This document shows, piece by piece, positions 1 to 64,000 of a stretch of DNA of 64,000 nt. This stretch comes from Planctomycetales bacterium 10988 (GTDB taxonomy: Bacteria; Planctomycetota; Planctomycetia; Pirellulales; Pb10988): assembly GCA_009664345.1 (NCBI GenBank), contig CP043547.1, positions 2,322,709 to 2,386,708 on the forward strand, in the 5' to 3' direction. A program made the translations under genes and the position numbers. The notes below the pieces were generated by a model. The model worked only from the letters and a program-made list of their open reading frames with translations. It was not told the origin of the DNA and ran no database searches. Position 1 is the stretch's first letter. Every line of letters starts with the position of its first letter.

Positions 1-197
1 TCTTCCTTTTGCTGAACGATCTCCAACGTGATTTGATCGTTAGGAACGACCAAGGCAAAAATCGCAAGTCCCACGAGAATCAGGAGATGGACACCTAGAC
101 TCACCACCCACGCGGAGGACTCTCCATCAAACGGAGTCTCTTCTTCGCCTGTCCAATACTGCCATGTTTCTCGTAGCCGATTGACTACTCGTTGCAT
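1..197 (-). CDS. N-terminal part of a membrane-anchored protein, cut by the window edge
   Basis: An ATG at 195-197 opens a minus-strand frame that leaves the window after about 65 residues. A charged, aromatic-rich cytoplasmic stretch ends in a motif around residues 17-29 (GEEETPFDG) and is followed by one hydrophobic segment at about residues 30-51, so the product is probably a single-pass or multi-pass membrane protein entering through its N-terminus. No domain can be named because the rest is missing. Confidence 0.6.
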   Translation of the reverse strand, partial: MQRVVNRLRETWQYWTGEEETPFDGESSAWVVSLGVHLLILVGLAIFALVVPNDQITLEIVQQKE

Positions 198-882
198 AAT
201 GAATGCTCCCTATTTCCTATCACTGTTCTCTGTTATACCCTACAAAATCCGCCTTCAGAGCATGAACAGCACTTCCTCATGTCTGTAGATTCGGTTTGAA
301 ACGATCTTTGAGTCGAAAAAAAGCGGACCTGCTCTTCAAAAAGGTCAAAAGAGCGGGCATTTCACTTTCTTTCCGTCCAGAAAATTAATCCCTTCATTGG
401 TAATAAAATAGAAGGAGCCCATACTTATCATAACGAAATTCTCGCTATTCGCAAGAAAAAAACAGGAACCTACTATTTATCCTAAGCTTTTGATCAGTAA
501 GCATTTATTACGATATTCCTTGAATCATGCCCACAAAAAAGCGGGAAAAAATTGTGTTCTTCGCCCACGATTTCCCTTTCGACAGGAACGTCTCTTAACA
601 GGGTTCTCTTTTAAGTAAGAGGCGATGTTTTTTTCGCTTGAAGGAACGGTCTGAATTTGACCTCCGTTGCATGCCGATTTATGATGCCACTTAGAACAAT
701 ATTTTAGAGGATTTTTACCTTTTTCAAGAGCTTCGCGAAACCACTGAATTTGTCTTCTATTATTACCATTCGTAAGTTTAAGACAAGGTTCATTAGGTTT
801 TGTCCAGCAACTCGGGAAATCGAAACCTTGAAGCCGCGATTTCCTCTTCTTTCAAAAATGATCCCCCTAGGAGATACTATCG
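198..882. other. AT-rich intergenic region, no gene seen
   Basis: The 685 bases between the divergent genes are AT-rich with poly-A and poly-T tracts. The only overlapping frames are short, lack ribosome-binding sites and have no protein-like composition. The region presumably contains promoters for both neighbours; I could not pick a convincing -35/-10 pair. Confidence 0.5.
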
Positions 883-1848
883 ATGACTCCAAACCCATTC
901 CAGACCACTTTACAAACAAACACCGGGAAGGTCTCTCGGCGAGTGCTCCTTGGCTCGCTCCTGGCGGTGCTCTTAGCTAGCCCGCTCTTTGCCCAAGATG
1001 ATCGCGAGGAAATGCCCGATCCGGAGCCCATTTCCCTGACGACGCTAGATGGGGTATTGCTTCGAGCGACTTATTATGCCCCCGCGAAGCCGAGTAAGAA
1101 CGTTGTCCCGTTAATCTTGGTTCATCAACTCGGCGGAAGTAAAAGTGATTTTGAACAGCTAGCGGTTGTCTTGCAACGCGCTGGGCATTCCGCAGTGGCC
1201 GTTGATTTGCGAGGACATGGCGGAAGCACGCAAGCCGTGAACGGAAATGCCACTTTGGATTGGAAAGATTTCCGTACAGCGAATTCCTTCACACGAATGA
1301 TTCAAAATGACCTGGAAGCGGTCAAAGCCTTCTTGATGAAAAAGAATAATGAAGGCGTGATCAATATCGAAAAACTTGGCATCATTGCCGCAGGCGAAGG
1401 TTGTAGCGTCGCCTTGAATTGGGCGGCTCAAGATTGGAGCTGGCCGGTGCTTTTGACGAAAAAGCAAGGACAGGACGTCAAGGCCCTGATGTTGCTTTCC
1501 CCGCCTTGGACCGTAAAAGGGCTGACCGTCGTCAATGCTTTACGCCACCCTGCTCTGCAACAAAAATTGGCTTTGTTGATCTTGGTCGGCAATCGGAATT
1601 CGAGTTCGGAAGTCAGCGACGCCCGCAAAATTCATAATTTGGTAGACCGCTATCGCGGCAATTCCCGCCGTGGCGATGTCGGCAATCCGGCGGAATTCTA
1701 TGATTATCCGACCAGCTTGCAAGGGACGAATCTTCTCTTCCAAAAGCTCAAAGATGACGAAGGCCGCCCTTTGGAAATCGCCATCTTGCATTTCATCCGC
1801 ACAAACTTGGAAGATAAAAATGAATACACCTGGCGAAGTCGAGACTAG
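883..1848 (+). CDS. Secreted alpha/beta-hydrolase fold protein without the canonical nucleophile
   Basis: A 321-residue protein. Residues 19-37 form a signal peptide that starts with two arginines and ends LFA-Q. The mature part has hydrolase-fold landmarks: an HQLGGS oxyanion-type turn near residue 81 and DLRGHGGS near 108-115. At the nucleophile elbow, where the family has G-x-S-x-G, the sequence is A-G-E-G-C (residues 170-174), so Glu172 replaces the catalytic serine. This suggests a non-hydrolytic or altered family member. The start is well supported by AGGAG about nine bases upstream of the ATG. Confidence 0.8.
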   Translation: MTPNPFQTTLQTNTGKVSRRVLLGSLLAVLLASPLFAQDDREEMPDPEPISLTTLDGVLLRATYYAPAKPSKNVVPLILVHQLGGSKSDFEQLAVVLQRAGHSAVAVDLRGHGGSTQAVNGNATLDWKDFRTANSFTRMIQNDLEAVKAFLMKKNNEGVINIEKLGIIAAGEGCSVALNWAAQDWSWPVLLTKKQGQDVKALMLLSPPWTVKGLTVVNALRHPALQQKLALLILVGNRNSSSEVSDARKIHNLVDRYRGNSRRGDVGNPAEFYDYPTSLQGTNLLFQKLKDDEGRPLEIAILHFIRTNLEDKNEYTWRSRD

Positions 1849-1880
1849 AACCAAGCGTTAATACTTAAAATTCGCTTCGA

Positions 1881-2666
1881 TTATTGAGCGGGGAGAAAAG
1901 GCAACCGAATGAAAGGTTGTGCTTGCTCCCCGTTTTTTTGTGGCAAGACATAAGGAGAAGTGGCGTAAGGATCGAAGCCTCGCGTGGCGACTTTGCCCGG
2001 AGATTGACTGCGGGCGGGGCTGCCTGCTGGCGGAATCCGTAACACCGTTCCAATCAGCAAACGGCCTGGATGGCTTAACCGATCGCGATTCCAATCGAAA
2101 ATTTCCTCGGCTCGGGCGGCATCCCCCAAATAAGCCTTCGCCAACTTCGCTAAGGTATCGCCATCACGGATGGTGTGTAGACGTTCCTTTTGCGACTCCG
2201 CGACTTCTTCAGGAGTCAGCCGCTGTGTAGGTTCCTCTGCGGGCCAAGTTGAAGCCGGACTTTCCAAACGGCTCGGTGTTGGATACTCAGGGACAAAGGT
2301 TTCAGGCGGAGTTTCTTGAGTGAACCAAGCCGGTCGGACGGAAGCTTCCTTTTCAACTTGTTTCTCAAAAGGATTTGATTCCTGCCGTTGTGGAAACTTC
2401 GTAAGTGTCTCCCCAAGCGAAGGGGTTGTCGTAGCAGGAACCGTAGGCGATTGAATCAAGTTCGTCTTCGGTGTAGCATCCCAAGCAAAAGGTTGAGAAA
2501 CTTCGGTCACAACGGAATCCGTCGGAACTTCTTGAATGGGTTCCAAGTTCGTCGGCAAGGCACGAAAGCAGAAGGCTCCCACCAAACCGAGGCTGAGCGT
2601 CATCCCGGCCCACTTCACGCGGCGAGGGATCAGCGATTCTGTTGTCAACGGTTGAGAATCCGCCAT
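1881..2666 (-). CDS. LysM-domain membrane-anchored protein
   Basis: 261 residues, convergent with the hydrolase-like gene. A hydrophobic segment at about residues 20-37 anchors the protein, a low-complexity Pro/Thr/Glu-rich linker follows, and residues ~163-212 form one LysM module (HTIRDGDTLAKLA near its start, LLIGTVLRIP at its end). LysM modules bind N-acetylglucosamine polymers such as peptidoglycan, so an envelope-attached role is likely. The C-terminal ~50 residues are proline-rich and unrecognised. The ribosome-binding site is weak. Confidence 0.8.
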   Translation of the reverse strand: MADSQPLTTESLIPRRVKWAGMTLSLGLVGAFCFRALPTNLEPIQEVPTDSVVTEVSQPFAWDATPKTNLIQSPTVPATTTPSLGETLTKFPQRQESNPFEKQVEKEASVRPAWFTQETPPETFVPEYPTPSRLESPASTWPAEEPTQRLTPEEVAESQKERLHTIRDGDTLAKLAKAYLGDAARAEEIFDWNRDRLSHPGRLLIGTVLRIPPAGSPARSQSPGKVATRGFDPYATSPYVLPQKNGEQAQPFIRLPFLPAQ

Positions 2667-3140
2667 CGAACTAACCTAACTAAACATCCTACTTGAGTAT
2701 CGCGTACCCCTTCCTTCCTGTTGAAGTACGAACTATCAGTAGCTCTGTTGGACACAACCTTCCTGGTATGTCGCCTCTTTGTTCATAACGATTCAATGCC
2801 GACTGCGGATTGAAAACTCTTTCCGTTTTGTTAGAGCCGCTTGGGAACTTCTGACCCCACACTCTAAAAGACTGGCATAAATCCTACGTAAGCAGAAACC
2901 GTCCTTCTCTATCATAGCCCATGCGTTCGGTGAAGTCGGAAGAAAAGTTGAGGAAAGTCTTTCTTTTCCCAGGCAAAAAGTAAAACAAAAAACCTCTTGA
3001 TCCTTAAATCCCCTACCTTTCCAGAAATCCAATCCTTCGTTAGGATGGGCCTTGGGACCACGCCACACCTCGGGAACCTCATCGACAAAGCTTTTCTAGT
3101 CTTCCTTTCTCTTTACCTATTTTTCCCAAGAGGATGACTT
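2667..3140. other. Intergenic region, no gene seen
   Basis: 474 bases between the divergent LysM and transporter genes. The one short minus-strand frame here has no ribosome-binding site or recognisable composition. Only the AAGAGGA ribosome-binding site at the right end is identifiable. Confidence 0.5.
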
Positions 3141-4790
3141 TTGTTACATGAACGCCCCGAACTGGTCTTGTTTTTGGTGCTCGCCCTTGGTTATCTGCTC
3201 GGAAAGATCACCATCTATGGCTTTCAAATTGGTTCCACCGCTGGCGTTCTCTTCGCCGGCCTATTATTTGGATATTGGGGCTATACCGGTCCGCCGTTCG
3301 TGGACACTTTGGGATTCTACCTCTTTATCTATACGGTTGGCTTTCAGGCAGGGCCGCGATTTCTCAATGTATTTCTGCAAGATGGCTTCCGTTATATGAC
3401 CCTGGCGTTTGTGGTTGCCGGAACGGGACTAGGCATTGCTTTTACGATTTCGCTTTTCTTTGGTTTCGAACCTGGAGTTTCCGCCGGGGTCCTGGCAGGA
3501 GCGTTGACGAGTACGCCGACTTTGGCCGCCGCGAAAGACACCGTCCAACGCGGTTTAATCACTTTGCCCGAAGGTATGACCGCTGAACAGATTCAAACCA
3601 ATATCAGCACTAGTTACGCAATTTCGTACCTTTTTGGTTTGGCCGGCGTTCAGATCATTATTTTGCTCCTGCCGAAAATCGCCGGGGTGAACTTGGCCAA
3701 AGACGCCGAAGAGATGGAGGCTTCCACCAAACAAGGAACCGTCGAACCGGCCTTTGGCATTCAAGAGCTGGTAGTGCGAGCCTATCAAGTTGAAAATCCC
3801 GCCCTGACGAAACAACCGCTCGCCAAGCTTTATGACAATACGAGTTCTCAATTCACCATCCAACGCGTCAAGCGAAATGGCGAATTGATCACGGTCAATG
3901 GAGATACGAAACTCGAATATGGTGACATCGTGGCGGTGACCGGATTGGTTCGCTTTTGGATGCGAGATGCTTCTCAGATCGGGAAAGAAGTATTCGATCC
4001 AGAGGTCCTCGTCTTGCCGACCGAATCGTGCGAGATGGTGGTTACCAAGAAAGACTTCGTCGGGATGACTTTAGCGGAAGTGGGAATTCTGGAACGCTTC
4101 GGATGCTTCCTTTCGCAACTTCGCCGCGTCGGGGTCCGAATTCCTTTATCGACAAATCTGCGTCTTGAGCGGGGCGATGTGCTTTCGATTACCGGAACGA
4201 AGCAAAACCTCGAACGCCTCAGCGATTACTTAGGGCATATTGAACGCGAATCGGACAAGACCGACCTGCTCACCATGGCCCTCGCGATCGGAGCAGGCAT
4301 CTTGATCGGCAGTTTGACGTTCCCTGTCGGAAAGATTCAACTTGGCCTGGGCACCGCTGGCGGAACCTTATTGATGGGGATTTTGGTCGGGCATATGCGA
4401 TCCATTCGTCCGACTTTTGGACGCATTCCGCCACCGACACGATGGCTGCTCATTGAACTGGGAATGGCCCTTTTCATGGCGATGGTCGGCCTGAGGGCGG
4501 GGATTGGCTTCTTTCCGATGCTTGACTCAGTCGGTTTTCCGCTGATGATTTCTGCTTGCCTTGTCACCTCGGTGCCGATTGTCGTCGGCTATCTGTTTGG
4601 CCGCTGGTTCCTGCAAATCCCCCCGGTGATCCTTCTCGGAGCGATTACCGGATCAATGACCAGTACGCCTGCCCTCAAAGTCGTCACCGATCAAGCCCGC
4701 AGTCCTCTGCCCGCTTTGGGATACACCGGAGCCTATGTCTTCGCGAATCTCTTGGTGACGATCGCCGGCACGATGATCGTGAGGATATGA
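3141..4790 (+). CDS. AspT/YidE/YbjL-family transporter with two RCK_C (TrkA_C) domains
   Basis: 549 residues starting at TTG, chosen because AGAGGA lies about seven bases upstream and the frame begins there. The architecture is that of the aspartate:alanine exchanger family: an N-terminal block of hydrophobic helices (to about residue 185) with the conserved LTSTPTLAAA motif, two TrkA_C-like regulatory domains (about 209-273 and 288-361), and a second membrane block containing the matching GSMTSTPALK motif. The family exchanges dicarboxylic amino acids or related anions, but the substrate here is unknown. Transcription probably stops at the bidirectional terminator 100 bases downstream. Confidence 0.9.
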   Translation: MLHERPELVLFLVLALGYLLGKITIYGFQIGSTAGVLFAGLLFGYWGYTGPPFVDTLGFYLFIYTVGFQAGPRFLNVFLQDGFRYMTLAFVVAGTGLGIAFTISLFFGFEPGVSAGVLAGALTSTPTLAAAKDTVQRGLITLPEGMTAEQIQTNISTSYAISYLFGLAGVQIIILLLPKIAGVNLAKDAEEMEASTKQGTVEPAFGIQELVVRAYQVENPALTKQPLAKLYDNTSSQFTIQRVKRNGELITVNGDTKLEYGDIVAVTGLVRFWMRDASQIGKEVFDPEVLVLPTESCEMVVTKKDFVGMTLAEVGILERFGCFLSQLRRVGVRIPLSTNLRLERGDVLSITGTKQNLERLSDYLGHIERESDKTDLLTMALAIGAGILIGSLTFPVGKIQLGLGTAGGTLLMGILVGHMRSIRPTFGRIPPPTRWLLIELGMALFMAMVGLRAGIGFFPMLDSVGFPLMISACLVTSVPIVVGYLFGRWFLQIPPVILLGAITGSMTSTPALKVVTDQARSPLPALGYTGAYVFANLLVTIAGTMIVRI

Positions 4791-4893
4791 CTAGGGGTTA
4801 GGGGCCGGTGATCAGGGGTTAGTGTTGGTGGTGAACCTCTTCTCTTCACCTAAAACTAAAAGGTGCTTTTAATTCTCTTCAAATCCAGAATAC

Positions 4894-4936
4894 AAAAAAG
4901 GCCAGGGATTGAAAAGAATCCCTGGCCTTTCATTTT
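4894..4936. terminator. Bidirectional rho-independent terminator
   Basis: A perfect 11-bp inverted repeat (GGCCAGGGATT at 4900-4910 with AATCCCTGGCC at 4917-4927, six-base loop) has an A-run on its left and a T-rich stretch on its right. It therefore serves both converging units: the transporter from the left and the ATP synthase operon from the right. Confidence 0.9.
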
Positions 4937-5053
4937 ATGGTCAAAGCAAAAAGTGCTTTTAGCGTTTAGCAGAAAGATTGATGAGTGATCTGGTCAGCGA
5001 GAGCAAGGTGGAGTTCAAGTCCCTAACCACTAATCACCAACCACTGTCCACTA

Positions 5054-5470
5054 TCAAAACCTTTTTTGGCTTTCCGCATACCGTTCGGCGACTTTGATCT
5101 TCGCCCGGGCTTGCGATTCGAGACGATCGCGAATTTCGAGTTCTTCAATGCTATGAGCTTCGCGAGCAAGCGCGGCGTTCAACTGCGACTTGGCGTCTTC
5201 GTCGTCGAGCTTTTCCGCGGGGATGGCATGATTGGTGAGGACCGATACTTGATCATCGACCAATTGCACAAACCCGCCATCGACATAATAGCGAGTAGTT
5301 GTCTCACCTTGTTTGATCCGCATTTCGCCGTAACCAAGACGACCGATCATCGGACCATGCAACGGAGCGAGGCCGATTTCCCCGTCGTAAAGCGGCAGGA
5401 CGAGGAAATCGAGGTCTTCTTCGAGGACCGTCATCTCCGGGGTGACGACGACACAATGGAGTTTTGCCAT
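5054..5470 (-). CDS. atpC: F-type ATP synthase epsilon subunit
   Basis: 138 residues beginning MAKLHCVVVTPE; the upstream in-frame extension is not homologous and is excluded. The N-terminal beta sandwich has the typical LHGPMIGRLGYGEM and the C-terminal part (about 90-138) is the helical hairpin that regulates ATP hydrolysis in the F1 stalk. Last gene of the operon, eight bases after atpD. Its stop is followed by a spacer and the terminator at 4894-4936. Confidence 0.95.
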   Translation of the reverse strand: MAKLHCVVVTPEMTVLEEDLDFLVLPLYDGEIGLAPLHGPMIGRLGYGEMRIKQGETTTRYYVDGGFVQLVDDQVSVLTNHAIPAEKLDDEDAKSQLNAALAREAHSIEELEIRDRLESQARAKIKVAERYAESQKRF

Positions 5471-5478
5471 CGGTTTGT

Positions 5479-6996
<1,518 letters not shown>

Positions 6997-7019
6997 TCAA
7001 AGGGGCAGGCTTGCTGGGA

Positions 7020-7901
7020 TTAGTCCGCCAAGGCTTCCGAACCGCCGACCACTTCGATAATTTCGCTGGTAATGTGAGCTTGACGGGCACGGTTGTACTG
7101 CATCGTCAAACTCTTGATCATTTTATCCGCCGATTCCGTGGCACGTTTCATGGCGAGCATCCGCGAAATTTGCTCACTCACCGCCGAATCGAGGAAGCAT
7201 TTGAAGAGTTTCACTTTGAAGCTCGTGGGAACGACTTCTTCCAAAATGCTATCGATGGAGGGCAAAAATTCATAAGGAACGCCAGCACCTTCCTCTTCAT
7301 CGACTTCCTCGCCCCCGATGGAACTGAGCGGCAGGAGGGTTTCGATGACCGCTTCTTGCTTTCCGAAAGAGACAAACCGGGTATAAGCGACTTCCAAACG
7401 GTCGAGCTTGCCGAGGATGAAATCTTCCAAATAACGATTGGCCAAGGTTTCGACTTCGGCAAAAGTTGGTTTATCTTCAAAGTGAGTATAAGGTGTGGTA
7501 ATCGGAATCTTGCGATATTCGGCGGCGGAGATTCCGCGTTTTCCAGAAACTTCAAGTTGAAGGTTGGAAAACTCTTCCTTCATTTGCTGGTGTCGTTGAA
7601 AGGCAGCCCGTTGCACATTGGCATTGTACGCCCCGCAGAGGCCCCGGTTCGAGGTCAGGACCAGCAAAACGGCGTTGTTTTGCACATCGCGTTGTTCGAG
7701 CAAAGGATGGGAAACTTCCAGCCCGGCCTTGGCCAAATCACTGACCAAGCGAGCCATTCGTTCGGTGTAGGCCGAAGCGGCACTGGCACGATCCATCGCC
7801 TTTTTGAAGCGAGCGGTCGCAACCAGTTCCATCGTCCGAGTAATCTTGCGGATATTCCGGACTGCTTTACGGCGGCGTTGTAATGCACGAAGATTGGCCA
7901 T
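7020..7901 (-). CDS. atpG: F-type ATP synthase gamma subunit
   Basis: 293 residues, the central rotor shaft of F1. It shows the conserved N-terminal helix (RKAVRNIRKITRTMELVATARF), the LTSNRGLCGAYNANV segment and the C-terminal helix with SLTMQYNRARQAHITSEIIEVVGG. Start at ATG 7901. It is separated from atpA by an unusually long 240-base gap that contains a stem-loop. Confidence 0.97.
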   Translation of the reverse strand: MANLRALQRRRKAVRNIRKITRTMELVATARFKKAMDRASAASAYTERMARLVSDLAKAGLEVSHPLLEQRDVQNNAVLLVLTSNRGLCGAYNANVQRAAFQRHQQMKEEFSNLQLEVSGKRGISAAEYRKIPITTPYTHFEDKPTFAEVETLANRYLEDFILGKLDRLEVAYTRFVSFGKQEAVIETLLPLSSIGGEEVDEEEGAGVPYEFLPSIDSILEEVVPTSFKVKLFKCFLDSAVSEQISRMLAMKRATESADKMIKSLTMQYNRARQAHITSEIIEVVGGSEALAD

Positions 7902-8060
7902 ATCCGCTTAACTTCCGACATCTAGGAGAATTTTATAAGTGGCTCAAAACTTTCTGATTAAGAGCGAAATCGCTCGCGTTTGAGTGTGCTAGACACCCTT
8001 CAATCAGTTTTGTCAGAGCTTCAAGTCTGGATTCTAGGACGTTTTCGTATGAGGGATTAA

Positions 8061-8096
8061 GGAGCCAGGCATTAATAACGAAGATAACCTGGCTCC
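8061..8096 (-). other. Stem-loop in the atpA-atpG gap
   Basis: A perfect 9-bp inverted repeat (GGAGCCAGG with CCTGGCTCC) surrounds an 18-base loop, 45 bases after the atpA stop in the direction of transcription. It lacks a following T-run on the minus strand, so it is not a standard terminator. A role in mRNA processing or in setting subunit ratios is possible but not shown. Confidence 0.5.
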
Positions 8097-8141
8097 CCAC
8101 CCGAGAATCCATCAGTAACGATTGAGCGGCGTTCGAGAGGA

Positions 8142-9698
8142 TTAAACCTTGGCGGTTTCTTTCTTCTCTTCGCCAGCTTCTTTTTCGCGAGCAACGTCGA
8201 ACTGTTTTTGGAATTCCTTGATCGAATCGACCAGTTGCTTTTCAAGCTCTTCGGAAAGGGCTTTTTGCTCGGCGATTTCGTTGCGGACTTCCGACTTTTG
8301 CTCACGCATAAAATCGAGGAATTCTTCTTCCCACAGGGCGATTTGCTCCAGCGGCACCTTATCCAGATAGCCACGGGTACCGGCATAGATGCTCATCACC
8401 TGGTCGGTCACGTTCATCGGTTGATATTGCCCTTGTTTGAGCAATTCATTCATCCGATACCCACGATCGAGTTGGTTTTGCGTTTCAGCATCGAGGTCCG
8501 TTCCCAACTGGGCGAAGGCTTCCAAATCTCGGAAAGCAGCCAAGTCAAGACGCAAACCACCGGCGACTTTCTTCATCGCTTTGATCTGAGCGTTCCCACC
8601 CACCCGCGAGACCGAAATCCCGACGTTCATCGCCGGACGTTGGCCACGGAAGAAGAGGTCCGGTTGCACATAAATCTGACCATCGGTAATCGAAATCACG
8701 TTGGTCGGAATATAGGCGGAGACTTCCCCTTCGAGGGTTTCGATAATCGGCAAGCTTGTCAGCGAACCGCCACCGAGTTCCTCGTTGAGTCGAGCCGAAC
8801 GTTCCAGCAAGCGGCTATGGCAGAAGAAAATATCCCCTGGATACGCTTCCCGTCCTGGCGGACGACGCAGCAAGAGGGACATCTGCCGATAAGCTTGGGC
8901 TTGTCGGGAAAGATCGTCGTACACGATTAAGGCAGATTCGCCGTTGTACATGAAGTACTCGGCCATCGCCGTACCTGCGTACGGGGCAATATATTGTGCA
9001 GGTGCCGGAGCACTGGCTCCCGCGATGATCACGGTGGTGTAATCCATCGCGCCGTATTGACGCAAGGCTTCGATCACGCCGGCGGTTGTCGAGTCTTTTT
9101 GACCCACCGCGACGTAGAAGCATTTCACCCCGGAATCTTTTTGATTGAGAATCGCGTCGATCGCGATCGCGGTCTTTCCGGTCTTTCGGTCACCAATAAT
9201 CAATTCCCGTTGCCCACGCCCAATCGGAGTCATGGCATCGATGGCCTTGATCCCGGTTTGCAGCGGTTGGGTCACAGGTTGACGAGCGGCAACCCCGGGA
9301 GCGGGGAATTCGACCAAGCGGGTCTTGCTGGTGACAATCGGGCCTTTGCCATCGAGGGGATTCCCCAAGGCATCGACCACGCGACCTACAACCTCGTCTC
9401 CGACCGGCACGCTCAAGAGCTTTCCAGTACTGCGAACTTCTTCCCCTTCGCGGATGCTCAGGTAATCGCCGAGGATAATGACCCCGACGGAAGATTCTTC
9501 GAGATTGAAGGCCAGGCCACTCGGACCACTGGCGAACTCAACCATTTCCCCGGCCATGACGCCGGAAAGTCCATAAACACGGGCAATCCCGTCCCCTACT
9601 TCGAGGACCGAACCGACCTCACGGACATCCATTTTTGAATCATATTCTTCAATCTCCTTCCGGATGACTGAAGCGATCTCGTCGGCTTTGAATTTCAT
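8142..9698 (-). CDS. atpA: F-type ATP synthase alpha subunit
   Basis: 518 residues. The nucleotide-binding core has GDRKTGKT near residue 170, the [10 protein letters not shown] and YDDLSRQA motifs, and [12 protein letters not shown] with the arginine-finger region. The N-terminal helix [16 protein letters not shown] is the conserved delta-binding segment, which fixes the start at 9698 although this overlaps atpH by 50 bases. The C-terminus is long and Lys/Glu-rich (residues ~470-518), a mild extension relative to typical alpha subunits. Confidence 0.97.
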
Positions 9699-10305
9699 GA
9701 ACGCTCCTGTCGATCATCTGCTGATGCAGTTGATGCAAGTGGGTAGATACGGAGTCATCAAAGACTGTATCCCCAATGCGGACAATGATCCCCCCAATGA
9801 TGGAAGGCTCCACATGGTGGATCAGGTAAGGATCGAGATTTCGCCGTTGACGAAGCATCTCGACCAGTTTGTTTTCTAAATTTTCTTCTAGCGGCACCGC
9901 GGTGGTGACATGCACCCGCAAGCGGCCCCGCATTTCGTCAATCATCGTGCGGACTTGTCGATAGATGGAGCGAATGCAATCCAAACGCTCCCGTTCGGCC
10001 ACGACTTTGAAGAACCGCAACAATTTGTCGGAAATTTTCCCAGCAAAGATGCGTTCCAGCATCGCGACTTTCTCTTCCGTTTCGACCAAGTGCGAGCTGA
10101 GCAGCTTTTCCAAATCAGGATGCTCGTCAAGAATTTCGTGGATGACTGCACGAAAATCATCGAGCAAGGCATCTGCCTCGGCATCATCTTCGGCCAGACT
10201 AACGAGGGCTTGAGAATAGACCCGCCCTAGCTGTTCCGAACGCGGATCGTATTCAGGAACCGTCGATCCAGAAACTACCGAAGCAGGGTTTTGAGCATCC
10301 GACAT
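9649..10305 (-). CDS. atpH: F-type ATP synthase delta subunit
   Basis: 218 residues, with about 20 extra N-terminal residues relative to common delta subunits. The helical N-domain ([19 protein letters not shown]) and the C-terminal [22 protein letters not shown] signature are clear. Delta links alpha subunits to the peripheral stalk. The last 16 codons and stop overlap the atpA coding start, so the two are probably translationally coupled. Confidence 0.93.
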
Positions 10306-10361
10306 AAAACGTCTCGCAGCACCTAATAGAGATAGAAAAGGATTCCCGCCAAGCCACCTAA

Positions 10362-11066
10362 CTAGTTATTGCTAGCTTCCGCAGGGGGCACTTTTTCCAG
10401 CGTCTCGCTGATCAATCGCGAATGATCTTCTCGGGAAAGTTGTGCCGAGACGATCTTGCCAGCCAATTCCAAAGCGAGGTCTGCACTGGTATCCGCCAAC
10501 TCTTTGAGAGCCTGAGCTTTCGCCGTTTCGATTTCACGATAGGTACGATCCCGCAGTTGCTGAATTTCACCTTCCGCCTTGGCGACCAATTCTTCCTTGG
10601 TATGTTCCGCGTCGCGGCGAGCTTCCTCAATAATCTCACGAACTTCTTCTTGAGCTTTATTGAGTTTGGCTTCGTAGGCCTTCAGCTCAGCTTGGGCATC
10701 TGCTTTGAACTTTTCCGCATCCGCGACATAGTCACGAATCCGCTGTTCACGGGCGTCGAGTCCTTCAGAAATCGGCCCCCAAGCAAAGCGATACAGCAAA
10801 AAGAGCAACAGCAAGAAGACAAAGAAGGTGTAAATCGCCAGGTCTTTTTTAGGATCGGAGACATCAATCTCTTCCATCCCGGCGGTTCCTAGATGAGCAC
10901 CATGCCCATGATCGTCGTGATCTTCTCCTTCCGCACCTTCCTCAGCGGAGGACTTTTCCTCTTCAGCAGCAATCACAAGGGACGGCGCTGCCAAGAAGGC
11001 TCCTCCTGCAAGGAGAAGAACCAGCACCAAGAAAGGAGAGAAAAACCCTCGGACTTTCACGATCAC
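10362..11066 (-). CDS. atpF: F-type ATP synthase subunit b with signal peptide and His/acid-rich insert
   Basis: 234 residues. Residues 1-34 look like a cleavable Sec signal peptide, residues 35-68 are acidic and His-rich (HDDHGHGAH), the membrane helix is about 76-92, and residues ~100-220 form the long charged coiled coil of the peripheral stalk. The standard b subunit starts directly with the membrane helix, so this one should carry an additional extracytoplasmic N-terminal tail. It lies between atpE and atpH in the operon. Confidence 0.92.
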   Translation of the reverse strand: MIVKVRGFFSPFLVLVLLLAGGAFLAAPSLVIAAEEEKSSAEEGAEGEDHDDHGHGAHLGTAGMEEIDVSDPKKDLAIYTFFVFLLLLFLLYRFAWGPISEGLDAREQRIRDYVADAEKFKADAQAELKAYEAKLNKAQEEVREIIEEARRDAEHTKEELVAKAEGEIQQLRDRTYREIETAKAQALKELADTSADLALELAGKIVSAQLSREDHSRLISETLEKVPPAEASNN

Positions 11067-11239
11067 ACCTCAATCTTAGGAACTAATATTCGGCAAAGAG
11101 GACCAACCTGAGCGGGTCGGGACCTACCTCGGATAAGCAATTACCGGTGATAATTACTGTTTGGTTCAATGAGAAACACAGCAACGCTTAGAGCGAGCTC
11201 TTTTCTCGATCGACACTCGCTCGATTGACTTCTCGATAC

Positions 11240-11530
11240 TTAGACGCCAGAGCAAACGAAGATGGCGTAGAAGGTAAAACCTTCGATCAGGGCGGCGGCA
11301 ACAATCATCGCGGGGAAGATACGACCGGCGACTTCGGGTTGACGAGCCATGCTTTCGACCGCGGCAGCGGCCAACTTCCCGATCCCCAGACCAGCCCCGA
11401 TGGCCACCAAACCGGCACCCAGCGAGCCGCCGAAACCGAGATCAGAACCACCTTCTTGAGCGAAGCCAGGGGTCGAAAGAGCCAATACTGCAAAAAAAGC
11501 AACGATAGCAAGTTGAAAAACTCTGTTCAC
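11240..11530 (-). CDS. atpE: F-type ATP synthase subunit c with predicted signal peptide
   Basis: 96 residues. Residues 1-24 resemble a Sec signal peptide ending GFA-Q; the mature part has two helices joined by the conserved ARQPE loop (62-66). The ion-binding carboxylate is Glu83 in LIEGFTFY. The Gln of helix 1 and the Ser/Thr after the Glu that mark sodium-type rings are absent, so proton coupling is inferred. 173 bases separate it from atpF. Confidence 0.93.
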   Translation of the reverse strand: MNRVFQLAIVAFFAVLALSTPGFAQEGGSDLGFGGSLGAGLVAIGAGLGIGKLAAAAVESMARQPEVAGRIFPAMIVAAALIEGFTFYAIFVCSGV

Positions 11531-11590
11531 GAAAACTACTCCCGATTCCTAACTGTAGGGGGCAAAACTAAGCCACCAAGCAACGAACGT

Positions 11591-12607
11591 TTAGTGATGA
11601 TGCGAAGCTTGGCCTATAAACAAAGCGGCTAAAAACGTAAACACAAACGCTTGTAAGACTGCGACTAATAATTCCAAGACATAGAAAGCCGTCGTTCCCA
11701 ACACGCCGATCACCGTCGTGATTCCCCAGGTGTAAACCCCAGCTTCGGCTGCCCCGACCACCAGCCCAAGAATCGCCAGAATCACCAAGTGACCCGCCAC
11801 CATATTCGCCAGAAGACGAATGGCAAGCACCGCATGTCGAATGACCAACCCGATGACTTCAATCAAGAAAATCAAGAACTTGATCACGACCTCTAAAGGG
11901 AAAAGATACCAAGGCAATTCCACCTTGGGCACCATGTTGAGCCAAAATTCTCCAGGGCCCAACGATTCAATCCCAGAACTAATCGTCACGATAAAGGCAA
12001 CCAAGGCTAACGCCAAAGTTACCCCGAATTCTCCCGTGGCCGTTCCAGTAAATGGAATCAACCCAAAGAGATTTAATAACAGAATGAAGAAGAAGCTCGA
12101 CCACAAGAAGGGCAGATGCTTATTCATGTCTTTTTCGCCGAGGGCGGGCTTGGCAATTTGATCACGAACAAAGAACAGGCTTTCTTCGATCAGATTCCAA
12201 AAACGGCCACGCGGAGGGTTCCCCCCACGAATATGACGAGCCAGCCCGGCGAAAACAACTAGGATCAGCAATCCCGCCACCAGTTCGAGAATCATGAATT
12301 TGCTAATACAGAAGCCTTGCCACGGCTCATACAAATTCAACGGGGTGCCAAAAGGCTGAGGAATCAAGGCTTTGCCGGCGAGGGCATCTTGCCAATCTTC
12401 CAAGGTCGCATGCTCCAGGGCTTCTTTATCAGCGATGGCAGCTTCTTGATTGGGTAGCTCTTGGATATGATCATCCGTCAGCCATTCCGGTTCTCGAAGC
12501 CAACTGGGAACGTCTTCCATCGACTTGAATCGATCCCCAGGCAACAAAATCTTGGGCACCTCAAAATAGTAACTATCTTGCAGGTGAAAGAGAGGATCAT
12601 CCGCCAT
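11591..12607 (-). CDS. atpB: F-type ATP synthase subunit a
   Basis: 338 residues, longer than usual because about 90 hydrophilic residues precede the first membrane helix. The essential arginine of the proton channel is Arg264 in AIRLLANMVAGH, and the last helix ends in LFIGQASHHH. Its start lies two bases beyond the stop of the preceding small membrane gene, indicating coupling. Partner of the c ring in Fo. Confidence 0.95.
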   Translation of the reverse strand: MADDPLFHLQDSYYFEVPKILLPGDRFKSMEDVPSWLREPEWLTDDHIQELPNQEAAIADKEALEHATLEDWQDALAGKALIPQPFGTPLNLYEPWQGFCISKFMILELVAGLLILVVFAGLARHIRGGNPPRGRFWNLIEESLFFVRDQIAKPALGEKDMNKHLPFLWSSFFFILLLNLFGLIPFTGTATGEFGVTLALALVAFIVTISSGIESLGPGEFWLNMVPKVELPWYLFPLEVVIKFLIFLIEVIGLVIRHAVLAIRLLANMVAGHLVILAILGLVVGAAEAGVYTWGITTVIGVLGTTAFYVLELLVAVLQAFVFTFLAALFIGQASHHH

Positions 12608-12609
12608 GT

Positions 12610-13053
12610 TTAGTTCATCTCCTCACGATTGCCGGGGCTGGGAGTCGGGAAGTACATTTCCAAGTAATCTTTCCAGGATACTGACAGGATGGTCGCAAAA
12701 GGCAGTGCCACGAAATAGAACAACAAGAGCCATTCCATTTCATCTCGCTGCTCGTCTTCGTAGAGCAAAGCCCCATAGAAGAGCGGACCGCCGATTCGCA
12801 AACCACTGCTTGCCAAGGCGGCGGCAACGGACTGCCGAGGAATTGCCCACAGCCACGTACAGGCCAAACCAAAAACACTGGCAAACCAGCAAACTCCAGC
12901 GGCTCGGAAGGAAATTTCAGCTACTTCAGGATCATGAACTGCCCCATTGGCGGCTGCAAAAGCAGCCCAGGCGAGTAACATCCCTACCGAAAAGAGAGCC
13001 ACACGAGAAGAAAAGCTAAGCAGTTCAATGCCATACCAGAGCTTTTTCCACAT
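12610..13053 (-). CDS. Four-helix membrane protein at the atpI/atpR position
   Basis: 147 residues with four predicted membrane segments (about 18-37, 47-70, 74-95 and 107-127) and a short polar C-terminus. It sits between atpZ and atpB and almost touches atpB, the position where AtpI or AtpR assembly factors occur in other bacteria. Sequence similarity to AtpI is not obvious by eye, so a role in Fo assembly is inferred from position only. Confidence 0.75.
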   Translation of the reverse strand: MWKKLWYGIELLSFSSRVALFSVGMLLAWAAFAAANGAVHDPEVAEISFRAAGVCWFASVFGLACTWLWAIPRQSVAAALASSGLRIGGPLFYGALLYEDEQRDEMEWLLLFYFVALPFATILSVSWKDYLEMYFPTPSPGNREEMN

Positions 13054-13133
13054 CGCACGCCCTTTTCGGTTAGCCTCTTCCCTTCACACCAGAGAAAGAT
13101 TACGGTAAGTCATTTTATATTCAAACTTTAGAA

Positions 13134-13394
13134 CTAAGGAGCCTTGGTCGTTTTCACCATGTAAACCAAGTGAATAATCCCTGCGGTGACCCCTAGCACT
13201 AAACCAATCAACACACAAAAACTCGTGTTCCACTGCGAATCCAACCAACCACCCAAAATCGCGGGCAAAATCATTTCCAACACGACGGCGAAAATTCGCG
13301 AAACCCATCGCATCGCTTCGGAATACGATTGTGTCATTTGCTGAAAAAAATTGTCGTCCGATTGCTGTTTCTTTTCAGATGGATCGGTTGCCAT
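13134..13394 (-). CDS. atpZ: AtpZ/AtpI-family small membrane protein, first gene of the ATP synthase operon
   Basis: 86 residues with a polar N-terminus and two membrane helices (about 35-53 and 60-80) joined by GGWLDSQWNTS, the pattern of AtpZ-type F1Fo-associated subunits (Mg2+/Ca2+ transport or c-ring assembly has been proposed for the family). AGGGA lies six bases before the ATG. A candidate promoter is about 80-110 bases upstream. Confidence 0.8.
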   Translation of the reverse strand: MATDPSEKKQQSDDNFFQQMTQSYSEAMRWVSRIFAVVLEMILPAILGGWLDSQWNTSFCVLIGLVLGVTAGIIHLVYMVKTTKAP

Positions 13395-13472
13395 TGGATT
13401 CCCTGACTTGCTAGATGACTGGTCCCCGGTGATTCCCGCTTCCCCATCATTTCATCAAGCCAAGTGTCCGAC

Positions 13473-13502
13473 AAGCTAACGCACGCTGAATAGGTTTGTC
13501 AA
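13473..13502 (-). promoter_or_regulatory. Candidate promoter of the ATP synthase operon
   Basis: Reading the minus strand, a consensus TTGACA (13502-13497) is followed after 18 bases by TAGCTT (13478-13473), a weak -10. The predicted leader would be about 70 bases. The -35 is perfect; the -10 matches the consensus at only three positions. Confidence 0.4.
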
Positions 13503-14510
13503 CTAGCGCGACCTGATTTCGTAACTTTTTTCACAAAGTCTTCTTATTTACCTAAACTATATTTATAAAACAACTTAAATCTTTTCATCATTCTAAAACA
13601 CGGAAAAGGTGAGGGCGAAAAAGTTTCTTATAATCCAAAGTTTCCGCGCAATCCATCCAGCACTCTTCTCCAAACCTGTCTTTGCCTCAAATCGATAACC
13701 CGCAAAATCCGAATGATCTCACGATTTGAAAATGAGGGAATCCCTCCCCTACCATTCAGACATTCCTCTATTTCTTTTGATTCAAAAAATATTTTTCTCT
13801 TTGAATCAAGGACTAGAATGACATCATATCGACAACACATCCTTTAAGATAAAGAATTCAAAACATAAGCATTCCCTTATCCAACTTTCACTTATCCCCG
13901 TTTAAACATTTGTTAATTTCAAACCATAAGTATTATTGATGATTCTATTTATTGATAATTTTAGTTCTTGAAACCAAGTCAGCTTCGCACACCTAAGGAA
14001 CGGTTTGCCTTGTAGAAAGATGGTCACACCCCGCAATGTGTATCTATTTTGCACTTATCACGAAGTTCAATTGGATAGGTACACATCAATGAGATGACAG
14101 GTGTTGATTTTTTTTCCAGAGGTGTTATTCTTGATGTTGCAGCAACGAGTTTTCTTACAGCAAGATCATCATCTTTCTCGATATTTTCGTTCCTACTAGC
14201 ATTGATCTGATCTAAAGGATTCAAACAATGGCAATTTTCTACCCTCAGACCTGCCTATTGAATCATTGATCCAGGGGATTGAAGTAACCAATCTCCTTCT
14301 TATTTAGACCCATCAATTGGTAAACAAAAATTACAAATTGGCGGTTTTGGGAAAGATGGGATATTTTGCGGCAACTAAAGAAGTAGTTCCGCGCGATTAT
14401 CTGAATTTAGCCAAGCTTACCATGAATTAAGACGTCAAGGAGGACGTTGTCATTCTCTTACCAACGAGGGGCAGTCTCAGCCTCCCCCTCTTTTAGGGAG
14501 TTTTTGTTCT
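13503..14510. other. Long AT-rich gap between the atp operon and the DUF4912 gene
   Basis: About 1 kb of AT-rich sequence with no convincing gene. Two short minus-strand frames (13628-13840 and 14024-14224) lack ribosome-binding sites and protein-like composition. No tRNA-like cloverleaf or strong hairpin was seen. Confidence 0.5.
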
Positions 14511-15599
14511 ATGACCGTCGAAAAATTGCAAAGCTATCGGAAAAAAGACCTCGCACAGATGGCTCGGAGCCAGGGGGTTAAGGGTTGGCATGCGATGCGT
14601 AAGGATGAATTGATCGACGTACTTGCCGAAGAAGAGAAGCCCACCCCCAAGCGAACCCGATCTACAAAGAGTTCCAAGAAAATAAGCACATCTTCCACCG
14701 CGACTGCCACGAAGGCTCCTCCCAAATCGAAAAAGTCGTCTTCGACAGCTCCCAAGCAAACCCGCAAGCAAGCCAAAGAATTGATGGAAATTCGTGAACG
14801 TCGGGAGCGTAGCAAAAATTTGGCCTTCGGTGCCAAACCCGATCAACAAGACAATATGAGCCAAGATCAACTGAGTTTGGCGGTATGCGATCCCTTCTGG
14901 TTGCAAGCACGCTGGAATCTCTCGGCTTGTGGCGTTCGTCGGGCGGAAGTTGCTTTGGCTCAAGAATGGCATAACGCCAAGCCAGTTCTTCGCTTATATG
15001 AAATCACCTCGCAAGGTTCAACTAATCACGCCGGCGAACTTTTGAAAACAATCGTCATTCACGGTGGGGTCAAAACTTGGTACCTGGAAGTCAAAGACCC
15101 CCCGAAAACCTACCGTGTCGAGATCGGCTACCTGACCGCTGCCGGCAAATTCTTTATGCTGGCCCGCAGCAATCGCGTCAGTACTCCTCGTGATGGAGCC
15201 GGGGAAGTTGTCAATGAACAACCTTCCAAAGAGCCGGCCATGACCGCTCAGCCGAAACCAAGTGAAGTCTCCGAACGGATTAATCGCACTTTGACCGCTC
15301 ATCGCTTCCTGCCGCTTGGCATCAATGGCCAACGCGAACGCGATTTCCAATTCCAACTCGATGCCAAATTGATTGTGTCCGGTTCGACGCAGCCTGGCTC
15401 AACGGTTTCTCTGCAAAATGATTGTGTTGATCTTCGTCCGGATGGCAGTTTTACGGTGACGTTCCCCTTGGAAGATGGCCGTCAAATCATTCCAGCCGTC
15501 GCTTGCAGTCCCGATGGCGTTGAAAAACGAACGATCGTCTTGGCCGTCGAGCGTAATACCAAAGTGATGGAACCGATTATCCGCGAACATCACGGCTAG
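14511..15599 (+). CDS. DUF4912-domain protein with an N-terminal Rho_N-like motif
   Basis: 362 residues. Residues ~4-42 resemble a Rho N-terminal/SAP-type helical motif (YRKKDLAQMARSQGVKGW then MRKDELIDVL). A basic Ser/Lys/Thr-rich linker follows. Residues ~120-225 match DUF4912 (LAVCDPFWLQARWNLS, then RVEIGYLTAAGKFFMLARSN), a domain found widely in planctomycetes and cyanobacteria with no fixed function. A beta-rich region (~265-355) completes the protein. The basic linker and Rho_N-like motif suggest nucleic acid binding, but this is inference. Confidence 0.85.
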   Translation: MTVEKLQSYRKKDLAQMARSQGVKGWHAMRKDELIDVLAEEEKPTPKRTRSTKSSKKISTSSTATATKAPPKSKKSSSTAPKQTRKQAKELMEIRERRERSKNLAFGAKPDQQDNMSQDQLSLAVCDPFWLQARWNLSACGVRRAEVALAQEWHNAKPVLRLYEITSQGSTNHAGELLKTIVIHGGVKTWYLEVKDPPKTYRVEIGYLTAAGKFFMLARSNRVSTPRDGAGEVVNEQPSKEPAMTAQPKPSEVSERINRTLTAHRFLPLGINGQRERDFQFQLDAKLIVSGSTQPGSTVSLQNDCVDLRPDGSFTVTFPLEDGRQIIPAVACSPDGVEKRTIVLAVERNTKVMEPIIREHHG

Positions 15600-15625
15600 G
15601 GGAAACGTAAAGAACATCTTGGCCA

Positions 15626-15654
15626 TTGCTCGTTTGAAGCGTTTTAGCTACAAA
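15626..15654 (+). promoter_or_regulatory. Promoter of the 6S-like RNA
   Basis: TTGCTC at 15626-15631 and TACAAA at 15649-15654 are separated by 17 bases. The predicted start of transcription is near 15661, immediately before the closing stem of the RNA described below. Each hexamer matches the consensus at four positions. Confidence 0.5.
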
Positions 15655-15660
15655 TGATGA

Positions 15661-15876
15661 TTCGGATTCCTCTGCCATGTTCGTGTTGCCGATGTTAATT
15701 GCTGGTGAGCCGATAACAGGAACCCGTTGGGTCCCGAACCTTTTGGCTTTGTGAGGATCTCTCCTTCCTTTCACGGGAAGGACTGGAACTTCACTCCCTA
15801 ATTGGTGAGGCACCCCTATTTGAACTGCGGGCTCCCCATGAGCGCATCGCCACGGCATTGCGGCGGAGGAATCTTT
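15661..15876 (+). ncRNA. Structured RNA resembling 6S RNA
   Basis: About 210 bases with no open frame fold as one long irregular rod. The ends pair over 12 bp (GATTCCTCTGCC at 15665-15676 with GGCGGAGGAATC at 15862-15873), GGTGAGCC (15704-15711) pairs with GGCTCCCC (15830-15837), and a 7-bp apical hairpin forms from TCCTTCC and GGAAGGA around 15763-15783. A largely unpaired middle lies between. This closing stem, bubble and terminal stem layout, length and TGAGCCGATA element fit 6S RNA, which binds the sigma-70 holoenzyme. Upstream lies a promoter, downstream a terminator. An unrelated regulatory RNA remains possible. Confidence 0.55.
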
Positions 15877-15893
15877 TCATCTTTAAAACTGAC

Positions 15894-15926
15894 AATCCAT
15901 GCCCTCCTTGGCATGGATTTTTCTTT
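15894..15926 (+). terminator. Rho-independent terminator
   Basis: AATCCATGCC and GGCATGGATT pair perfectly around the loop CTCCTT and are followed by TTTCTTTT on the plus strand. It ends either the DUF4912 transcript or, more likely, the structured RNA that finishes just before it. Confidence 0.88.
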
Positions 15927-15948
15927 TGTCAGCTTCTCAAATTCACTT

Positions 15949-16893
15949 CTATTTTTGCCCGAATTGGTGGCCGGTGGCGGTTGTTTGCGCACGATAAAGC
16001 CCCGTTCGTGCCGTGATAAACAGGGTGGAATTCTCTGGACCGCCGAAGGTGACGTTGGCAGGTTTCTCCGGAACTTCGACAATTCCCACCATACTTCCAT
16101 CAGGCCGAAAAACCTGAAGTCCCAAACCGGATGTAATATAAAGGTTGCCCTGGGTGTCAATCGTCAGCCCATCGCCACCCCGTCCCGATTGCCCTTCTGC
16201 TTGCTTCAAAGTACAGAAGACTTTCCCTTTGCCAACTTTGCCCGGAGATTTGACTGGGTAAACCATCATCTCCGCTTGTCCACTGGGAATAACATAAAGT
16301 TTCGTTTCATCCGGCGAAAGAATAATGCCATTTGGATTGGGCAAATCTTCGACCACCCGAATAATTTTTCCATTCGGTCGACGATAGTAAACGCCCAAAG
16401 TATCTTGCGGCATCGGCTCGGGGGCACGGAACGAAGGATCAGTGAAGTAAATTCCCCCTTGTTGATCGATGACGAGATCGTTCGGGGCATTGAAGCGATT
16501 TCCTTTATATTTGCCAGCCAAAACTTCGCGATCTTCGGAGTTGTCAAGCGAACGGCGAACCACCTGCCCATCCATCTCACAAGCAATCAAGGTCGCACTG
16601 GAAGGGTCGTACATAATGCCATTGGTATGGTGCGAAGTGGAGGTGAATTCGGTGATTTGGCCCGAGGAGTCGAGTTGATAAATTTTCTCCGCGGGGATGT
16701 CGGAAAAGTAAAGATTTCCGCCCGGCACATAGGTTGGGCCTTCGGTAAATTGAAATCCATCTTGAATTTTTTCAGTTTTTTCCCAAGTAGGGTCTTCTGC
16801 TTGAAGCATTGTCGGCAAGAAAAACGCCGCAATTACGGCAGTGAAATAGAACCTACCGTGAGCTTTTGCTATGGTTTGTAACGTCGTGAGCAT
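15949..16893 (-). CDS. Secreted SMP-30/gluconolactonase-family beta-propeller
   Basis: 314 residues with an N-terminal signal peptide (cleavage near residue 32, after MLQA). The six-bladed propeller fold is indicated by repeated strands, and the divalent metal ligands of the family are visible: Glu in TEGPTY, Asn in PNDLVID, and Asp in LSPDETKLYV. The family hydrolyses sugar lactones; the exact substrate is unknown. Export suggests a role in extracellular sugar breakdown. The gene stands alone on the minus strand. Confidence 0.88.
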   Translation of the reverse strand: MLTTLQTIAKAHGRFYFTAVIAAFFLPTMLQAEDPTWEKTEKIQDGFQFTEGPTYVPGGNLYFSDIPAEKIYQLDSSGQITEFTSTSHHTNGIMYDPSSATLIACEMDGQVVRRSLDNSEDREVLAGKYKGNRFNAPNDLVIDQQGGIYFTDPSFRAPEPMPQDTLGVYYRRPNGKIIRVVEDLPNPNGIILSPDETKLYVIPSGQAEMMVYPVKSPGKVGKGKVFCTLKQAEGQSGRGGDGLTIDTQGNLYITSGLGLQVFRPDGSMVGIVEVPEKPANVTFGGPENSTLFITARTGLYRAQTTATGHQFGQK

Positions 16894-17229
16894 TTCGTAA
16901 AATCCTTAGGTATTCTATCAAAATTTACGGGAAAAAAGGGGGAAGAGAACGATTCGCTCGATCCATTGGCTCCCATCGATTTTCAGCTTCCAGCTTGTAA
17001 CTCACAGCTTCCTGCCGCGAGGGCGTTCCTTTTACTCGGCAAAATCAGCCGCCAGGGAAGTTCTCCGGCAATCCTCAATTTGATGCCGGGTGCCCATTCC
17101 CCTCACGATACGCAAGTTTATAATGACAATCAATCTTTTGGGGACAGCTTCCCTGGCTTTGGAAGGCCAACACCGAAAAATTTCGTCATCAAAGGTGAAG
17201 GAAGTAAGCTCAAACCCGAGTATGGGACC

Positions 17230-18762
17230 ATGATCTGCGTTAGCATCGGCTATCCAAAAGCGAAAGAACTCCTGGCAAAACATCGTCGGCTCGTCAAAGC
17301 CGGCGTCGAGTTGGTAGAGTGGCGGCTGGATTGCCTAGAAGAATCGATCGATTGTAGTGCGCTCATTGCTAAACGACCTGGACCGATTGTCGTCACGGCC
17401 CGGCGACCGATTGATGGAGGCCGGTTCTCCGGAGCGGAATCGGAACGCCTGGCTTGGCTCAAGGATGCCATCAGTGCGGAGCCGGAATATGTCGATCTAG
17501 AGGATGAAATCGCCGGGAGCATTACTCGCTCGGGTTCCACCAAACGGATTGTGAGCCATCACGACTTCGAAAAAACGCCGGAAAATCTGCTGGAAATGCA
17601 TGAGCAGATGGCCGAGCTCGATCCCGATATCATCAAGCTTGCGACCCTGGCTATCTCACCACACGACAATCTTCGCATGCTGCAACTGGTGAAAACGAGT
17701 GAAGTTCCCACCGTCGGACTTTGCATGGGTGAAATCGGCGTGCCAAGCCGCATCTTGGGCAAAAAGTTCGGCTCGCCGCTAACCTATGCCGCCGCTTCTA
17801 CCGAAGAACCTCTTGGACCGGGGCAAATCAGTTGGGAGCAAATGCGGGACTTTTATCGCTATCCCGAATTGAATGCCGATACCGAAGTCTTCGGTGTCAT
17901 TGGCGATCCCATTCAACACAGCTACAGCCCGCTGGTGCATAATACGGCGTTTGCGGAGTTGAAGATGAATCGTATCTATCTGCCTTTTCGCATTCCCGCC
18001 GAGGACCTCGCCGAGTTCATTGACGATGCCATTGATCTAGGAATTAAAGGCTTGAGCGTCACCATTCCGCATAAAGAACGCGTCGTCGATAAGCTCACCA
18101 AGATGGGGGAACTCGTTCAAGGAACTGATGCGGCGAACACGATTCTCTACGATGGCACGCGACGGCTGGGCTACAATACCGACGTCGAAGCCGCCATGGA
18201 AAGCCTCCACGAAGGGTGGGAAGAAACAGGTTCCTCAAAGAGTTCGAAGTCAAAGAAAAAGGCGAAACCCTTCGACGGAAAAACGGTTCTGATTCTCGGA
18301 GCCGGCGGCGCGGCGAAAGCCATCGCTTACGGGGTTCATGAACGTGGGGCCGAGGTGATTCTCACCAGTCGCACCGAGGAACGAGCCGCCAAACTCGCCG
18401 AACGGCTCGAATGCAAATCCATTCCCTGGGAAGATCGCGAAACCTCGGAACCCGACGCGGTCATCAACTGCACGCCGCTGGGCATGTTCCCCAAGGTCGA
18501 AGTTTCCCCGGTCTCCAAAAACTTTTTGAAACCGAATATGATCGTCTTCGACACGGTCTATCATCCGGAAGAAACTCTCTTCATCCGATCCGCCCGCGCT
18601 CGAGGTTGCCAAGTCGTGACCGGAATCGAAATGTTCGTTCGGCAGGCCGCGGCCCAATTCAAGCTCTTTACCGAAGAAGACCCGCCAGTGGAAATCATGC
18701 GAAAGGTCCTGCGGGAAGCCGTCGAAACCCAAGTGGTCAGCAGTTCGACATCCTCCGCCTGA
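17230..18762 (+). CDS. aroDE: Bifunctional 3-dehydroquinate dehydratase (type I) / shikimate dehydrogenase
   Basis: 510 residues joining steps three and four of the shikimate pathway. The N-terminal half is type I AroD: EWRLD, the Schiff-base lysine in IIKLAT, the catalytic histidine in SHHDFEKTP and GEIGVPSR. From about residue 215, AroE shows GDPIQHSYSPLVHN, SVTIPHKE with the catalytic lysine, and the NADP loop GAGGAAKAIA followed by TSRTEER. A basic linker is inserted near residue 335. The frame is open upstream to 16966, but those 88 codons have no domain character, so I start at the ATG before ICVSIGYPK. A TATAAT lies at 17119-17124 without a good -35. Confidence 0.93.
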   Translation: MICVSIGYPKAKELLAKHRRLVKAGVELVEWRLDCLEESIDCSALIAKRPGPIVVTARRPIDGGRFSGAESERLAWLKDAISAEPEYVDLEDEIAGSITRSGSTKRIVSHHDFEKTPENLLEMHEQMAELDPDIIKLATLAISPHDNLRMLQLVKTSEVPTVGLCMGEIGVPSRILGKKFGSPLTYAAASTEEPLGPGQISWEQMRDFYRYPELNADTEVFGVIGDPIQHSYSPLVHNTAFAELKMNRIYLPFRIPAEDLAEFIDDAIDLGIKGLSVTIPHKERVVDKLTKMGELVQGTDAANTILYDGTRRLGYNTDVEAAMESLHEGWEETGSSKSSKSKKKAKPFDGKTVLILGAGGAAKAIAYGVHERGAEVILTSRTEERAAKLAERLECKSIPWEDRETSEPDAVINCTPLGMFPKVEVSPVSKNFLKPNMIVFDTVYHPEETLFIRSARARGCQVVTGIEMFVRQAAAQFKLFTEEDPPVEIMRKVLREAVETQVVSSSTSSA

Positions 18763-18860
18763 TTCGTTAGAATAGCTTCCCTTCCCGAGCATTGAGCATC
18801 AAGCAAAAAGCACTTTTTATTTCTTCCCAAAATCCAACGAGTTGATCGAGGCGGCCTGCG

Positions 18861-19409
18861 ATGTCCCAACGTATGATCTTGATAGGCTATCGCGGCACTG
18901 GCAAGACAACCATCGCACGGGAATTGTCCCGACTTCTCCATTGGCCGTGGCTGGATGCGGATATTGAGTTGGAACGAAATTCCGGGCGTTCGATCGGTCA
19001 AATCTTCGCCGAAGAGGGCGAACCGGCCTTTCGAAAATATGAAGCGGTCTTGCTGCGGCAACTTCTCAAGCGTGAGCCTTTGATTCTCGCCACCGGAGGC
19101 GGAGTCATCATCGATCCGAAAAATCGTTCCAGGATCAAAAAGGCCGGGGGCATGGTCGTTTGGCTCGATGCCACCTTGGAAATCTTGCTGGCTCGCTTGC
19201 ATTCCGATTCTCCGGCAGCCCATCGCCGCCCGGCGTTGACCGAGCGTTCGGCAGAGGAAGAAGTCAAACATCTTTTGGAACAGCGACGGCCTTGGTACGA
19301 GGAGTGTGCCGACTGGCGACTCCCGACCGAGTTGCAACGTCCTTCCGATCTCGCTCGCCAAATTGTGCAGCATTTCGAATTGCCTACTGTTAGTTCGGAG
19401 TGGTCGTGA
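18861..19409 (+). CDS. aroK: Shikimate kinase
   Basis: 182 residues. Walker A is GYRGTGKTT near residue 9, the shikimate-binding DADIE follows, then GGGVI near 77 and the lid arginine in RRPALT. It catalyses the step after AroE, so aroDE and aroK are adjacent by pathway order, with 98 bases between them. The 3' end overlaps the start of the prepilin peptidase gene. Confidence 0.93.
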   Translation: MSQRMILIGYRGTGKTTIARELSRLLHWPWLDADIELERNSGRSIGQIFAEEGEPAFRKYEAVLLRQLLKREPLILATGGGVIIDPKNRSRIKKAGGMVVWLDATLEILLARLHSDSPAAHRRPALTERSAEEEVKHLLEQRRPWYEECADWRLPTELQRPSDLARQIVQHFELPTVSSEWS

Positions 19410-20689
19410 ACGATCTGTTTTGGACTTGGCTGGAAGTGCCGCTCTGGATTCGCATTCTCTGGCTGATGGTCGTCGGGTCCTGCATCGGCAGCTTTCTCAA
19501 CGTGCTTGTCTATCGCATTCCGCGTGAAGAGACCATCACCGGCTTTTCGCACTGCCCGGCTTGTAATCATGCCTTGAGTTGGCGAGACAACATCCCGGTC
19601 TTAGGTTGGTTTCTCGTCCGAGGGAAATGCCGTTATTGCAAGGCCTCGATCTCTTCTCGGTATTGGATTTTTGAACTCCTGACGGCGATCGCCTTCGGGG
19701 CTTTGTATTGGTGGGAAGTGGATCAATTGGCCCTCTTACCTACGGAAAATTATCTCAACCGCAGCGAATGGTCGGAGTTGATTTACGTCCATTACTGCTA
19801 TTTGACGCATGTTCTTCTGTTCTGTTTGATGCTCACCGCTTCGCTGATCGACTTGGATGAGTTCATCATTCCCGATGAGATCACCGTGCCGGGAACGCTC
19901 TTTGGTTTGGGACTAGCGGCGTGGTGGCCGGCCTCGCGATTGCCGGTGTGGACGCTCGATTATCCTGATCCCTTGATGCAGTTCTGGGGACCTTTGCTGG
20001 CGACTGGTCGAGATAATTATTGGCCCGCTTGGCTGGATCAAGGCGATATTGCCTCGCTGTTGCTGGCACTTGGTTGTTTTCTCGGTTGGTGCTTGGCCCT
20101 GCTTCCATGGCGATGGCGATTCCGCCGTGGCTTGCGTTGGGCACTCAGACTTCAACTTGCCCGAATTTTTCGCTGGTCCTGGACTTGGCGAACTTTTTTG
20201 GCTGCGTTGATCAGCTTTCCGGCGATCGTGCTCTTTTGGTTTCTGTTGCCGGAGCTTCATTGGCGAACCTTTCTTTCTGCCATGATCGGCATGGTCGGCG
20301 GCGGAAGCATCGTTTGGACAATTCGCATCTTAGGTCGAGTTACCCTCGGTCGCGAAGCGATGGGCTTTGGCGATGTCGTGCTGGTGGCCATGATTGGGAG
20401 TTTCCTCGGTTGGCAAGCAAGCCTGATGCTCTTCTTTATTGCTCCGCTGTTTGGATTGGTGTTCGCTCTCGGCTTGGCCCTTTCTCGCAAATCTCCCTAT
20501 ATTCCTTATGGCCCTTATCTTTGCCTCGGCGGCTTGACGGTGATCTTGGCTTGGCAACCATTGTGGGATCAGTTTGGGCGGCTCTTTTCCGATTGGCTTC
20601 TCGCCGCTGCTTTGGGAATTTGCTTGGTTGTCCTGACGGGAATGCTCTTTCTCTTGCGGATTGTCCGCATGCTGACAGGTCGCGAATAG
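19406..20689 (+). CDS. pilD: Type IV prepilin peptidase / methyltransferase
   Basis: 427 residues starting at GTG 19406, which overlaps the aroK stop as GTGA with GGAG five bases upstream; a GTG six bases earlier is the alternative. The N-terminal domain has the zinc-type cysteine pairs CPACN and CRYC that belong to the methylating domain. The A24 aspartyl peptidase pair is seen in LIDLDEFIIPDE and in GFGDVVLVA. About 160 residues with extra hydrophobic and Arg-rich segments separate the two aspartates, making it longer than the usual ~280. It processes type IV pilins or secretion pseudopilins; none are encoded nearby. Confidence 0.9.
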   Translation: MNDLFWTWLEVPLWIRILWLMVVGSCIGSFLNVLVYRIPREETITGFSHCPACNHALSWRDNIPVLGWFLVRGKCRYCKASISSRYWIFELLTAIAFGALYWWEVDQLALLPTENYLNRSEWSELIYVHYCYLTHVLLFCLMLTASLIDLDEFIIPDEITVPGTLFGLGLAAWWPASRLPVWTLDYPDPLMQFWGPLLATGRDNYWPAWLDQGDIASLLLALGCFLGWCLALLPWRWRFRRGLRWALRLQLARIFRWSWTWRTFLAALISFPAIVLFWFLLPELHWRTFLSAMIGMVGGGSIVWTIRILGRVTLGREAMGFGDVVLVAMIGSFLGWQASLMLFFIAPLFGLVFALGLALSRKSPYIPYGPYLCLGGLTVILAWQPLWDQFGRLFSDWLLAAALGICLVVLTGMLFLLRIVRMLTGRE

Positions 20690-20751
20690 GAAAAGTTTGC
20701 CAAGGTTTCCTTCCCCGGATGGCTTTCGGCGGGCAGGCCGATTAAGATATT

Positions 20752-20780
20752 CATCAAGATTGCTTGATGCTTTCTTTTTC
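20752..20780 (+). terminator. Probable terminator after the prepilin peptidase gene
   Basis: CATCAAG and CTTGATG form a 7-bp stem with a four-base loop and are followed by CTTTCTTTTTC. It would end the aroDE-aroK-pilD transcript before the phosphatase gene. Confidence 0.6.
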
Positions 20781-20812
20781 TCAGCAAACTTCCCTCGCCA
20801 GGAGATCGACCG

Positions 20813-21799
20813 ATGTCCATGAATCGCCGTCGTGCGTTGAAGACACTCTTTTGTTATAGCTCCGCCTTGGCGCTCTCGCCTCAACTCAGCTTTGCCGATG
20901 CCTCGACTCCATCGGATGCTTTGAACTTTCTGGCGATCGGAGATTACGGAACGACGGGAACCGATCAGCGGGCCGTTGCCGCCGCGATGGAAACCTTTTG
21001 CCAATCGAGTGCCGTTTCGCCGGATGGACTTCTTCTTTTGGGGGACAATTTTTATAGCCCAGCCAAGGACGGTTTCAGCATTCATTCCGAGCGGTGGCGT
21101 ACCACGTTCGAAGATGTTTATCGCAACGATGCCTTTCCTTGCCCGTGTTGGGCGGTGCTCGGCAATCATGATTATCGCGACAACCTCGGGGGCGAAGTGG
21201 TGCAAATGGAATATGCCAAAGCGATGCAAACTCGGTGGCGAATGCCGAACAAGTGGTATCGCTTCGAACTCGGAGGTCGCAAGCCGCTCGCAACGGTCCT
21301 TGCCTTGGATAGTAATTTCCCTTCAACTTTGATTCCGAATCCCCGAAAACCCCCGCGAACGATGTCTGCCGAAGAAACCCAGCTCCAACTGGAATGGCTC
21401 GAAGCCGAACTTTCCAAACCTCGGGCACCGCTTACGATCGTCATGGGGCATCATCCCGTTTATTCCAACGGCCAACATGGCGACACTCCAGCCCTCGTCA
21501 AACACTGGGCACCGCTTTTCGAAAAACACCAAGTCCACGCCTATCTCTGCGGACACGATCACGATCTGCAACACTTGGAACTTGAAGGATTGTTCACTTC
21601 GTACGTTCTCTCCGGGGGTGGCGGGGCTCGCACGCGCAGGATGCCTAGTGATCGCGAGATTCCTTACGGCAAGGATATTCACGGTTTCACGCACTTGCAG
21701 ATTGTGCCGGAGAAATTGATCATTTCGCACCATAGCGTCGATGGTCAGCTCGTCCATCGCTTCACCAAATCCGTCGATGGCACCGTCACGATTGGCTAA
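20813..21799 (+). CDS. Tat-exported purple acid phosphatase-like metallophosphoesterase
   Basis: 328 residues. A twin-arginine signal (MNRRRALK) precedes a hydrophobic stretch ending near residue 29. The five metal-binding blocks are present in order: GDYG, GDNFYS, GNHDY, GHHPVYSNG and CGHDHDLQH, the spacing of tartrate-resistant/purple acid phosphatases. It probably releases phosphate outside the cytoplasm. AGGAGA lies before the first ATG; a second ATG two codons later is also possible. It precedes two sulfatases, together suggesting scavenging of esterified phosphate and sulfate. Confidence 0.9.
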   Translation: MSMNRRRALKTLFCYSSALALSPQLSFADASTPSDALNFLAIGDYGTTGTDQRAVAAAMETFCQSSAVSPDGLLLLGDNFYSPAKDGFSIHSERWRTTFEDVYRNDAFPCPCWAVLGNHDYRDNLGGEVVQMEYAKAMQTRWRMPNKWYRFELGGRKPLATVLALDSNFPSTLIPNPRKPPRTMSAEETQLQLEWLEAELSKPRAPLTIVMGHHPVYSNGQHGDTPALVKHWAPLFEKHQVHAYLCGHDHDLQHLELEGLFTSYVLSGGGGARTRRMPSDREIPYGKDIHGFTHLQIVPEKLIISHHSVDGQLVHRFTKSVDGTVTIG

Positions 21800-21835
21800 T
21801 TTTTCTCTCGAAGTCCCAACCCCTGAGTCTGTCCC

Positions 21836-23212
21836 ATGCGTTTGTTTGCTCTTTCTAGCTGTTTGTTGCTTTTTACATTCTTGTCCCCTGCTCTACTTGC
21901 GGCAAAGGACAATCGCCCGAACATTCTCTTGATTTTGGCAGATGATTTTGGTCGCGAGTTGTTGCCGGTATATGGAGGCTCCTCTTATGAAACACCGCAT
22001 TTGGATCAACTTTCGAAAGATGGGCTAACGTTTGAAACTTGCTATGCCACGCCGCTTTGTGCCCCGAGTCGCGTGGAGTTGATCACTTCGCAATACAGTT
22101 TCCGTAGCTACAAGACTTGGGGGGAGATGAATCATCAGGCCGATACGTATGTGCGGCGGCTCCGTGAATCCGGCTATCAAACGATCATGGCCGGCAAGTG
22201 GCACATGGGCGGCTGGGACCAAGAACCGCCGGGGATCGTCACGACCGGCTTTCAGCGATATTGCTCTTATGATTATCCGGTTGTGATCCAAGAATGTTTA
22301 AAGCGAAAGGGGAATCAATACTGGGGCGGCCAGCTTCTTCAAGACGGCGTCGAGTCGCGGCTGGAGGGTTATGGGCCGGATGTTTTTTCGGAATACATTA
22401 TTCAGGAGATCGAAGCCCGTGATCCGAACAAGCCGTTCTTTGCATACTATGGAATGAACCTGATGCACCGGCCTTTCTATCCCACGCCGGATCATCCCGA
22501 GGCCCCGAAGTCCGGCGAGCCGACGCCCCGTGACTGGATGGGACCGAGAGGTTCCGCGGAAAATTTCCCCACGATGGTCAACTATGCGGATCGCATCATC
22601 GGTCGCTTGCGGGCGGCTCTTGAGCGAATGGGTCTCAGCGAAAATACCTTAGTGATCTTCACCGCGGACAACGGGACCGATTGCGTCGGCGAGGCAAAAG
22701 GAATCGAATCCGCCTATCAAGGCCGCATGGTCAGTGGTGGAAAATATTTTCCGATCGAACGGGGTGCCAGCGTTCCCTTGATTTGCTCTTGGCCGAAAGG
22801 AATCAAAGCCGGCACGAAATCGAACGTTCTCAGCGACTTTCCCGATTTGGGCATCACTCTCTGTGAGTTAGCCGGAGCCGAGCCAGTCGCGGATTCCGAT
22901 GGGAGGAGCCTCTTGCCGGTTTTCAAAGGCGGGCAACCGAAGCCAAAAGCATTTGTCTACACCTGGGGGAATTTCGAACGTTCCTCCAAACGCTACAAAG
23001 ACCCCGCCAATAACCTTGACTATTTGCTCGATGTCGTCCGTTCCCCACGCTGGAAGCTTTACAGCGATGGCCGTTTGTTCGATCTGAAGCAAGACCCCTT
23101 CGAAGAACATCCGCTGTCGTTGGATGAAGATAGCCCCGCCGCCGAGAAGGCCCGAGCAGCCTTGATCGAATATCGCGAGCAGCTTCGAGCCAGTCAGCCG
23201 AAGCTCTGGTAA
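21836..23212 (+). CDS. Secreted type I sulfatase (arylsulfatase family)
   Basis: 458 residues with a signal peptide (cleavage near residue 22). The formylglycine cysteine is Cys75 in CAPSR, the family C-x-P-S-R motif, and the metal ligands appear in ILADDFG near the N-terminus and in FTADNGTD. AGKWHMGG and the late SDFPDLGITL segment are typical. It hydrolyses sulfate esters, probably of polysaccharides. The formylglycine-generating enzyme needed for activation is not in this window. The gene lies 36 bases after the phosphatase gene. Confidence 0.92.
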   Translation: MRLFALSSCLLLFTFLSPALLAAKDNRPNILLILADDFGRELLPVYGGSSYETPHLDQLSKDGLTFETCYATPLCAPSRVELITSQYSFRSYKTWGEMNHQADTYVRRLRESGYQTIMAGKWHMGGWDQEPPGIVTTGFQRYCSYDYPVVIQECLKRKGNQYWGGQLLQDGVESRLEGYGPDVFSEYIIQEIEARDPNKPFFAYYGMNLMHRPFYPTPDHPEAPKSGEPTPRDWMGPRGSAENFPTMVNYADRIIGRLRAALERMGLSENTLVIFTADNGTDCVGEAKGIESAYQGRMVSGGKYFPIERGASVPLICSWPKGIKAGTKSNVLSDFPDLGITLCELAGAEPVADSDGRSLLPVFKGGQPKPKAFVYTWGNFERSSKRYKDPANNLDYLLDVVRSPRWKLYSDGRLFDLKQDPFEEHPLSLDEDSPAAEKARAALIEYREQLRASQPKLW

Positions 23213-23260
23213 TCAAAGTCATCTCTCCCATAAAACAAAAAACACTTTTTGAGTTGTCTC

Positions 23261-24700
23261 ATGAAACGATTCTGTCTTTCGCTGATTCTGTTTAGTTTTG
23301 CTCTCGCTTCCCTGCTTTCTGCCGAAGAGGCTCCGCGTCCTAATATTCTGTTCATCTTGGTGGATGATCTCGGTTGGAAGGATGTTGGTTGTTACGGTTC
23401 GGAAATGTGCGAAACGCCGAACTTGGACCAGCTCGCGGCGGAAGGGGTTCGTTTCACGGATGGCTATGCTCCAGCCCCGATTTGTTCGGCCAGTCGGGCG
23501 GCGATCCTCACCGGGAAGTCACCTGCCCGGTTGCATTTCGAATTTGTCACCAAAGATGCCGCGGTCATGCAAGATGTTCCCGGCATGAAGTTGAAGACGC
23601 CGCCATATACCTTGAACCTTCCGCTCAAAGAAACGACGGTTGCCGAAATGCTGGCCGAACAAGGCTATTCGACGGCCTTCTTTGGGAAGTGGCATGTCAA
23701 CCAGCATTACCAACGCTACCTCGGTTGGAGTCCCACGCATGGTCCCGCCCAGCAGGGTTTTCAAACGGCGATCGAGGATTTCGGCGGCCATCCTTACAAC
23801 AAAGACCTACCGAAGAAGACCAACCTTCCCGTTGGAATCTATCCCGGCGATTCGATGACCGACAAAGCGATCCGCTTTCTCAAATCACGGAAGAACAAGC
23901 AGGAGCCCTTCTACCTGCAAGTGAATCATTTTTATGTGCATACGCCGGTAAAGGTGCAAGCGAAGTGGCTCTACGAAAAATATCAGCAACAACTCCGCTC
24001 CGGCGAATCCAAGGAACATGCCGTCTTCTCCGCGTTTGTGGAAATCCTCGATCATCACATTGGCCGACTTCTCGATGCCTTGGATTCCACCGGTCAAAGC
24101 GAAAATACCTTGGTGGTTTTCTTGTCGGATAATGGCGGCGATCCCCGCTATTCGGAACATGCTCCTTTGCGAGGTCACAAGTGGACGCTACATGAAGGCG
24201 GAATCCGCGTGCCGATGATGGCTCGTTGGCCGGGAAAATTCAAAGCGGGCGAAGTCTGTTCCTCTCCGGTGATCGGGACGGACCTCTTTCCGACATTCGC
24301 CGCAGTGGCTGGAGATCGAGCCCAGCGAGCGAACCTCGACGGCCAATCTCTTTTGCCATTACTGCTCGAAGATCACAAAAGTACTTTTGACAATCGCACG
24401 CTGATTTGGCACTTTCCCTATTATCATCCTGAAAAGAATGTCGAAAAGCTCCCGCGTGTGATTGGCATCAATGATCCGGTTGCCCCATTTCTTGGCCCGC
24501 AATCCGCGATCCGCTCCGGTCCTTACAAAGGGTTCTATTTTCATGAAAGCGATTCGTTCGCCCTTTATAATCTCGATGAGAACCTCAGTGAGACCGTCGA
24601 TCTGTCGGAGAACTCCCCCGAGCTTGCCAAAGAGCTGAAGCAGAAAATGATGGACTCTTTAAACGCCGTCGATGCCCGCATGCCTCAACCGTTTGATTAG
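23261..24700 (+). CDS. Secreted type I sulfatase, second copy
   Basis: 479 residues from the ATG at 23261, which gives a clean signal peptide; an in-frame TTG four codons earlier is less likely. The modified cysteine is Cys75 in CSASR, so this sulfatase has the C-x-A-S-R variant whereas its neighbour has C-x-P-S-R, indicating distinct subfamilies rather than a recent duplication. Metal ligands are in ILVDDLG and FLSDNGGD, with FGKWHVN in the active site. It lies 48 bases after the first sulfatase and may share its transcript, although an A/T palindrome-like motif precedes it. Confidence 0.92.
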   Translation: MKRFCLSLILFSFALASLLSAEEAPRPNILFILVDDLGWKDVGCYGSEMCETPNLDQLAAEGVRFTDGYAPAPICSASRAAILTGKSPARLHFEFVTKDAAVMQDVPGMKLKTPPYTLNLPLKETTVAEMLAEQGYSTAFFGKWHVNQHYQRYLGWSPTHGPAQQGFQTAIEDFGGHPYNKDLPKKTNLPVGIYPGDSMTDKAIRFLKSRKNKQEPFYLQVNHFYVHTPVKVQAKWLYEKYQQQLRSGESKEHAVFSAFVEILDHHIGRLLDALDSTGQSENTLVVFLSDNGGDPRYSEHAPLRGHKWTLHEGGIRVPMMARWPGKFKAGEVCSSPVIGTDLFPTFAAVAGDRAQRANLDGQSLLPLLLEDHKSTFDNRTLIWHFPYYHPEKNVEKLPRVIGINDPVAPFLGPQSAIRSGPYKGFYFHESDSFALYNLDENLSETVDLSENSPELAKELKQKMMDSLNAVDARMPQPFD

Positions 24701-24870
24701 TAGCCTTCTTCAAGAGGGAAAAAATCGGCCTTGCCACGCCCTGCGAGAACCGGTAAGGTCTTGATCCCCAAGCAACATCTTCTTGACATCAACGGTTCAT
24801 TTCAAATCGCTCTCTGAAAGATTGAGAGAACGTGACTCATTACTTACTTCCCAAAAAGGAGATTGGCACG

Positions 24871-25692
24871 ATGCGTGTTTTGGCCAATCTAGCGTGCCTC
24901 ATCGGATTGGGCATCGCTTGCCTAGGGGGAGGCTGCGCGCGGAATCCGTATGTCTTGCAGGGCAACCTGGAGTCGATGCAGCAAAATTATCAGCAAGTCG
25001 CCTCGCGATTAACCCAACTTCAACAGAGTCATCAGGAGTTGGATCAAGAAAATCAGCGGCTTGTCACGTTGATCAGTCAAACCGAGCAGCGTGAGCAGTT
25101 GAAGCAAAAAGAGTTGCAACTTGTGCGCGAACAACTGGTGCAAGCGAATGATAATGTGCAACAGTTGCGAGAGGAAAAGCAGCTTCTCGCCACGCAAGTA
25201 AAAGATGGGAAGTCGCCGAAGTATTCGCAGGTGATCGTTTCCAACAGCAATTTGAAGGATGATTTGCCGCCCCTTCCGCAACCGGGCGTGGAGGCAACCG
25301 TCGTTGGTGATCGCGTTCGCGTGATCATTGAAGCCGACCGACTCTTCAAACCATACAGTGCGGAATTTACTCCGGAAGGGACGAATCTGCTGCTGGCGGT
25401 TTCGTCGGCCTTATCCCGAGCCTATCCCGAACAACTAGTGGAAGTGCAAGGCCACACCGATAGTCAGCCGTTGCCGCGAAGTAGCGACTTCATTTCGAAC
25501 CACCATCTCTCGGTGATTCAGGCGATGAAGGTTTACGAACAACTTGTCTATCGCCGGGTTTTCACCACGCAGCAACTCTCCGTTGCCGCCTTCGGACCGA
25601 ATGCTCCTTTGGCCTCGAATGCCGAGGAGGCCGGTCGCCAACTCAACCGGCGTATTCAAATCATGGTCCTGCCCAACAAAATCGCCCGCTAG
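24871..25692 (+). CDS. OmpA/MotB-domain envelope protein, probable lipoprotein
   Basis: 273 residues from the ATG preceded by AAGGAG nine bases away. A hydrophobic N-terminus ends in GGGC, an imperfect lipobox. Residues ~35-105 form a Gln/Leu-rich coiled coil, and ~140-265 an OmpA-type peptidoglycan-binding domain with VEVQGHTDSQPL and RQLNRRIQIMV. It resembles coiled-coil/OmpA proteins that tether the outer membrane to the wall. Convergent with larB, 12 bases between stops. Confidence 0.85.
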   Translation: MRVLANLACLIGLGIACLGGGCARNPYVLQGNLESMQQNYQQVASRLTQLQQSHQELDQENQRLVTLISQTEQREQLKQKELQLVREQLVQANDNVQQLREEKQLLATQVKDGKSPKYSQVIVSNSNLKDDLPPLPQPGVEATVVGDRVRVIIEADRLFKPYSAEFTPEGTNLLLAVSSALSRAYPEQLVEVQGHTDSQPLPRSSDFISNHHLSVIQAMKVYEQLVYRRVFTTQQLSVAAFGPNAPLASNAEEAGRQLNRRIQIMVLPNKIAR

Positions 25693-25704
25693 CGATCTTT
25701 CTTA

Positions 25705-26499
25705 TTACAATTCTTTCTTGAGCTGATTCCTGGCTTCGCCGACTTTTTGCGCCATCAATCCGGCGACATAAGCCCCTTTGAAACCGGCGTCGATATTCAC
25801 CACGGTGACATTTGAAGCACAACTATTGAGCATGCCGAGAAGGGCCGTCATTCCACCGAGACTCGCTCCGTAGCCGACACTGGTGGGAACGGCAATCACC
25901 GGACAAGCCAGATGCCCGCCGACAACACTCGGCAAGGCACCCTCCATCCCGGCGATGACGACCGCGACATCGATATTTTGAAGAAGTGGGAGTTGTTGCA
26001 AAAGACGCTGAGGACCAGCCACGCCGATATCATAGAGCAGGACCAATTCACAACCGATCCAACGGGCCGTCTCGATGGCTTCCTCGGCAACCGGCCGATC
26101 GCTGGTTCCCGCCGTGATGATGGCCACTTTCCCCCGGTCTTTTGCAGAGGCTTCTGGATGGGGAAATCGAAACGTCCTCCCCAAAGCGTTGTATTCCGCT
26201 TCGGGAAACCAAGACTTGAGCTGTTCGCCATACTCCGGCGTAATGCGAGTGGCGAACGGGGCAATCTGTCTTTCTTGTTGGGCTAGGAAGATGTCGCGGA
26301 TTTCTTCGAGCTGCTTCCCTTCCCCATAGACCACTTCGGGAAAGCCACAACGCCGCTGCCGATCGAGGTCGATTTGCGAACCGCTGACACCAAGGGTCCA
26401 GCGGTTTCGCATCTCTTGCATAAAGGCCGACTCCGAAAGCTGGCCTCCTAAAAACGATTCGGCAAGCAGCCGCAAAGACTGTTGATCCATAACCCTCAT
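25705..26499 (-). CDS. larB: Nickel-pincer cofactor biosynthesis protein LarB
   Basis: 264 residues. The C-terminal PurE-like domain (about 122-258) carries the LarB signatures TAGTSDRPVAEEA, VIAGMEGALPSVVGG, VPTSVGYGASLGG and NIDAGFKGAYVAG. LarB carboxylates and hydrolyses nicotinic acid adenine dinucleotide to begin the nickel pincer cofactor used by lactate racemase LarA and relatives. LarA, LarC and LarE are not in the window. The start may be the ATG at 26490 instead. A FadR-type regulator lies upstream on the same strand. Confidence 0.9.
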   Translation of the reverse strand: MRVMDQQSLRLLAESFLGGQLSESAFMQEMRNRWTLGVSGSQIDLDRQRRCGFPEVVYGEGKQLEEIRDIFLAQQERQIAPFATRITPEYGEQLKSWFPEAEYNALGRTFRFPHPEASAKDRGKVAIITAGTSDRPVAEEAIETARWIGCELVLLYDIGVAGPQRLLQQLPLLQNIDVAVVIAGMEGALPSVVGGHLACPVIAVPTSVGYGASLGGMTALLGMLNSCASNVTVVNIDAGFKGAYVAGLMAQKVGEARNQLKKEL

Positions 26500-26635
26500 T
26501 GCTCCATCAAAGTTCAGGAAAGCGGAAACTTTCTCGGACAGTTTAACCAGCGCAGAGAGAAACAGAAACAGCCTTGATCGGACTCTTCAGCATCAATCCA
26601 AAATTTGCTTTTAGAATTGATCCCGTCTTAGTATC

Positions 26636-27397
26636 TCAAGAGCGATCGACTTCGGAACCTTGAGAAGCATGCATCCGCTCATTACTACTTTGTTTGAGCA
26701 TGGATTGATAATGTTCCAAATGCTCTTGCGCTCGGCTGGCGGCTAGGTCTTCATCTCGCATCAAGATCGCTTCGATAATCTCACGATGTTGATTATGCAG
26801 GAACTTGAGATCAACAAGATGAATGCCTAGCTGCCAACTTGCCAGCACTTGAGGAAAGAGGCCTTCCAGGGCGGAAGAAAGCACGCTATTGCCGGAAAAA
26901 CGAGCGATTTGCGTATGAAAACGTAAATCATGCTGATGCCAAACCGAAGGGTCCGGCAGTAATTTTCCGACTTCGATCACTTCACGTTGCAGCGATTCGA
27001 CTTGCTCGCGCGAAGCACGACGCACGGCCAACCGGGCGAGCATCGGCTCTAAATAAACACGTGCTTCCACAATCTCGGAAAAGGTCGAAGCCGAGAGATT
27101 TTTCTCTTGGGCTTGGGCCAAGATTTCCGCAAAGTTCGATTCGAGATAGGTCCCCCCGCCTTGGACACGTCGCAACGCCCCGCGTTGGTTTAACCAATCC
27201 AAGGCAGCACGCAAGGAAGGACGGCTGACTTGAAGCTGAGCAGCAAGTTGCCGTTCCGGCGGTAACCGGTCCCCTGGCCGCAGCCCTCTGGCGGCGATTA
27301 ACTCTCGTAAACGGTCAAGAATAAGGGTAACAAGACTCGTTCGTCGAACGGAAAGTCGATCCTGAGTTGTTTCTTCTTCAGAATGATTGGAACTCAA
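26636..27397 (-). CDS. GntR-family regulator, FadR/FCD subfamily
   Basis: 253 residues. The winged helix-turn-helix occupies about residues 20-88 (LRPGDRLPPERQLAAQLQVSRPSLRAAL), and the all-helical FCD ligand-binding domain about 100-235, with metal-binding-type histidines in HQHDLRFHTQIA and HREIIEAI. Such regulators often sense carboxylic acids, including lactate (LldR). Its place between larB and ldhA makes a lactate regulator plausible, though no clear operator palindrome was found. Confidence 0.88.
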   Translation of the reverse strand: MSSNHSEEETTQDRLSVRRTSLVTLILDRLRELIAARGLRPGDRLPPERQLAAQLQVSRPSLRAALDWLNQRGALRRVQGGGTYLESNFAEILAQAQEKNLSASTFSEIVEARVYLEPMLARLAVRRASREQVESLQREVIEVGKLLPDPSVWHQHDLRFHTQIARFSGNSVLSSALEGLFPQVLASWQLGIHLVDLKFLHNQHREIIEAILMRDEDLAASRAQEHLEHYQSMLKQSSNERMHASQGSEVDRS

Positions 27398-28153
27398 GGG
27401 ACGGAACTCCTACACACCTTGTGAGTGGGTGAAAATGAGGGAGCGATTAGATACGTTTCGGAAGGCTTTGAGAGAGGTTCCAAAACTTGGAAATCAAAGT
27501 GCGCGTGACCTACGTGTGGAAGGCTCTTTCCGATTCGTATGAAGGTTGGTATGTGATGTTCGAAATATGAGATTTGAGGGAACGATTGAAACCTCATGAA
27601 ACTATTTTAACCGTGCTTAAGTTTCTGTCTATTTGGTCCTAGAGGGTTTTTAAGAAAATTTTTGAGAAACCCCTCAAAAAAGGGACGTTTGTGCTTCAGG
27701 CATTGCCCAAATCAGTCAATCTGCTCCCTTCCAAAAAGGGGGTTTTGGTAGATTCTACTGTTAAAGTACAGAGAAAAGCATGATCTCCCCCTGTGCGAAT
27801 AGGGAGAACCTCTTTATGCTCATATCAGGAAATACCCCCACCTTTGTTAGCAATTTGCCTGATTCTCGATCTGAAGACCCTTTCAACTTTACTTCCACTG
27901 TCTTCTCAGCGCCCGAGCAACTGGTGTCTATTCACCAAAGTTTAGATTGATAGAAAAATCTATTGGTTAGGAACATTATATAATCAAGAAGCGCTGACAA
28001 AACTAATTTGAAAAGCATGTACGACTTAAACGCAAGCGTTTTTTCTTTCGAATCCAGAGGTTTTCTCCAAGCCGGTTAGACGGTTTAACAATGACTGTTG
28101 ATGACTGCCGCTTGGTCTTTGCTAATCTTTTTCTTTAATAAAAAGGCTTCCCT
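27398..28153. other. Intergenic region between the regulator and ldhA, with two small hairpins
   Basis: 756 AT-rich bases with no gene. Two stem-loops are visible: CTCCCTT with AAGGGGG at 27724-27742, followed by TTTT, and TCTCCC with GGGAGA at about 27783-27807. The first could be a weak plus-strand terminator. No GntR-type operator palindrome stands out. An AAGG ribosome-binding site precedes ldhA. Confidence 0.45.
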
Positions 28154-29149
28154 ATGAAAGTCGCGGTTTTTCATACGAAAAGATATGACCGAAATTATTT
28201 AGAAAAGGCAAATGAAAGTCATGGACTTACGCTGAAGTATTTTGAACCAAGGTTAACACCCAATACCGCTGCTTTGGCAAAAGGTTTTGAGGCCGTTTCC
28301 GTCTTTGTTCATGATCAGGTCGATGCGGAAGTTTTAAACATCTTAGCTGACGGTGGAACGAAGTTTATCGCGCTTCGTTGTGCAGGATATAATAACGTCG
28401 ATTTGCACAAAGCAGATGAACTAGGAATTCAAGTTGTCAGAGTCCCCGCCTATTCTCCTTATTCCGTGGCGGAATTTACCGTGGGCTTGATGCTTTCCTT
28501 GAGTCGTTATTTACATCGAGCTTATGCAAGAGTACGTGAAGGGAATTTTTCTATTGATGGGTTTGTGGGAATGGAATTGCATTCGAAAACCATCGGGATC
28601 ATTGCCACCGGAAAGATCGGTACCCTCGTCGCACGGATTGTTTCTTCGTTTGGGTCAAAGGTCTTAGCCTATGACAAATATCCTAACGAAGAATGTAAAC
28701 AATTGGGTGTTGAATATGTTGCAAGTATGGATGAGATTTGGAAACGTTGTGATCTGATCTCTCTTCATTGTCCTCTGACACCGGAAACAGAACATTTAAT
28801 CAATGAAGAGACACTGGAAAAAATGAAACCCGGCGTCATGATCATCAACACAAGCAGGGGAAAATTAATTGATACCACGGCTGCGATTCAAGGATTGAAA
28901 AAAGGAAGGATCGGCGCGCTCGGTTTAGATGTGTATGAAGAAGAAGAAAATCTTTTTTACGAGGACCTTTCCGACCGCGTTCTACAAGACGATCTCATTG
29001 TGCGATTGTTTACCTTTCCCAATGTATTGATTACGAGTCATCAAGCATTCTTTACCGATACGGCTTTACATAATATAGCAACAACAACCCTAGAGAATTT
29101 AACAACTTTAGCCAAACACCAAAGCTGTCCTAATGAAGTGAAACCTTAG
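28154..29149 (+). CDS. ldhA: D-lactate dehydrogenase (fermentative, LdhA type)
   Basis: 331 residues, aligning along its length with enterobacterial LdhA. Landmarks: ALRCAGYNNVDL, the NAD loop ATGKIG (first Gly of the usual GTGKIG replaced by Ala), the catalytic arginine in NTSRGKLIDT, LGLDVYEEE, and the catalytic histidine in SHQAFFT. It reduces pyruvate to D-lactate with NADH. Codons are visibly AT-richer than in neighbouring genes, hinting at transfer. Its neighbour larB belongs to the lactate racemase cofactor pathway. A terminator follows. Confidence 0.93.
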   Translation: MKVAVFHTKRYDRNYLEKANESHGLTLKYFEPRLTPNTAALAKGFEAVSVFVHDQVDAEVLNILADGGTKFIALRCAGYNNVDLHKADELGIQVVRVPAYSPYSVAEFTVGLMLSLSRYLHRAYARVREGNFSIDGFVGMELHSKTIGIIATGKIGTLVARIVSSFGSKVLAYDKYPNEECKQLGVEYVASMDEIWKRCDLISLHCPLTPETEHLINEETLEKMKPGVMIINTSRGKLIDTTAAIQGLKKGRIGALGLDVYEEEENLFYEDLSDRVLQDDLIVRLFTFPNVLITSHQAFFTDTALHNIATTTLENLTTLAKHQSCPNEVKP

Positions 29150-29168
29150 AATGTTTTACTATTGAATA

Positions 29169-29210
29169 CAGCCCATCAAGCTCGATTACTTATGGGCTGC
29201 TCTTTTGTTT
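29169..29210 (+). terminator. Terminator of ldhA
   Basis: CAGCCCAT and ATGGGCTG form an 8-bp stem with a 15-base loop, followed by CTCTTTTGTTT, 19 bases after the ldhA stop. Confidence 0.75.
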
Positions 29211-29253
29211 GGACGGAGCGGTTTATTTTGTTTTTCGAAAATAGAGACCGTTG

Positions 29254-29955
29254 TTAATAGGCACCACGTTGGCGGCCTGCTCGACTTAATTGAAGAATAT
29301 AATAGAGGACGGTCCCAATCGAAGAGAGCGTAGCCGCAACATAGGTCCATGCCGCGGCATTGAGAACTTTATTGACATAGGTCATCTCTTGGGGTCCGGC
29401 GATACGGAGTTCCGGCAGTAATTGTTTCGCGCGGTTACTTGCATCAAACTCCACCGGCAAATTGACCACTTGGAAAAACACGATGATCGAATAGAGGGCA
29501 ATGCCGACTAACATCAGCGTTCCTGACATGGCAAATCCCAAAACAATTAACATGATCCCCAGATTGCTGCCTATCCCTGCGAAGGGAACCACGGCGTTTC
29601 TCACCACGAGAAAGCCATAACGTTCGGCATCTTGAATGGCATGCCCTGCCTCGTGCCCAGCGATCCCGACCGCGGCCGCCGTGCGGGCGTTATAGACTCC
29701 TTCGCTAAGGCGGAGGACTTTCGTACGGGGATCATAATGATCCGTAAGCATTCCACCGACTTGCTCGATTTTGACATTGGTGAGCCCAGCGATATCCAAA
29801 ATCTCTCGGGCCGCTGCCGCTCCGCTCTTTTTGGCGGGGACTTTACTCCCTTGAGCGAACTGGGATTTCACTCGGTACTGCGCCCACATTCCTAAGAGGA
29901 AGGCCGGAGCAAGAAAAATAAAGTACATCGGATTGGCGTGAAGTGGATCAATCAT
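29254..29955 (-). CDS. YugP-type zinc metallopeptidase, membrane-bound
   Basis: 233 residues. A membrane helix lies near residues 10-27, the zinc motif HEAGHAIQ is near residue 100, and two or three further membrane helices follow (about 118-150 and 200-222). The LPVEFDASNRAKQLL segment is typical of this family of HExxH membrane proteins. Substrate unknown; probably envelope protein quality control. Convergent with ldhA. Confidence 0.9.
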   Translation of the reverse strand: MIDPLHANPMYFIFLAPAFLLGMWAQYRVKSQFAQGSKVPAKKSGAAAAREILDIAGLTNVKIEQVGGMLTDHYDPRTKVLRLSEGVYNARTAAAVGIAGHEAGHAIQDAERYGFLVVRNAVVPFAGIGSNLGIMLIVLGFAMSGTLMLVGIALYSIIVFFQVVNLPVEFDASNRAKQLLPELRIAGPQEMTYVNKVLNAAAWTYVAATLSSIGTVLYYILQLSRAGRQRGAY

Positions 29956-30605
29956 AGGTGTTTCCTCGGTTTATTTTATCGATTCCGGCAAAAGCCAAAA
30001 CCGGAGTCTCGTAATACATGTGTCCTGATCAACAGCACAGCGAAAAAAGTGCCGAACCTGATCATTATTTTGTAAAAGCTTGTTTTATCCTAGCCTCTAA
30101 GATGCTTTTGAGAAGTAAGAAAACGGCTTTAGCTGCTGTTGGTAGGGATTTCCAGTGAATCTTGGCTGGATTTCCTACTGTTCTGTCAGGGTTTGAGGGA
30201 AGTTGTGTGAAGGAATTGGCCGATGTGGTTAAAGGAAAACTTTAGAAAATAGAAAAATTCTTGATAAACCCATAATTTATATTCGCTTTCCAATCATAAA
30301 TAGAATAAACTAAGTGTTCAACGCTACAGATTATCTAATTTATTCCAAAAAGTTCATTTTTGGGGTGGTCGAAGACCAGGATTGTAGTAGCATTTCGACT
30401 GACACCCACCGTACGTCCATTAACGTTGTACCGAACTATCTCAAGATGGACATAGGCCGCTGAATGCCCCCAGTCGGCTCCATCTTCATGTAGTTTGCAA
30501 AGGGTGGCCAAACCTCTTCTTGGCTCCGATACTGATCGAATTTGACCCTTAGGAAGTGGGATTGGCAGGGATTCCATTTCTCATATTTTACATGAGATTT
30601 TAGTT
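29956..30605. other. Intergenic region between divergent genes
   Basis: 650 bases, AT-rich on the left. The right half carries a possible small minus-strand gene at 30335-30577 (listed separately) and must also hold the promoter of the DnaK-like gene. GGATTTCC occurs twice about 20 bases apart near 30147-30175. No other signal was seen. Confidence 0.4.
30335..30577 (-). CDS. Possible small protein of unknown function
   Basis: An 80-codon frame starting at ATG with only a weak GAGA upstream. The composition is protein-like (EDGADWGHSAAYVHLEIVRY), with a mix of charged and hydrophobic residues unlike the Ser/Arg-rich shadows elsewhere, but no family is recognised. It starts 28 bases from the divergent DnaK-like gene, so it would share its promoter region. 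It may be the remnant of a longer gene. Confidence 0.3.
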   Translation of the reverse strand: MESLPIPLPKGQIRSVSEPRRGLATLCKLHEDGADWGHSAAYVHLEIVRYNVNGRTVGVSRNATTILVFDHPKNELFGIN

Positions 30606-32462
30606 ATGGAACCTTCTCGGAAAATCATCGGGATTGATTTAGGGACAACCCATTCTGTCGTTGCCATTCTTGACGGGAAAGAGCCTCGCTTGATCCCGAA
30701 TCCTGAAGGGGAACGCATCACCCCGAGTGTTGTTCATTTTGCTTCCTCTGGCGAAGTGGTTGTAGGAGAGGCGGCTCGTCGGCAGTCCGTCATTCATCCA
30801 AAGCGGACCGTTTCCTCCGTCAAACGACTGATGGGAAGACGTTTCAGTGAGCTTGAAGAGGAAGGGCTCCAAACCCCTTATGTCCTTTCTCCAGGGGAAC
30901 ATGACTATGCCCGAATCCTCATCGATCAGCGAGAATATTCTCCGGCGGAGATTTCGGCATTCATCCTGCGGCAATTAAAAGAGTCCGCGGAGAGTTTTTT
31001 GGGAGAGCCAGTCAATCGGGCGGTGATTACCGTTCCTGCCTATTTCAATGACGCCCAACGGCAAGAAACGCGGGATGCAGGACGAATTGCAGGTCTGGAA
31101 GTCGAACGCATTTTGAATGAGCCGACGGCCGCTGCCTTGGCTTTTGGACAGACACGCGGCCAGCACGAAACCATTGCCGTCTTCGACCTCGGAGGGGGAA
31201 CCTTCGACATTTCGATTTTAGAAGTCTGTGACGATGTCTTCAATGTGATCAGCACGAGTGGAGATACGCACCTTGGAGGCGATGACTTCGACGATTTATT
31301 GGTGGATCATGTGGCCGAAGAGTTTCTCGCAACAGAAGGAATCGACCTTCGCGATGATCCTTCTTCGTTACAACGACTCTATGAAGTCTGTGAAAAGGCC
31401 AAGCGAGAGTTGAGCACTTGCCATTCCACCGAGATCGTTATCCCGTTCGTAGCCGCGACCGCGCAAGGGGCCAAGCATCTCAATTCCACCATCAATCGCG
31501 CTCGCTTCGAAGCGATGATCGACCCCTTGTTGGAACGCTGCCAAGAGCCGGTCATGCTGGCTTTGGAAGATGCCGAGATCGAACCGCATTTGATTGATCA
31601 TGTCATTTTGGTAGGGGGTTCTACGCGAATTCCTCGCGTCAGACAATTCGTCGAGGAACTTTTTGGCCGACCAGCAAACCATCACAGCGTTCATCCGGAA
31701 GAAGCCGTCGCTCACGGAGCCGCCATTCAAGCGGGCGTGCTGGCTGGGGATTATCAGGATTTGCTGCTGTTGGATGTGACTCCCTTGACTTTGGGTGTGG
31801 AAACCATGGGGAGCAAGATGTCACCGGTGGTTGCTCGAAACACGAAAATTCCGATTCAACGCCAACGGAGTTTTACCACGGCGATCGATAACCAAGAGAG
31901 TGTCGCGATTCGTGTCTTTCAAGGAGAATCGAAACATACCAAAGAGAACCGACTCCTGGGAGAATTTTTCCTGGAAGACCTGCCCCCTGAGCCGGCAGGC
32001 GAACCGCAAATCGAATTGACTTTCGATATCGACGCCGATGGAATTTTGCATGTCTCCGCGATTCATGCCGGTTCCGGACAAGAACAAAAAATTCGAATCA
32101 CGCAGGCCAATGGCTATTCGGATGAAGAAATTGATCTGATGCGGCAACAGGCCGATTTCCGCTCGGAGGAGAATACCCGCAATCACGATCGGATCGAAGC
32201 CGAAGATGACCTGATGCGGCGCTGCTATCAGCTTGAAAAAGTCTTCCGGCAAAATGAGCATCGTCTTCCCGAAGACCTTCAGGAAGAGATTGCCGGCCTG
32301 TTGGATTATGCTCGACAGATCACCCAAGGAGACAATTCCGAGGAGATGCTCGCGATGGTCCAGGAAGTCGAATCAGCCCATGCGGAGATCCTCTCGATCA
32401 TTCAAACGGATGTCAGCGATAGTATCCGTTCGATCTTCGAAGACTCGCCTCCCCAGGATTGA
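30606..32462 (+). CDS. dnaK: DnaK-like Hsp70 chaperone
   Basis: 618 residues. The ATPase domain is complete: GIDLGTTHSVVA, the catalytic lysine in SVKRLMGR, NEPTAAALAFG, DLGGGTFDISIL and LVGGSTRIPRV. A substrate-binding beta domain follows from about 385 (LLDVTPLTLGVETMG) and a helical lid to the end. It lacks the acidic EEV-type C-terminus of the housekeeping DnaK, and no dnaJ or grpE is adjacent, so it is probably a paralogue. First of three Hsp70 genes in 10 kb; the symbol denotes the family. Confidence 0.9.
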   Translation: MEPSRKIIGIDLGTTHSVVAILDGKEPRLIPNPEGERITPSVVHFASSGEVVVGEAARRQSVIHPKRTVSSVKRLMGRRFSELEEEGLQTPYVLSPGEHDYARILIDQREYSPAEISAFILRQLKESAESFLGEPVNRAVITVPAYFNDAQRQETRDAGRIAGLEVERILNEPTAAALAFGQTRGQHETIAVFDLGGGTFDISILEVCDDVFNVISTSGDTHLGGDDFDDLLVDHVAEEFLATEGIDLRDDPSSLQRLYEVCEKAKRELSTCHSTEIVIPFVAATAQGAKHLNSTINRARFEAMIDPLLERCQEPVMLALEDAEIEPHLIDHVILVGGSTRIPRVRQFVEELFGRPANHHSVHPEEAVAHGAAIQAGVLAGDYQDLLLLDVTPLTLGVETMGSKMSPVVARNTKIPIQRQRSFTTAIDNQESVAIRVFQGESKHTKENRLLGEFFLEDLPPEPAGEPQIELTFDIDADGILHVSAIHAGSGQEQKIRITQANGYSDEEIDLMRQQADFRSEENTRNHDRIEAEDDLMRRCYQLEKVFRQNEHRLPEDLQEEIAGLLDYARQITQGDNSEEMLAMVQEVESAHAEILSIIQTDVSDSIRSIFEDSPPQD

Positions 32463-32552
32463 GGCAAGCCTCGAACCTCTGATGCCCGCTAAAATCAGAA
32501 CACATTTTCTCCTAAAAAACACGAGAGGGAGATTTTCCTGCTCGGTTTTGCT

Positions 32553-32607
32553 TTGACGACTCTTTGGAAAAGTTTAGAATAGGAGTCACGTCGTTCTGCG
32601 TGATTCC
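32553..32607 (+). promoter_or_regulatory. Promoter and leader hairpin of the 152-residue protein gene
   Basis: TTGACG (32553-32558) and TAGAAT (32575-32580) are 16 bases apart, a near-consensus sigma-70 promoter. The transcript would begin close to a 9-bp hairpin, GGAGTCACG with CGTGATTCC (32582-32607, one G-T pair), and a leader of about 180 bases precedes the start codon. A smaller hairpin, AAGGG with CCCTT, lies around 32618-32632. Confidence 0.55.
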
Positions 32608-32767
32608 ATTCTTCTGAAGGGTTTGTCCCTTGGAGCCTTTTCGCTTCTTTCCCTTCCGCATGGCTTTTCAGCTCCGATTGCTGCCTGTTACAAGGAGAAG
32701 AGGTTTGAAAAGGGCTCTAGCTCTTCGCTACTTTTGCCTACTTGGCTAGCTTGATGAGAGAACCTCG

Positions 32768-33226
32768 ATGAGTACTTCAAACAACCAAAATCTCGACCAA
32801 AAGCGTTTCCTTGCCGAAATGGCCAAGGAAGAAGAGGTCATTGATCGCTATTCCAAGGGACAGCTTGCCCACTTTAGCGAAGCCTCCAAGGAAAAAGTTC
32901 AGGGGATTCAATTACCCAAAGGGGTCATGCTCCGCTACAACTTGGCCGAGTCGCTCTATTTTTACTTGGAAACGGCGGTCGATGGAGGCGGGATTGTCAC
33001 GAAGGTCTATGCCAGCAATAGCCCTTATGAAAAAGACAATCGCGTCATGGTCGGCGAAATGAGAACGCCGATCTTCGATGAAAAGACTGGTGAAGATTCC
33101 AACGTCGTCCACTCTCGCAAAGTGGAACAAGCCGTCAACGACTGGATTTCCTTCGTTGATGATCAAGCCGAAGTCGATGAGGATCAACCCTTCACCTCCT
33201 TCGCCATCGATGCCGGCGATAGTTAA
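32768..33226 (+). CDS. Protein of unknown function, 152 residues
   Basis: A soluble, acidic protein with no signal peptide or membrane segment. The N-terminus is charged and helical; residues ~55-125 look like a beta-rich domain (MLRYNLAESLYFYLE, VTKVYASNSPY). GAGAG precedes the ATG by about eight bases. It has its own strong promoter and long leader 300 bases after the DnaK-like gene. I do not recognise the family. Confidence 0.75.
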   Translation: MSTSNNQNLDQKRFLAEMAKEEEVIDRYSKGQLAHFSEASKEKVQGIQLPKGVMLRYNLAESLYFYLETAVDGGGIVTKVYASNSPYEKDNRVMVGEMRTPIFDEKTGEDSNVVHSRKVEQAVNDWISFVDDQAEVDEDQPFTSFAIDAGDS

Positions 33227-33282
33227 TCGACTCTGTTTTCAAGCTTGTCTAAATTTGCAACGTGGGTGGTCCTTTGAATTTC

Positions 33283-34182
33283 TTAATCTTCCATTCGGGG
33301 ATTCGGAATGAAAGGACCGCCTCGACAAGTTTTTAGATAATTCAAGGCATGCACTTGCCCAGTCATTTCCAGCTCGCTGTGATAGACCGGGTCGTGCCAG
33401 CCTTCGATATCGATCGTTCCTTGATAGCCATTCATTCGCAAGATACTGATCACATCCGACCAATTGGTATCTCCAAAACCGGGCGTGCGGTGATAGACAT
33501 AATCTTTCCCGCTACGAATCCCCTCTTTGCGAATGACATCCCAAAGCACCGTGGCGTCTTTGCCGTGGACGTGATAGACCTTCGAAACCCATTCACGCAG
33601 TTGCGGCAAGGGATCGATCAAGCTCACCATTTGATGACAAGGCTCCCATTCCAGACCGAGGGCATCGCTGGGGACTTCCGAAAACATGGCTTCCCAAGCA
33701 ACCGGAGCATGGGCGATATTCCATTCTCCCTTCTCCCAATCGCCCCCCATATTGCAGTTTTCGAAGGCGATCCGCACTCCCATATCTTCGGCCTGTCGAG
33801 CCATCGGACGGAAGACCTCTCCAAAACGACCATACGATTCCGAGATCGGTTTGTCCGTCAATCTCCCTGCGAAACCGCAGACCATGTTGCAACCAAAAGC
33901 CTCCGCTTTCTCGATGAGCTTGAACCAACTGAGCTGGGTCTGTTTGTCTTCCAGCGGATTGCCATAGACGCCGAGGCTACTGATCACCATCTCACGATCG
34001 GCCAAGGCCAAGAACTTTTTCACATCGTGAGCAAGCTGATTGAGATCGACATCAGCAAGATGTTTGTCAAAGACAAGTTGGTACGACTCAAAACCGTGCG
34101 GAGCGATTTGCTCCAAGTAAGAGATCGTGTGCGGCCCGGCAGGGACGATGGTTCCAATTCGAATATCTTCATGGGGTGACAT
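33283..34182 (-). CDS. Sugar phosphate isomerase/epimerase-family TIM barrel
   Basis: 299 residues of the xylose isomerase-like TIM-barrel superfamily (AP endonuclease 2 type). Metal-site residues are suggested by Glu in RIAFENCNMGG, Glu and His in GLEWEPCHQM, His in KVYHVHGKDA and Glu in GTIDIEGWHD. Cytoplasmic, no signal peptide. Planctomycetes carry many such proteins, assumed to act on inositols or uncommon sugars. Convergent with the previous gene and divergent from the DUF2760 gene. Confidence 0.88.
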   Translation of the reverse strand: MSPHEDIRIGTIVPAGPHTISYLEQIAPHGFESYQLVFDKHLADVDLNQLAHDVKKFLALADREMVISSLGVYGNPLEDKQTQLSWFKLIEKAEAFGCNMVCGFAGRLTDKPISESYGRFGEVFRPMARQAEDMGVRIAFENCNMGGDWEKGEWNIAHAPVAWEAMFSEVPSDALGLEWEPCHQMVSLIDPLPQLREWVSKVYHVHGKDATVLWDVIRKEGIRSGKDYVYHRTPGFGDTNWSDVISILRMNGYQGTIDIEGWHDPVYHSELEMTGQVHALNYLKTCRGGPFIPNPRMED

Positions 34183-34415
34183 GATCGCTAAGACTCCTGA
34201 AATCGACCCAAAAACCCTCGCGAAGTCGACTTTACTCCACTGAGGGTCTCTTGTTAGGCCAAGCTTTGCGTTATGATGAGAAAAATTTTTATGGATAGAA
34301 CCCGTTGGAGATGTACCAAGTTTCGGTCATTCTCGTCAACAATCGGTTTTGACATTGTCTCCTAATCTCTCCCCAACACCATAAGCTACTAGAAAGCGGA
34401 CCGTGAGGGCAAGTC

Positions 34416-34988
34416 ATGGGTAAGATCGGATTAGCATTTCGTCTTTTTTTTCGCACTCTGACCGATCAAGAGTTTGCGAACAAGGCCCAAAAGGTGGCGG
34501 ACGGAAAATTCACCCTGGAACCGCCACGCTCGGAAACGCCCGAGCCTCCAGCGGAGCCGCCTCCTCCGAAACCGGCCGCCAAGAAAAAGCCAATGGCCAA
34601 GGAACCAAGCCGCAGTGAGGCCTTGACCTTGATGGCGACCTTGCAACGCGAAGCCCGCTTTATCGACTTTTTGCAAGAATCACTCGATGCTTACAGCGAT
34701 GCCCAAGTGAAAGCGGCAGTCTTGGAAATTCACCGCGATTGCCGGAGTGTGGTTGAACGCCTTTTTGCAATCCGACCTCTTTTGGAAATCGAAGAAGGCG
34801 AGCCTTACGAAATTGAAGCCGGTTACGATACCGAACGCATCCGCGTCACCGGCAATGTGATGGGCGAGCCTCCTTACAAAGGGACGCTCTTTCATCATGG
34901 CTGGGAAGCAACCAAGTGCGAACTGCCGCAATGGCAAGGAAATACGAAATCGGCCAATGTCTTAGCCGCCGCGGAAGTTGAAGTCTGA
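34416..34988 (+). CDS. DUF2760-domain protein
   Basis: 190 residues. The N-terminal ~30 residues (GLAFRLFFRTL) are amphipathic, a Pro/Lys-rich linker covers ~33-63, and the DUF2760 domain spans ~65-185 (LQREARFIDFLQE, RDCRSVVER, GTLFHHGWEATKCELPQW). This family is found directly before Hsp70-like genes in several phyla and has no known activity. Here its stop is 13 bases before the start of an Hsp70 gene, so it likely works with that ATPase. GAGGG lies six bases before the ATG. Confidence 0.9.
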   Translation: MGKIGLAFRLFFRTLTDQEFANKAQKVADGKFTLEPPRSETPEPPAEPPPPKPAAKKKPMAKEPSRSEALTLMATLQREARFIDFLQESLDAYSDAQVKAAVLEIHRDCRSVVERLFAIRPLLEIEEGEPYEIEAGYDTERIRVTGNVMGEPPYKGTLFHHGWEATKCELPQWQGNTKSANVLAAAEVEV

Positions 34989-35001
34989 GAGAAGCACCAT
35001 C

Positions 35002-36801
35002 ATGCCAAACGAACCTCTATTCAGCATTGGGATCGATCTTGGAACCACCAACAGCGTCTTGGCCTACGTTTCCTTAAAAGATGAAGAGGCCCAGGTCCAA
35101 CGCTTGGCGATTCCGCAATGTGTGGCCCCTTCGACGATCGAAGCCCGGACTTCCTTGCCTTCCTTTGCCTATTTGGCCCCTGAAGCGGAATCGGAATCGG
35201 GCGAATACGATCTTCCTTGGCTGACGCAACCACGGTGCATTGTCGGAGAACTCGCCCGGAAGAAGAGTGCGGATACTCCGATGCGAACGGTCGTCGCCGC
35301 CAAGAGCTGGCTTTGTCATCATCGTGTTGATCGCCGGGAACCGATTTTGCCTTGGAATGCCCCAGAGGAACTTCCCAAACTTTCGCCGGTCGCTGCCTCG
35401 ACACAGTATTTGAATCACCTCGTTGCAGCCTGGGAAGCGGCTCACCCTGAAGCCCCCATTCAAGATCAACAAGTCGTGTTGACCGTTCCCGCCTCGTTCG
35501 ATGCCAGCGCTCGCGAACTTACCAGGGAAGCGGCCCAGCAAGCGGGAATCCCGGAGTCGATGATTCTGCTAGAAGAACCGCAAGCCGCTCTCTATGCTTG
35601 GCTTTCCGACTTGGGCGAGAAATGGCGAAAACGACTCACGGTCGATGATATCGTTTTAGTTTGCGACATCGGCGGTGGAACGACGGACTTCACGCTCATC
35701 CGTGTCGCTGAGGAAGATGGCAATCTGGAACTTCGCCGCATCGCGGTAGGCCGACATTTGCTCGTCGGTGGCGATAACATGGACCTGGCCTTATCGCACT
35801 TCGTCGCGCAGCAATTTCAAGAGAAAAAGGTAAAGCTGGACCCTTGGCAATCCGTTTCGCTCTGGCATTCCTGCCGCTTCGCGAAAGAAACTTTGCTTGG
35901 CTCCGAGGCACCTCCGTCCCATCCGATTTCGGTCCTGGGTCGAGGAAGTCGCTTGATCGGTGGGACCGTTTCGCTTGATTTGCAGCAAGAAGATGCCGTG
36001 AAAATGATCCTTGATGGCTTCTTCCCGGCCTGCTCGGCAACCGCGAAACCGCAGCGCCGCCGTGGTTCCGGCTTCCAAGAAGTCGGCCTTCCCTTCGAAG
36101 CCGATCCCGCGATCACCAAGCATTTAGCTTCCTTCTTGGCCATTCATGGCGAAGAAGATGCCCCGATTCAACCGACGCATCTGTTGCTCAATGGTGGCGT
36201 TTTCAAATCTTCCTCCTTGCGAGAACGTCTCCTTGCGGTGTTAGGCAACTGGTCCGCCGATGGGGCCGAGCCGGAGAATCTCACAGCCGCTGAAGACCTC
36301 GATCACGCCGTTGCCCGCGGGGCCGCCTATTATGGATTGGCCAAAGAAGGCAAAGCGATTCGCATCCGTGGTGGAACGGCTAGGGCCTATTATGTCGGGG
36401 TTGAAACCGCCGGCCTGGCGATCCCCGGCGCTCCGCGACCTTTGCGAGCCGTTTGCGTTGTGCCGCACGGGATGGAGGAAGGGACCGAAGTGACCGTTCC
36501 TTCCGAAGAGTTCGGCCTCATCGTTGGTGAGCCGACTCAGTTTCGTTTCTTCAGTTCCGCGATCCGCAAAGATGATCAGCCGGGACAATCCCTCGCCCAA
36601 TGGGGTGAGGAAGAACTCGAAGAGACCGATCCCCTCGAAGCGACCTTGACCGCCAGCCCGGAATGGGAAGATGACTACGTTCCCGTTCGCTTTGAAACGC
36701 ACCTGACGGAATTGGGGCAACTCGAGCTTTGGTGTGTGAGTACGATTTCCGATGAGCGGTGGAAGCTGGAATTCAGCGTTCGCGAAGAGGATGAAACGTA
36801 A
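35002..36801 (+). CDS. Hsp70-family ATPase partnered with DUF2760
   Basis: 599 residues from the ATG before PNEPLFSIG; an in-frame TTG overlapping the preceding gene is less likely. The nucleotide-binding domain has GIDLGTTNSVLA, AAKSWL (position of the catalytic lysine), EEPQAALYAW, DIGGGTTDFTLI and LLNGGVFKSS. After the ATPase only a short beta-rich region remains, ending with THLTELGQLELWCVS; the peptide-binding cleft and helical lid of DnaK are missing or unrecognisable. It is probably a specialised ATPase switch. The third Hsp70 of the cluster shares its family-specific inserts. Confidence 0.92.
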   Translation: MPNEPLFSIGIDLGTTNSVLAYVSLKDEEAQVQRLAIPQCVAPSTIEARTSLPSFAYLAPEAESESGEYDLPWLTQPRCIVGELARKKSADTPMRTVVAAKSWLCHHRVDRREPILPWNAPEELPKLSPVAASTQYLNHLVAAWEAAHPEAPIQDQQVVLTVPASFDASARELTREAAQQAGIPESMILLEEPQAALYAWLSDLGEKWRKRLTVDDIVLVCDIGGGTTDFTLIRVAEEDGNLELRRIAVGRHLLVGGDNMDLALSHFVAQQFQEKKVKLDPWQSVSLWHSCRFAKETLLGSEAPPSHPISVLGRGSRLIGGTVSLDLQQEDAVKMILDGFFPACSATAKPQRRRGSGFQEVGLPFEADPAITKHLASFLAIHGEEDAPIQPTHLLLNGGVFKSSSLRERLLAVLGNWSADGAEPENLTAAEDLDHAVARGAAYYGLAKEGKAIRIRGGTARAYYVGVETAGLAIPGAPRPLRAVCVVPHGMEEGTEVTVPSEEFGLIVGEPTQFRFFSSAIRKDDQPGQSLAQWGEEELEETDPLEATLTASPEWEDDYVPVRFETHLTELGQLELWCVSTISDERWKLEFSVREEDET

Positions 36802-36832
36802 GAAGTTCAGATTTCATAGAAAAGTAGTTTCC

Positions 36833-36876
36833 GAACTAAAAAAGCATCCACCCAGTATAAAGGCCGAGGGATGCTT
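36833..36876 (-). terminator. Terminator of the minus-strand membrane protein gene
   Basis: AAGCATCC and GGATGCTT form an 8-bp stem; on the minus strand the stem is followed by a run of T (the A-run at 36838-36843 on the plus strand). It lies 34 bases after the stop of the gene ending at 36910. Confidence 0.7.
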
Positions 36877-36909
36877 CGAAAATAGATTCAATTCTCTTAT
36901 TACGAAAAC

Positions 36910-37449
36910 TTAAGAATCTCCGTTATCCGCTCCGGCTTCGACTTGGAAATCGCTCATCAATTCAGCCACGGCATCGGGTGAAATTTGGTACCCTCCCAAG
37001 GCCATGCAGATTCCTAAAAAGGCCATCACGGCAGTTTTCCAAACCCTCGGGAGCTCCATAAAAAAATATTTCATCATCAAAATGCCGCCGGACAACAATA
37101 GCCCGATCCCCCACATGACTCCATCTTCAAACGCATGCATGATGAACCAGACATACGCCGCAAAATAAAGCCCCCAACCGAAGACCCAAAGCGCTTGTGC
37201 GAGCGTATCCGTTCCCATCGCCGCCAAGAACGGCAGCGGCAACATGAAAAGAGCCAAAAGAACAACATACACCCAAGGGGGAAGTGCCAAACGATCCGAC
37301 ATCGAAACCTTGGCAATTCCGGCATCTTCCAGCAATTCCCAAGCTTCATCTTCATCCATGCCAAAACCGTAAAGTTCGTCGACGATCGTTTCTTCGTCTG
37401 CCCCTTCTTGATGACGCCTTTGGGCGTGTGCCAATAATGCAGGGTTCAT
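36910..37449 (-). CDS. Four-helix membrane protein with an N-terminal UBA-like helical motif
   Basis: 179 residues. Residues ~4-44 (HAQRRHQEGADEETIVDELYGFGMDEDEAWELL) look like a small three-helix bundle of the UBA/CUE or SHOCT kind, followed by four membrane helices at about 57-77, 83-105, 110-128 and 137-155 and a short acidic tail. No family is recognised. It is inserted on the opposite strand between the two special Hsp70 genes, which makes a link with them worth considering but unproven. Confidence 0.7.
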   Translation of the reverse strand: MNPALLAHAQRRHQEGADEETIVDELYGFGMDEDEAWELLEDAGIAKVSMSDRLALPPWVYVVLLALFMLPLPFLAAMGTDTLAQALWVFGWGLYFAAYVWFIMHAFEDGVMWGIGLLLSGGILMMKYFFMELPRVWKTAVMAFLGICMALGGYQISPDAVAELMSDFQVEAGADNGDS

Positions 37450-37819
37450 GTTATCCTTTTCCCTCGGCCTGAAAACTGATTACGATACAAAGAGGTCAAT
37501 TTCCCACTGCACTCCAACCGGATGCTGCCCGTTGATAGGATGATTTTCGAATAGAAGAGAATGACAGCAGGTATCCCTAGTTTCTCATGATCGACTTGCT
37601 TTGACAATTGTTTTTACCAAAGTCGGTCCGTTTTTCATGAAGAAATTTGCTGGGTTTCATGGATAAAACATGTTCTCCAGAATCTGACTTCCAGGCTTAA
37701 AATTTTTTTGATTGAAATGGAGTCACTCTGGCCTCTGCACCTTATGTTTGTAAGTCTATCCATTTTCAAAAACCACCAAACACACAAACCTTCTTCGATC
37801 GATAGAAAGTTCGGAATCG
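37450..37819. other. Intergenic region upstream of the Hsp70-DUF3731 gene
   Basis: 370 AT-rich bases between divergent genes. A perfect TTGACA is at 37601-37606, but no acceptable -10 follows at 16-18 bases. No gene or hairpin of note. Confidence 0.4.
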
Positions 37820-40750
37820 ATGCCGCGATCAGCCCCTGTTGAGGAAACTTCTCAAAACTCCAATGCCAGCCGTTATGTGGTGGGAATCGACCTCGGTACG
37901 ACCAATTCCGCGGTTGCCTATTTCGATACCTGGGAGGAGTCTCCAAGTTCGCAAATCTTTTCCATTGAACAACTTGTGGCACCTGCTGAAGTCGAATCCC
38001 GTGAGACGCTCCCTTCTTTCCACTATCAAGCGGCTGTCGGCGAGTTCCCCGCAGAGGCGTTGAAACTCCCTTGGAGCAAGCAATCGCCCGAAGTCGCAGT
38101 CGGGTTCTTCGCCAGAGATCAAGGCACCAAATCGCCCGGCCGCTTGGTCGTTTCGGCTAAAAGCTGGCTGAGTCATGCAGGCGTCGATCGAACCGCGAAG
38201 ATTTTACCTTGGCAAGGTTCGACCGATTTGGAACGACTTTCGCCGGTCGAGGTGACCGCTCGCTATTTGGAACATTTGCGAGAGGCTTGGGACTTTGAAC
38301 ATCCCGAACATCCGTTGGCTGAACAAGACCTCATGCTGACATTGCCGGCTTCCTTTGATGAAGTCGCCCGGGAATTGACCGTCAAGGCGGCGGCTCAAGC
38401 GGGGCTTCCTAAGATCATTTTGCTCGAAGAACCGCAAGCCGCTTTTTATGCGTGGCTCGATCGGCAAGGGGAGAATTGGGAAGAGCAAGTTTCGCCGGGT
38501 CAGACGATTCTCGTTTGTGACATCGGAGGCGGAACGACGGACTTCACGCTCATTCGAGTGCGGGGAGATTCGGACAATCGGGTGCAATTTCATCGCGTCG
38601 CGGTCGGAGATCATTTGATTCTTGGTGGAGATAATCTCGATCTGACCTTGGCCACCCACCTGGAAGCCCGACTTGTTCCGAAAGGAAAGCTCACCGCCCG
38701 GCAGTGGTCGGTCCTCGTGCGGACTTGCCGACAAGTGAAAGAGACGTTGCTCGGTGAAAACCCTCCTGATTCCTATAAGATTCACTTGCCGGGAAGTGGC
38801 TCGAAGCTCCTTGGCGGCGGCCTTGTGACCGAAGTGACGAAAGATGAAGTCGAACAATGGCTTCTCGAAGGTTTCGTTCCAAAAGTGAAATGGGAAGAGA
38901 ATCCGCAGCGGCGAAGTTCCGGCTTTCAAGAATTTGGCCTTCCTTACGCTGCCGATGCCGCCATGACCCGCTATCTTGCCCAGTTCCTCCGCATGCACCA
39001 AGATGCTGGGGTCCCGCTTGAAGAGACCTCTGCCCAATCTCCCTCCTCTGCCCGACCGGATTTAATCCTCTTTAATGGAGGCTTTTTTGAATCCTCGCGT
39101 TTGCGAAATCGCCTGCTGGAAGTGATCTCTTCTTGGTTTACTTCCGCCGATGACAAAGAGCCTTGGTTCCCCACGGTGCTGGATAACGACCGGCTCGATT
39201 TGGCGGTTGCTCGCGGGGCAGCCTATTATGGGATGGTCCGCCGTGGAGCCGGGGTGCGAATCAATGCCGGCTTGGCCCGCACCTATTATCTGGGGGTTGC
39301 CGGAACCGCCGAGATGCCAAGAGCCGCCCTTTCCCTTTTGCCCGCAGGTTTGGAAGAAGGCCAGCAAATCGACTTGACGGATCGCACCTTCGAACTGCGA
39401 ATCCGCGAGCCGGTCGAGTTTCCTTTCTATGTCTCCAGCACCCGACTGACGGACCCCGCCGGGGAACTGGTCGCGTTCGATCCTGAACAAATGCGGTCGC
39501 TTCCGCCGATTCGGACGGTTTTGCAAACAGGCAAGAAAAAAGGCCCCGCCGAATCCGTTCAGGTACAGCTTCACGCCAAGCTCACCGAGATCGGAACCAT
39601 GGAGGTTTGGTGCGCAGAGATCGATGGCAAAAACGCCTGGCGACTGCAATTCGATGTCCGTTCCGGGACCGAAACCGATCGCGAGGCCCATCATGGAACC
39701 GCCGAACAAGCCGGTTTCCTCGATCAAGAAGTGATCGAAGCCGCTCACGAAGTCCTGCAGCAAACCTTCCCCCTTTCCCAAACCAGCGACAATTCGACAA
39801 CCATTCCGCCGGAACAATGCGTCAATCACCTGGAAGAAGCGATCGGTGAGAATCGTTGGAAATGGCCTCCGTCTCTTTTGCGGGATTTGTGGCAAGACTT
39901 GCTGGAACTTGAAACGGCCAGAAAGCTAAGCATGGAACACGAAGCCCGCTGGCTGAATCTGCTCGGTTTTTGTTTGCGGCCAGGGCTAGGGCTGGCTGCC
40001 GATGATTGGCGGGTGAGTCAAACGTGGCGACTTCTGCAAAGTGGGCAACTTCACTATCCCAAGGCTCGCTGTCGCACGGAGCTTTGGATTCTCTGGCGTC
40101 GCTTGGCCGGCGGGCTAACAAGTGGGCAACAAATCGCCTTGGCGGAGCCGCTCCTTTCGCGTTTGCATACGAATTTGAAAGCGAAAACGAAAGGGAGTTC
40201 GAAAAGCAACAAAAGAAAAAACCGTCGCGGCAAGCCGCAGCCAGGGGGAGACCTCTCCGTTTTCGAAGTCGGTGCCCACGAGACAGCGGAAATCTGGCGG
40301 ATGCTCGGTGCCCTCGAATGGCTGCCTATGCAAAAGAAAATGGATATCGGACAAGGGTTATTGGCATTGTTCCCGAAAGAACCTCGGCAAGCCGTGCAAC
40401 ATGCTCAGCTTTGGGCCTTGGCTCGGATCGGGGCAAGAGTCCCGCTTTATGGACCGCTCAACGGCGTTCTCCTCGCGAACGTTGTCAGCGATTGGATCGA
40501 GATTCTTTTACAACATGCCAGTGGTGACTCCGTCGCTCGTTTTACAATGACACAACTTGCCCGTCGTACAAATGATCGTTATCGCGATCTGTCGGAGAAT
40601 AGTAGAGACCGAGTTTTAGGATGGCTCGATCGGGAAGAAGCAACGGCAGATGAAATCAAGCTTGTCGAATCCGGCGGAGACTTGGACGCGGAGGAACAAG
40701 ATCAAATCTTCGGCGAATCGCTCCCACCGGGGCTTCATCTTGTCAGTTGA
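37820..40750 (+). CDS. Hsp70-family ATPase fused to a DUF3731 region
   Basis: 976 residues. The first ~600 match the previous Hsp70: GIDLGTTNSAVA, SAKSWLSHAGVDR, EEPQAAFYAW, DIGGGTTDFTLI, RRSSGFQEFGLPYAAD, LFNGGFFESS and KLTEIGTMEVWC. From about 640 a helical DUF3731-type extension follows (WPPSLLRDLWQDLLEL, RWLNLLGFCLRPG, RTELWILWRRLAGGL, ALARIGARVPLYGPLN), interrupted by a basic linker near 790. DUF3731 is known only attached to such Hsp70 proteins. The ATPase probably regulates a bound partner; function unknown. Weak ribosome-binding site. Confidence 0.92.
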   Translation: MPRSAPVEETSQNSNASRYVVGIDLGTTNSAVAYFDTWEESPSSQIFSIEQLVAPAEVESRETLPSFHYQAAVGEFPAEALKLPWSKQSPEVAVGFFARDQGTKSPGRLVVSAKSWLSHAGVDRTAKILPWQGSTDLERLSPVEVTARYLEHLREAWDFEHPEHPLAEQDLMLTLPASFDEVARELTVKAAAQAGLPKIILLEEPQAAFYAWLDRQGENWEEQVSPGQTILVCDIGGGTTDFTLIRVRGDSDNRVQFHRVAVGDHLILGGDNLDLTLATHLEARLVPKGKLTARQWSVLVRTCRQVKETLLGENPPDSYKIHLPGSGSKLLGGGLVTEVTKDEVEQWLLEGFVPKVKWEENPQRRSSGFQEFGLPYAADAAMTRYLAQFLRMHQDAGVPLEETSAQSPSSARPDLILFNGGFFESSRLRNRLLEVISSWFTSADDKEPWFPTVLDNDRLDLAVARGAAYYGMVRRGAGVRINAGLARTYYLGVAGTAEMPRAALSLLPAGLEEGQQIDLTDRTFELRIREPVEFPFYVSSTRLTDPAGELVAFDPEQMRSLPPIRTVLQTGKKKGPAESVQVQLHAKLTEIGTMEVWCAEIDGKNAWRLQFDVRSGTETDREAHHGTAEQAGFLDQEVIEAAHEVLQQTFPLSQTSDNSTTIPPEQCVNHLEEAIGENRWKWPPSLLRDLWQDLLELETARKLSMEHEARWLNLLGFCLRPGLGLAADDWRVSQTWRLLQSGQLHYPKARCRTELWILWRRLAGGLTSGQQIALAEPLLSRLHTNLKAKTKGSSKSNKRKNRRGKPQPGGDLSVFEVGAHETAEIWRMLGALEWLPMQKKMDIGQGLLALFPKEPRQAVQHAQLWALARIGARVPLYGPLNGVLLANVVSDWIEILLQHASGDSVARFTMTQLARRTNDRYRDLSENSRDRVLGWLDREEATADEIKLVESGGDLDAEEQDQIFGESLPPGLHLVS

Positions 40751-40773
40751 GCAATCGCAAGCGAAGAGGGTGT

Positions 40774-40802
40774 TTGCCACTAGCTTTCGCCTGTTATATT
40801 AG
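40774..40802 (+). promoter_or_regulatory. Candidate promoter of the 40853 TIM-barrel gene
   Basis: TTGCCA (40774-40779) and TATTAG (40797-40802) are separated by 17 bases, placing the transcript start near 40809, about 44 bases before the start codon. Confidence 0.5.
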
Positions 40803-40852
40803 GCACATCTCGGTATTTATATCTCCTCAGCTTCTTTGAAAGAAAGAACACC

Positions 40853-41866
40853 ATGACTGCTGCCCCCGATGTAATTCTCAGTGGGTTTGCCGACGAAGCG
40901 GCGAACAACAAAACGATCATTGAACAATTCGCAGCCATGGCAGCGATTGGCTTGCAATACTTCAGCATCCGTTTTATTGATGTCGGAAACGGCATTAAAA
41001 ATGTGATGGACCTGACGGAAGATGAAATCAAGATCATCAAAGAGAAACAAGCCGAATACGGGCTGAAAGTCGCCACCATCGGTTCGCCCATCGGGAAAGT
41101 CAAACTCCTCGATCAAGAAGATGGCACTAGTAATAAGTACATTCCTTTCGAAGAATACCTTGAAAAGGATGTGAAAACGGCTTGCGATCGGGCGAATGCC
41201 TTGGAGACGAAACTCATTCGCGGCTTCTCTTTTTATCATCCCAAAGATACCCCGGCGGAAAACTATCTCGCTCAAACCGTGGATCAATTGGGCAAAATCG
41301 CGGAAGTCTGCGATGCGGCTGGCTTGACTTTTGGGCTGGAGGTGGAAGCGAATCTGGTGGGGCAAACGGGGAAGATTTTGGCAGAGATTCATCGGCAAGT
41401 GAATCACCCTGCCTTGGTAACGGTCTTCGATGCGGCGAATCTGCACTGCCAGGGCTTTACTCCGATTGAAGTCTTCGAAGAGTACGAAGCGATGAAGCCC
41501 GGACTCGGTTGGATTCATATCAAGGATTATCAACATCCTCGCCATGTCGGCCGTACACGCCATGTCGATGAAGAGGCGATTTGGAATTTTGTCCCTGCCG
41601 ATATGGGAACGAGTGGGCATGAGTGGATTCTGCGGGACTTCCACGATTTCTTGCCGACACTTGCAGCCCGCGTCACCGCTCGTGATATCCCCGGCGTGTT
41701 TGTTGATCTGGAACCTCACGTCAAAGGTGGCGGGCAATTCGGTGGGTTCAGTGGTCCCGACGGCATGGGCGTTGCCCTGCGTGGGCTTTGCAATGTCTTG
41801 GATTTTGTCGGAATTGGCTATCATTTGCGGGATTTTGAAGACATCCGAGCCGCCCGCGGTCGCTAA
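40853..41866 (+). CDS. Sugar phosphate isomerase/epimerase-family TIM barrel
   Basis: 337 residues, xylose isomerase-like TIM barrel. Candidate metal ligands: Glu in FGLEVEANLVG, Asp in VTVFDAANLH, His in GWIHIKDYQHP and Glu in FVDLEPHVKGGG. It lacks a signal peptide. It is only distantly similar to the two other barrels in this window (33283 and 48894). Substrate unknown. A terminator follows 24 bases after the stop. Confidence 0.88.
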   Translation: MTAAPDVILSGFADEAANNKTIIEQFAAMAAIGLQYFSIRFIDVGNGIKNVMDLTEDEIKIIKEKQAEYGLKVATIGSPIGKVKLLDQEDGTSNKYIPFEEYLEKDVKTACDRANALETKLIRGFSFYHPKDTPAENYLAQTVDQLGKIAEVCDAAGLTFGLEVEANLVGQTGKILAEIHRQVNHPALVTVFDAANLHCQGFTPIEVFEEYEAMKPGLGWIHIKDYQHPRHVGRTRHVDEEAIWNFVPADMGTSGHEWILRDFHDFLPTLAARVTARDIPGVFVDLEPHVKGGGQFGGFSGPDGMGVALRGLCNVLDFVGIGYHLRDFEDIRAARGR

Positions 41867-41889
41867 ACTTTCTCGATTCCAATCAATTT

Positions 41890-41937
41890 AAGAGTGGTGG
41901 GTGAAGAGGTTTCTTCTGCTCATCACTCTTATTTTAT
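41890..41937 (+). terminator. Terminator of the 40853 TIM-barrel gene
   Basis: AAGAGTGGTGG pairs with TCATCACTCTT over 11 positions (two G-T pairs), followed by ATTTTAT. Confidence 0.7.
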
Positions 41938-41995
41938 GCGCGTTAGGACGGCGAAAGTTAAAGATTAACGATTCTCCGGCTTGTAGCAGATGCCC

Positions 41996-42013
41996 GAATC
42001 TTGATTAAGATTC
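41996..42013. promoter_or_regulatory. Palindrome upstream of the DUF1571 lipoprotein gene
   Basis: GAATCTTGATTAAGATTC has perfect 7-base arms around GATT. It lies 165 bases before the probable start codon and could be an operator; it has no T-run and is not a terminator. Confidence 0.35.
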
Positions 42014-42177
42014 CATGTCGGAAAGCTGATACCGAGGATAGAAAGAATTACGAAACAGCAAGACGATGGTATGAAGGAATGCCAGCGGGGAAGTCCCGAC
42101 TTCACTCGCCTCAAGGAAGAGAAATGGTTTCAAATTCTGAACGCTCGCATTCGGTAAGGAAACCGAGAAGGCGGAAG

Positions 42178-44067
42178 ATGAATACGAATTCAAAAACATA
42201 CCGTGTCCTTCAGCGAGGGACGCACCTGGCAATCGTGGGGCTCGTGACCTTTGGGCTGAGTGGTTGTGCCAGTATGAAAAACACCTTCAGCAATTTCCCT
42301 TCCTTTTCCAAGAACGAAGTCGAAACGGTTTATTTGGATGAAGAAGGACACCCCATCAGGGTCTCTCTTCCGGAAGAAAATAAGGAAGCCACGGAACTTG
42401 CGGAGAAAGCGGCAGATGAAGCCGAACAGGAATCAACTTCTTTTGCTTCCAAGGTATCGAGCAAGCTGCCCGGTTGGGTAACGTTTTGGAAGAAGAAACC
42501 CGAGGAAGAAACCGTTGTCGAAGAGGCTTCCGAAGTAAAAACCGAAGCCCTTGCCGAAAATAAAACGGAGCAACCTGCAACTGACAAGCCGGAATCGGTA
42601 GACACTCCAGAGGCTGAAGCCCCTCAAGCTCAAGAACAAGTTGCTACCGCCAAGCAGGAAAAACTCCCTGCTTCCAAAGTAACTCCCGCAATCGATCCAG
42701 CGGCAAACCAAAAAGCACCTTTGATATCTCAAGTCGCTGCCTCTGAAAAACAGTCGAAGCCACGCATTATTCGTTTGCCTTCGGTGGAGACTCCGAAGAT
42801 TACCGAACAGGTCGTCGCTAAATCTTTCGCGAAGGAAGAAGAGCCCTCAGCACCCCAGCAAGAACTCGCCAAGACCGAAAAAGTTGCCTCGCCGACCGAA
42901 ACGGCTTCTGTCAAAACCAAACCCGAAGAAGACTCCACGCCGACGAAGATTGCTTTGCCGGAACCGGAGATGATCGAAGAAAAGGTCGCTTCCAAGGAAG
43001 AGGAAGTTCAGCCGGAAGTGCAAACAGAAGAAGCTCCGCAACTGGCCACGCAAACCGAAACAGAACCCGAGACAGATTTGGGAAGCTTGAAGATTCGTAC
43101 TTCTTCGCGGCGATTGGCGGCTCATCGTTTCCAACCGGAATCGGATACGAGTCAATCCACGAACCCCATCGTGGCCCTGAAGCCGACGATTCATAAACCA
43201 GAAGAGGAACCAACTTCCCGCAAGCGAATCCCTGTGAACTTAGCAGAACCCAGCAGCGCAGAAATTGCCGAGCGTACTCCGGCAACGGCTCGAACGACCG
43301 AACTGGCTGGCATCCCGGCACAACCGGTTTCGCAATTTCAGTCGGTTCCAACCCATCCCGCTTCGTTGAGCATGCCGGGCGAAGGGAAACCTTCCCACCC
43401 CGAACCCGCGTCGATCATGCCGGCATGGCGTCCGGAAACCCTGCTCTCCAAAGCCACGCAAAGTTATAAGACGATTCGCAATTATCAAACGCAGGTGGTT
43501 TGGAAAACGCAACCGCATTCGCATGCGACTTCGGAGCCGCAAACCGTTTATTTACGCTACCGCAAAGATCCCGAGGCGTTTCATCTTGGCTGGCATCAAG
43601 ACCCCCAAGAGGGTCGGCAATGGCTTTATGAGCAAGCAGGATCGGAAATCTTAGTCCGCGAACCGACCTCGTTCGGACGGCTTTCGATGCGGCTTTCCCC
43701 CGATGATCCGACCTTCCAAGCCGATAACCTGCCGTCTCCGGAACAATGGGGCGTCGAAGCGAAAATCAAACTCTTGGAACAGGCCCTTCACACTCAAGAC
43801 CGACAACAATTGACGGTTGTGTATCATGGCTTGAAGCAGCGGGAGGAATCGACCCGCCCGCTTCATCAGGTGGTCATGCATCAGATGGGCCCCTATCGCG
43901 AAACGGAACTTTACCTCGATCCCGACAACTATTTGCCGGTGATGCAGATTGTCAAAGACCGTCGCGGACGTGAACTCACCTACGAATACTATCGAAACTT
44001 GCGGACGAACGTCGATGCCTTGGACCAGCCTTTGGCCTTCAATGCAGATAGCGTCTTCCGCCGTTAG
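42178..44067 (+). CDS. DUF1571-domain lipoprotein with a long acidic repeat-like linker
   Basis: 629 residues from the ATG that gives a lipoprotein signal (lipobox LSGC, Cys30); the frame is open 59 codons further upstream but with no suitable signal. Residues ~50-410 are low-complexity Glu/Lys/Pro/Thr/Ala sequence that should be extended and could span the periplasm or bind the wall. The C-terminal ~210 residues match DUF1571 (SYKTIRNYQTQVVWKTQ, YRKDPEAFHLGWHQ, ELYLDPDNYLPVMQ), a planctomycete domain reminiscent of LolA-like lipoprotein carriers. Function unknown. Confidence 0.85.
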   Translation: MNTNSKTYRVLQRGTHLAIVGLVTFGLSGCASMKNTFSNFPSFSKNEVETVYLDEEGHPIRVSLPEENKEATELAEKAADEAEQESTSFASKVSSKLPGWVTFWKKKPEEETVVEEASEVKTEALAENKTEQPATDKPESVDTPEAEAPQAQEQVATAKQEKLPASKVTPAIDPAANQKAPLISQVAASEKQSKPRIIRLPSVETPKITEQVVAKSFAKEEEPSAPQQELAKTEKVASPTETASVKTKPEEDSTPTKIALPEPEMIEEKVASKEEEVQPEVQTEEAPQLATQTETEPETDLGSLKIRTSSRRLAAHRFQPESDTSQSTNPIVALKPTIHKPEEEPTSRKRIPVNLAEPSSAEIAERTPATARTTELAGIPAQPVSQFQSVPTHPASLSMPGEGKPSHPEPASIMPAWRPETLLSKATQSYKTIRNYQTQVVWKTQPHSHATSEPQTVYLRYRKDPEAFHLGWHQDPQEGRQWLYEQAGSEILVREPTSFGRLSMRLSPDDPTFQADNLPSPEQWGVEAKIKLLEQALHTQDRQQLTVVYHGLKQREESTRPLHQVVMHQMGPYRETELYLDPDNYLPVMQIVKDRRGRELTYEYYRNLRTNVDALDQPLAFNADSVFRR

Positions 44068-44257
44068 AGTGTTAATTTTCATCGGGACACCGGCCCCATC
44101 TTCCTTGCCTCTGCCGTGTCCTGAAAATTAAAAACCAGCATTTTACTGGTTTCTCACCTCTGTGCCTCCTATAATAATTCTCCCTTGAATTTTCCTCAGT
44201 AGCAAAACGCTTCTGGGTGCAAGGGCTGAATTTACTCTTAATGGAGGCAACAATTCG

Positions 44258-44542
44258 ATGGCAAAGGCAACTTGGGAAGGGGTCGTCCTGGCGGAAAGCG
44301 ATGATACCGTCGTGGTCGAGACCAATCATTACTTCCCGCCGGATTCGATCAAGCAAGAATTTTTCGAGCCCAGCAACGATCATTCCGTTTGTGGCTGGAA
44401 GGGCGAAGCGAGCTATTTTCATGTCGTCGTCGATGGCAAGAAGAATGAAAATGCCGCTTGGTATTATCCCGATCCCAAAGAAGAAGCCAAGAAGATCCAA
44501 GGCCGCATTGCCTTCTGGCGCGGTGTCAAGGTCGAGGGTTAA
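44258..44542 (+). CDS. DUF427 small beta protein
   Basis: 94 residues, the full length of a DUF427 domain. Conserved features: WEGVVLAESDDTVVVE, YFPPDSI, and the CGWKGEASYF core followed by AAWYYPDPKEEAKKI. The family is widespread, cytoplasmic and uncharacterised. GGAGG lies ten bases before the ATG. An 18-bp perfect palindrome directly overlaps the region after its stop. Confidence 0.9.
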   Translation: MAKATWEGVVLAESDDTVVVETNHYFPPDSIKQEFFEPSNDHSVCGWKGEASYFHVVVDGKKNENAAWYYPDPKEEAKKIQGRIAFWRGVKVEG

Positions 44543-44560
44543 TCGAAAAGTACTTTTCGA
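44543..44560. repeat. Perfect 18-bp A/T-centred palindrome
   Basis: TCGAAAAGTACTTTTCGA begins at the base after the DUF427 stop codon. Related motifs of the form AAAAAGYRCTTTTT occur in other gaps of this window (4858-4870, 4948-4960, 18805-18818, 23237-23250). Confidence 0.6.
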
Positions 44561-44634
44561 ATTGACTCTTCAAAACTGTTTTTTGCATCTTCTCAAGGGG
44601 TTTCGTCATCGCTCGTTCCGAGAATGCCGCTGAA

Positions 44635-45390
44635 ATGTTGCTACTGCGAAAGGTTCGCAAATCCTTCGGGGATCAAGTTGCGATTCCGGGGCTTGATTTG
44701 ACGATCTCCGCAGGCCAAACCACCGTCTTGATCGGCCCGAGCGGCTGTGGCAAATCGACGATTCTGCGATTGATGATCGGCTTGATTTGGCCCGATAAAG
44801 GCGAGGTTCTTTTCGAAGGGGAGAAACTCAAGCCGGAAAGTATTCGCAGCTTGCGGCATCGTATCGGCTATGTGATTCAGGAAGGCGGCCTCTTTCCGCA
44901 TCTGACCGCGGAGGCGAATGTCGCTCTTTTGGCTAAACATCTGAAGTGGTCGAAGGATCGGATCGAAGCCCGGATCACCGAACTGGCGGAACTGACGCGA
45001 TTGCCGCGAGAATCGCTCTCGCGTTATCCTTCGCAACTTTCCGGAGGACAACGTCAGCGGATTGGTCTGATTCGGGCCTTAATGCTGGACCCGGATTTGA
45101 TCTTGCTGGACGAACCGATGGGAGCCCTCGATCCTTTGATTCGTTCCGATCTGCAATCCGATTTGAAGGAGATTTTCAACACGTTGGAGAAAACCGTCGT
45201 TCTGGTCACGCATGACTTGGGCGAGGCCGCCTACTTGGGTGATACACTGGTCTTGCTGCGAGGAGGCGAAATTGTCCAACAAGGCTCGATTCAAGAACTG
45301 TTGCACTCGCCGGCAGAACCTTTTGTCAAAGAATTTGTCCAAGCTCAACGCAACCCTTTCGAACCCTTGGAAGAAATAGCGGAGAACTAG
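44635..45390 (+). CDS. ABC transporter ATP-binding protein, osmoprotectant type
   Basis: 251 residues. Walker A GPSGCGKST near residue 34, Q-loop in YVIQEGGLFPH, signature LSGGQRQR, Walker B LILLDEPMGALD and the switch histidine in LVTHD. The pattern resembles OpuA/OpuC-type quaternary amine importers, without the C-terminal CBS domains. No permease or binding protein is next to it, so the partners must be elsewhere or lost. No clear ribosome-binding site precedes the ATG. Confidence 0.88.
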   Translation: MLLLRKVRKSFGDQVAIPGLDLTISAGQTTVLIGPSGCGKSTILRLMIGLIWPDKGEVLFEGEKLKPESIRSLRHRIGYVIQEGGLFPHLTAEANVALLAKHLKWSKDRIEARITELAELTRLPRESLSRYPSQLSGGQRQRIGLIRALMLDPDLILLDEPMGALDPLIRSDLQSDLKEIFNTLEKTVVLVTHDLGEAAYLGDTLVLLRGGEIVQQGSIQELLHSPAEPFVKEFVQAQRNPFEPLEEIAEN

Positions 45391-45791
45391 TTCGACAAGT
45401 TTTCATGGTTTCTTCATACATCCTTACACTTTTGCACCAAGAATAAACCAAGATTTTTAAAATTTCCCTGAATAGAAAATAGGAAAAAACTCCTGCGATA
45501 GAGATGTGGCCGTTGCATCTCGAAGTCGCTATAGCTCATTAACCGATTTTTATTTTCGTTAGAGATGTGAAGTTTTTTCGGATTACTTGAACACGCTTGT
45601 GTCCTAGTTCACGGAATGAATAGGACGATCATCTTAAAATTACCCCCAAGGAGAGCATGTTTCATTTTGAGGTGACTAAATTGCTGCTGACAGAAATGAA
45701 TCCGCTCCCGTTCTAATTTTCTCGACAATTAAACAACCGAATCCCAGTGCTGTATCCGTGATTGCGGATCAAAAGAGAGGCATCTCCTTCC
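45391..45791. other. Intergenic region upstream of egtD
   Basis: About 400 AT-rich bases. The frame of egtD is open back to a TTG at 45762, but the ATG at 45792 is preferred. No hairpin, terminator or convincing promoter seen. Confidence 0.4.
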
Positions 45792-46790
45792 ATGAGCATC
45801 CATGAACAAGACCCAGCCGTTCTCGCGGAGGTCGCTTTGACCGACCTTCTCGCACCTGCGTCCTCCGCGAATTCCTTTCTGATGGACGTGTTGACGGGCA
45901 TGAGCCAACCGCAAAAGCAAATTCCTTGCAAATATCTTTATGATCAACGCGGCTCTCAACTCTTCGATCAAATCTGCGAGCTGGACGAATATTATTTAAC
46001 TCGGACCGAAGTTTCGATTATGAAGAAGAAAGCAGGCGAAATGGCAACCGCTTGCGGCCCGGGATGTATGCTGGTGGAGTTCGGGAGCGGTAGCAGTGTG
46101 AAAACTCGCTATTTATTGGACGAATTGGAAAGCCCGGCGGCCTATGTGCCAATCGATATTTCTCGGGATCATTTGATTGATTCGGCTTGTTCCATCGCGG
46201 AAAGTTATCCTGGCCTCGAAGTGTTGCCTGTTTGTGCGGACTTTACCCAACCGATTCATTTGCCCGATTCGATGATCGAGCCTCAGCGTCGGGTTGCTTA
46301 TTTCCCTGGTTCCACGCTGGGAAATTTCGATCCGGCTTTCCAAAAGCAGTTTTTTCAACAGACCCGAGAGATGGTGGGTCCAAGTGGGGGCTTACTGATC
46401 GGTGCCGATCTCAAGAAAGATCGAGCCACCCTGGAAGCCGCGTACGATGATCGCGAAGGGGTTACGCGAGAATTCAATTACAATCTGTTGCGAAGAATCA
46501 ATCGGGAGTTGGAAGCCGACTTCGATCCGCAAAAATTCCGTTATCAAGCAACGTATCAAGAAGAACCTGGCCGGGTGGAGATGGTTTTGATCAGCCGTGA
46601 AAAGCAGCAAGTTCGGATTGCGGAAGAATTCTTCGATCTCGAAAAAGGCGAAGCCATTTTGACAGAGCATTCTTACAAGTTCGATCGCCAAAGCATGCAA
46701 GAACTCGGCCACCAAACCGGCTGGGAGTTGAAAGCGATGTGGACCGATCCCCAGGATTTGTTTGGGATTTATTATCTCGAAGCCAAATAG
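45792..46790 (+). CDS. egtD: L-histidine N-alpha-methyltransferase (ergothioneine pathway)
   Basis: 332 residues of the EgtD/DUF2260 methyltransferase family. KYLYDQRGSQLFDQICELDEYY-type N-terminus, SAM-binding VEFGSGSSVKT, PIDISRDHL, YFPGSTLGNF, GADLKKD and the C-terminal EHSYKF. The enzyme trimethylates histidine to hercynine. The usual partner EgtB (sulfoxide synthase) is not adjacent, so the pathway may be split or the product may be hercynine. GAGAGG is about ten bases before the chosen ATG. Confidence 0.88.
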   Translation: MSIHEQDPAVLAEVALTDLLAPASSANSFLMDVLTGMSQPQKQIPCKYLYDQRGSQLFDQICELDEYYLTRTEVSIMKKKAGEMATACGPGCMLVEFGSGSSVKTRYLLDELESPAAYVPIDISRDHLIDSACSIAESYPGLEVLPVCADFTQPIHLPDSMIEPQRRVAYFPGSTLGNFDPAFQKQFFQQTREMVGPSGGLLIGADLKKDRATLEAAYDDREGVTREFNYNLLRRINRELEADFDPQKFRYQATYQEEPGRVEMVLISREKQQVRIAEEFFDLEKGEAILTEHSYKFDRQSMQELGHQTGWELKAMWTDPQDLFGIYYLEAK

Positions 46791-46806
46791 ATTTGAAATA
46801 AGAACG

Positions 46807-46848
46807 TAAAAAGGGAAGGAGATTCTATGAAGATCCCCTTCCCTTTTC
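46807..46848. terminator. Terminator between convergent egtD and the repeat-protein gene
   Basis: AAAAGGGAAGG (then one mismatch and GAT) pairs with ATC and CCTTCCCTTTT around a nine-base loop, about 14 bp. A-rich and T-rich flanks allow function in both directions. Confidence 0.75.
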
Positions 46849-46873
46849 TATTGACTTTCTCATCTGGAAATGG

Positions 46874-47830
46874 CTAAGCGGTTCGCTGGCCGTTGACAAA
46901 AGTTTGCTTTTCCACAAGGGTTCCTTCTTCGTCCCACTTGCTCCATTCGCCGTCCTTGCGACCTTGGGTGTAGTGGCCTTCGCGATGTTTGACGCCATTG
47001 GAATACCAATTCAGCCAAACACCATCTTTCCAGCCTTCGTGGTAATTCCCTTCCCCGGCGATTTGGCCATCTTCGTACCAAGTCACCCAGTGGCCATGTT
47101 CTTTGGAATTGAGGAACTCACCCTGTCGTTGTAATTTGCCAGAGGGATAAAAGTACTTCCAAACCCCGTTTTTGGTGCCGTTTTCAAAGTGGCCCTCGAC
47201 GAGGCGATTTCCTTTTTCATCCCACTCTCGCCAGACGCCATGTTTCTGGCTGTTGTTATATTCGCATTCTCGCTTCTTTTGGCCGTTGCGGTGCCATGCG
47301 GTCCAAAGCCCGTTCTTCTCTCCATGAACATAACGGCCTTCGACGGCCTTTTGTCCATCGGGATACCAACCGCGCCAGACCCCGTGAAGTTGCCCATTTT
47401 CATAACCATCCGGCCAGACGGTTTTGTCATCGTAATCGACTTCGGTCAGATCGGTATCGATGAGTTTGGCATTGCGAAGATTCGCCCCGCGAAGGTTGGC
47501 ATCGCTGAGGTTTGCCCCGCGAAGATTGGCCCCTTCAAGCTGAGCCCCTTCAAGGTCCGCCGCTCGCAAGTCGGCTTGACTTAGATCTGCCTCTTTGAGA
47601 TCGGCTCCGGCCAATTTCGCTTCGATCAAACTGGCGGATTGCAAGGAGGCTTCCTTGAGCTGTGCCCCTTCCATATGGGCTCTCGCCAGAAAGGCCCCTT
47701 TCAAAATCCACGAATTCAAGTCGGCATTGCGCAGGTCGGCCCCTGTGAGATTCACCTCTTCCAGGGTGCTCCCGCTCAATTCCAGAAGAATATCTTCGTT
47801 ATTTTTGTGTTTAATCTGCAAGGAGGACAT
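46874..47830 (-). CDS. Pentapeptide-repeat protein fused to seven YwqK/MORN-like repeats
   Basis: 318 residues from the ATG before SSLQIKH; a GTG eight codons upstream is the alternative. Residues ~20-135 are pentapeptide repeats (A-D/N-L-x-x pattern, for example LRNADL, LEGANLRGANL), predicting a right-handed beta helix. Residues ~142-310 are seven consecutive repeats of exactly 24 residues with the consensus Y-x-N-G-x-K-x-G-x-W-x-x-W-x-x-x-G, the YwqK/MORN_2 type. No signal peptide or catalytic motif. Such repeats mediate binding; some YwqK proteins are annotated as antitoxins, but no toxin gene is next to it. Confidence 0.88.
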   Translation of the reverse strand: MSSLQIKHKNNEDILLELSGSTLEEVNLTGADLRNADLNSWILKGAFLARAHMEGAQLKEASLQSASLIEAKLAGADLKEADLSQADLRAADLEGAQLEGANLRGANLSDANLRGANLRNAKLIDTDLTEVDYDDKTVWPDGYENGQLHGVWRGWYPDGQKAVEGRYVHGEKNGLWTAWHRNGQKKRECEYNNSQKHGVWREWDEKGNRLVEGHFENGTKNGVWKYFYPSGKLQRQGEFLNSKEHGHWVTWYEDGQIAGEGNYHEGWKDGVWLNWYSNGVKHREGHYTQGRKDGEWSKWDEEGTLVEKQTFVNGQRTA

Positions 47831-48893
47831 ACCATGTGCCCCAGGAGGGCCCACCGGCTACATAATGTTAAGCGAAAAAGAATTACTAGCGGCTCGGACA
47901 AACCCACCTCACTTGGAGAGAACCCTCGCGATCGAGTGTTTCTGGCCTTCTCCAACGGGTGTTGTCAGAGCTCCTGAGGGAGGATGAAAGCATCTAATTC
48001 TAGTATCCCCTGAGATGCAGCAATTTCGCCAGCATCAAAGAGGGAGTTCTTACCGCAAAATGCTTTCTTCTATCGATGCAATCGACAAAAAAGAAACAGT
48101 CCTCTTCCCCAGCTTCCTCTGAAGGTCTCTATGGATGAGAAACGTCCCTAAGTTCTTTTTGTCTATATTCATTGCTTCTATCTAAGGTAGCAATTTCTCT
48201 TTCGCAGAGCAATTCTCCCTGAGTCTACTTTTTGGCAAATCCCTGTCCTTATTGAGGATTCGTTAAGCTTGATGAACTCGGACAAGGTAAAGCAGTTCTT
48301 GAGGTCGGCTCTCTTCGCGTTGGCGAAGTTCTCGGCGAGGAAGTCGCTGCCGACCGGCCGATTGACTGGGAGTAGGCCAAGGAGGTTCTTGACGAGGAAA
48401 GGCGACTGTGGGACGAATCGGAGAAGAGAAGAGTTTTTGATAGGCTAAAAGAGATCGCAAGTAAGAAAGACTTCGCATGCAAGGGCTCCTAAGAGGATTG
48501 TTTACCTCCATCCGTCTTGCTCAAACACCTCCTGACAAGTGGAAGAAAATCTCCCGAGAAACCGTTCGAACAAGGCGTCTGTCGGTAGTTCATAACTCCG
48601 TCGCAACCGACTGCCTTCACTTTAATTTGCCGATAGGTCGATCGCAAATGTTTTTTCTAGACATCCCCTACGTTTTTCATTGGAATGCCTCACTGATTGC
48701 AAGTAGCTTCTCACCGGCTGAAGGTTCGCGATCTTTTCAATTTTCCTCTGTGAATTCCTTCGTACTTGGCAGCGAGCCCGCGACTCCCAAGTTCTGATTT
48801 CCTATGTTACACTGCATCCTTTTGGCACATGTCGTCAAAGTTTTGAAGACCTCGCTTTCGACTTATCGGGCGAATCAATAAAGGAACCTTTCC
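47831..48893. other. 1-kb gap with the trace of a decayed gene
   Basis: No intact gene. The stretch 48256-48492 still reads as protein apart from one stop (listed separately). The remainder shows no hairpins or repeats of note. AAAGGAAC before 48894 is the ribosome-binding site of the next gene. Confidence 0.5.
48256..48492 (+). pseudogene. Remnant of a coding sequence with an internal stop
   Basis: One plus-strand frame gives about 78 codons of protein-like, Glu/Lys/Leu-rich sequence (LDELGQGKAVLEVGSLRVGE then KEVLDEERRLWDESEKRR) interrupted only by TAG at 48373-48375 and closed by TAA at 48490-48492. A TGA lies just upstream at 48253 and no start codon with a ribosome-binding site is present. 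This looks like the C-terminal part of a helical protein whose gene has decayed. Parent family not recognised. Confidence 0.4.
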
Positions 48894-49844
48894 ATGCAAC
48901 TCGTACTTTATGGCTCCATTGCTTGGCGTCATTTCCGCGGTTTTGATCAAGTGATTCGCTGGGCAAAGGACTTTGGTTGGGATGCCGTGGATGCCCGGGG
49001 GATGAGTCTTGACGTGGAAGGCCCGTTGGATGTTCGGTTGAATGCCTTCGGGTATGACATGCTGGGCCCGAAGCAAGTACGAAAATCGGCCCGCTTGGAA
49101 CTCCGCGAACAGTTGGAAGCTGTCGGCCTTCCTTTCGAATGTCTCTATTGTTCCAGCCCGGTTTATCTCACCGGAGAACAAGGGGAAGCCGCCCGGCAAT
49201 TGTTTTTAGATTATTTGCAGCTTGCCCATGATCTCGGGGCCAAGTGGGTGCGGCCGATCAACAATATGTTGCCTGCTCCCGAGTCGGATACCCTGCTCAG
49301 TGCCCAACAGGTGATTGATCGCACTTTGGCTGGTTTGGAAAAGATGGCCCTCCGTGCAGCGGAGCTGGATATCGGTTTGCTTTTGGAAAATAATGAAAAC
49401 TCCACGACTCCTGACGCGGAATCGTTGTTGGCCTTTCAAAATGAATTGCAATCGCTTTGTCGAGCAGGGATCGCCTACGATGCGGCAAATGCTTATATGC
49501 AGGGGCTTGATCCGGCCCAAGAACTCTCAAAGCTCGGCTCGCATCTCAGTGCATTGCATGTCAAAAATGTCCGCCGACATGAAACGCAGCGTTGGGATTA
49601 TCTGCCCAAAGGGGACAAAGCTTACGAATGGGTTTTGCCGCAGGATGGAGATTTGAAGTGGCAGGAACTTTTACAACAAGCCGCCGAGCAAGGCTTCGAT
49701 GGCCCGGTTGTTTATGAATATGTCAATCCCTTTAAAGGCATGCCACTTGAATACTGGGATTCGATTCCTGAACCGGAACAAGCCGCCCAAGAAGTTCAAA
49801 AGTATTTGCGGGGAATTTTGCCGACGCCCCAGAAACAGACTTGA
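48894..49844 (+). CDS. Sugar phosphate isomerase/epimerase-family TIM barrel
   Basis: 316 residues, xylose isomerase-like barrel. Candidate metal ligands: Glu in GLLLENNENS, Asp in IAYDAANAY, His in LSALHVKNVRRH and Glu in VVYEYVNPFKG. Cytoplasmic. AAGGA nine bases upstream supports the start. Function unknown; the third such protein in the window, with the order of motifs of inosose dehydratase/epimerase relatives. Confidence 0.88.
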   Translation: MQLVLYGSIAWRHFRGFDQVIRWAKDFGWDAVDARGMSLDVEGPLDVRLNAFGYDMLGPKQVRKSARLELREQLEAVGLPFECLYCSSPVYLTGEQGEAARQLFLDYLQLAHDLGAKWVRPINNMLPAPESDTLLSAQQVIDRTLAGLEKMALRAAELDIGLLLENNENSTTPDAESLLAFQNELQSLCRAGIAYDAANAYMQGLDPAQELSKLGSHLSALHVKNVRRHETQRWDYLPKGDKAYEWVLPQDGDLKWQELLQQAAEQGFDGPVVYEYVNPFKGMPLEYWDSIPEPEQAAQEVQKYLRGILPTPQKQT

Positions 49845-50111
49845 TGGTGAGAATTGAAGGGAAGAAAAAATCGTTCTAAACCAAGATTCTTGCAAGTTTT
49901 GGGAAAACTCCAGTTGACCTGCCCCCAAAACCGAATCAAACTAGAAACGTAGCTTATAGTACTTATTAGCGATGGCTATCCGCTCGATCGCGAGCAAACT
50001 GAAAGAAATATACACACGATAAGCAAGAAAAGGGATTTTCCGGCAACTTATTGTGACTTCTTTTTGAAATTTCAACGGCTAACAATCCCTTGGTGACAGG
50101 GAGTTGTCCCC

Positions 50112-50507
50112 ATGATGATGTCTAATCCACCTTCCATTCTGATCAGTGACGATGATCCGGGACTGCGGGAGACGCTGGGAGATTTATTTCTCCCGCGTGG
50201 ATACCGCACTTTTTTAGCCTCGGATGGCGAAGAGGCGCTTTCGATTGCCTTACGCGAGCAGGTTCATGTCGTCGTTACGGATTTGGAAATGCCACGGCTA
50301 ACCGGCATTGAGGTCATTCGCCGGGTGCATCGCCACCGACAGTCGTTGCCTTGTATCCTCGTTTCCGCTTCGGATTCGCTGCCGACCGAGGAAGCAGACT
50401 GCAATCATTTCTTTTCAATTCTCTGTAAGCCCTTTAGCTGCCAAGAGATACGAGGCACCGTCGAACGGGCTTTACGCCTGACCTACAATTGGGATTTCTC
50501 CGACTAG
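50112..50507 (+). CDS. Stand-alone response-regulator receiver domain
   Basis: 131 residues, only a CheY-like receiver: acidic triad Asp13-Asp15, phosphorylation site Asp57 in VVTDLEMPRLTG, Ser85 and Lys106 in CKPF. No output domain. It probably relays signals by protein contact. No histidine kinase is nearby. GGGAG precedes the first ATG; starting at the second or third Met changes little. Confidence 0.92.
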   Translation: MMMSNPPSILISDDDPGLRETLGDLFLPRGYRTFLASDGEEALSIALREQVHVVVTDLEMPRLTGIEVIRRVHRHRQSLPCILVSASDSLPTEEADCNHFFSILCKPFSCQEIRGTVERALRLTYNWDFSD

Positions 50508-50524
50508 AGTGTTTTCAAGAGCGC

Positions 50525-50572
50525 AACAAAAAACGGTAAGGATTTCGTAACCACCCACGAAATCCTTACCGT
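50525..50572 (-). terminator. Terminator of the small minus-strand gene
   Basis: A perfect 16-bp inverted repeat (ACGGTAAGGATTTCGT with its complement) around an eight-base loop. On the minus strand it is followed by TTTTTGTTG. On the plus strand no T-run follows, so it serves the gene at 50704-50943. Confidence 0.85.
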
Positions 50573-50703
50573 ATACATCCATCCTGCCAGGGAAGAATGG
50601 GACGCGCCCAAAGGAGATATTTTGTCGTTGTATTGGCGTTGTCAACCCAAGCTTACCCATCTCAAGTTGACAACGTAGGAGTTACGGAGACCTTTTGTTT
50701 CTG

Positions 50704-50943
50704 TTATTTCGATCCTTGGGAGAAGCCTTCTCGTTTGGCGGCAGCTTGACCAGCCAAAATCAACGAAGCGATATAAGGGTCAGCCCAAGGCAATAATGTA
50801 TCTTGTGAATTCGATTCCTCTTCCGGAGTAGCTGTCCATTTCGACGTTTGTTCGACTTCTTGACCAATTTCCTCTTCGAGTGAAGGTGACAGAACAGGCA
50901 GGGCATGGTCGATTGAAGACGTGAAAGAAATCGCCAAGCTCAT
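50704..50943 (-). CDS. Small protein of unknown function, 79 residues
   Basis: The ATG at 50943 is preceded by AGGAA at a good distance, and a strong minus-strand terminator follows the gene, which together support a real transcript. The N-terminal half is acidic and Ser/Thr-rich; the C-terminus (LPWADPYIASLILAGQAAAK) is predicted helical and is the likely conserved part. No signal peptide. Family not recognised. Confidence 0.6.
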   Translation of the reverse strand: MSLAISFTSSIDHALPVLSPSLEEEIGQEVEQTSKWTATPEEESNSQDTLLPWADPYIASLILAGQAAAKREGFSQGSK

Positions 50944-51189
50944 AGAATTTCCTAACCGTGACACGAGTGATGAAAGCGAATCAGAGATGGAAGGAGGTTA
51001 AGCAACCTCGATGCCAAAACTTCTTTTCAATCACCAATCATCATCGCAAGCCACAATTATAAAACGACTTATAATTTTATTCTTTTAGTTCACCACAGAG
51101 ATGAGAAAGAGCATTCGTATTCCAAGAGGAAGATCTTGCAAGAAAACTTCCTGTTTTTTCCAAAAGCGGAATGGATTGCAAGAGAAGGA

Positions 51190-52524
51190 TTAGGCAGCAG
51201 CCTTGGCAGGTTGAACGGGCTTTGAGATTTGTTCTTGTAGAAGTTCGTAAGCCCGTTGCAGTTGCTTGTCCGCGTCAAGGGGGGGAACGAGTTCCTCTTC
51301 GGAGTCGGATTCCGGGGAACGGATGATATCCCGATCACGCCAGTAACGGAGCAGGTCCCGAGTTTCCTCGATGGTGATCTTGATTTCCCCTTCGGGATCA
51401 GGAGAAACTCCCCATTCATCTTCTTCGGTTGAATCCTGCCAACGATGAATGTTCCTGCCGCTAGGTCGCCAATAAGTCGCCGTGGTGATTTTCAAAGCAT
51501 CGGTATCGGGCCGGAGATTGATGACATTCTGCACACTCCCCTTCCCCCATGACCGCTCGCCGACGATGATCGCCCGCTTGTGATCTTGCAAGCATGCTGA
51601 AACAATCTCACTGGCACTTGCCGTGAAGTGATTGATCAAAATGACCATGGGAAAATCAGGAACGGTGCCAGCTTCGCTCGCTTCGAACGTCCGCAACGTC
51701 ACCCCATCTTTTCCGCGTGTGCTGACGATCGCACCTTCTTGAATGAAAAGATCACACACATCGACCGCTGTTCGCAAGAGTCCACCGGGGTCATTGCGAA
51801 GGTCGAGAATCAACCCCTGCATCTCTCTTTCCAGCAGCCAACGCACCGCAATTCTCAACTCTTGATCCGTTCGTTCCCCAAAAGAGGTGAGACGGATATA
51901 GCCAATGCGGTCGGTCCCTTCCAGGAAATAATTCCAAGTTCCATCCGGCTCATGATGATCGCCTTGGACCGTTTCTACCTGAATCAAATCCCGCACGATT
52001 GTTAGATCAACCGGCTTCTTTTTATCAGGATGAAGTATCGTCAAGACGACCGGCTCCCCCCGTTTGCCTCGCATATGATGCACGGCTTCTTCTAAACTAA
52101 GTCCCTTGGTAGGCGTTCCATCAATGGCCAGAATCTTGTCGCCGGCCAGAACACCTGCATCATAAGCAGGCGTTCCGACCATGGGACTAAGGACCATCAA
52201 TTCCTCGGTTTCTTGATCCAAAGAGACCTGAATCCCGATCCCGCCAAACTCTTGATTGAGGCTTTCTTGCAGAATCTGGTACTCTTCCGGATCATAATAC
52301 GCCGAGTACTCATCGAGTTCTTCGACCATCCCCCGCAAGGCCCCTTCGAGTAGGGCCTCGGAATCAATATCCTGAACATAATCCTGTTGCACAAATCGCA
52401 TCGCACGTCGAAAAGTCTTCAACGCTTGCGTATTTGATTCCCCATTGGCCCAATCCGTTCGTTGATAACAAACGAGCGAACCTAAAATGACAAAGATCAA
52501 AGCATAGATATTACGTACAGGCAT
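51190..52524 (-). CDS. S41-family C-terminal processing protease
   Basis: 444 residues with an N-terminal membrane anchor (about 5-20), an N-terminal helical region, a PDZ domain (~95-175, including IGIQVSLDQETEELMV and GDKILAIDGTPTKGLSLEEAV) and the S41 catalytic core: Ser in FTASASEIVSA and Lys in SWGKGSVQN. CtpA/Prc-like, acting in the periplasm on proteins with exposed C-termini. Last gene of the TPR-ExbB-ExbD operon, 44 bases after the second exbD. Confidence 0.92.
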   Translation of the reverse strand: MPVRNIYALIFVILGSLVCYQRTDWANGESNTQALKTFRRAMRFVQQDYVQDIDSEALLEGALRGMVEELDEYSAYYDPEEYQILQESLNQEFGGIGIQVSLDQETEELMVLSPMVGTPAYDAGVLAGDKILAIDGTPTKGLSLEEAVHHMRGKRGEPVVLTILHPDKKKPVDLTIVRDLIQVETVQGDHHEPDGTWNYFLEGTDRIGYIRLTSFGERTDQELRIAVRWLLEREMQGLILDLRNDPGGLLRTAVDVCDLFIQEGAIVSTRGKDGVTLRTFEASEAGTVPDFPMVILINHFTASASEIVSACLQDHKRAIIVGERSWGKGSVQNVINLRPDTDALKITTATYWRPSGRNIHRWQDSTEEDEWGVSPDPEGEIKITIEETRDLLRYWRDRDIIRSPESDSEEELVPPLDADKQLQRAYELLQEQISKPVQPAKAAA

Positions 52525-52568
52525 TTAGATAGTCGTATAAAAGGAAGCTTCTGCAAAGCGAGGAATCG

Positions 52569-53063
52569 TTAAGAGTCTTCCTTGCGAGGCGGAGCGAATT
52601 TTACTTTTTCAATATACTTGGTAATCTGCCCAGACTCAGGATCACGGCTCCCCGTGACCGCCGTGAGGGCGTCGATTACATACTCATACTTTAAATTATA
52701 ATCGCAATCGAGTTCAACTTCGAAATCGGAAGCTTTGTTGGGACCGATATCCGTTCCAACAATTTTTAACACTTCACGTTGCAGCGTGTCAAAGTTGGAA
52801 ATCGATTGATCTCCCAAACGAATGCTTGCCAGCTCCCCTTCTCCATCCGCGGTGAGACGAACTTTCAAAGGAGGAAAAATATCATCCAATTCCATGCTGC
52901 TTTCGCTCGGGGCAGCCAGCGGCATTTTAATATTGAAATCCCCTTCTGGGGTCACAATTTTAAAGGTCATAATGAAGAACACTAACAATTGAAACACAAT
53001 ATCAATCATCGGCGTCATCTGTAGTTCGACCTTTTCGGTTTCTTTTTGGTTACGAACTTTCAT
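52569..53063 (-). CDS. ExbD/TolR-family protein (second copy)
   Basis: 164 residues. Residues ~8-37 are the short cytoplasmic segment and single membrane helix with the ion-channel aspartate in MTPMIDIVFQLLVFFIMTF. The periplasmic part (~38-150) is the ExbD fold. It differs clearly from the adjacent copy, suggesting a heteromeric pair. Stop-to-start distance from the first exbD is three bases. Confidence 0.92.
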   Translation of the reverse strand: MKVRNQKETEKVELQMTPMIDIVFQLLVFFIMTFKIVTPEGDFNIKMPLAAPSESSMELDDIFPPLKVRLTADGEGELASIRLGDQSISNFDTLQREVLKIVGTDIGPNKASDFEVELDCDYNLKYEYVIDALTAVTGSRDPESGQITKYIEKVKFAPPRKEDS

Positions 53064-53066
53064 CGG

Positions 53067-53507
53067 TTAACGCTCTTCCTCTTTGGCACGTAGGGCGAAC
53101 TTTTCAAAACCTACGCCTTGACATTGGGTAATCAATTCTTGCACCACTCCTGTTTTCGCCCCTTCATCGGCACGAATAATAATCGTGGCTTCCGCAGGGT
53201 CTTCCCCTTGGTTTCGCATCAACTCACGTTCCCGTTGCAGTTGATTTTCCAAGGTGGGAAGTTGGTACTGTTGTCCTGCCAAATAAATATTTCCATCCGG
53301 ATCAAGATTTAAAGTCAAAGGATTATCCAAAGGGGCCATCGGCGGTTTGGCCAATTCACTGATCGGGAGGCGAACCCGTTCATCTTGATCCGCTTCAGTG
53401 AAGTTAATCAACACCATAAAAAAGGCAATCAACTGAAACGTCATGTCGATCATCGGGGTCATATCCCCTTCCGCCAGATCGAGATTACGTCGCTTCGTAT
53501 ATTTCAA
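53067..53507 (-). CDS. ExbD/TolR-family protein (first copy)
   Basis: 146 residues if started at the TTG at 53507, which has AAGGAG seven bases upstream; the frame continues upstream to an ATG at 53546 without a ribosome-binding site. The membrane helix holds the conserved aspartate in MTPMIDMTFQLIAFFMVL, and the periplasmic ExbD domain follows with IIIRADEGAKTGVVQ. Works with the ExbB homologue to couple the ion gradient to envelope work. Confidence 0.9.
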   Translation of the reverse strand: MKYTKRRNLDLAEGDMTPMIDMTFQLIAFFMVLINFTEADQDERVRLPISELAKPPMAPLDNPLTLNLDPDGNIYLAGQQYQLPTLENQLQRERELMRNQGEDPAEATIIIRADEGAKTGVVQELITQCQGVGFEKFALRAKEEER

Positions 53508-53667
53508 AGGGATGCTCCTTCCAAAGAAGGCAGTATGGCAAGCCAAGGAGACGATGACCGATCAGGGGGTCGCAATCGTATCATCGCTCCTTGGTCTGTT
53601 TATAAAACGCTGAGAACAATGGTTAACAAGTTTTTATTTTAAATATTCAATAGAACACTAAAATTGT

Positions 53668-54453
53668 TTACTGTTTGCCGGGGCCAAGTTTTTGGAATCG
53701 CGACATGAGACTTTCACTCATGATTCCAACTTCAAGGACCAAGCGAGCGACGCGGTTCTTTAAAATGTTGTAAGCCGCGATCGCGGGAATCGCGACAGCC
53801 AAACCAACCAAAGTAGTAAACAAAGCGGTTGAAATACCTTTGGCCAAGTCTTCCGCTTTCGGAGTCGCACCACTGGTGGCAATCGTTTGGAAAGAAGAAA
53901 TCATCCCATGCACCGTCCCGAACAAACCGATCATCGGGCTAATCGTTCCAATCAAAGCCATATAACTAAGACGGTGTTCGAGTTTCATATTTTCTTCTTC
54001 ACCGACTTCTTGCATCCCTTCAATCGCATGCGAATAGCCACTAGAAAGACGAGCCAAACCAGCCGACAAAACCCGACCCAAGAAAGAATCATCACTCTTG
54101 GCAAGTTCATAAGCATCTTGATAACGTTTTTCTTTAACGTGAGCTTCAAAACCTTCCACTAAATGTAAAGGTAAAATATTTTCACGACGGGCACTCAACA
54201 AGTTCATCACAAAGAGAGCAACCAAAACAAAAGATAAAGCCAAGAAGATCGCCGAATAGGTGATCCCCATCGCTTCCATCACCCAAGCCAAGACCGATTG
54301 TTCTTGACCGCCGGAAGAACCTTCTTCTTGAGCCAAGGCCATCGCAGGATCAGCCAACGTCAAAACACACATTGCAACACAAGTCAATCCGGCAAACCAC
54401 AAAGCACGATGATTGTTTTTTACACGGGAAACGGTCATCCAAAACTGGTTCAT
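53668..54453 (-). CDS. MotA/TolQ/ExbB proton-channel protein
   Basis: 261 residues from the ATG before NQFWMTVS. A signal-like hydrophobic segment (~22-42) precedes the three family helices (about 60-82, 150-175 and 190-215), with the typical ISPMIGLFGTVHGMI and TALFTTLVGLAVAIPA motifs. It forms the pentameric channel of an ExbB-ExbD motor. 160 bases separate it from the first exbD, in the same direction. Confidence 0.92.
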   Translation of the reverse strand: MNQFWMTVSRVKNNHRALWFAGLTCVAMCVLTLADPAMALAQEEGSSGGQEQSVLAWVMEAMGITYSAIFLALSFVLVALFVMNLLSARRENILPLHLVEGFEAHVKEKRYQDAYELAKSDDSFLGRVLSAGLARLSSGYSHAIEGMQEVGEEENMKLEHRLSYMALIGTISPMIGLFGTVHGMISSFQTIATSGATPKAEDLAKGISTALFTTLVGLAVAIPAIAAYNILKNRVARLVLEVGIMSESLMSRFQKLGPGKQ

Positions 54454-54568
54454 TATCTCTCTCGATCTCAATGGGGGTTAAACAATTAGTTTAAAAGCAT
54501 GGGGAATAGGAAGGAAGCATTCACGAATAGCTAGAATGTTTCCTCATTGAACAAATAGTAACCTGCGT

Positions 54569-55624
54569 CTATTGAAGTTTTTTTGCCCAGGGGGAATTTC
54601 CATAAAGACGCATTAAACTGGCCTTGGCATCTTGACTATAACGAGATTTATCCATCTCCTGCCAAAGTCCAACTAAATTATAAAGTGCTTCCGCATGGGC
54701 TTGGGGAACATGAGGATAAAGCACATCAACTTTTAAATAATTTAACATCGCTTCTTTGGGTTGATTCGATTGGGCATAGCAGAAGCCCAGGGTGTTATAG
54801 GCCTTTGCATAAAGTTGTGAATCTTCCGGCGAGTTATTTAACAACTCTTCGACCATTTGAATGGCTTGTTTCGTTTGTCCACTGGCTGCCATGGCACCCG
54901 CTTTTCCAAGTTGAGCCGATTTTGTCAACGAAGCAAGGTCTTCTTTTCCTTGCGATTGCTGCAAGGCGTCGTTAAATTTTTGTTCGGCTTGAGAAGCTTT
55001 TCCTTGTTGAATTAAAGCTTGTCCCTGAGCGACAAGCCCTCGCACTTTATAATATTCTTGTTGCGACTTGGTTAGTTCACCAAAGGCTTGTTCCGCGGCA
55101 GAGTAGTCAGCCATAGCGGCATTGACTTCGCCGAGGGTTTCATAAGCTCTCAAGACATGAAAGCTGTTACGGTGATCGCTGACGAATTGGTCCAACAAAG
55201 TTTTTGCTTCAGAAAGCTCACGGGCTCCGGCCATTGCCAATTCTGCTGTGGAAATCGCAATATAAAACTGAGCATCCTGTTTTAAGAAGGGTTCAGCTCG
55301 ACCCGTGAAGCCTTGATTTTGAAGTTCAGTAAACTTTTCTAAAGCATCGTCATAACGACCACTTTCAACGGCACTTCGGGCGAGATTCATCTCTGCCGGC
55401 TCGCCATCAAAACGAATGGAAGTGATTTCCCCGGAGGGGATTTTTTGCTCGCCGCCACCTGCACGAATGCCGACTTCTTCACGCAAGATCGAAACGATAT
55501 CCCCACGGATAGTAGGTTTATTTTCTCGTTCAATCGTATCAGCCGCAAAGAGAGCAGTCGTTGTTAAACTAACCGACATGAGGCAAAACACCCCGGTTAG
55601 TCGCTGCCAAGATAAAGTTAACAT
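54569..55624 (-). CDS. Secreted TPR protein
   Basis: 351 residues with a signal peptide (cleavage near residue 28, LFA-A). A short beta region (~40-75, REEVGIRAGGGEQKIPSGEI) is followed by TPR-like helical repeats from about 80 to the end (for example SGRYDDALEKF, MADYSAAEQAF, QGKASQAEQKF). AAGGAG lies eight bases before the ATG. It probably acts as a periplasmic scaffold for the ExbB-ExbD complex encoded downstream. Confidence 0.85.
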   Translation of the reverse strand: MLTLSWQRLTGVFCLMSVSLTTTALFAADTIERENKPTIRGDIVSILREEVGIRAGGGEQKIPSGEITSIRFDGEPAEMNLARSAVESGRYDDALEKFTELQNQGFTGRAEPFLKQDAQFYIAISTAELAMAGARELSEAKTLLDQFVSDHRNSFHVLRAYETLGEVNAAMADYSAAEQAFGELTKSQQEYYKVRGLVAQGQALIQQGKASQAEQKFNDALQQSQGKEDLASLTKSAQLGKAGAMAASGQTKQAIQMVEELLNNSPEDSQLYAKAYNTLGFCYAQSNQPKEAMLNYLKVDVLYPHVPQAHAEALYNLVGLWQEMDKSRYSQDAKASLMRLYGNSPWAKKLQ

Positions 55625-55709
55625 GAAAGTACTCCTTCAACACATTTATAATTTCAATAGGGGGTTATTTTAAAATGTAGATTGATAACACAAAGGGAGG
55701 TGTGAAATT

Positions 55710-58700
55710 TTAAAGGTCAGCTAGTCCGACGGGGTTTTTGTTATTGGCTGTTTGAATCCGTCGTATTAGCGATTCATATTTTGCCTTCCACACATCGCCA
55801 CCCATTTGGGGATAAAGTTGTTGTGTAACAGCGATCGTCTTTTCTGCTTGATCGAGATAGTTCTTTTTCTTGGTGCGATCTTTTTCCAATTCACCCCATT
55901 GATACAAACAGTACGCAGAATTGTAACGGGCTTCATGGAAAGTGGTCCGGAATTGAGGGTACTGATCCAAGTAACCTTGCAAAGTTTTGGACATCGTCAA
56001 CCAGCCCCAAATTAAATTACGACCTTCAACCGGATCGCTACCAGTGAGTGCTTTATAATAAAGACGATAATCTTTGTTAGCCCGACCTTGATCCATATAG
56101 GTATGACAAGCTTGGACTTGAGCACTGAGATTGGAAACATTTCCTTTTAAAATATCTCGCAGTTGAGCCAAGGCGTCTTCGTACTTGCCGGACTCTCGTA
56201 AACACATCGCGTATTGAACACGAATCCGAGGGACTTGCAACTTACGATCTTCTTCATCAGGAATGAAGGATGGATCGGCCTCATAATTTTTCAAAACCTT
56301 TTGATAGGTTTGTGAAGCTTGTTGAAAATAGGAATTGGCTTTACTTCGTAGTTGAGCTTCTTCCTTGGCGGTTTCACCCAGTTTAAAGAAAGTATCTGCG
56401 ACCCATGTAAAGGTACGCCAGGTATTGCCGCGATTTCGTTTGGCAATCGCCTTCAAGAAACTTTCAAATCCGGTTAAAGCTCGATTGAGTTCTTCCGTTT
56501 TGTTTTGTTCTTGGAGAACATCCATATCTTTCTTGATATCATTACCGAGTTTCAAGAAGATTTCTGTCAGACGGCCTTCCGCATCTGCACCTTTTCCTTG
56601 GAACATGGCTTCCAAGGTTTTCATGGTTTCTTCCGCTTTTTCTTGCTCGCGAGTCCCCACATAGGCTTGTAAGGCTGCTTTTAAAACTTCCGATTGGAAA
56701 TTTTCTTCCTTTGCGGCAGGATGCTTCTTTTCAATTAAGGTCAGAGCACCGTCTTTATTGTTTTCCAAAAGTTGAACCGCTTTGGCAGGTTGACCGGTGG
56801 TAATATAAACTTGAGCCAAGGAAAGTTGCGAGCCGAGCTGAACGGCGCTGACACTACTTCCTTCACTTTTACGTAAACGATCCAGCCCGGTTTGCAGCAA
56901 GTTCTGAGCTTGTTTCGCAAGCTGATCAAGATTAACTCCTTGCGTTCCCTCTTCTTGAGCGGATTGGACAGCGGTTTGTTTTAAATAAGCCACCCATAAG
57001 GCATTCCCAGCCTTCAATTCCGCGGAAGCTCGGGCAGGAACATCTTCAGGAATTTGATTGAGAGTTTTTAAAAGTTCCGATGTATTACCATCTTGAATTA
57101 ACAAATCAATGATCGTTAATCGTGCTTCATCGGCTTCTTTTTCTTCCGGCCAACTTTTTATAATAAACTCGGCGACATCTTGCATCTTGCCGGCTTCAAA
57201 ACTTGTGTCAGCGGACTTATTTTGTTTCACCTGACTATAAGCTTTTAAATAAGATGCCAAGGCGATTTTCGAGGCAGCTCGACCGACAGCAGACTTGGGA
57301 AACTTCGTTGCAAGATGTTCTCCTAACACTCCAGAATGATAGAACTCTTCATTCATATAATGTAGAAAAGCGAGATAATAACGAGCTTGATTGAGTTGAT
57401 CCATTGGAGGTGGATTTCCATCAGCATCGGACATTGCCAAAGAGCGGCGAAACTCTTGAACCGCGAGAAGTTCACTATCTTCAGCAGTCGCAAGCAGTTC
57501 TTCTTTCTTCTTTTGATTTTTTTCACTTTTTGCTTGGGTAAAAGCCGATTGACTTAAATCAAGTGCATCTTTGGCCGCCCGAAAAACACTAACAAAGTCT
57601 TCTCCACCAGCCCCGAGATTACTATTGGGATCGAGTGTTAACAACAGACCACGGGCTTCTTCACGTAAAGGATTGGAATCCCCTGCTACCGAGCGAGCAT
57701 ATTTAATTGCATTTCGTCGATAGTTCGACTTGTCATTATTATTATCCGTTGCATCCATCGCCCCTTGATATGTGCGAGCCAGTTCTAATTGAACCGCCAA
57801 ACCATCCAAGGTACGAGCTTCCGTTCCGCGGGCACTCCGGACCCATTCTTCCCCGATGCCAATCCCTGCATCAAACTTTTTATTTTCTCGATGACACTGC
57901 AAAGCCAAACGCATCGCTTTAGTTTGCAAGGCACGAAGCACCGGCTCTGTAGCAGCAGGAATCGCTAAAATTTGTTCATAGCGAGCGAGGGCTTGTTTAA
58001 AATCTTTCATCTCTTGATAGGCAAGCCCTTGCCACATCAATGCTTGAAGTCCGGCAACACGATGGCGAAACTGTTCATAAATTTCTCCATACGCCGCAGC
58101 GGCTTCTGTTAACACTTTCTTTTGTTGTTGCGGCTGCTCTTCAAAGGCTTTCGCTTGTGAATAGATTGCTTGTCCTTCTAACAACTGCGTGACCAGAAGG
58201 TTTTCACGAACTTTATCCCGCTCTACATAACGAGGGTCGTTGGTTGGGATAAAACGGGGAAAGGCATCAAACTCTTTTTCAAGTTGGGCAATCGAATCGG
58301 TATACGCTTTCCGGGCTTGATTAAAGAAGCCTCTCGACTCTTGGATTAACTTTGTCTTTTGCCCTTTCGGAGTGTCAGGAAGATTGGCGTCGTAAAGTTT
58401 GGAATTTCCTTTCTCTACTAACACTTTCCCAATCGCCGAATTAGCCAAGGCGGCTTTCTCATGTTTTGGAGAAGCCTTCAAAAATTGTTGAAACTTTTGA
58501 CTGGCTTCATCAAGTTGTTTCAAGCGGACATCACCATCTTGAATCGACTTGGCACTTTCCAACAGGTTATTTCCTTCTAAAAAAGGAAGTAACTGTTTGG
58601 TCGTTGGAGGAAGACTATTATCTCCACGAAGACTTTCTAAATAGATTTCAACAACATCAAACATTTTTCGTTGTTGTAATCCATCGATAAACTTATCAAC

Positions 58701-58802
58701 CGGCTCTTCCGCCGAAATGGGGAGACCGGAACCAAGCAAGGCTAGTACGGCAAGTGCCGGAACCAGCTTGTTTCTGTATATTCGCTTTAAGAATACTAGC
58801 AT
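55710..58802 (-). CDS. Large secreted TPR protein
   Basis: 1,030 residues from the ATG with AGAGG eight bases upstream; three more codons are possible upstream. The signal peptide ends near residue 32 (PISA-E). The rest is alpha-helical repeat sequence, TPR-like throughout (for example AYGEIYEQFRHRVAG, DFKQALARYEQIL, GKYEDALAQLRDIL). First gene of the operon TPR, TPR, ExbB, ExbD, ExbD, protease. The size suggests an extended periplasmic solenoid or outer-membrane-associated scaffold. Confidence 0.87.
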   Translation of the reverse strand: MLVFLKRIYRNKLVPALAVLALLGSGLPISAEEPVDKFIDGLQQRKMFDVVEIYLESLRGDNSLPPTTKQLLPFLEGNNLLESAKSIQDGDVRLKQLDEASQKFQQFLKASPKHEKAALANSAIGKVLVEKGNSKLYDANLPDTPKGQKTKLIQESRGFFNQARKAYTDSIAQLEKEFDAFPRFIPTNDPRYVERDKVRENLLVTQLLEGQAIYSQAKAFEEQPQQQKKVLTEAAAAYGEIYEQFRHRVAGLQALMWQGLAYQEMKDFKQALARYEQILAIPAATEPVLRALQTKAMRLALQCHRENKKFDAGIGIGEEWVRSARGTEARTLDGLAVQLELARTYQGAMDATDNNNDKSNYRRNAIKYARSVAGDSNPLREEARGLLLTLDPNSNLGAGGEDFVSVFRAAKDALDLSQSAFTQAKSEKNQKKKEELLATAEDSELLAVQEFRRSLAMSDADGNPPPMDQLNQARYYLAFLHYMNEEFYHSGVLGEHLATKFPKSAVGRAASKIALASYLKAYSQVKQNKSADTSFEAGKMQDVAEFIIKSWPEEKEADEARLTIIDLLIQDGNTSELLKTLNQIPEDVPARASAELKAGNALWVAYLKQTAVQSAQEEGTQGVNLDQLAKQAQNLLQTGLDRLRKSEGSSVSAVQLGSQLSLAQVYITTGQPAKAVQLLENNKDGALTLIEKKHPAAKEENFQSEVLKAALQAYVGTREQEKAEETMKTLEAMFQGKGADAEGRLTEIFLKLGNDIKKDMDVLQEQNKTEELNRALTGFESFLKAIAKRNRGNTWRTFTWVADTFFKLGETAKEEAQLRSKANSYFQQASQTYQKVLKNYEADPSFIPDEEDRKLQVPRIRVQYAMCLRESGKYEDALAQLRDILKGNVSNLSAQVQACHTYMDQGRANKDYRLYYKALTGSDPVEGRNLIWGWLTMSKTLQGYLDQYPQFRTTFHEARYNSAYCLYQWGELEKDRTKKKNYLDQAEKTIAVTQQLYPQMGGDVWKAKYESLIRRIQTANNKNPVGLADL

Positions 58803-59068
58803 TAGGAGCACCTCTTGACTGAAAGCCTAGACTGTCAGAGATCGTAGGGGATTTGGTAGATATTGTCAGAAGTAAAACTTTGTTTGTGTCATAATACCGG
58901 GTCATTAAACTTAAAATAAAAGCGTTGGCTGCTGATTTAAAGCCATCATGTAAAGTACACTTTCCATTCCCAAGTTGCAAGTTAACCGGCCGCCAATCTA
59001 TCTTTATTTTCTAGGTTTATAATAGAAAAAAATTATCTCACGGAATGTCGTGAACCTTTGAATTTTTA

Positions 59069-61198
59069 TCATGGCTTTTGATTCCTTTCTTGCTGGACCA
59101 TCGATTCCCAAGTATTTAAATAGTTCTCAAAAAAGGTGGCTTCTTTTGCTTGCGAAAACCAATTCCGATTCCAAGAACGTAAACGTTTCCAGGTTGCACG
59201 ATTGACATCCTGGTATTGCATTTCTCGGGCGAGCTCGGAAGTAAGAACTGCCCTTTTCATAAAATTACCTTGTTGAAAGAAGCTCTTTTCCAATAGCTGA
59301 CGAGGTAAGGAAATGACTTGCCGTTGTTTGTTTCCTGTAAGAGGGTCCTGCCACTGAATGTCTACAACTCCGAGCTGCTTTTCTTTAGAAGGGATCAACT
59401 GCAATCCAAGCAATACAAACTGCTGTTGATTCTTTGTTAGTTGTTGACTGGACTCGATCAATCCTTGACGATCCAACTCAGATTGATTCATCAACCAGTG
59501 GGAGGTTCCTTCCTCGGTTTGAGCAACAATTTGATGGGTCTTAACCGCACGAGGATTCCAATGAATTTTCCATTGAAAAGTTGCTGCTAAAGGCTCTGGC
59601 TTTCTATTTAATTCATGAAGAATTTGGATGAGTTCTTTTTCTTCAGCAAGAACCGCTCGAGTCGGAATTTCTTGAGGGGAGGTTGCTGCATCGATATAGT
59701 TTGTTAATTGCACCGTAGGAAGCGAAGTGTCAGGAAATTGAATCACTTTTAAATCAACTTGTTGTTCCGCACTCCACCGTAAAGCTTCTAATAATTGAGT
59801 CGCGACCGGGGGGATCACCGGAGCGACATCTTTCGTCAACCAAAGAACTTGATGCTTCCTTCCATCCATCGTGTTCGTATTTAATGCAATGCGATATGCT
59901 TCTTCCAAACCGAGGACGGGATGTGAAAACGCTTCTTGAGTTAACACCGGAGCGGCTTCAAGTAGCGGTTCTCTAATATTATTTAACTCTTGATAAGGCA
60001 GAGCTTCTGCATGAGAACCATAAATAACAAAGTGTATCTCTTGCTGAGTGTTACTATCAATCCAGGCTTGTAAATCATGGACCCAAGCGGGAAGTTGTTT
60101 CAAGTTTTTGGGAGAGCCATGCGTTGTTAATAGAGCCAGATCAAATAAAATCGTGGTCCTTGTTAACATTATGTCAGGTTGTTGAATTCGGTCCGCGGTG
60201 CGAAGCCCTAGCAAAAGCCGATAAGGTAGGGTTGCTCCCCCGCTCTCTTTTAATAAGTTGTTTGGAAGTCGGCAGCCAAAACGCAAAATGCGAAAGGGGT
60301 CTTCTCGCGGAGCGTTAACCCAAGGGGTGGTCGTCGCGAGAATGTCATCCACACGTTGGGGATTTTGTGCCGGACGGAACTTGGCTTGTGGAGATTGTTT
60401 CCACTGCTGGACTTCCATTTCTAGGCGTTTTTTGCTTTCCGTTGGTCGTAAAAGGGCCAACTTGGAGGTTGTCGCCGAGCTAGCAGGCGGCTGATTTGCC
60501 CTCGACATCACAATCGTCACGGTGTTTTTGGGCAGAAAATTGCTTGGGTCCTGACGTGGAGACTGTTTGGGAATTGGCCGAACCGGGGCCAACATCGCTT
60601 TGGGGTCTTCCCACGCCTGTAATTCTTTCCAACCTGGCCGAGAAATCGTCAGGTCGATGTCCGTTTCCACCATCGCCAAAAGCGTGCTTTCCGGCAAATT
60701 CCGTGTTCGCACCCCGGGTGGTTGAGGAATTTGTTCTTCGAACTGAAGAATCAATGATTCCGCGGCAAAGGTCTCTTCGGGTAAATCATTTTGCCAATTC
60801 GGCCATTCCTGGCTCTGGACAAGTTTGCCGTTGACTTCCTCCATCTCCTCGACGTTATAAAGTTCCGGCTTGATAAAGAACGCAAACTGAGTATTGGTAA
60901 GGTCTTGCGACAGCCGATAGGTATTGATAATGATCCCCGCCATCACTCCGGTATACATCATGCTGATGAAGAGTGTTAGCGAGGCAGCCAAGGCCCACTT
61001 GCGAAGCGGAAACTTTTGAGCCCGAGGAATCGTCATGATTAACCGATCACTCAATCCGACCGGGATTGCCACATCGCGTAATTGCTCATCGAGGGCATCG
61101 TCCGACAGCAGGCTTTCCCGCAAAATGCGATCGGCCAGCTGATCGGGGATGTCCAAGTCGTTGAGGCGGCGGTCGATCCAGGAATCGTCGGAACTCAA
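59069..61198 (-). CDS. Membrane protein with a YfbK-like, metal-site-deficient vWA domain
   Basis: 709 residues from the TTG before SSDDSW, preceded by GAGGAAA; an ATG at 61345 overlapping the sigma gene is the alternative. Two copies of an L-D-x-x-L-x-D-x-x-I-P motif fill the cytoplasmic N-terminus, like an anti-sigma segment, followed by one membrane helix (about 75-97). The middle and C-terminal parts follow YfbK proteins in order (VIYGSHAEALPYQ, LGLEEAYRIA, HQVLWLTK, WKIHWNPRAVKTHQI), but the D-x-S-x-S metal motif is replaced by DLALL. It lies directly after the ECF sigma gene. Confidence 0.75.
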   Translation of the reverse strand: MSSDDSWIDRRLNDLDIPDQLADRILRESLLSDDALDEQLRDVAIPVGLSDRLIMTIPRAQKFPLRKWALAASLTLFISMMYTGVMAGIIINTYRLSQDLTNTQFAFFIKPELYNVEEMEEVNGKLVQSQEWPNWQNDLPEETFAAESLILQFEEQIPQPPGVRTRNLPESTLLAMVETDIDLTISRPGWKELQAWEDPKAMLAPVRPIPKQSPRQDPSNFLPKNTVTIVMSRANQPPASSATTSKLALLRPTESKKRLEMEVQQWKQSPQAKFRPAQNPQRVDDILATTTPWVNAPREDPFRILRFGCRLPNNLLKESGGATLPYRLLLGLRTADRIQQPDIMLTRTTILFDLALLTTHGSPKNLKQLPAWVHDLQAWIDSNTQQEIHFVIYGSHAEALPYQELNNIREPLLEAAPVLTQEAFSHPVLGLEEAYRIALNTNTMDGRKHQVLWLTKDVAPVIPPVATQLLEALRWSAEQQVDLKVIQFPDTSLPTVQLTNYIDAATSPQEIPTRAVLAEEKELIQILHELNRKPEPLAATFQWKIHWNPRAVKTHQIVAQTEEGTSHWLMNQSELDRQGLIESSQQLTKNQQQFVLLGLQLIPSKEKQLGVVDIQWQDPLTGNKQRQVISLPRQLLEKSFFQQGNFMKRAVLTSELAREMQYQDVNRATWKRLRSWNRNWFSQAKEATFFENYLNTWESMVQQERNQKP

Positions 61199-61313
61199 GG
61201 GAAACAGTTTCCTCGCGATGGCGAATGAGATTTTTTTTGTGAAATTGAGAACAATATCACAGCAGATGCTGTTCGAGGCCCGATCGTTCCAACCCGTGAG
61301 GACTAAAAAACCC

Positions 61314-61835
61314 CTAAGAAGAGGCCTCTTCCCATAGATTCGCAATTTGGGGCGAAAGATATTCCCGTAACTTTTTTCTTCCGCGAGAAACTCGGCTGAG
61401 GACCGTGCCGATGGGGACTTGTAAGACTTGTGCAGCTTCTTGGTGCGTTAATTCCCCGACGACGACCAAGAGGAGGGTCTCGCGGATTTCTGGGACAAGT
61501 TGCGAAAGGGCGGTTTGCATTTCGTCGCTGAGTTCTTGATCCGCCGGATCGGGATCGAATGTCGGAGTGGAATGCAGAGAATCTTCGCAAAGAATAATGG
61601 GTAACGTTCGTCGGCGGTGCCGATCGGCCGCTCGACGTCGCAAAATCGTGATGAGCCACGCTCGATCACTGAGCCCCGCTTGAAAACGATCTCGGCTACT
61701 CCACGCGGAGCGAAATGTCTCTTGGACAAGGTCCTCGGCGGTTTGCCGCTCCCCTGTCAGACGATAGGCGACCCGATATAGCATCTCGCTATATTCTCGC
61801 ACGAGCTGGGCGAATTGAGGCCGAGACAATCCCAA
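61314..61835 (-). CDS. ECF-type sigma-70 factor
   Basis: 173 residues starting at TTG 61835 with AAGGAG eight bases upstream. Region 2 covers ~8-75 (LYRVAYRLTGERQTAEDLVQETFRSAW, then WLITILRRRAADRHRR), region 4 ~105-160 (LSQLVPEIRETLLLV, LTHQEAAQVLQVPIGTVLSRVSRGRKKL). It probably directs a small regulon, likely including its own operon and the membrane protein gene downstream. Confidence 0.92.
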   Translation of the reverse strand: MGLSRPQFAQLVREYSEMLYRVAYRLTGERQTAEDLVQETFRSAWSSRDRFQAGLSDRAWLITILRRRAADRHRRRTLPIILCEDSLHSTPTFDPDPADQELSDEMQTALSQLVPEIRETLLLVVVGELTHQEAAQVLQVPIGTVLSRVSRGRKKLREYLSPQIANLWEEASS

Positions 61836-61870
61836 ACGACTTCACTCCTTGATGAATTAGAATCCAAACA

Positions 61871-61914
61871 AAGGCTATAATTTAAGGCCGATCTTTTAGT
61901 ATAATTTCAGCCTT
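61871..61914. promoter_or_regulatory. Inverted repeat with two TATAAT boxes between divergent genes
   Basis: AAGGCT and AGCCTT bracket 44 bases that contain TATAAT at 61876-61881 and at 61900-61905, each followed by TT. It lies 36 bases upstream of the ECF sigma gene on one side and about 300 bases upstream of the 62211 gene on the other. It could be an operator or overlapping promoter; no matching -35 elements at proper spacing were found. Confidence 0.4.
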
Positions 61915-62210
61915 GGCGAAAGGAAAGAGACCCATTATTCCAACTTTCATTCGCAAGAGCAAATCATTCTCTCTTTTTTCTGAGAAAGAACCGTGGGGAA
62001 TAATCCGCCAACCAATTCGCGAATCTTCCCGTAGAAACGATTGGAAGTTTATTTTCCCCAAGAAGGCTCTTCCCTTGGTGAAGAAGACCTTCTTTACTTA
62101 TACCACATGATTTTCTATTTCTTGCACTCTTTTTCCTAGGGATTCCGGCTCCGATATCTTTTCCCTAAAGAGATTCTCTCCCAGCAAAACCACTCCAGGA
62201 TGGAACACGC
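61915..62210. other. Remaining intergenic sequence before the 62211 gene
   Basis: AT-rich and purine-rich, no gene or hairpin recognised; it should contain the leader of the plus-strand gene. Confidence 0.4.
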
Positions 62211-63278
62211 GTGAAATTCAAGCAGACTCAACGCCCCCGAAATTACTTCAGTCGCAAAGAACAATGGCGTCTCCTGTTGTTGGTGATGACGCTCGGATTG
62301 ATTTTGATACTCGCCGAACAAGCCGCCAATCCCGATTCGTGGAACTGGCTCTGGGGAGTAGCTTCTCAAGAAAATCAAGAACCTGAATCGGTTGACAATC
62401 GCCTCCGTCCGGAACCGGAACCAGAGGACGAAGGGTTGATCGCAGTCGAATTGGCGATGGTTGGTCAAGAGGACGAGCCTCAAGACCCACGTTATTTTCC
62501 CGGCATCCAGCCAGAGGATTTGAAATCGATCCGCGACCGGACGCCGCATCGCTCAGCGAGTTGGGAGGCTTATGTGCAAATGCTGGGGATTTTGCAGGAG
62601 CATCCCGACCAAGACTTTCGCGATTGGCTCCAGCAACGGGATTTGAATTACCCGATCACTTTCAGCCAACTTTATGATCAGCCGGAAAGCTATCGCGGGC
62701 AACTCGTCAAAGTCAAAGGATCGCTACGCCGGGCATTTAAAATCCCCGCCCCGGAAAACGAGTTCGGCATCGAGGAATACTATCAACTTTGGATTACTCC
62801 CGATCCCAACAACGTGATCGTGGTCTATGCCCTCTCGATTCCTCAAGAAATTCCTTTGAATAACGATCAAGAAGAAATCGTCAATCAGGATGAAGCGGTC
62901 GAGTTGGTGGGCTTTTTCTTCAAGCTTTGGGCACATCCCGCCGCCCAGGGGATTTCGATCACCCCGATGGTGTTGGCCAAGACGATGACTTGGGAACCGA
63001 AGCCCGAGGCTGCCCCAGAAGAGAGTGAACCTCCTTCGCTTGGAACCATGATCGGCATTATCTGTGCTGTTTTATCGGGGAGTTTAATCATTGCGGCCCT
63101 CGCCTTTATGCAAGGCAATTGGCGATCCAAGACCGTACGACGGCAGCGCGAGGCCATTGTGCCCGAGGATGCCATCGATTCCTTGGCCAATGTGGAACCG
63201 GAACCGGATGTTGAGGAACAGCTTCGCCGACTTTCTGAGCAAGCCGCTTTAGCGGAGTCCGAGGAAGAGACCCTTTAG
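62211..63278 (+). CDS. Bitopic membrane protein of unknown function
   Basis: 355 residues starting at GTG. Membrane helices lie at about 20-37 and 280-303. The segment between them has an acidic linker and a beta-rich domain (~145-250, YRGQLVKVKGSLRRA, NVIVVYALSIPQEIP, VELVGFFFKLW) that resembles an OB-type fold and faces the periplasm. The C-terminus is cytoplasmic and Glu-rich. The downstream gene encodes a related domain, 88 bases later. Confidence 0.75.
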   Translation: MKFKQTQRPRNYFSRKEQWRLLLLVMTLGLILILAEQAANPDSWNWLWGVASQENQEPESVDNRLRPEPEPEDEGLIAVELAMVGQEDEPQDPRYFPGIQPEDLKSIRDRTPHRSASWEAYVQMLGILQEHPDQDFRDWLQQRDLNYPITFSQLYDQPESYRGQLVKVKGSLRRAFKIPAPENEFGIEEYYQLWITPDPNNVIVVYALSIPQEIPLNNDQEEIVNQDEAVELVGFFFKLWAHPAAQGISITPMVLAKTMTWEPKPEAAPEESEPPSLGTMIGIICAVLSGSLIIAALAFMQGNWRSKTVRRQREAIVPEDAIDSLANVEPEPDVEEQLRRLSEQAALAESEEETL

Positions 63279-63366
63279 CGTTTCTACCCGTTTCCTTGAA
63301 ATAAGACCTCTCAACTCCTAACCCCCATTGCGACTATTTATCTCACAAATTCCCAGGAGTTTTCGC

Positions 63367-64000
63367 GTGCCCCCAACGCCCTTCACACCTTCGTCCCTTC
63401 GAATCCCCCTAAAACCAAAAAGCATTTTTTGGATTCTTTTTGCCTGTTGCTTCCTTGGTTGGGGAAGTTCTTCACTGCTGGCTCAGCCGGAAGAAACCGC
63501 CGCGGAAACCGAGCAAGCCCCTGATGAAAAAGAGGAACAGACGGAAACTCCCGAAGAGACAGACGGTGAAGCGTCTTCCGAAACTACTGCCGAAGTGGAA
63601 TCGCCTAGCGAGCCGGAACCAACCACCGGGCCGCGTGAATTGTTCGAACTGATGGGGATCGACGACTCGGTTTGGGAGACGTTTGAAGATGGCCAGGCGA
63701 TCGACGCCCGCGAGCAGGAGGCTTTCTTGAGAACACTCTATGCGGTGCGGCGTTTTAAAGAAAAGCAAATCGAAGCGTGGACGCCGGAGATTTTCGATGC
63801 CGAAGCACTTGCGGAGAATCCGACAGAACAACGTGGAACGCTGTGGCCGCTAGTCGGTCGGGTTTCGCAAACGGCCGCGACCGATATTCCCCCGGAGTTC
63901 GCCGATCGTTTCAGCATCTCGAAGGTCTTCACTTCGCAAATGGAACTTGCCAACGGTCAGACGGCATTGATCTATAGCCTCGCGATTCCCAAAGCGTGGC
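63367..64000 (+). CDS. Secreted protein of unknown function, cut by the window edge
   Basis: A GTG with CAGGAG about seven bases upstream opens a frame of 211 codons that runs off the window. A signal peptide (cleavage near residue 40, LLA-Q) is followed by a Glu/Thr-rich linker (~41-80) and a folded part beginning at GPRELFELMGIDDSVW. The last visible segment (LWPLVGRVSQT, then TALIYSLAIPKAW) resembles the beta-rich domain of the preceding gene. The two probably form an operon. Confidence 0.75.
   Translation, partial: MPPTPFTPSSLRIPLKPKSIFWILFACCFLGWGSSSLLAQPEETAAETEQAPDEKEEQTETPEETDGEASSETTAEVESPSEPEPTTGPRELFELMGIDDSVWETFEDGQAIDAREQEAFLRTLYAVRRFKEKQIEAWTPEIFDAEALAENPTEQRGTLWPLVGRVSQTAATDIPPEFADRFSISKVFTSQMELANGQTALIYSLAIPKAW

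What the first reader, a model, noticed from the sequence alone, without database searches (positions are those of the whole stretch)
15626..15926. Likely 6S RNA between the DUF4912 and SMP-30 genes
A 17-bp-spaced promoter, a roughly 210-base rod closed by a 12-bp stem and capped by a 7-bp hairpin, an open middle, and a perfect terminator lie in a gap without open frames. That is the architecture of 6S RNA, which mimics an open promoter and sequesters RNA polymerase. Planctomycete 6S RNAs are little studied.
Basis: partly seen in the sequence, partly recalled or inferred. Interest (0 to 1): 0.7.

Follow-up and report, generated by a model that had tools for sequence, protein, structure and literature searches.

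The report
6S RNA gene in a planctomycete
The stretch encodes a 6S RNA, a small RNA that most likely imitates an open promoter to park RNA polymerase; it is a known kind of molecule, but one that published searches reported missing from close relatives of this bacterium.

Summary
Window 15664-15874 (+) folds into a rod of about 210 nt (z about -5.9) that is homologous to 6S RNA. On its own it scores only 25.3 bits with Rfam's 6S model (E 0.0027, cut-off 46.4). A covariance model built from 22 relatives without the window scores it 113 bits (E 7e-26), the only such site in the genome. Orthologues in related genomes pass Rfam's 6S cut-off, and the planctomycete model in turn finds E. coli ssrS. 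Covariation is strong: 24 of 51 pairs change on both sides in 23 sequences. A promoter with exactly 17-bp spacing is conserved in 42 of 46 loci (0.7 expected). The pRNA start motif GAGCCGAU matches E. coli (U44 = window U15714). Two mutually exclusive helices on one strand, P2 and the 'central bubble collapse helix', both covary, which suggests the Bacillus/Aquifex type of pRNA-driven release. The same model finds a 6S RNA in Thermogutta terrifontis, whose genome paper reported none. The RNA is patchy in the order: 27 of 149 genomes of one family (probably Pirellulaceae) have it. Expression, polymerase binding and pRNA synthesis are inferred from homology, not shown. New member of a known kind.

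The parts
15626..15654 (+). sigma-70-type promoter: TTGCTC, 17-bp spacer, TACAAA
   Evidence: Read; same element with exactly 17-bp spacing upstream of 42/46 homologues, 0.7 expected
15661..15927 (+). probable primary transcript (start inferred 7 nt after the -10; end inferred from the terminator)
   Evidence: inference from promoter and terminator
15664..15874 (+). 6S RNA rod
   Evidence: fold z -5.9; RF00013 25.3 bits at 15666-15873; 113 bits with a model built without the window, 15667-15870
15664..15687 (+). 5' strand of the closing stem, with the AUGUUCG motif shared with E. coli 6S
15851..15874 (+). 3' strand of the closing stem, including the near-invariant CCACGGCAUUGCGG block
15707..15711 (+). 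5' strand of helix P2 (GAGCC); partner GGCUC 15830-15834
   Evidence: 98.7% of cells paired, 4 of 5 pairs with changes on both sides across 47 sequences
15712..15728 (+). 5' strand of the central bubble; U15714 is the position equivalent to E. coli U44, the pRNA start
   Evidence: U44 as start from PMC8876501
15695..15714 (-). predicted pRNA, AUCGGCUCACCAGC... (template is the RNA itself, read back from U15714)
   Evidence: inference from alignment with E. coli
15723..15727 (+). [quoted passage not shown] partner 15827-15831 (5 bp in the window, up to 7 in relatives)
   Evidence: 89.7% of cells paired, 5 of 7 pairs with changes on both sides
15816..15829 (+). 3' strand of the central bubble
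15729..15815 (+). apical arm with 8-bp end hairpin 15762-15782; diverged in sequence from relatives but re-paired
   Evidence: 7 pairs in the whole rod differ on both sides from the commonest pair of the relatives, 5 of them in this arm
15894..15927 (+). intrinsic terminator, 10-bp stem then T-rich tail
14511..15599 (+). upstream gene: Rho_N-like + DUF4912 protein; the same neighbour in relatives
   Evidence: Pfam; tblastn of related 6S loci

Best explanation
The locus is a single-copy gene for 6S RNA with its own sigma-70-type promoter and intrinsic terminator. The transcript folds into a rod with an open centre that imitates a melted promoter, binds the housekeeping holoenzyme and keeps it from DNA promoters, probably when growth slows. 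On return of nucleotides the polymerase would copy the RNA from U15714 into a short pRNA (AUCGGCUCACC...), which unwinds helix P2. The freed 3' strand of P2 would then pair with the distal 5' bubble strand (central bubble collapse helix) and eject the polymerase. Shown here: homology, fold, covariation of both alternative helices, promoter conservation, conserved pRNA start motif. Inferred from the family: expression, holoenzyme binding, pRNA synthesis, release.
For: RF00013 at 15666-15873, 25.3 bits, E 0.0027 in a lax scan of 441 bases. Orthologues found by plain BLAST of this gap are loci that RF00013 finds independently, above its cut-off in several: 57.0, 48.1, 47.4 and 46.9 bits, and 57.9 and 66.1 in more distant planctomycetes. 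A model trained without the window scores it 113 bits, E 6.8e-26, next best 10.6; one hit in 6.65 Mb. The planctomycete model finds E. coli ssrS at 32.9 bits, E 1e-8 in 1 kb. Covariation: 24/51 pairs on an unfitted MAFFT alignment of 23; 36/51 pairs and 94.8% of cells paired in 47 sequences, 0/500 shuffles, about 45% when slid. Promoter in 42/46 loci. GAGCCGAU and U44 match. Competing P2 and collapse helices both covary. DUF4912 is the conserved upstream neighbour in many relatives.
Against: The window sequence itself is below Rfam's curated cut-off and is among the more divergent of its order; 6 of the 51 consensus pairs are not standard pairs in it. Many relatives lack a detectable copy, so the function is dispensable in the order. 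No transcript, binding or pRNA data were available.
Confidence: 0.93

Rival explanations
1. An Ms1-like RNA: a 6S-shaped RNA that binds the core polymerase rather than the holoenzyme and makes no pRNA.
For: Ms1 is structurally related to 6S (PMC9130861); the binding partner cannot be read from sequence.
Against: The locus is homologous in sequence to 6S (AUGUUCG, GAGCCGAU) and orthologues pass the 6S model. The position equivalent to E. coli's pRNA start is conserved, and P2 and the collapse helix are kept as alternatives, which is best explained if pRNA is made. Ms1 is known from Actinobacteria.
Confidence: 0.03
2. A decayed 6S gene: descended from 6S RNA but no longer functional in this species.
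For: Divergent apical arm; loss of the block GGCCGCGUGUAUAGCCG...CGGAUCACACAACC that most relatives share; many relatives have lost the gene.
Against: Seven pairs changed on both sides and stayed paired; promoter and terminator are intact; fold z -5.9; the closing stem and bubble are nearly consensus.
Confidence: 0.03
3. A cis-acting leader, trailer or other structured RNA unrelated to 6S (for instance an element of the DUF4912 transcript).
For: It lies 60 bp behind the DUF4912 gene on the same strand, and this synteny is conserved.
Against: It has its own conserved promoter and terminator; it also occurs away from DUF4912 in other genomes (for example T. terrifontis); it matches 6S and no other Rfam family plausibly.
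Confidence: 0.01

Closest known systems
6S RNA (Rfam RF00013), E. coli ssrS
   Same: Rod of about 200 nt, closing stem with AUGUUCG, P2 GAGCC followed by U44-type start, open central bubble, apical arm; reciprocal covariance-model hits
   Different: Window scores below the RF00013 cut-off; neighbour is DUF4912, not fau (ygfA) and zapA as in E. coli; no long 3'-bubble hairpin in the window; a covarying collapse helix instead
[quoted passage not shown]
   Different: B. subtilis 6S-1 also has a 3'-bubble hairpin in the free state; the window does not show one
Ms1 RNA of Actinobacteria
   Same: 6S-like rod
   Different: Binds core polymerase, differs in synteny (PMC9130861)

Membership tests
6S RNA (RF00013) | Match to the family covariance model at its curated cut-off | tested here: inconclusive
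   Window 25.3 bits against a cut-off of 46.4, E 0.0027; orthologues pass: 66.1, 57.9, 57.0, 48.1, 47.4, 46.9 bits. The cut-off is a detection threshold, not a property of the molecule
6S RNA (RF00013) | Homology to accepted 6S RNAs, tested in both directions | tested here: met
   Window 113 bits with a model of relatives that excludes it; broader planctomycete model finds E. coli ssrS 32.9 bits
6S RNA (RF00013) | Rod with closing stem, central bubble and apical arm, about 200 nt | tested here: met
6S RNA (RF00013) | Covariation in the arms | tested here: met
6S RNA (RF00013) | Conserved pRNA start site in the 5' bubble strand | tested here: met
   GAGCCGAU with U15714 = E. coli U44; synthesis of pRNA itself not testable
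6S RNA (RF00013) | Independent small-RNA gene (promoter and terminator) | tested here: met
6S RNA (RF00013) | Binds the primary-sigma holoenzyme and is released by pRNA synthesis | not testable with these tools
   needs pull-down and in vitro transcription
6S RNA (RF00013) | Abundant, growth-phase-dependent transcript | not testable with these tools
   no RNA-seq data held
Ms1 RNA | Binds core polymerase; actinobacterial synteny | not testable with these tools
   binding not testable; neighbours here are DUF4912 and SMP-30 genes

The most novel reading that the evidence does not exclude
Planctomycetes carry a distinct 6S branch that standard models miss. It is built around an evolutionarily conserved two-state switch (P2 against the bubble-collapse helix), is present in lineages reported to lack 6S such as Thermogutta terrifontis, and is often linked to a conserved Rho_N-DUF4912 protein that may act with it.
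Probability: 0.4. Interest if true: 0.55.

Novelty: new member of a known kind. Interest (0 to 1): 0.42.

Why it matters
A published genome analysis states that 6S RNA was not found in Thermogutta terrifontis and, citing Wehner et al. 2014, that it was absent from Pirellula staleyi and Rhodopirellula baltica (PMC5673643). Here a 6S RNA is documented in an order-mate, in many other planctomycetes and, by prediction, in T. terrifontis itself, where Rfam's model finds nothing even at E 1. So 'absence' was partly a detection limit, and the real losses can now be mapped. Joint covariation of two competing helices supplies evolutionary evidence for the collapse-helix release step described from probing in Bacillus and Aquifex.

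Tried and rejected
Rfam at gathering threshold on the whole window: no hits, so the lax scan and the relatives were needed. RF00013 on the own genome: no hit, a sensitivity limit. The notion that genomes without a hit hide a divergent 6S behind DUF4912: their downstream gaps were searched and read and hold no such RNA. Antisense ORF 15577-15858 as the real feature: rejected. Naming the window's organism by a genome contigs pattern scan: its record was not returned, but 14 planctomycete MAGs were, all confirmed at 149-187 bits, while 17 chance pattern matches in other groups gave no model hit. Wehner et al. 2014 is not held, so its claims are cited second-hand.

Full report
OBSERVATION. The 301-base stretch folds at -117.3 kcal/mol against -85.3 for shuffles, z -5.86, with 0 of 100 shuffles as stable. 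The reverse strand folds about as well (z -6.0), as expected of a long rod; the strand is settled by the promoter, the terminator and homology.

HOMOLOGY. Rfam at its cut-off finds nothing in the window. A lax scan of 441 bases gives RF00013 6S over its full length at 15666-15873, 25.3 bits, E 0.0027; no other family is plausible. BLAST of the gap hits 22 of 57 genomes searched, the window's own among them and the rest from the same order, mainly in the closing stem and the bubble flanks. RF00013 searched independently in those genomes lands on the same loci (G008 57 bits, G040 48.1, G001 45.3, G051 40, G018 32.3). In a joint scan L050, L059, L031, L032, L012 and L017 pass the curated cut-off. 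A model from 22 relatives that excludes the window scores the window 113 bits, E 6.8e-26; the next-best place in 64 kb has 10.6 bits. The genome has one such locus. In the other direction, the planctomycete model finds E. coli ssrS (L079:385-564) with 32.9 bits, E 1e-8.

STRUCTURE. On an unfitted MAFFT alignment of 23 sequences, RNAalifold gives 51 pairs, 24 of them with changes on both sides. On 47 sequences aligned by the model, 94.8% of cells pair, 36 of 51 pairs have changes on both sides, no shuffle of 500 reaches any measure, and sliding the partner drops pairing to 42-47% (this alignment leans towards the model). The window itself keeps 45 of 51 pairs; seven of these differ on both sides from the commonest pair of the relatives, so selection on pairing is seen in this sequence too. 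Coding is not supported.

PROMOTER. TTGNNN-N17-TANNNT (the window's TACAAA allowed) lies upstream of 42 of 46 loci from three kinship levels (order, class, phylum), with exactly 17 bp of spacing; 16 or 18 bp give 1 and 0 loci, and shuffles give 0.7. The distance from the -10 to the rod varies from 5 to 90 nt, so many members probably start as longer precursors.

MECHANISM. 6S RNAs hold the holoenzyme by their open centre and are released when the polymerase copies a pRNA from them (PMC8876501, PMC9130861). E. coli starts at U44 in GAGCCGAU; the window has the identical octamer, with U at 15714, and would give AUCGGCUCACCAGC against AUCGGCUCAGGGGA. [quoted passage not shown] Here P2 (98.7% of cells paired, 4 of 5 pairs covarying) and the collapse helix (89.7% paired, 5 of 7 pairs covarying) share the strand GCGGGCUC and both covary; for example, where the shared C becomes U, both partners change from G to A in several sequences. 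Four collapse pairs were part of the model used for aligning; the three that compete with P2 were not. Sequences were not corrected for relatedness, so this is support, not proof. The window can form 5 of the 7 collapse pairs.

DISTRIBUTION. In the family of G014 (f15), which is probably Pirellulaceae (inference, not named by a tool), 27 of 149 genomes have it. Most genomes without it still carry DUF4912, followed there by other genes or a short terminator. It holds a 6S candidate at 768877-769079 (-), 54.4 bits, E 3e-10 for the genome, not used in training, with TTGCCG-17-TAGGAT upstream and a T-run behind. RF00013 does not see it at E 1; its fold z is a modest -2.45. The genome paper reported no 6S RNA.

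VERDICT. An ordinary kind of molecule in a place where it was thought absent.

Noticed in passing
G016:C1:768877-769079 (-), loci L072 and L142: A 6S RNA candidate in Thermogutta terrifontis R1 (identified by its exact contig length), which the genome paper reports as lacking 6S RNA.
   Followed up: partly
window 14511-15599; L010, L012, L020, L022, L035, L045, L047, L048, L053, L057, L073: A Rho_N-like + DUF4912 protein gene lies upstream of the 6S gene in relatives of several families, sometimes with another gene between; a candidate RNA-binding partner of unknown function.
   Followed up: partly
A1 columns 87-105 and 148-163; window 15744-15799: Most relatives share a strongly conserved apical block, GGCCGCGUGUAUAGCCG ... 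CGGAUCACACAACC, in the arm away from the closing stem; the window has lost its sequence but keeps pairs there. It may be a protein contact.
   Followed up: no
L085, L086, L091, L093, L096, L099 and similar: Genomes of family f15 without 6S keep DUF4912 with, just behind it, a short hairpin terminator and an unrelated gene: looks like a clean loss (or never a gain) of the 6S gene.
   Followed up: partly
L009, L012, L014, L016, L051, L066, L072 downstream ends: In many relatives a run of T follows the closing stem directly, so the closing stem of 6S may itself serve as the terminator; the window has a separate terminator.
   Followed up: no
L006, L007, L070, L072 upstream ends: The conserved promoter lies 50-90 nt before the rod in several relatives, implying long 5' leaders that may need processing.
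   Followed up: no
G285:C12:1007729-1007907 and G285:C1:274204-274382: One genome of another class appears to carry two 6S copies (or is contaminated, 4%).
   Followed up: no
L061, L062, L065, L067, L068: In family f53 (same phylum, outside the class) the 3' bubble strand could form a small hairpin (CCGUAAAAUACGG), as in Bacillus 6S-1; the collapse helix is weaker there.
   Followed up: no
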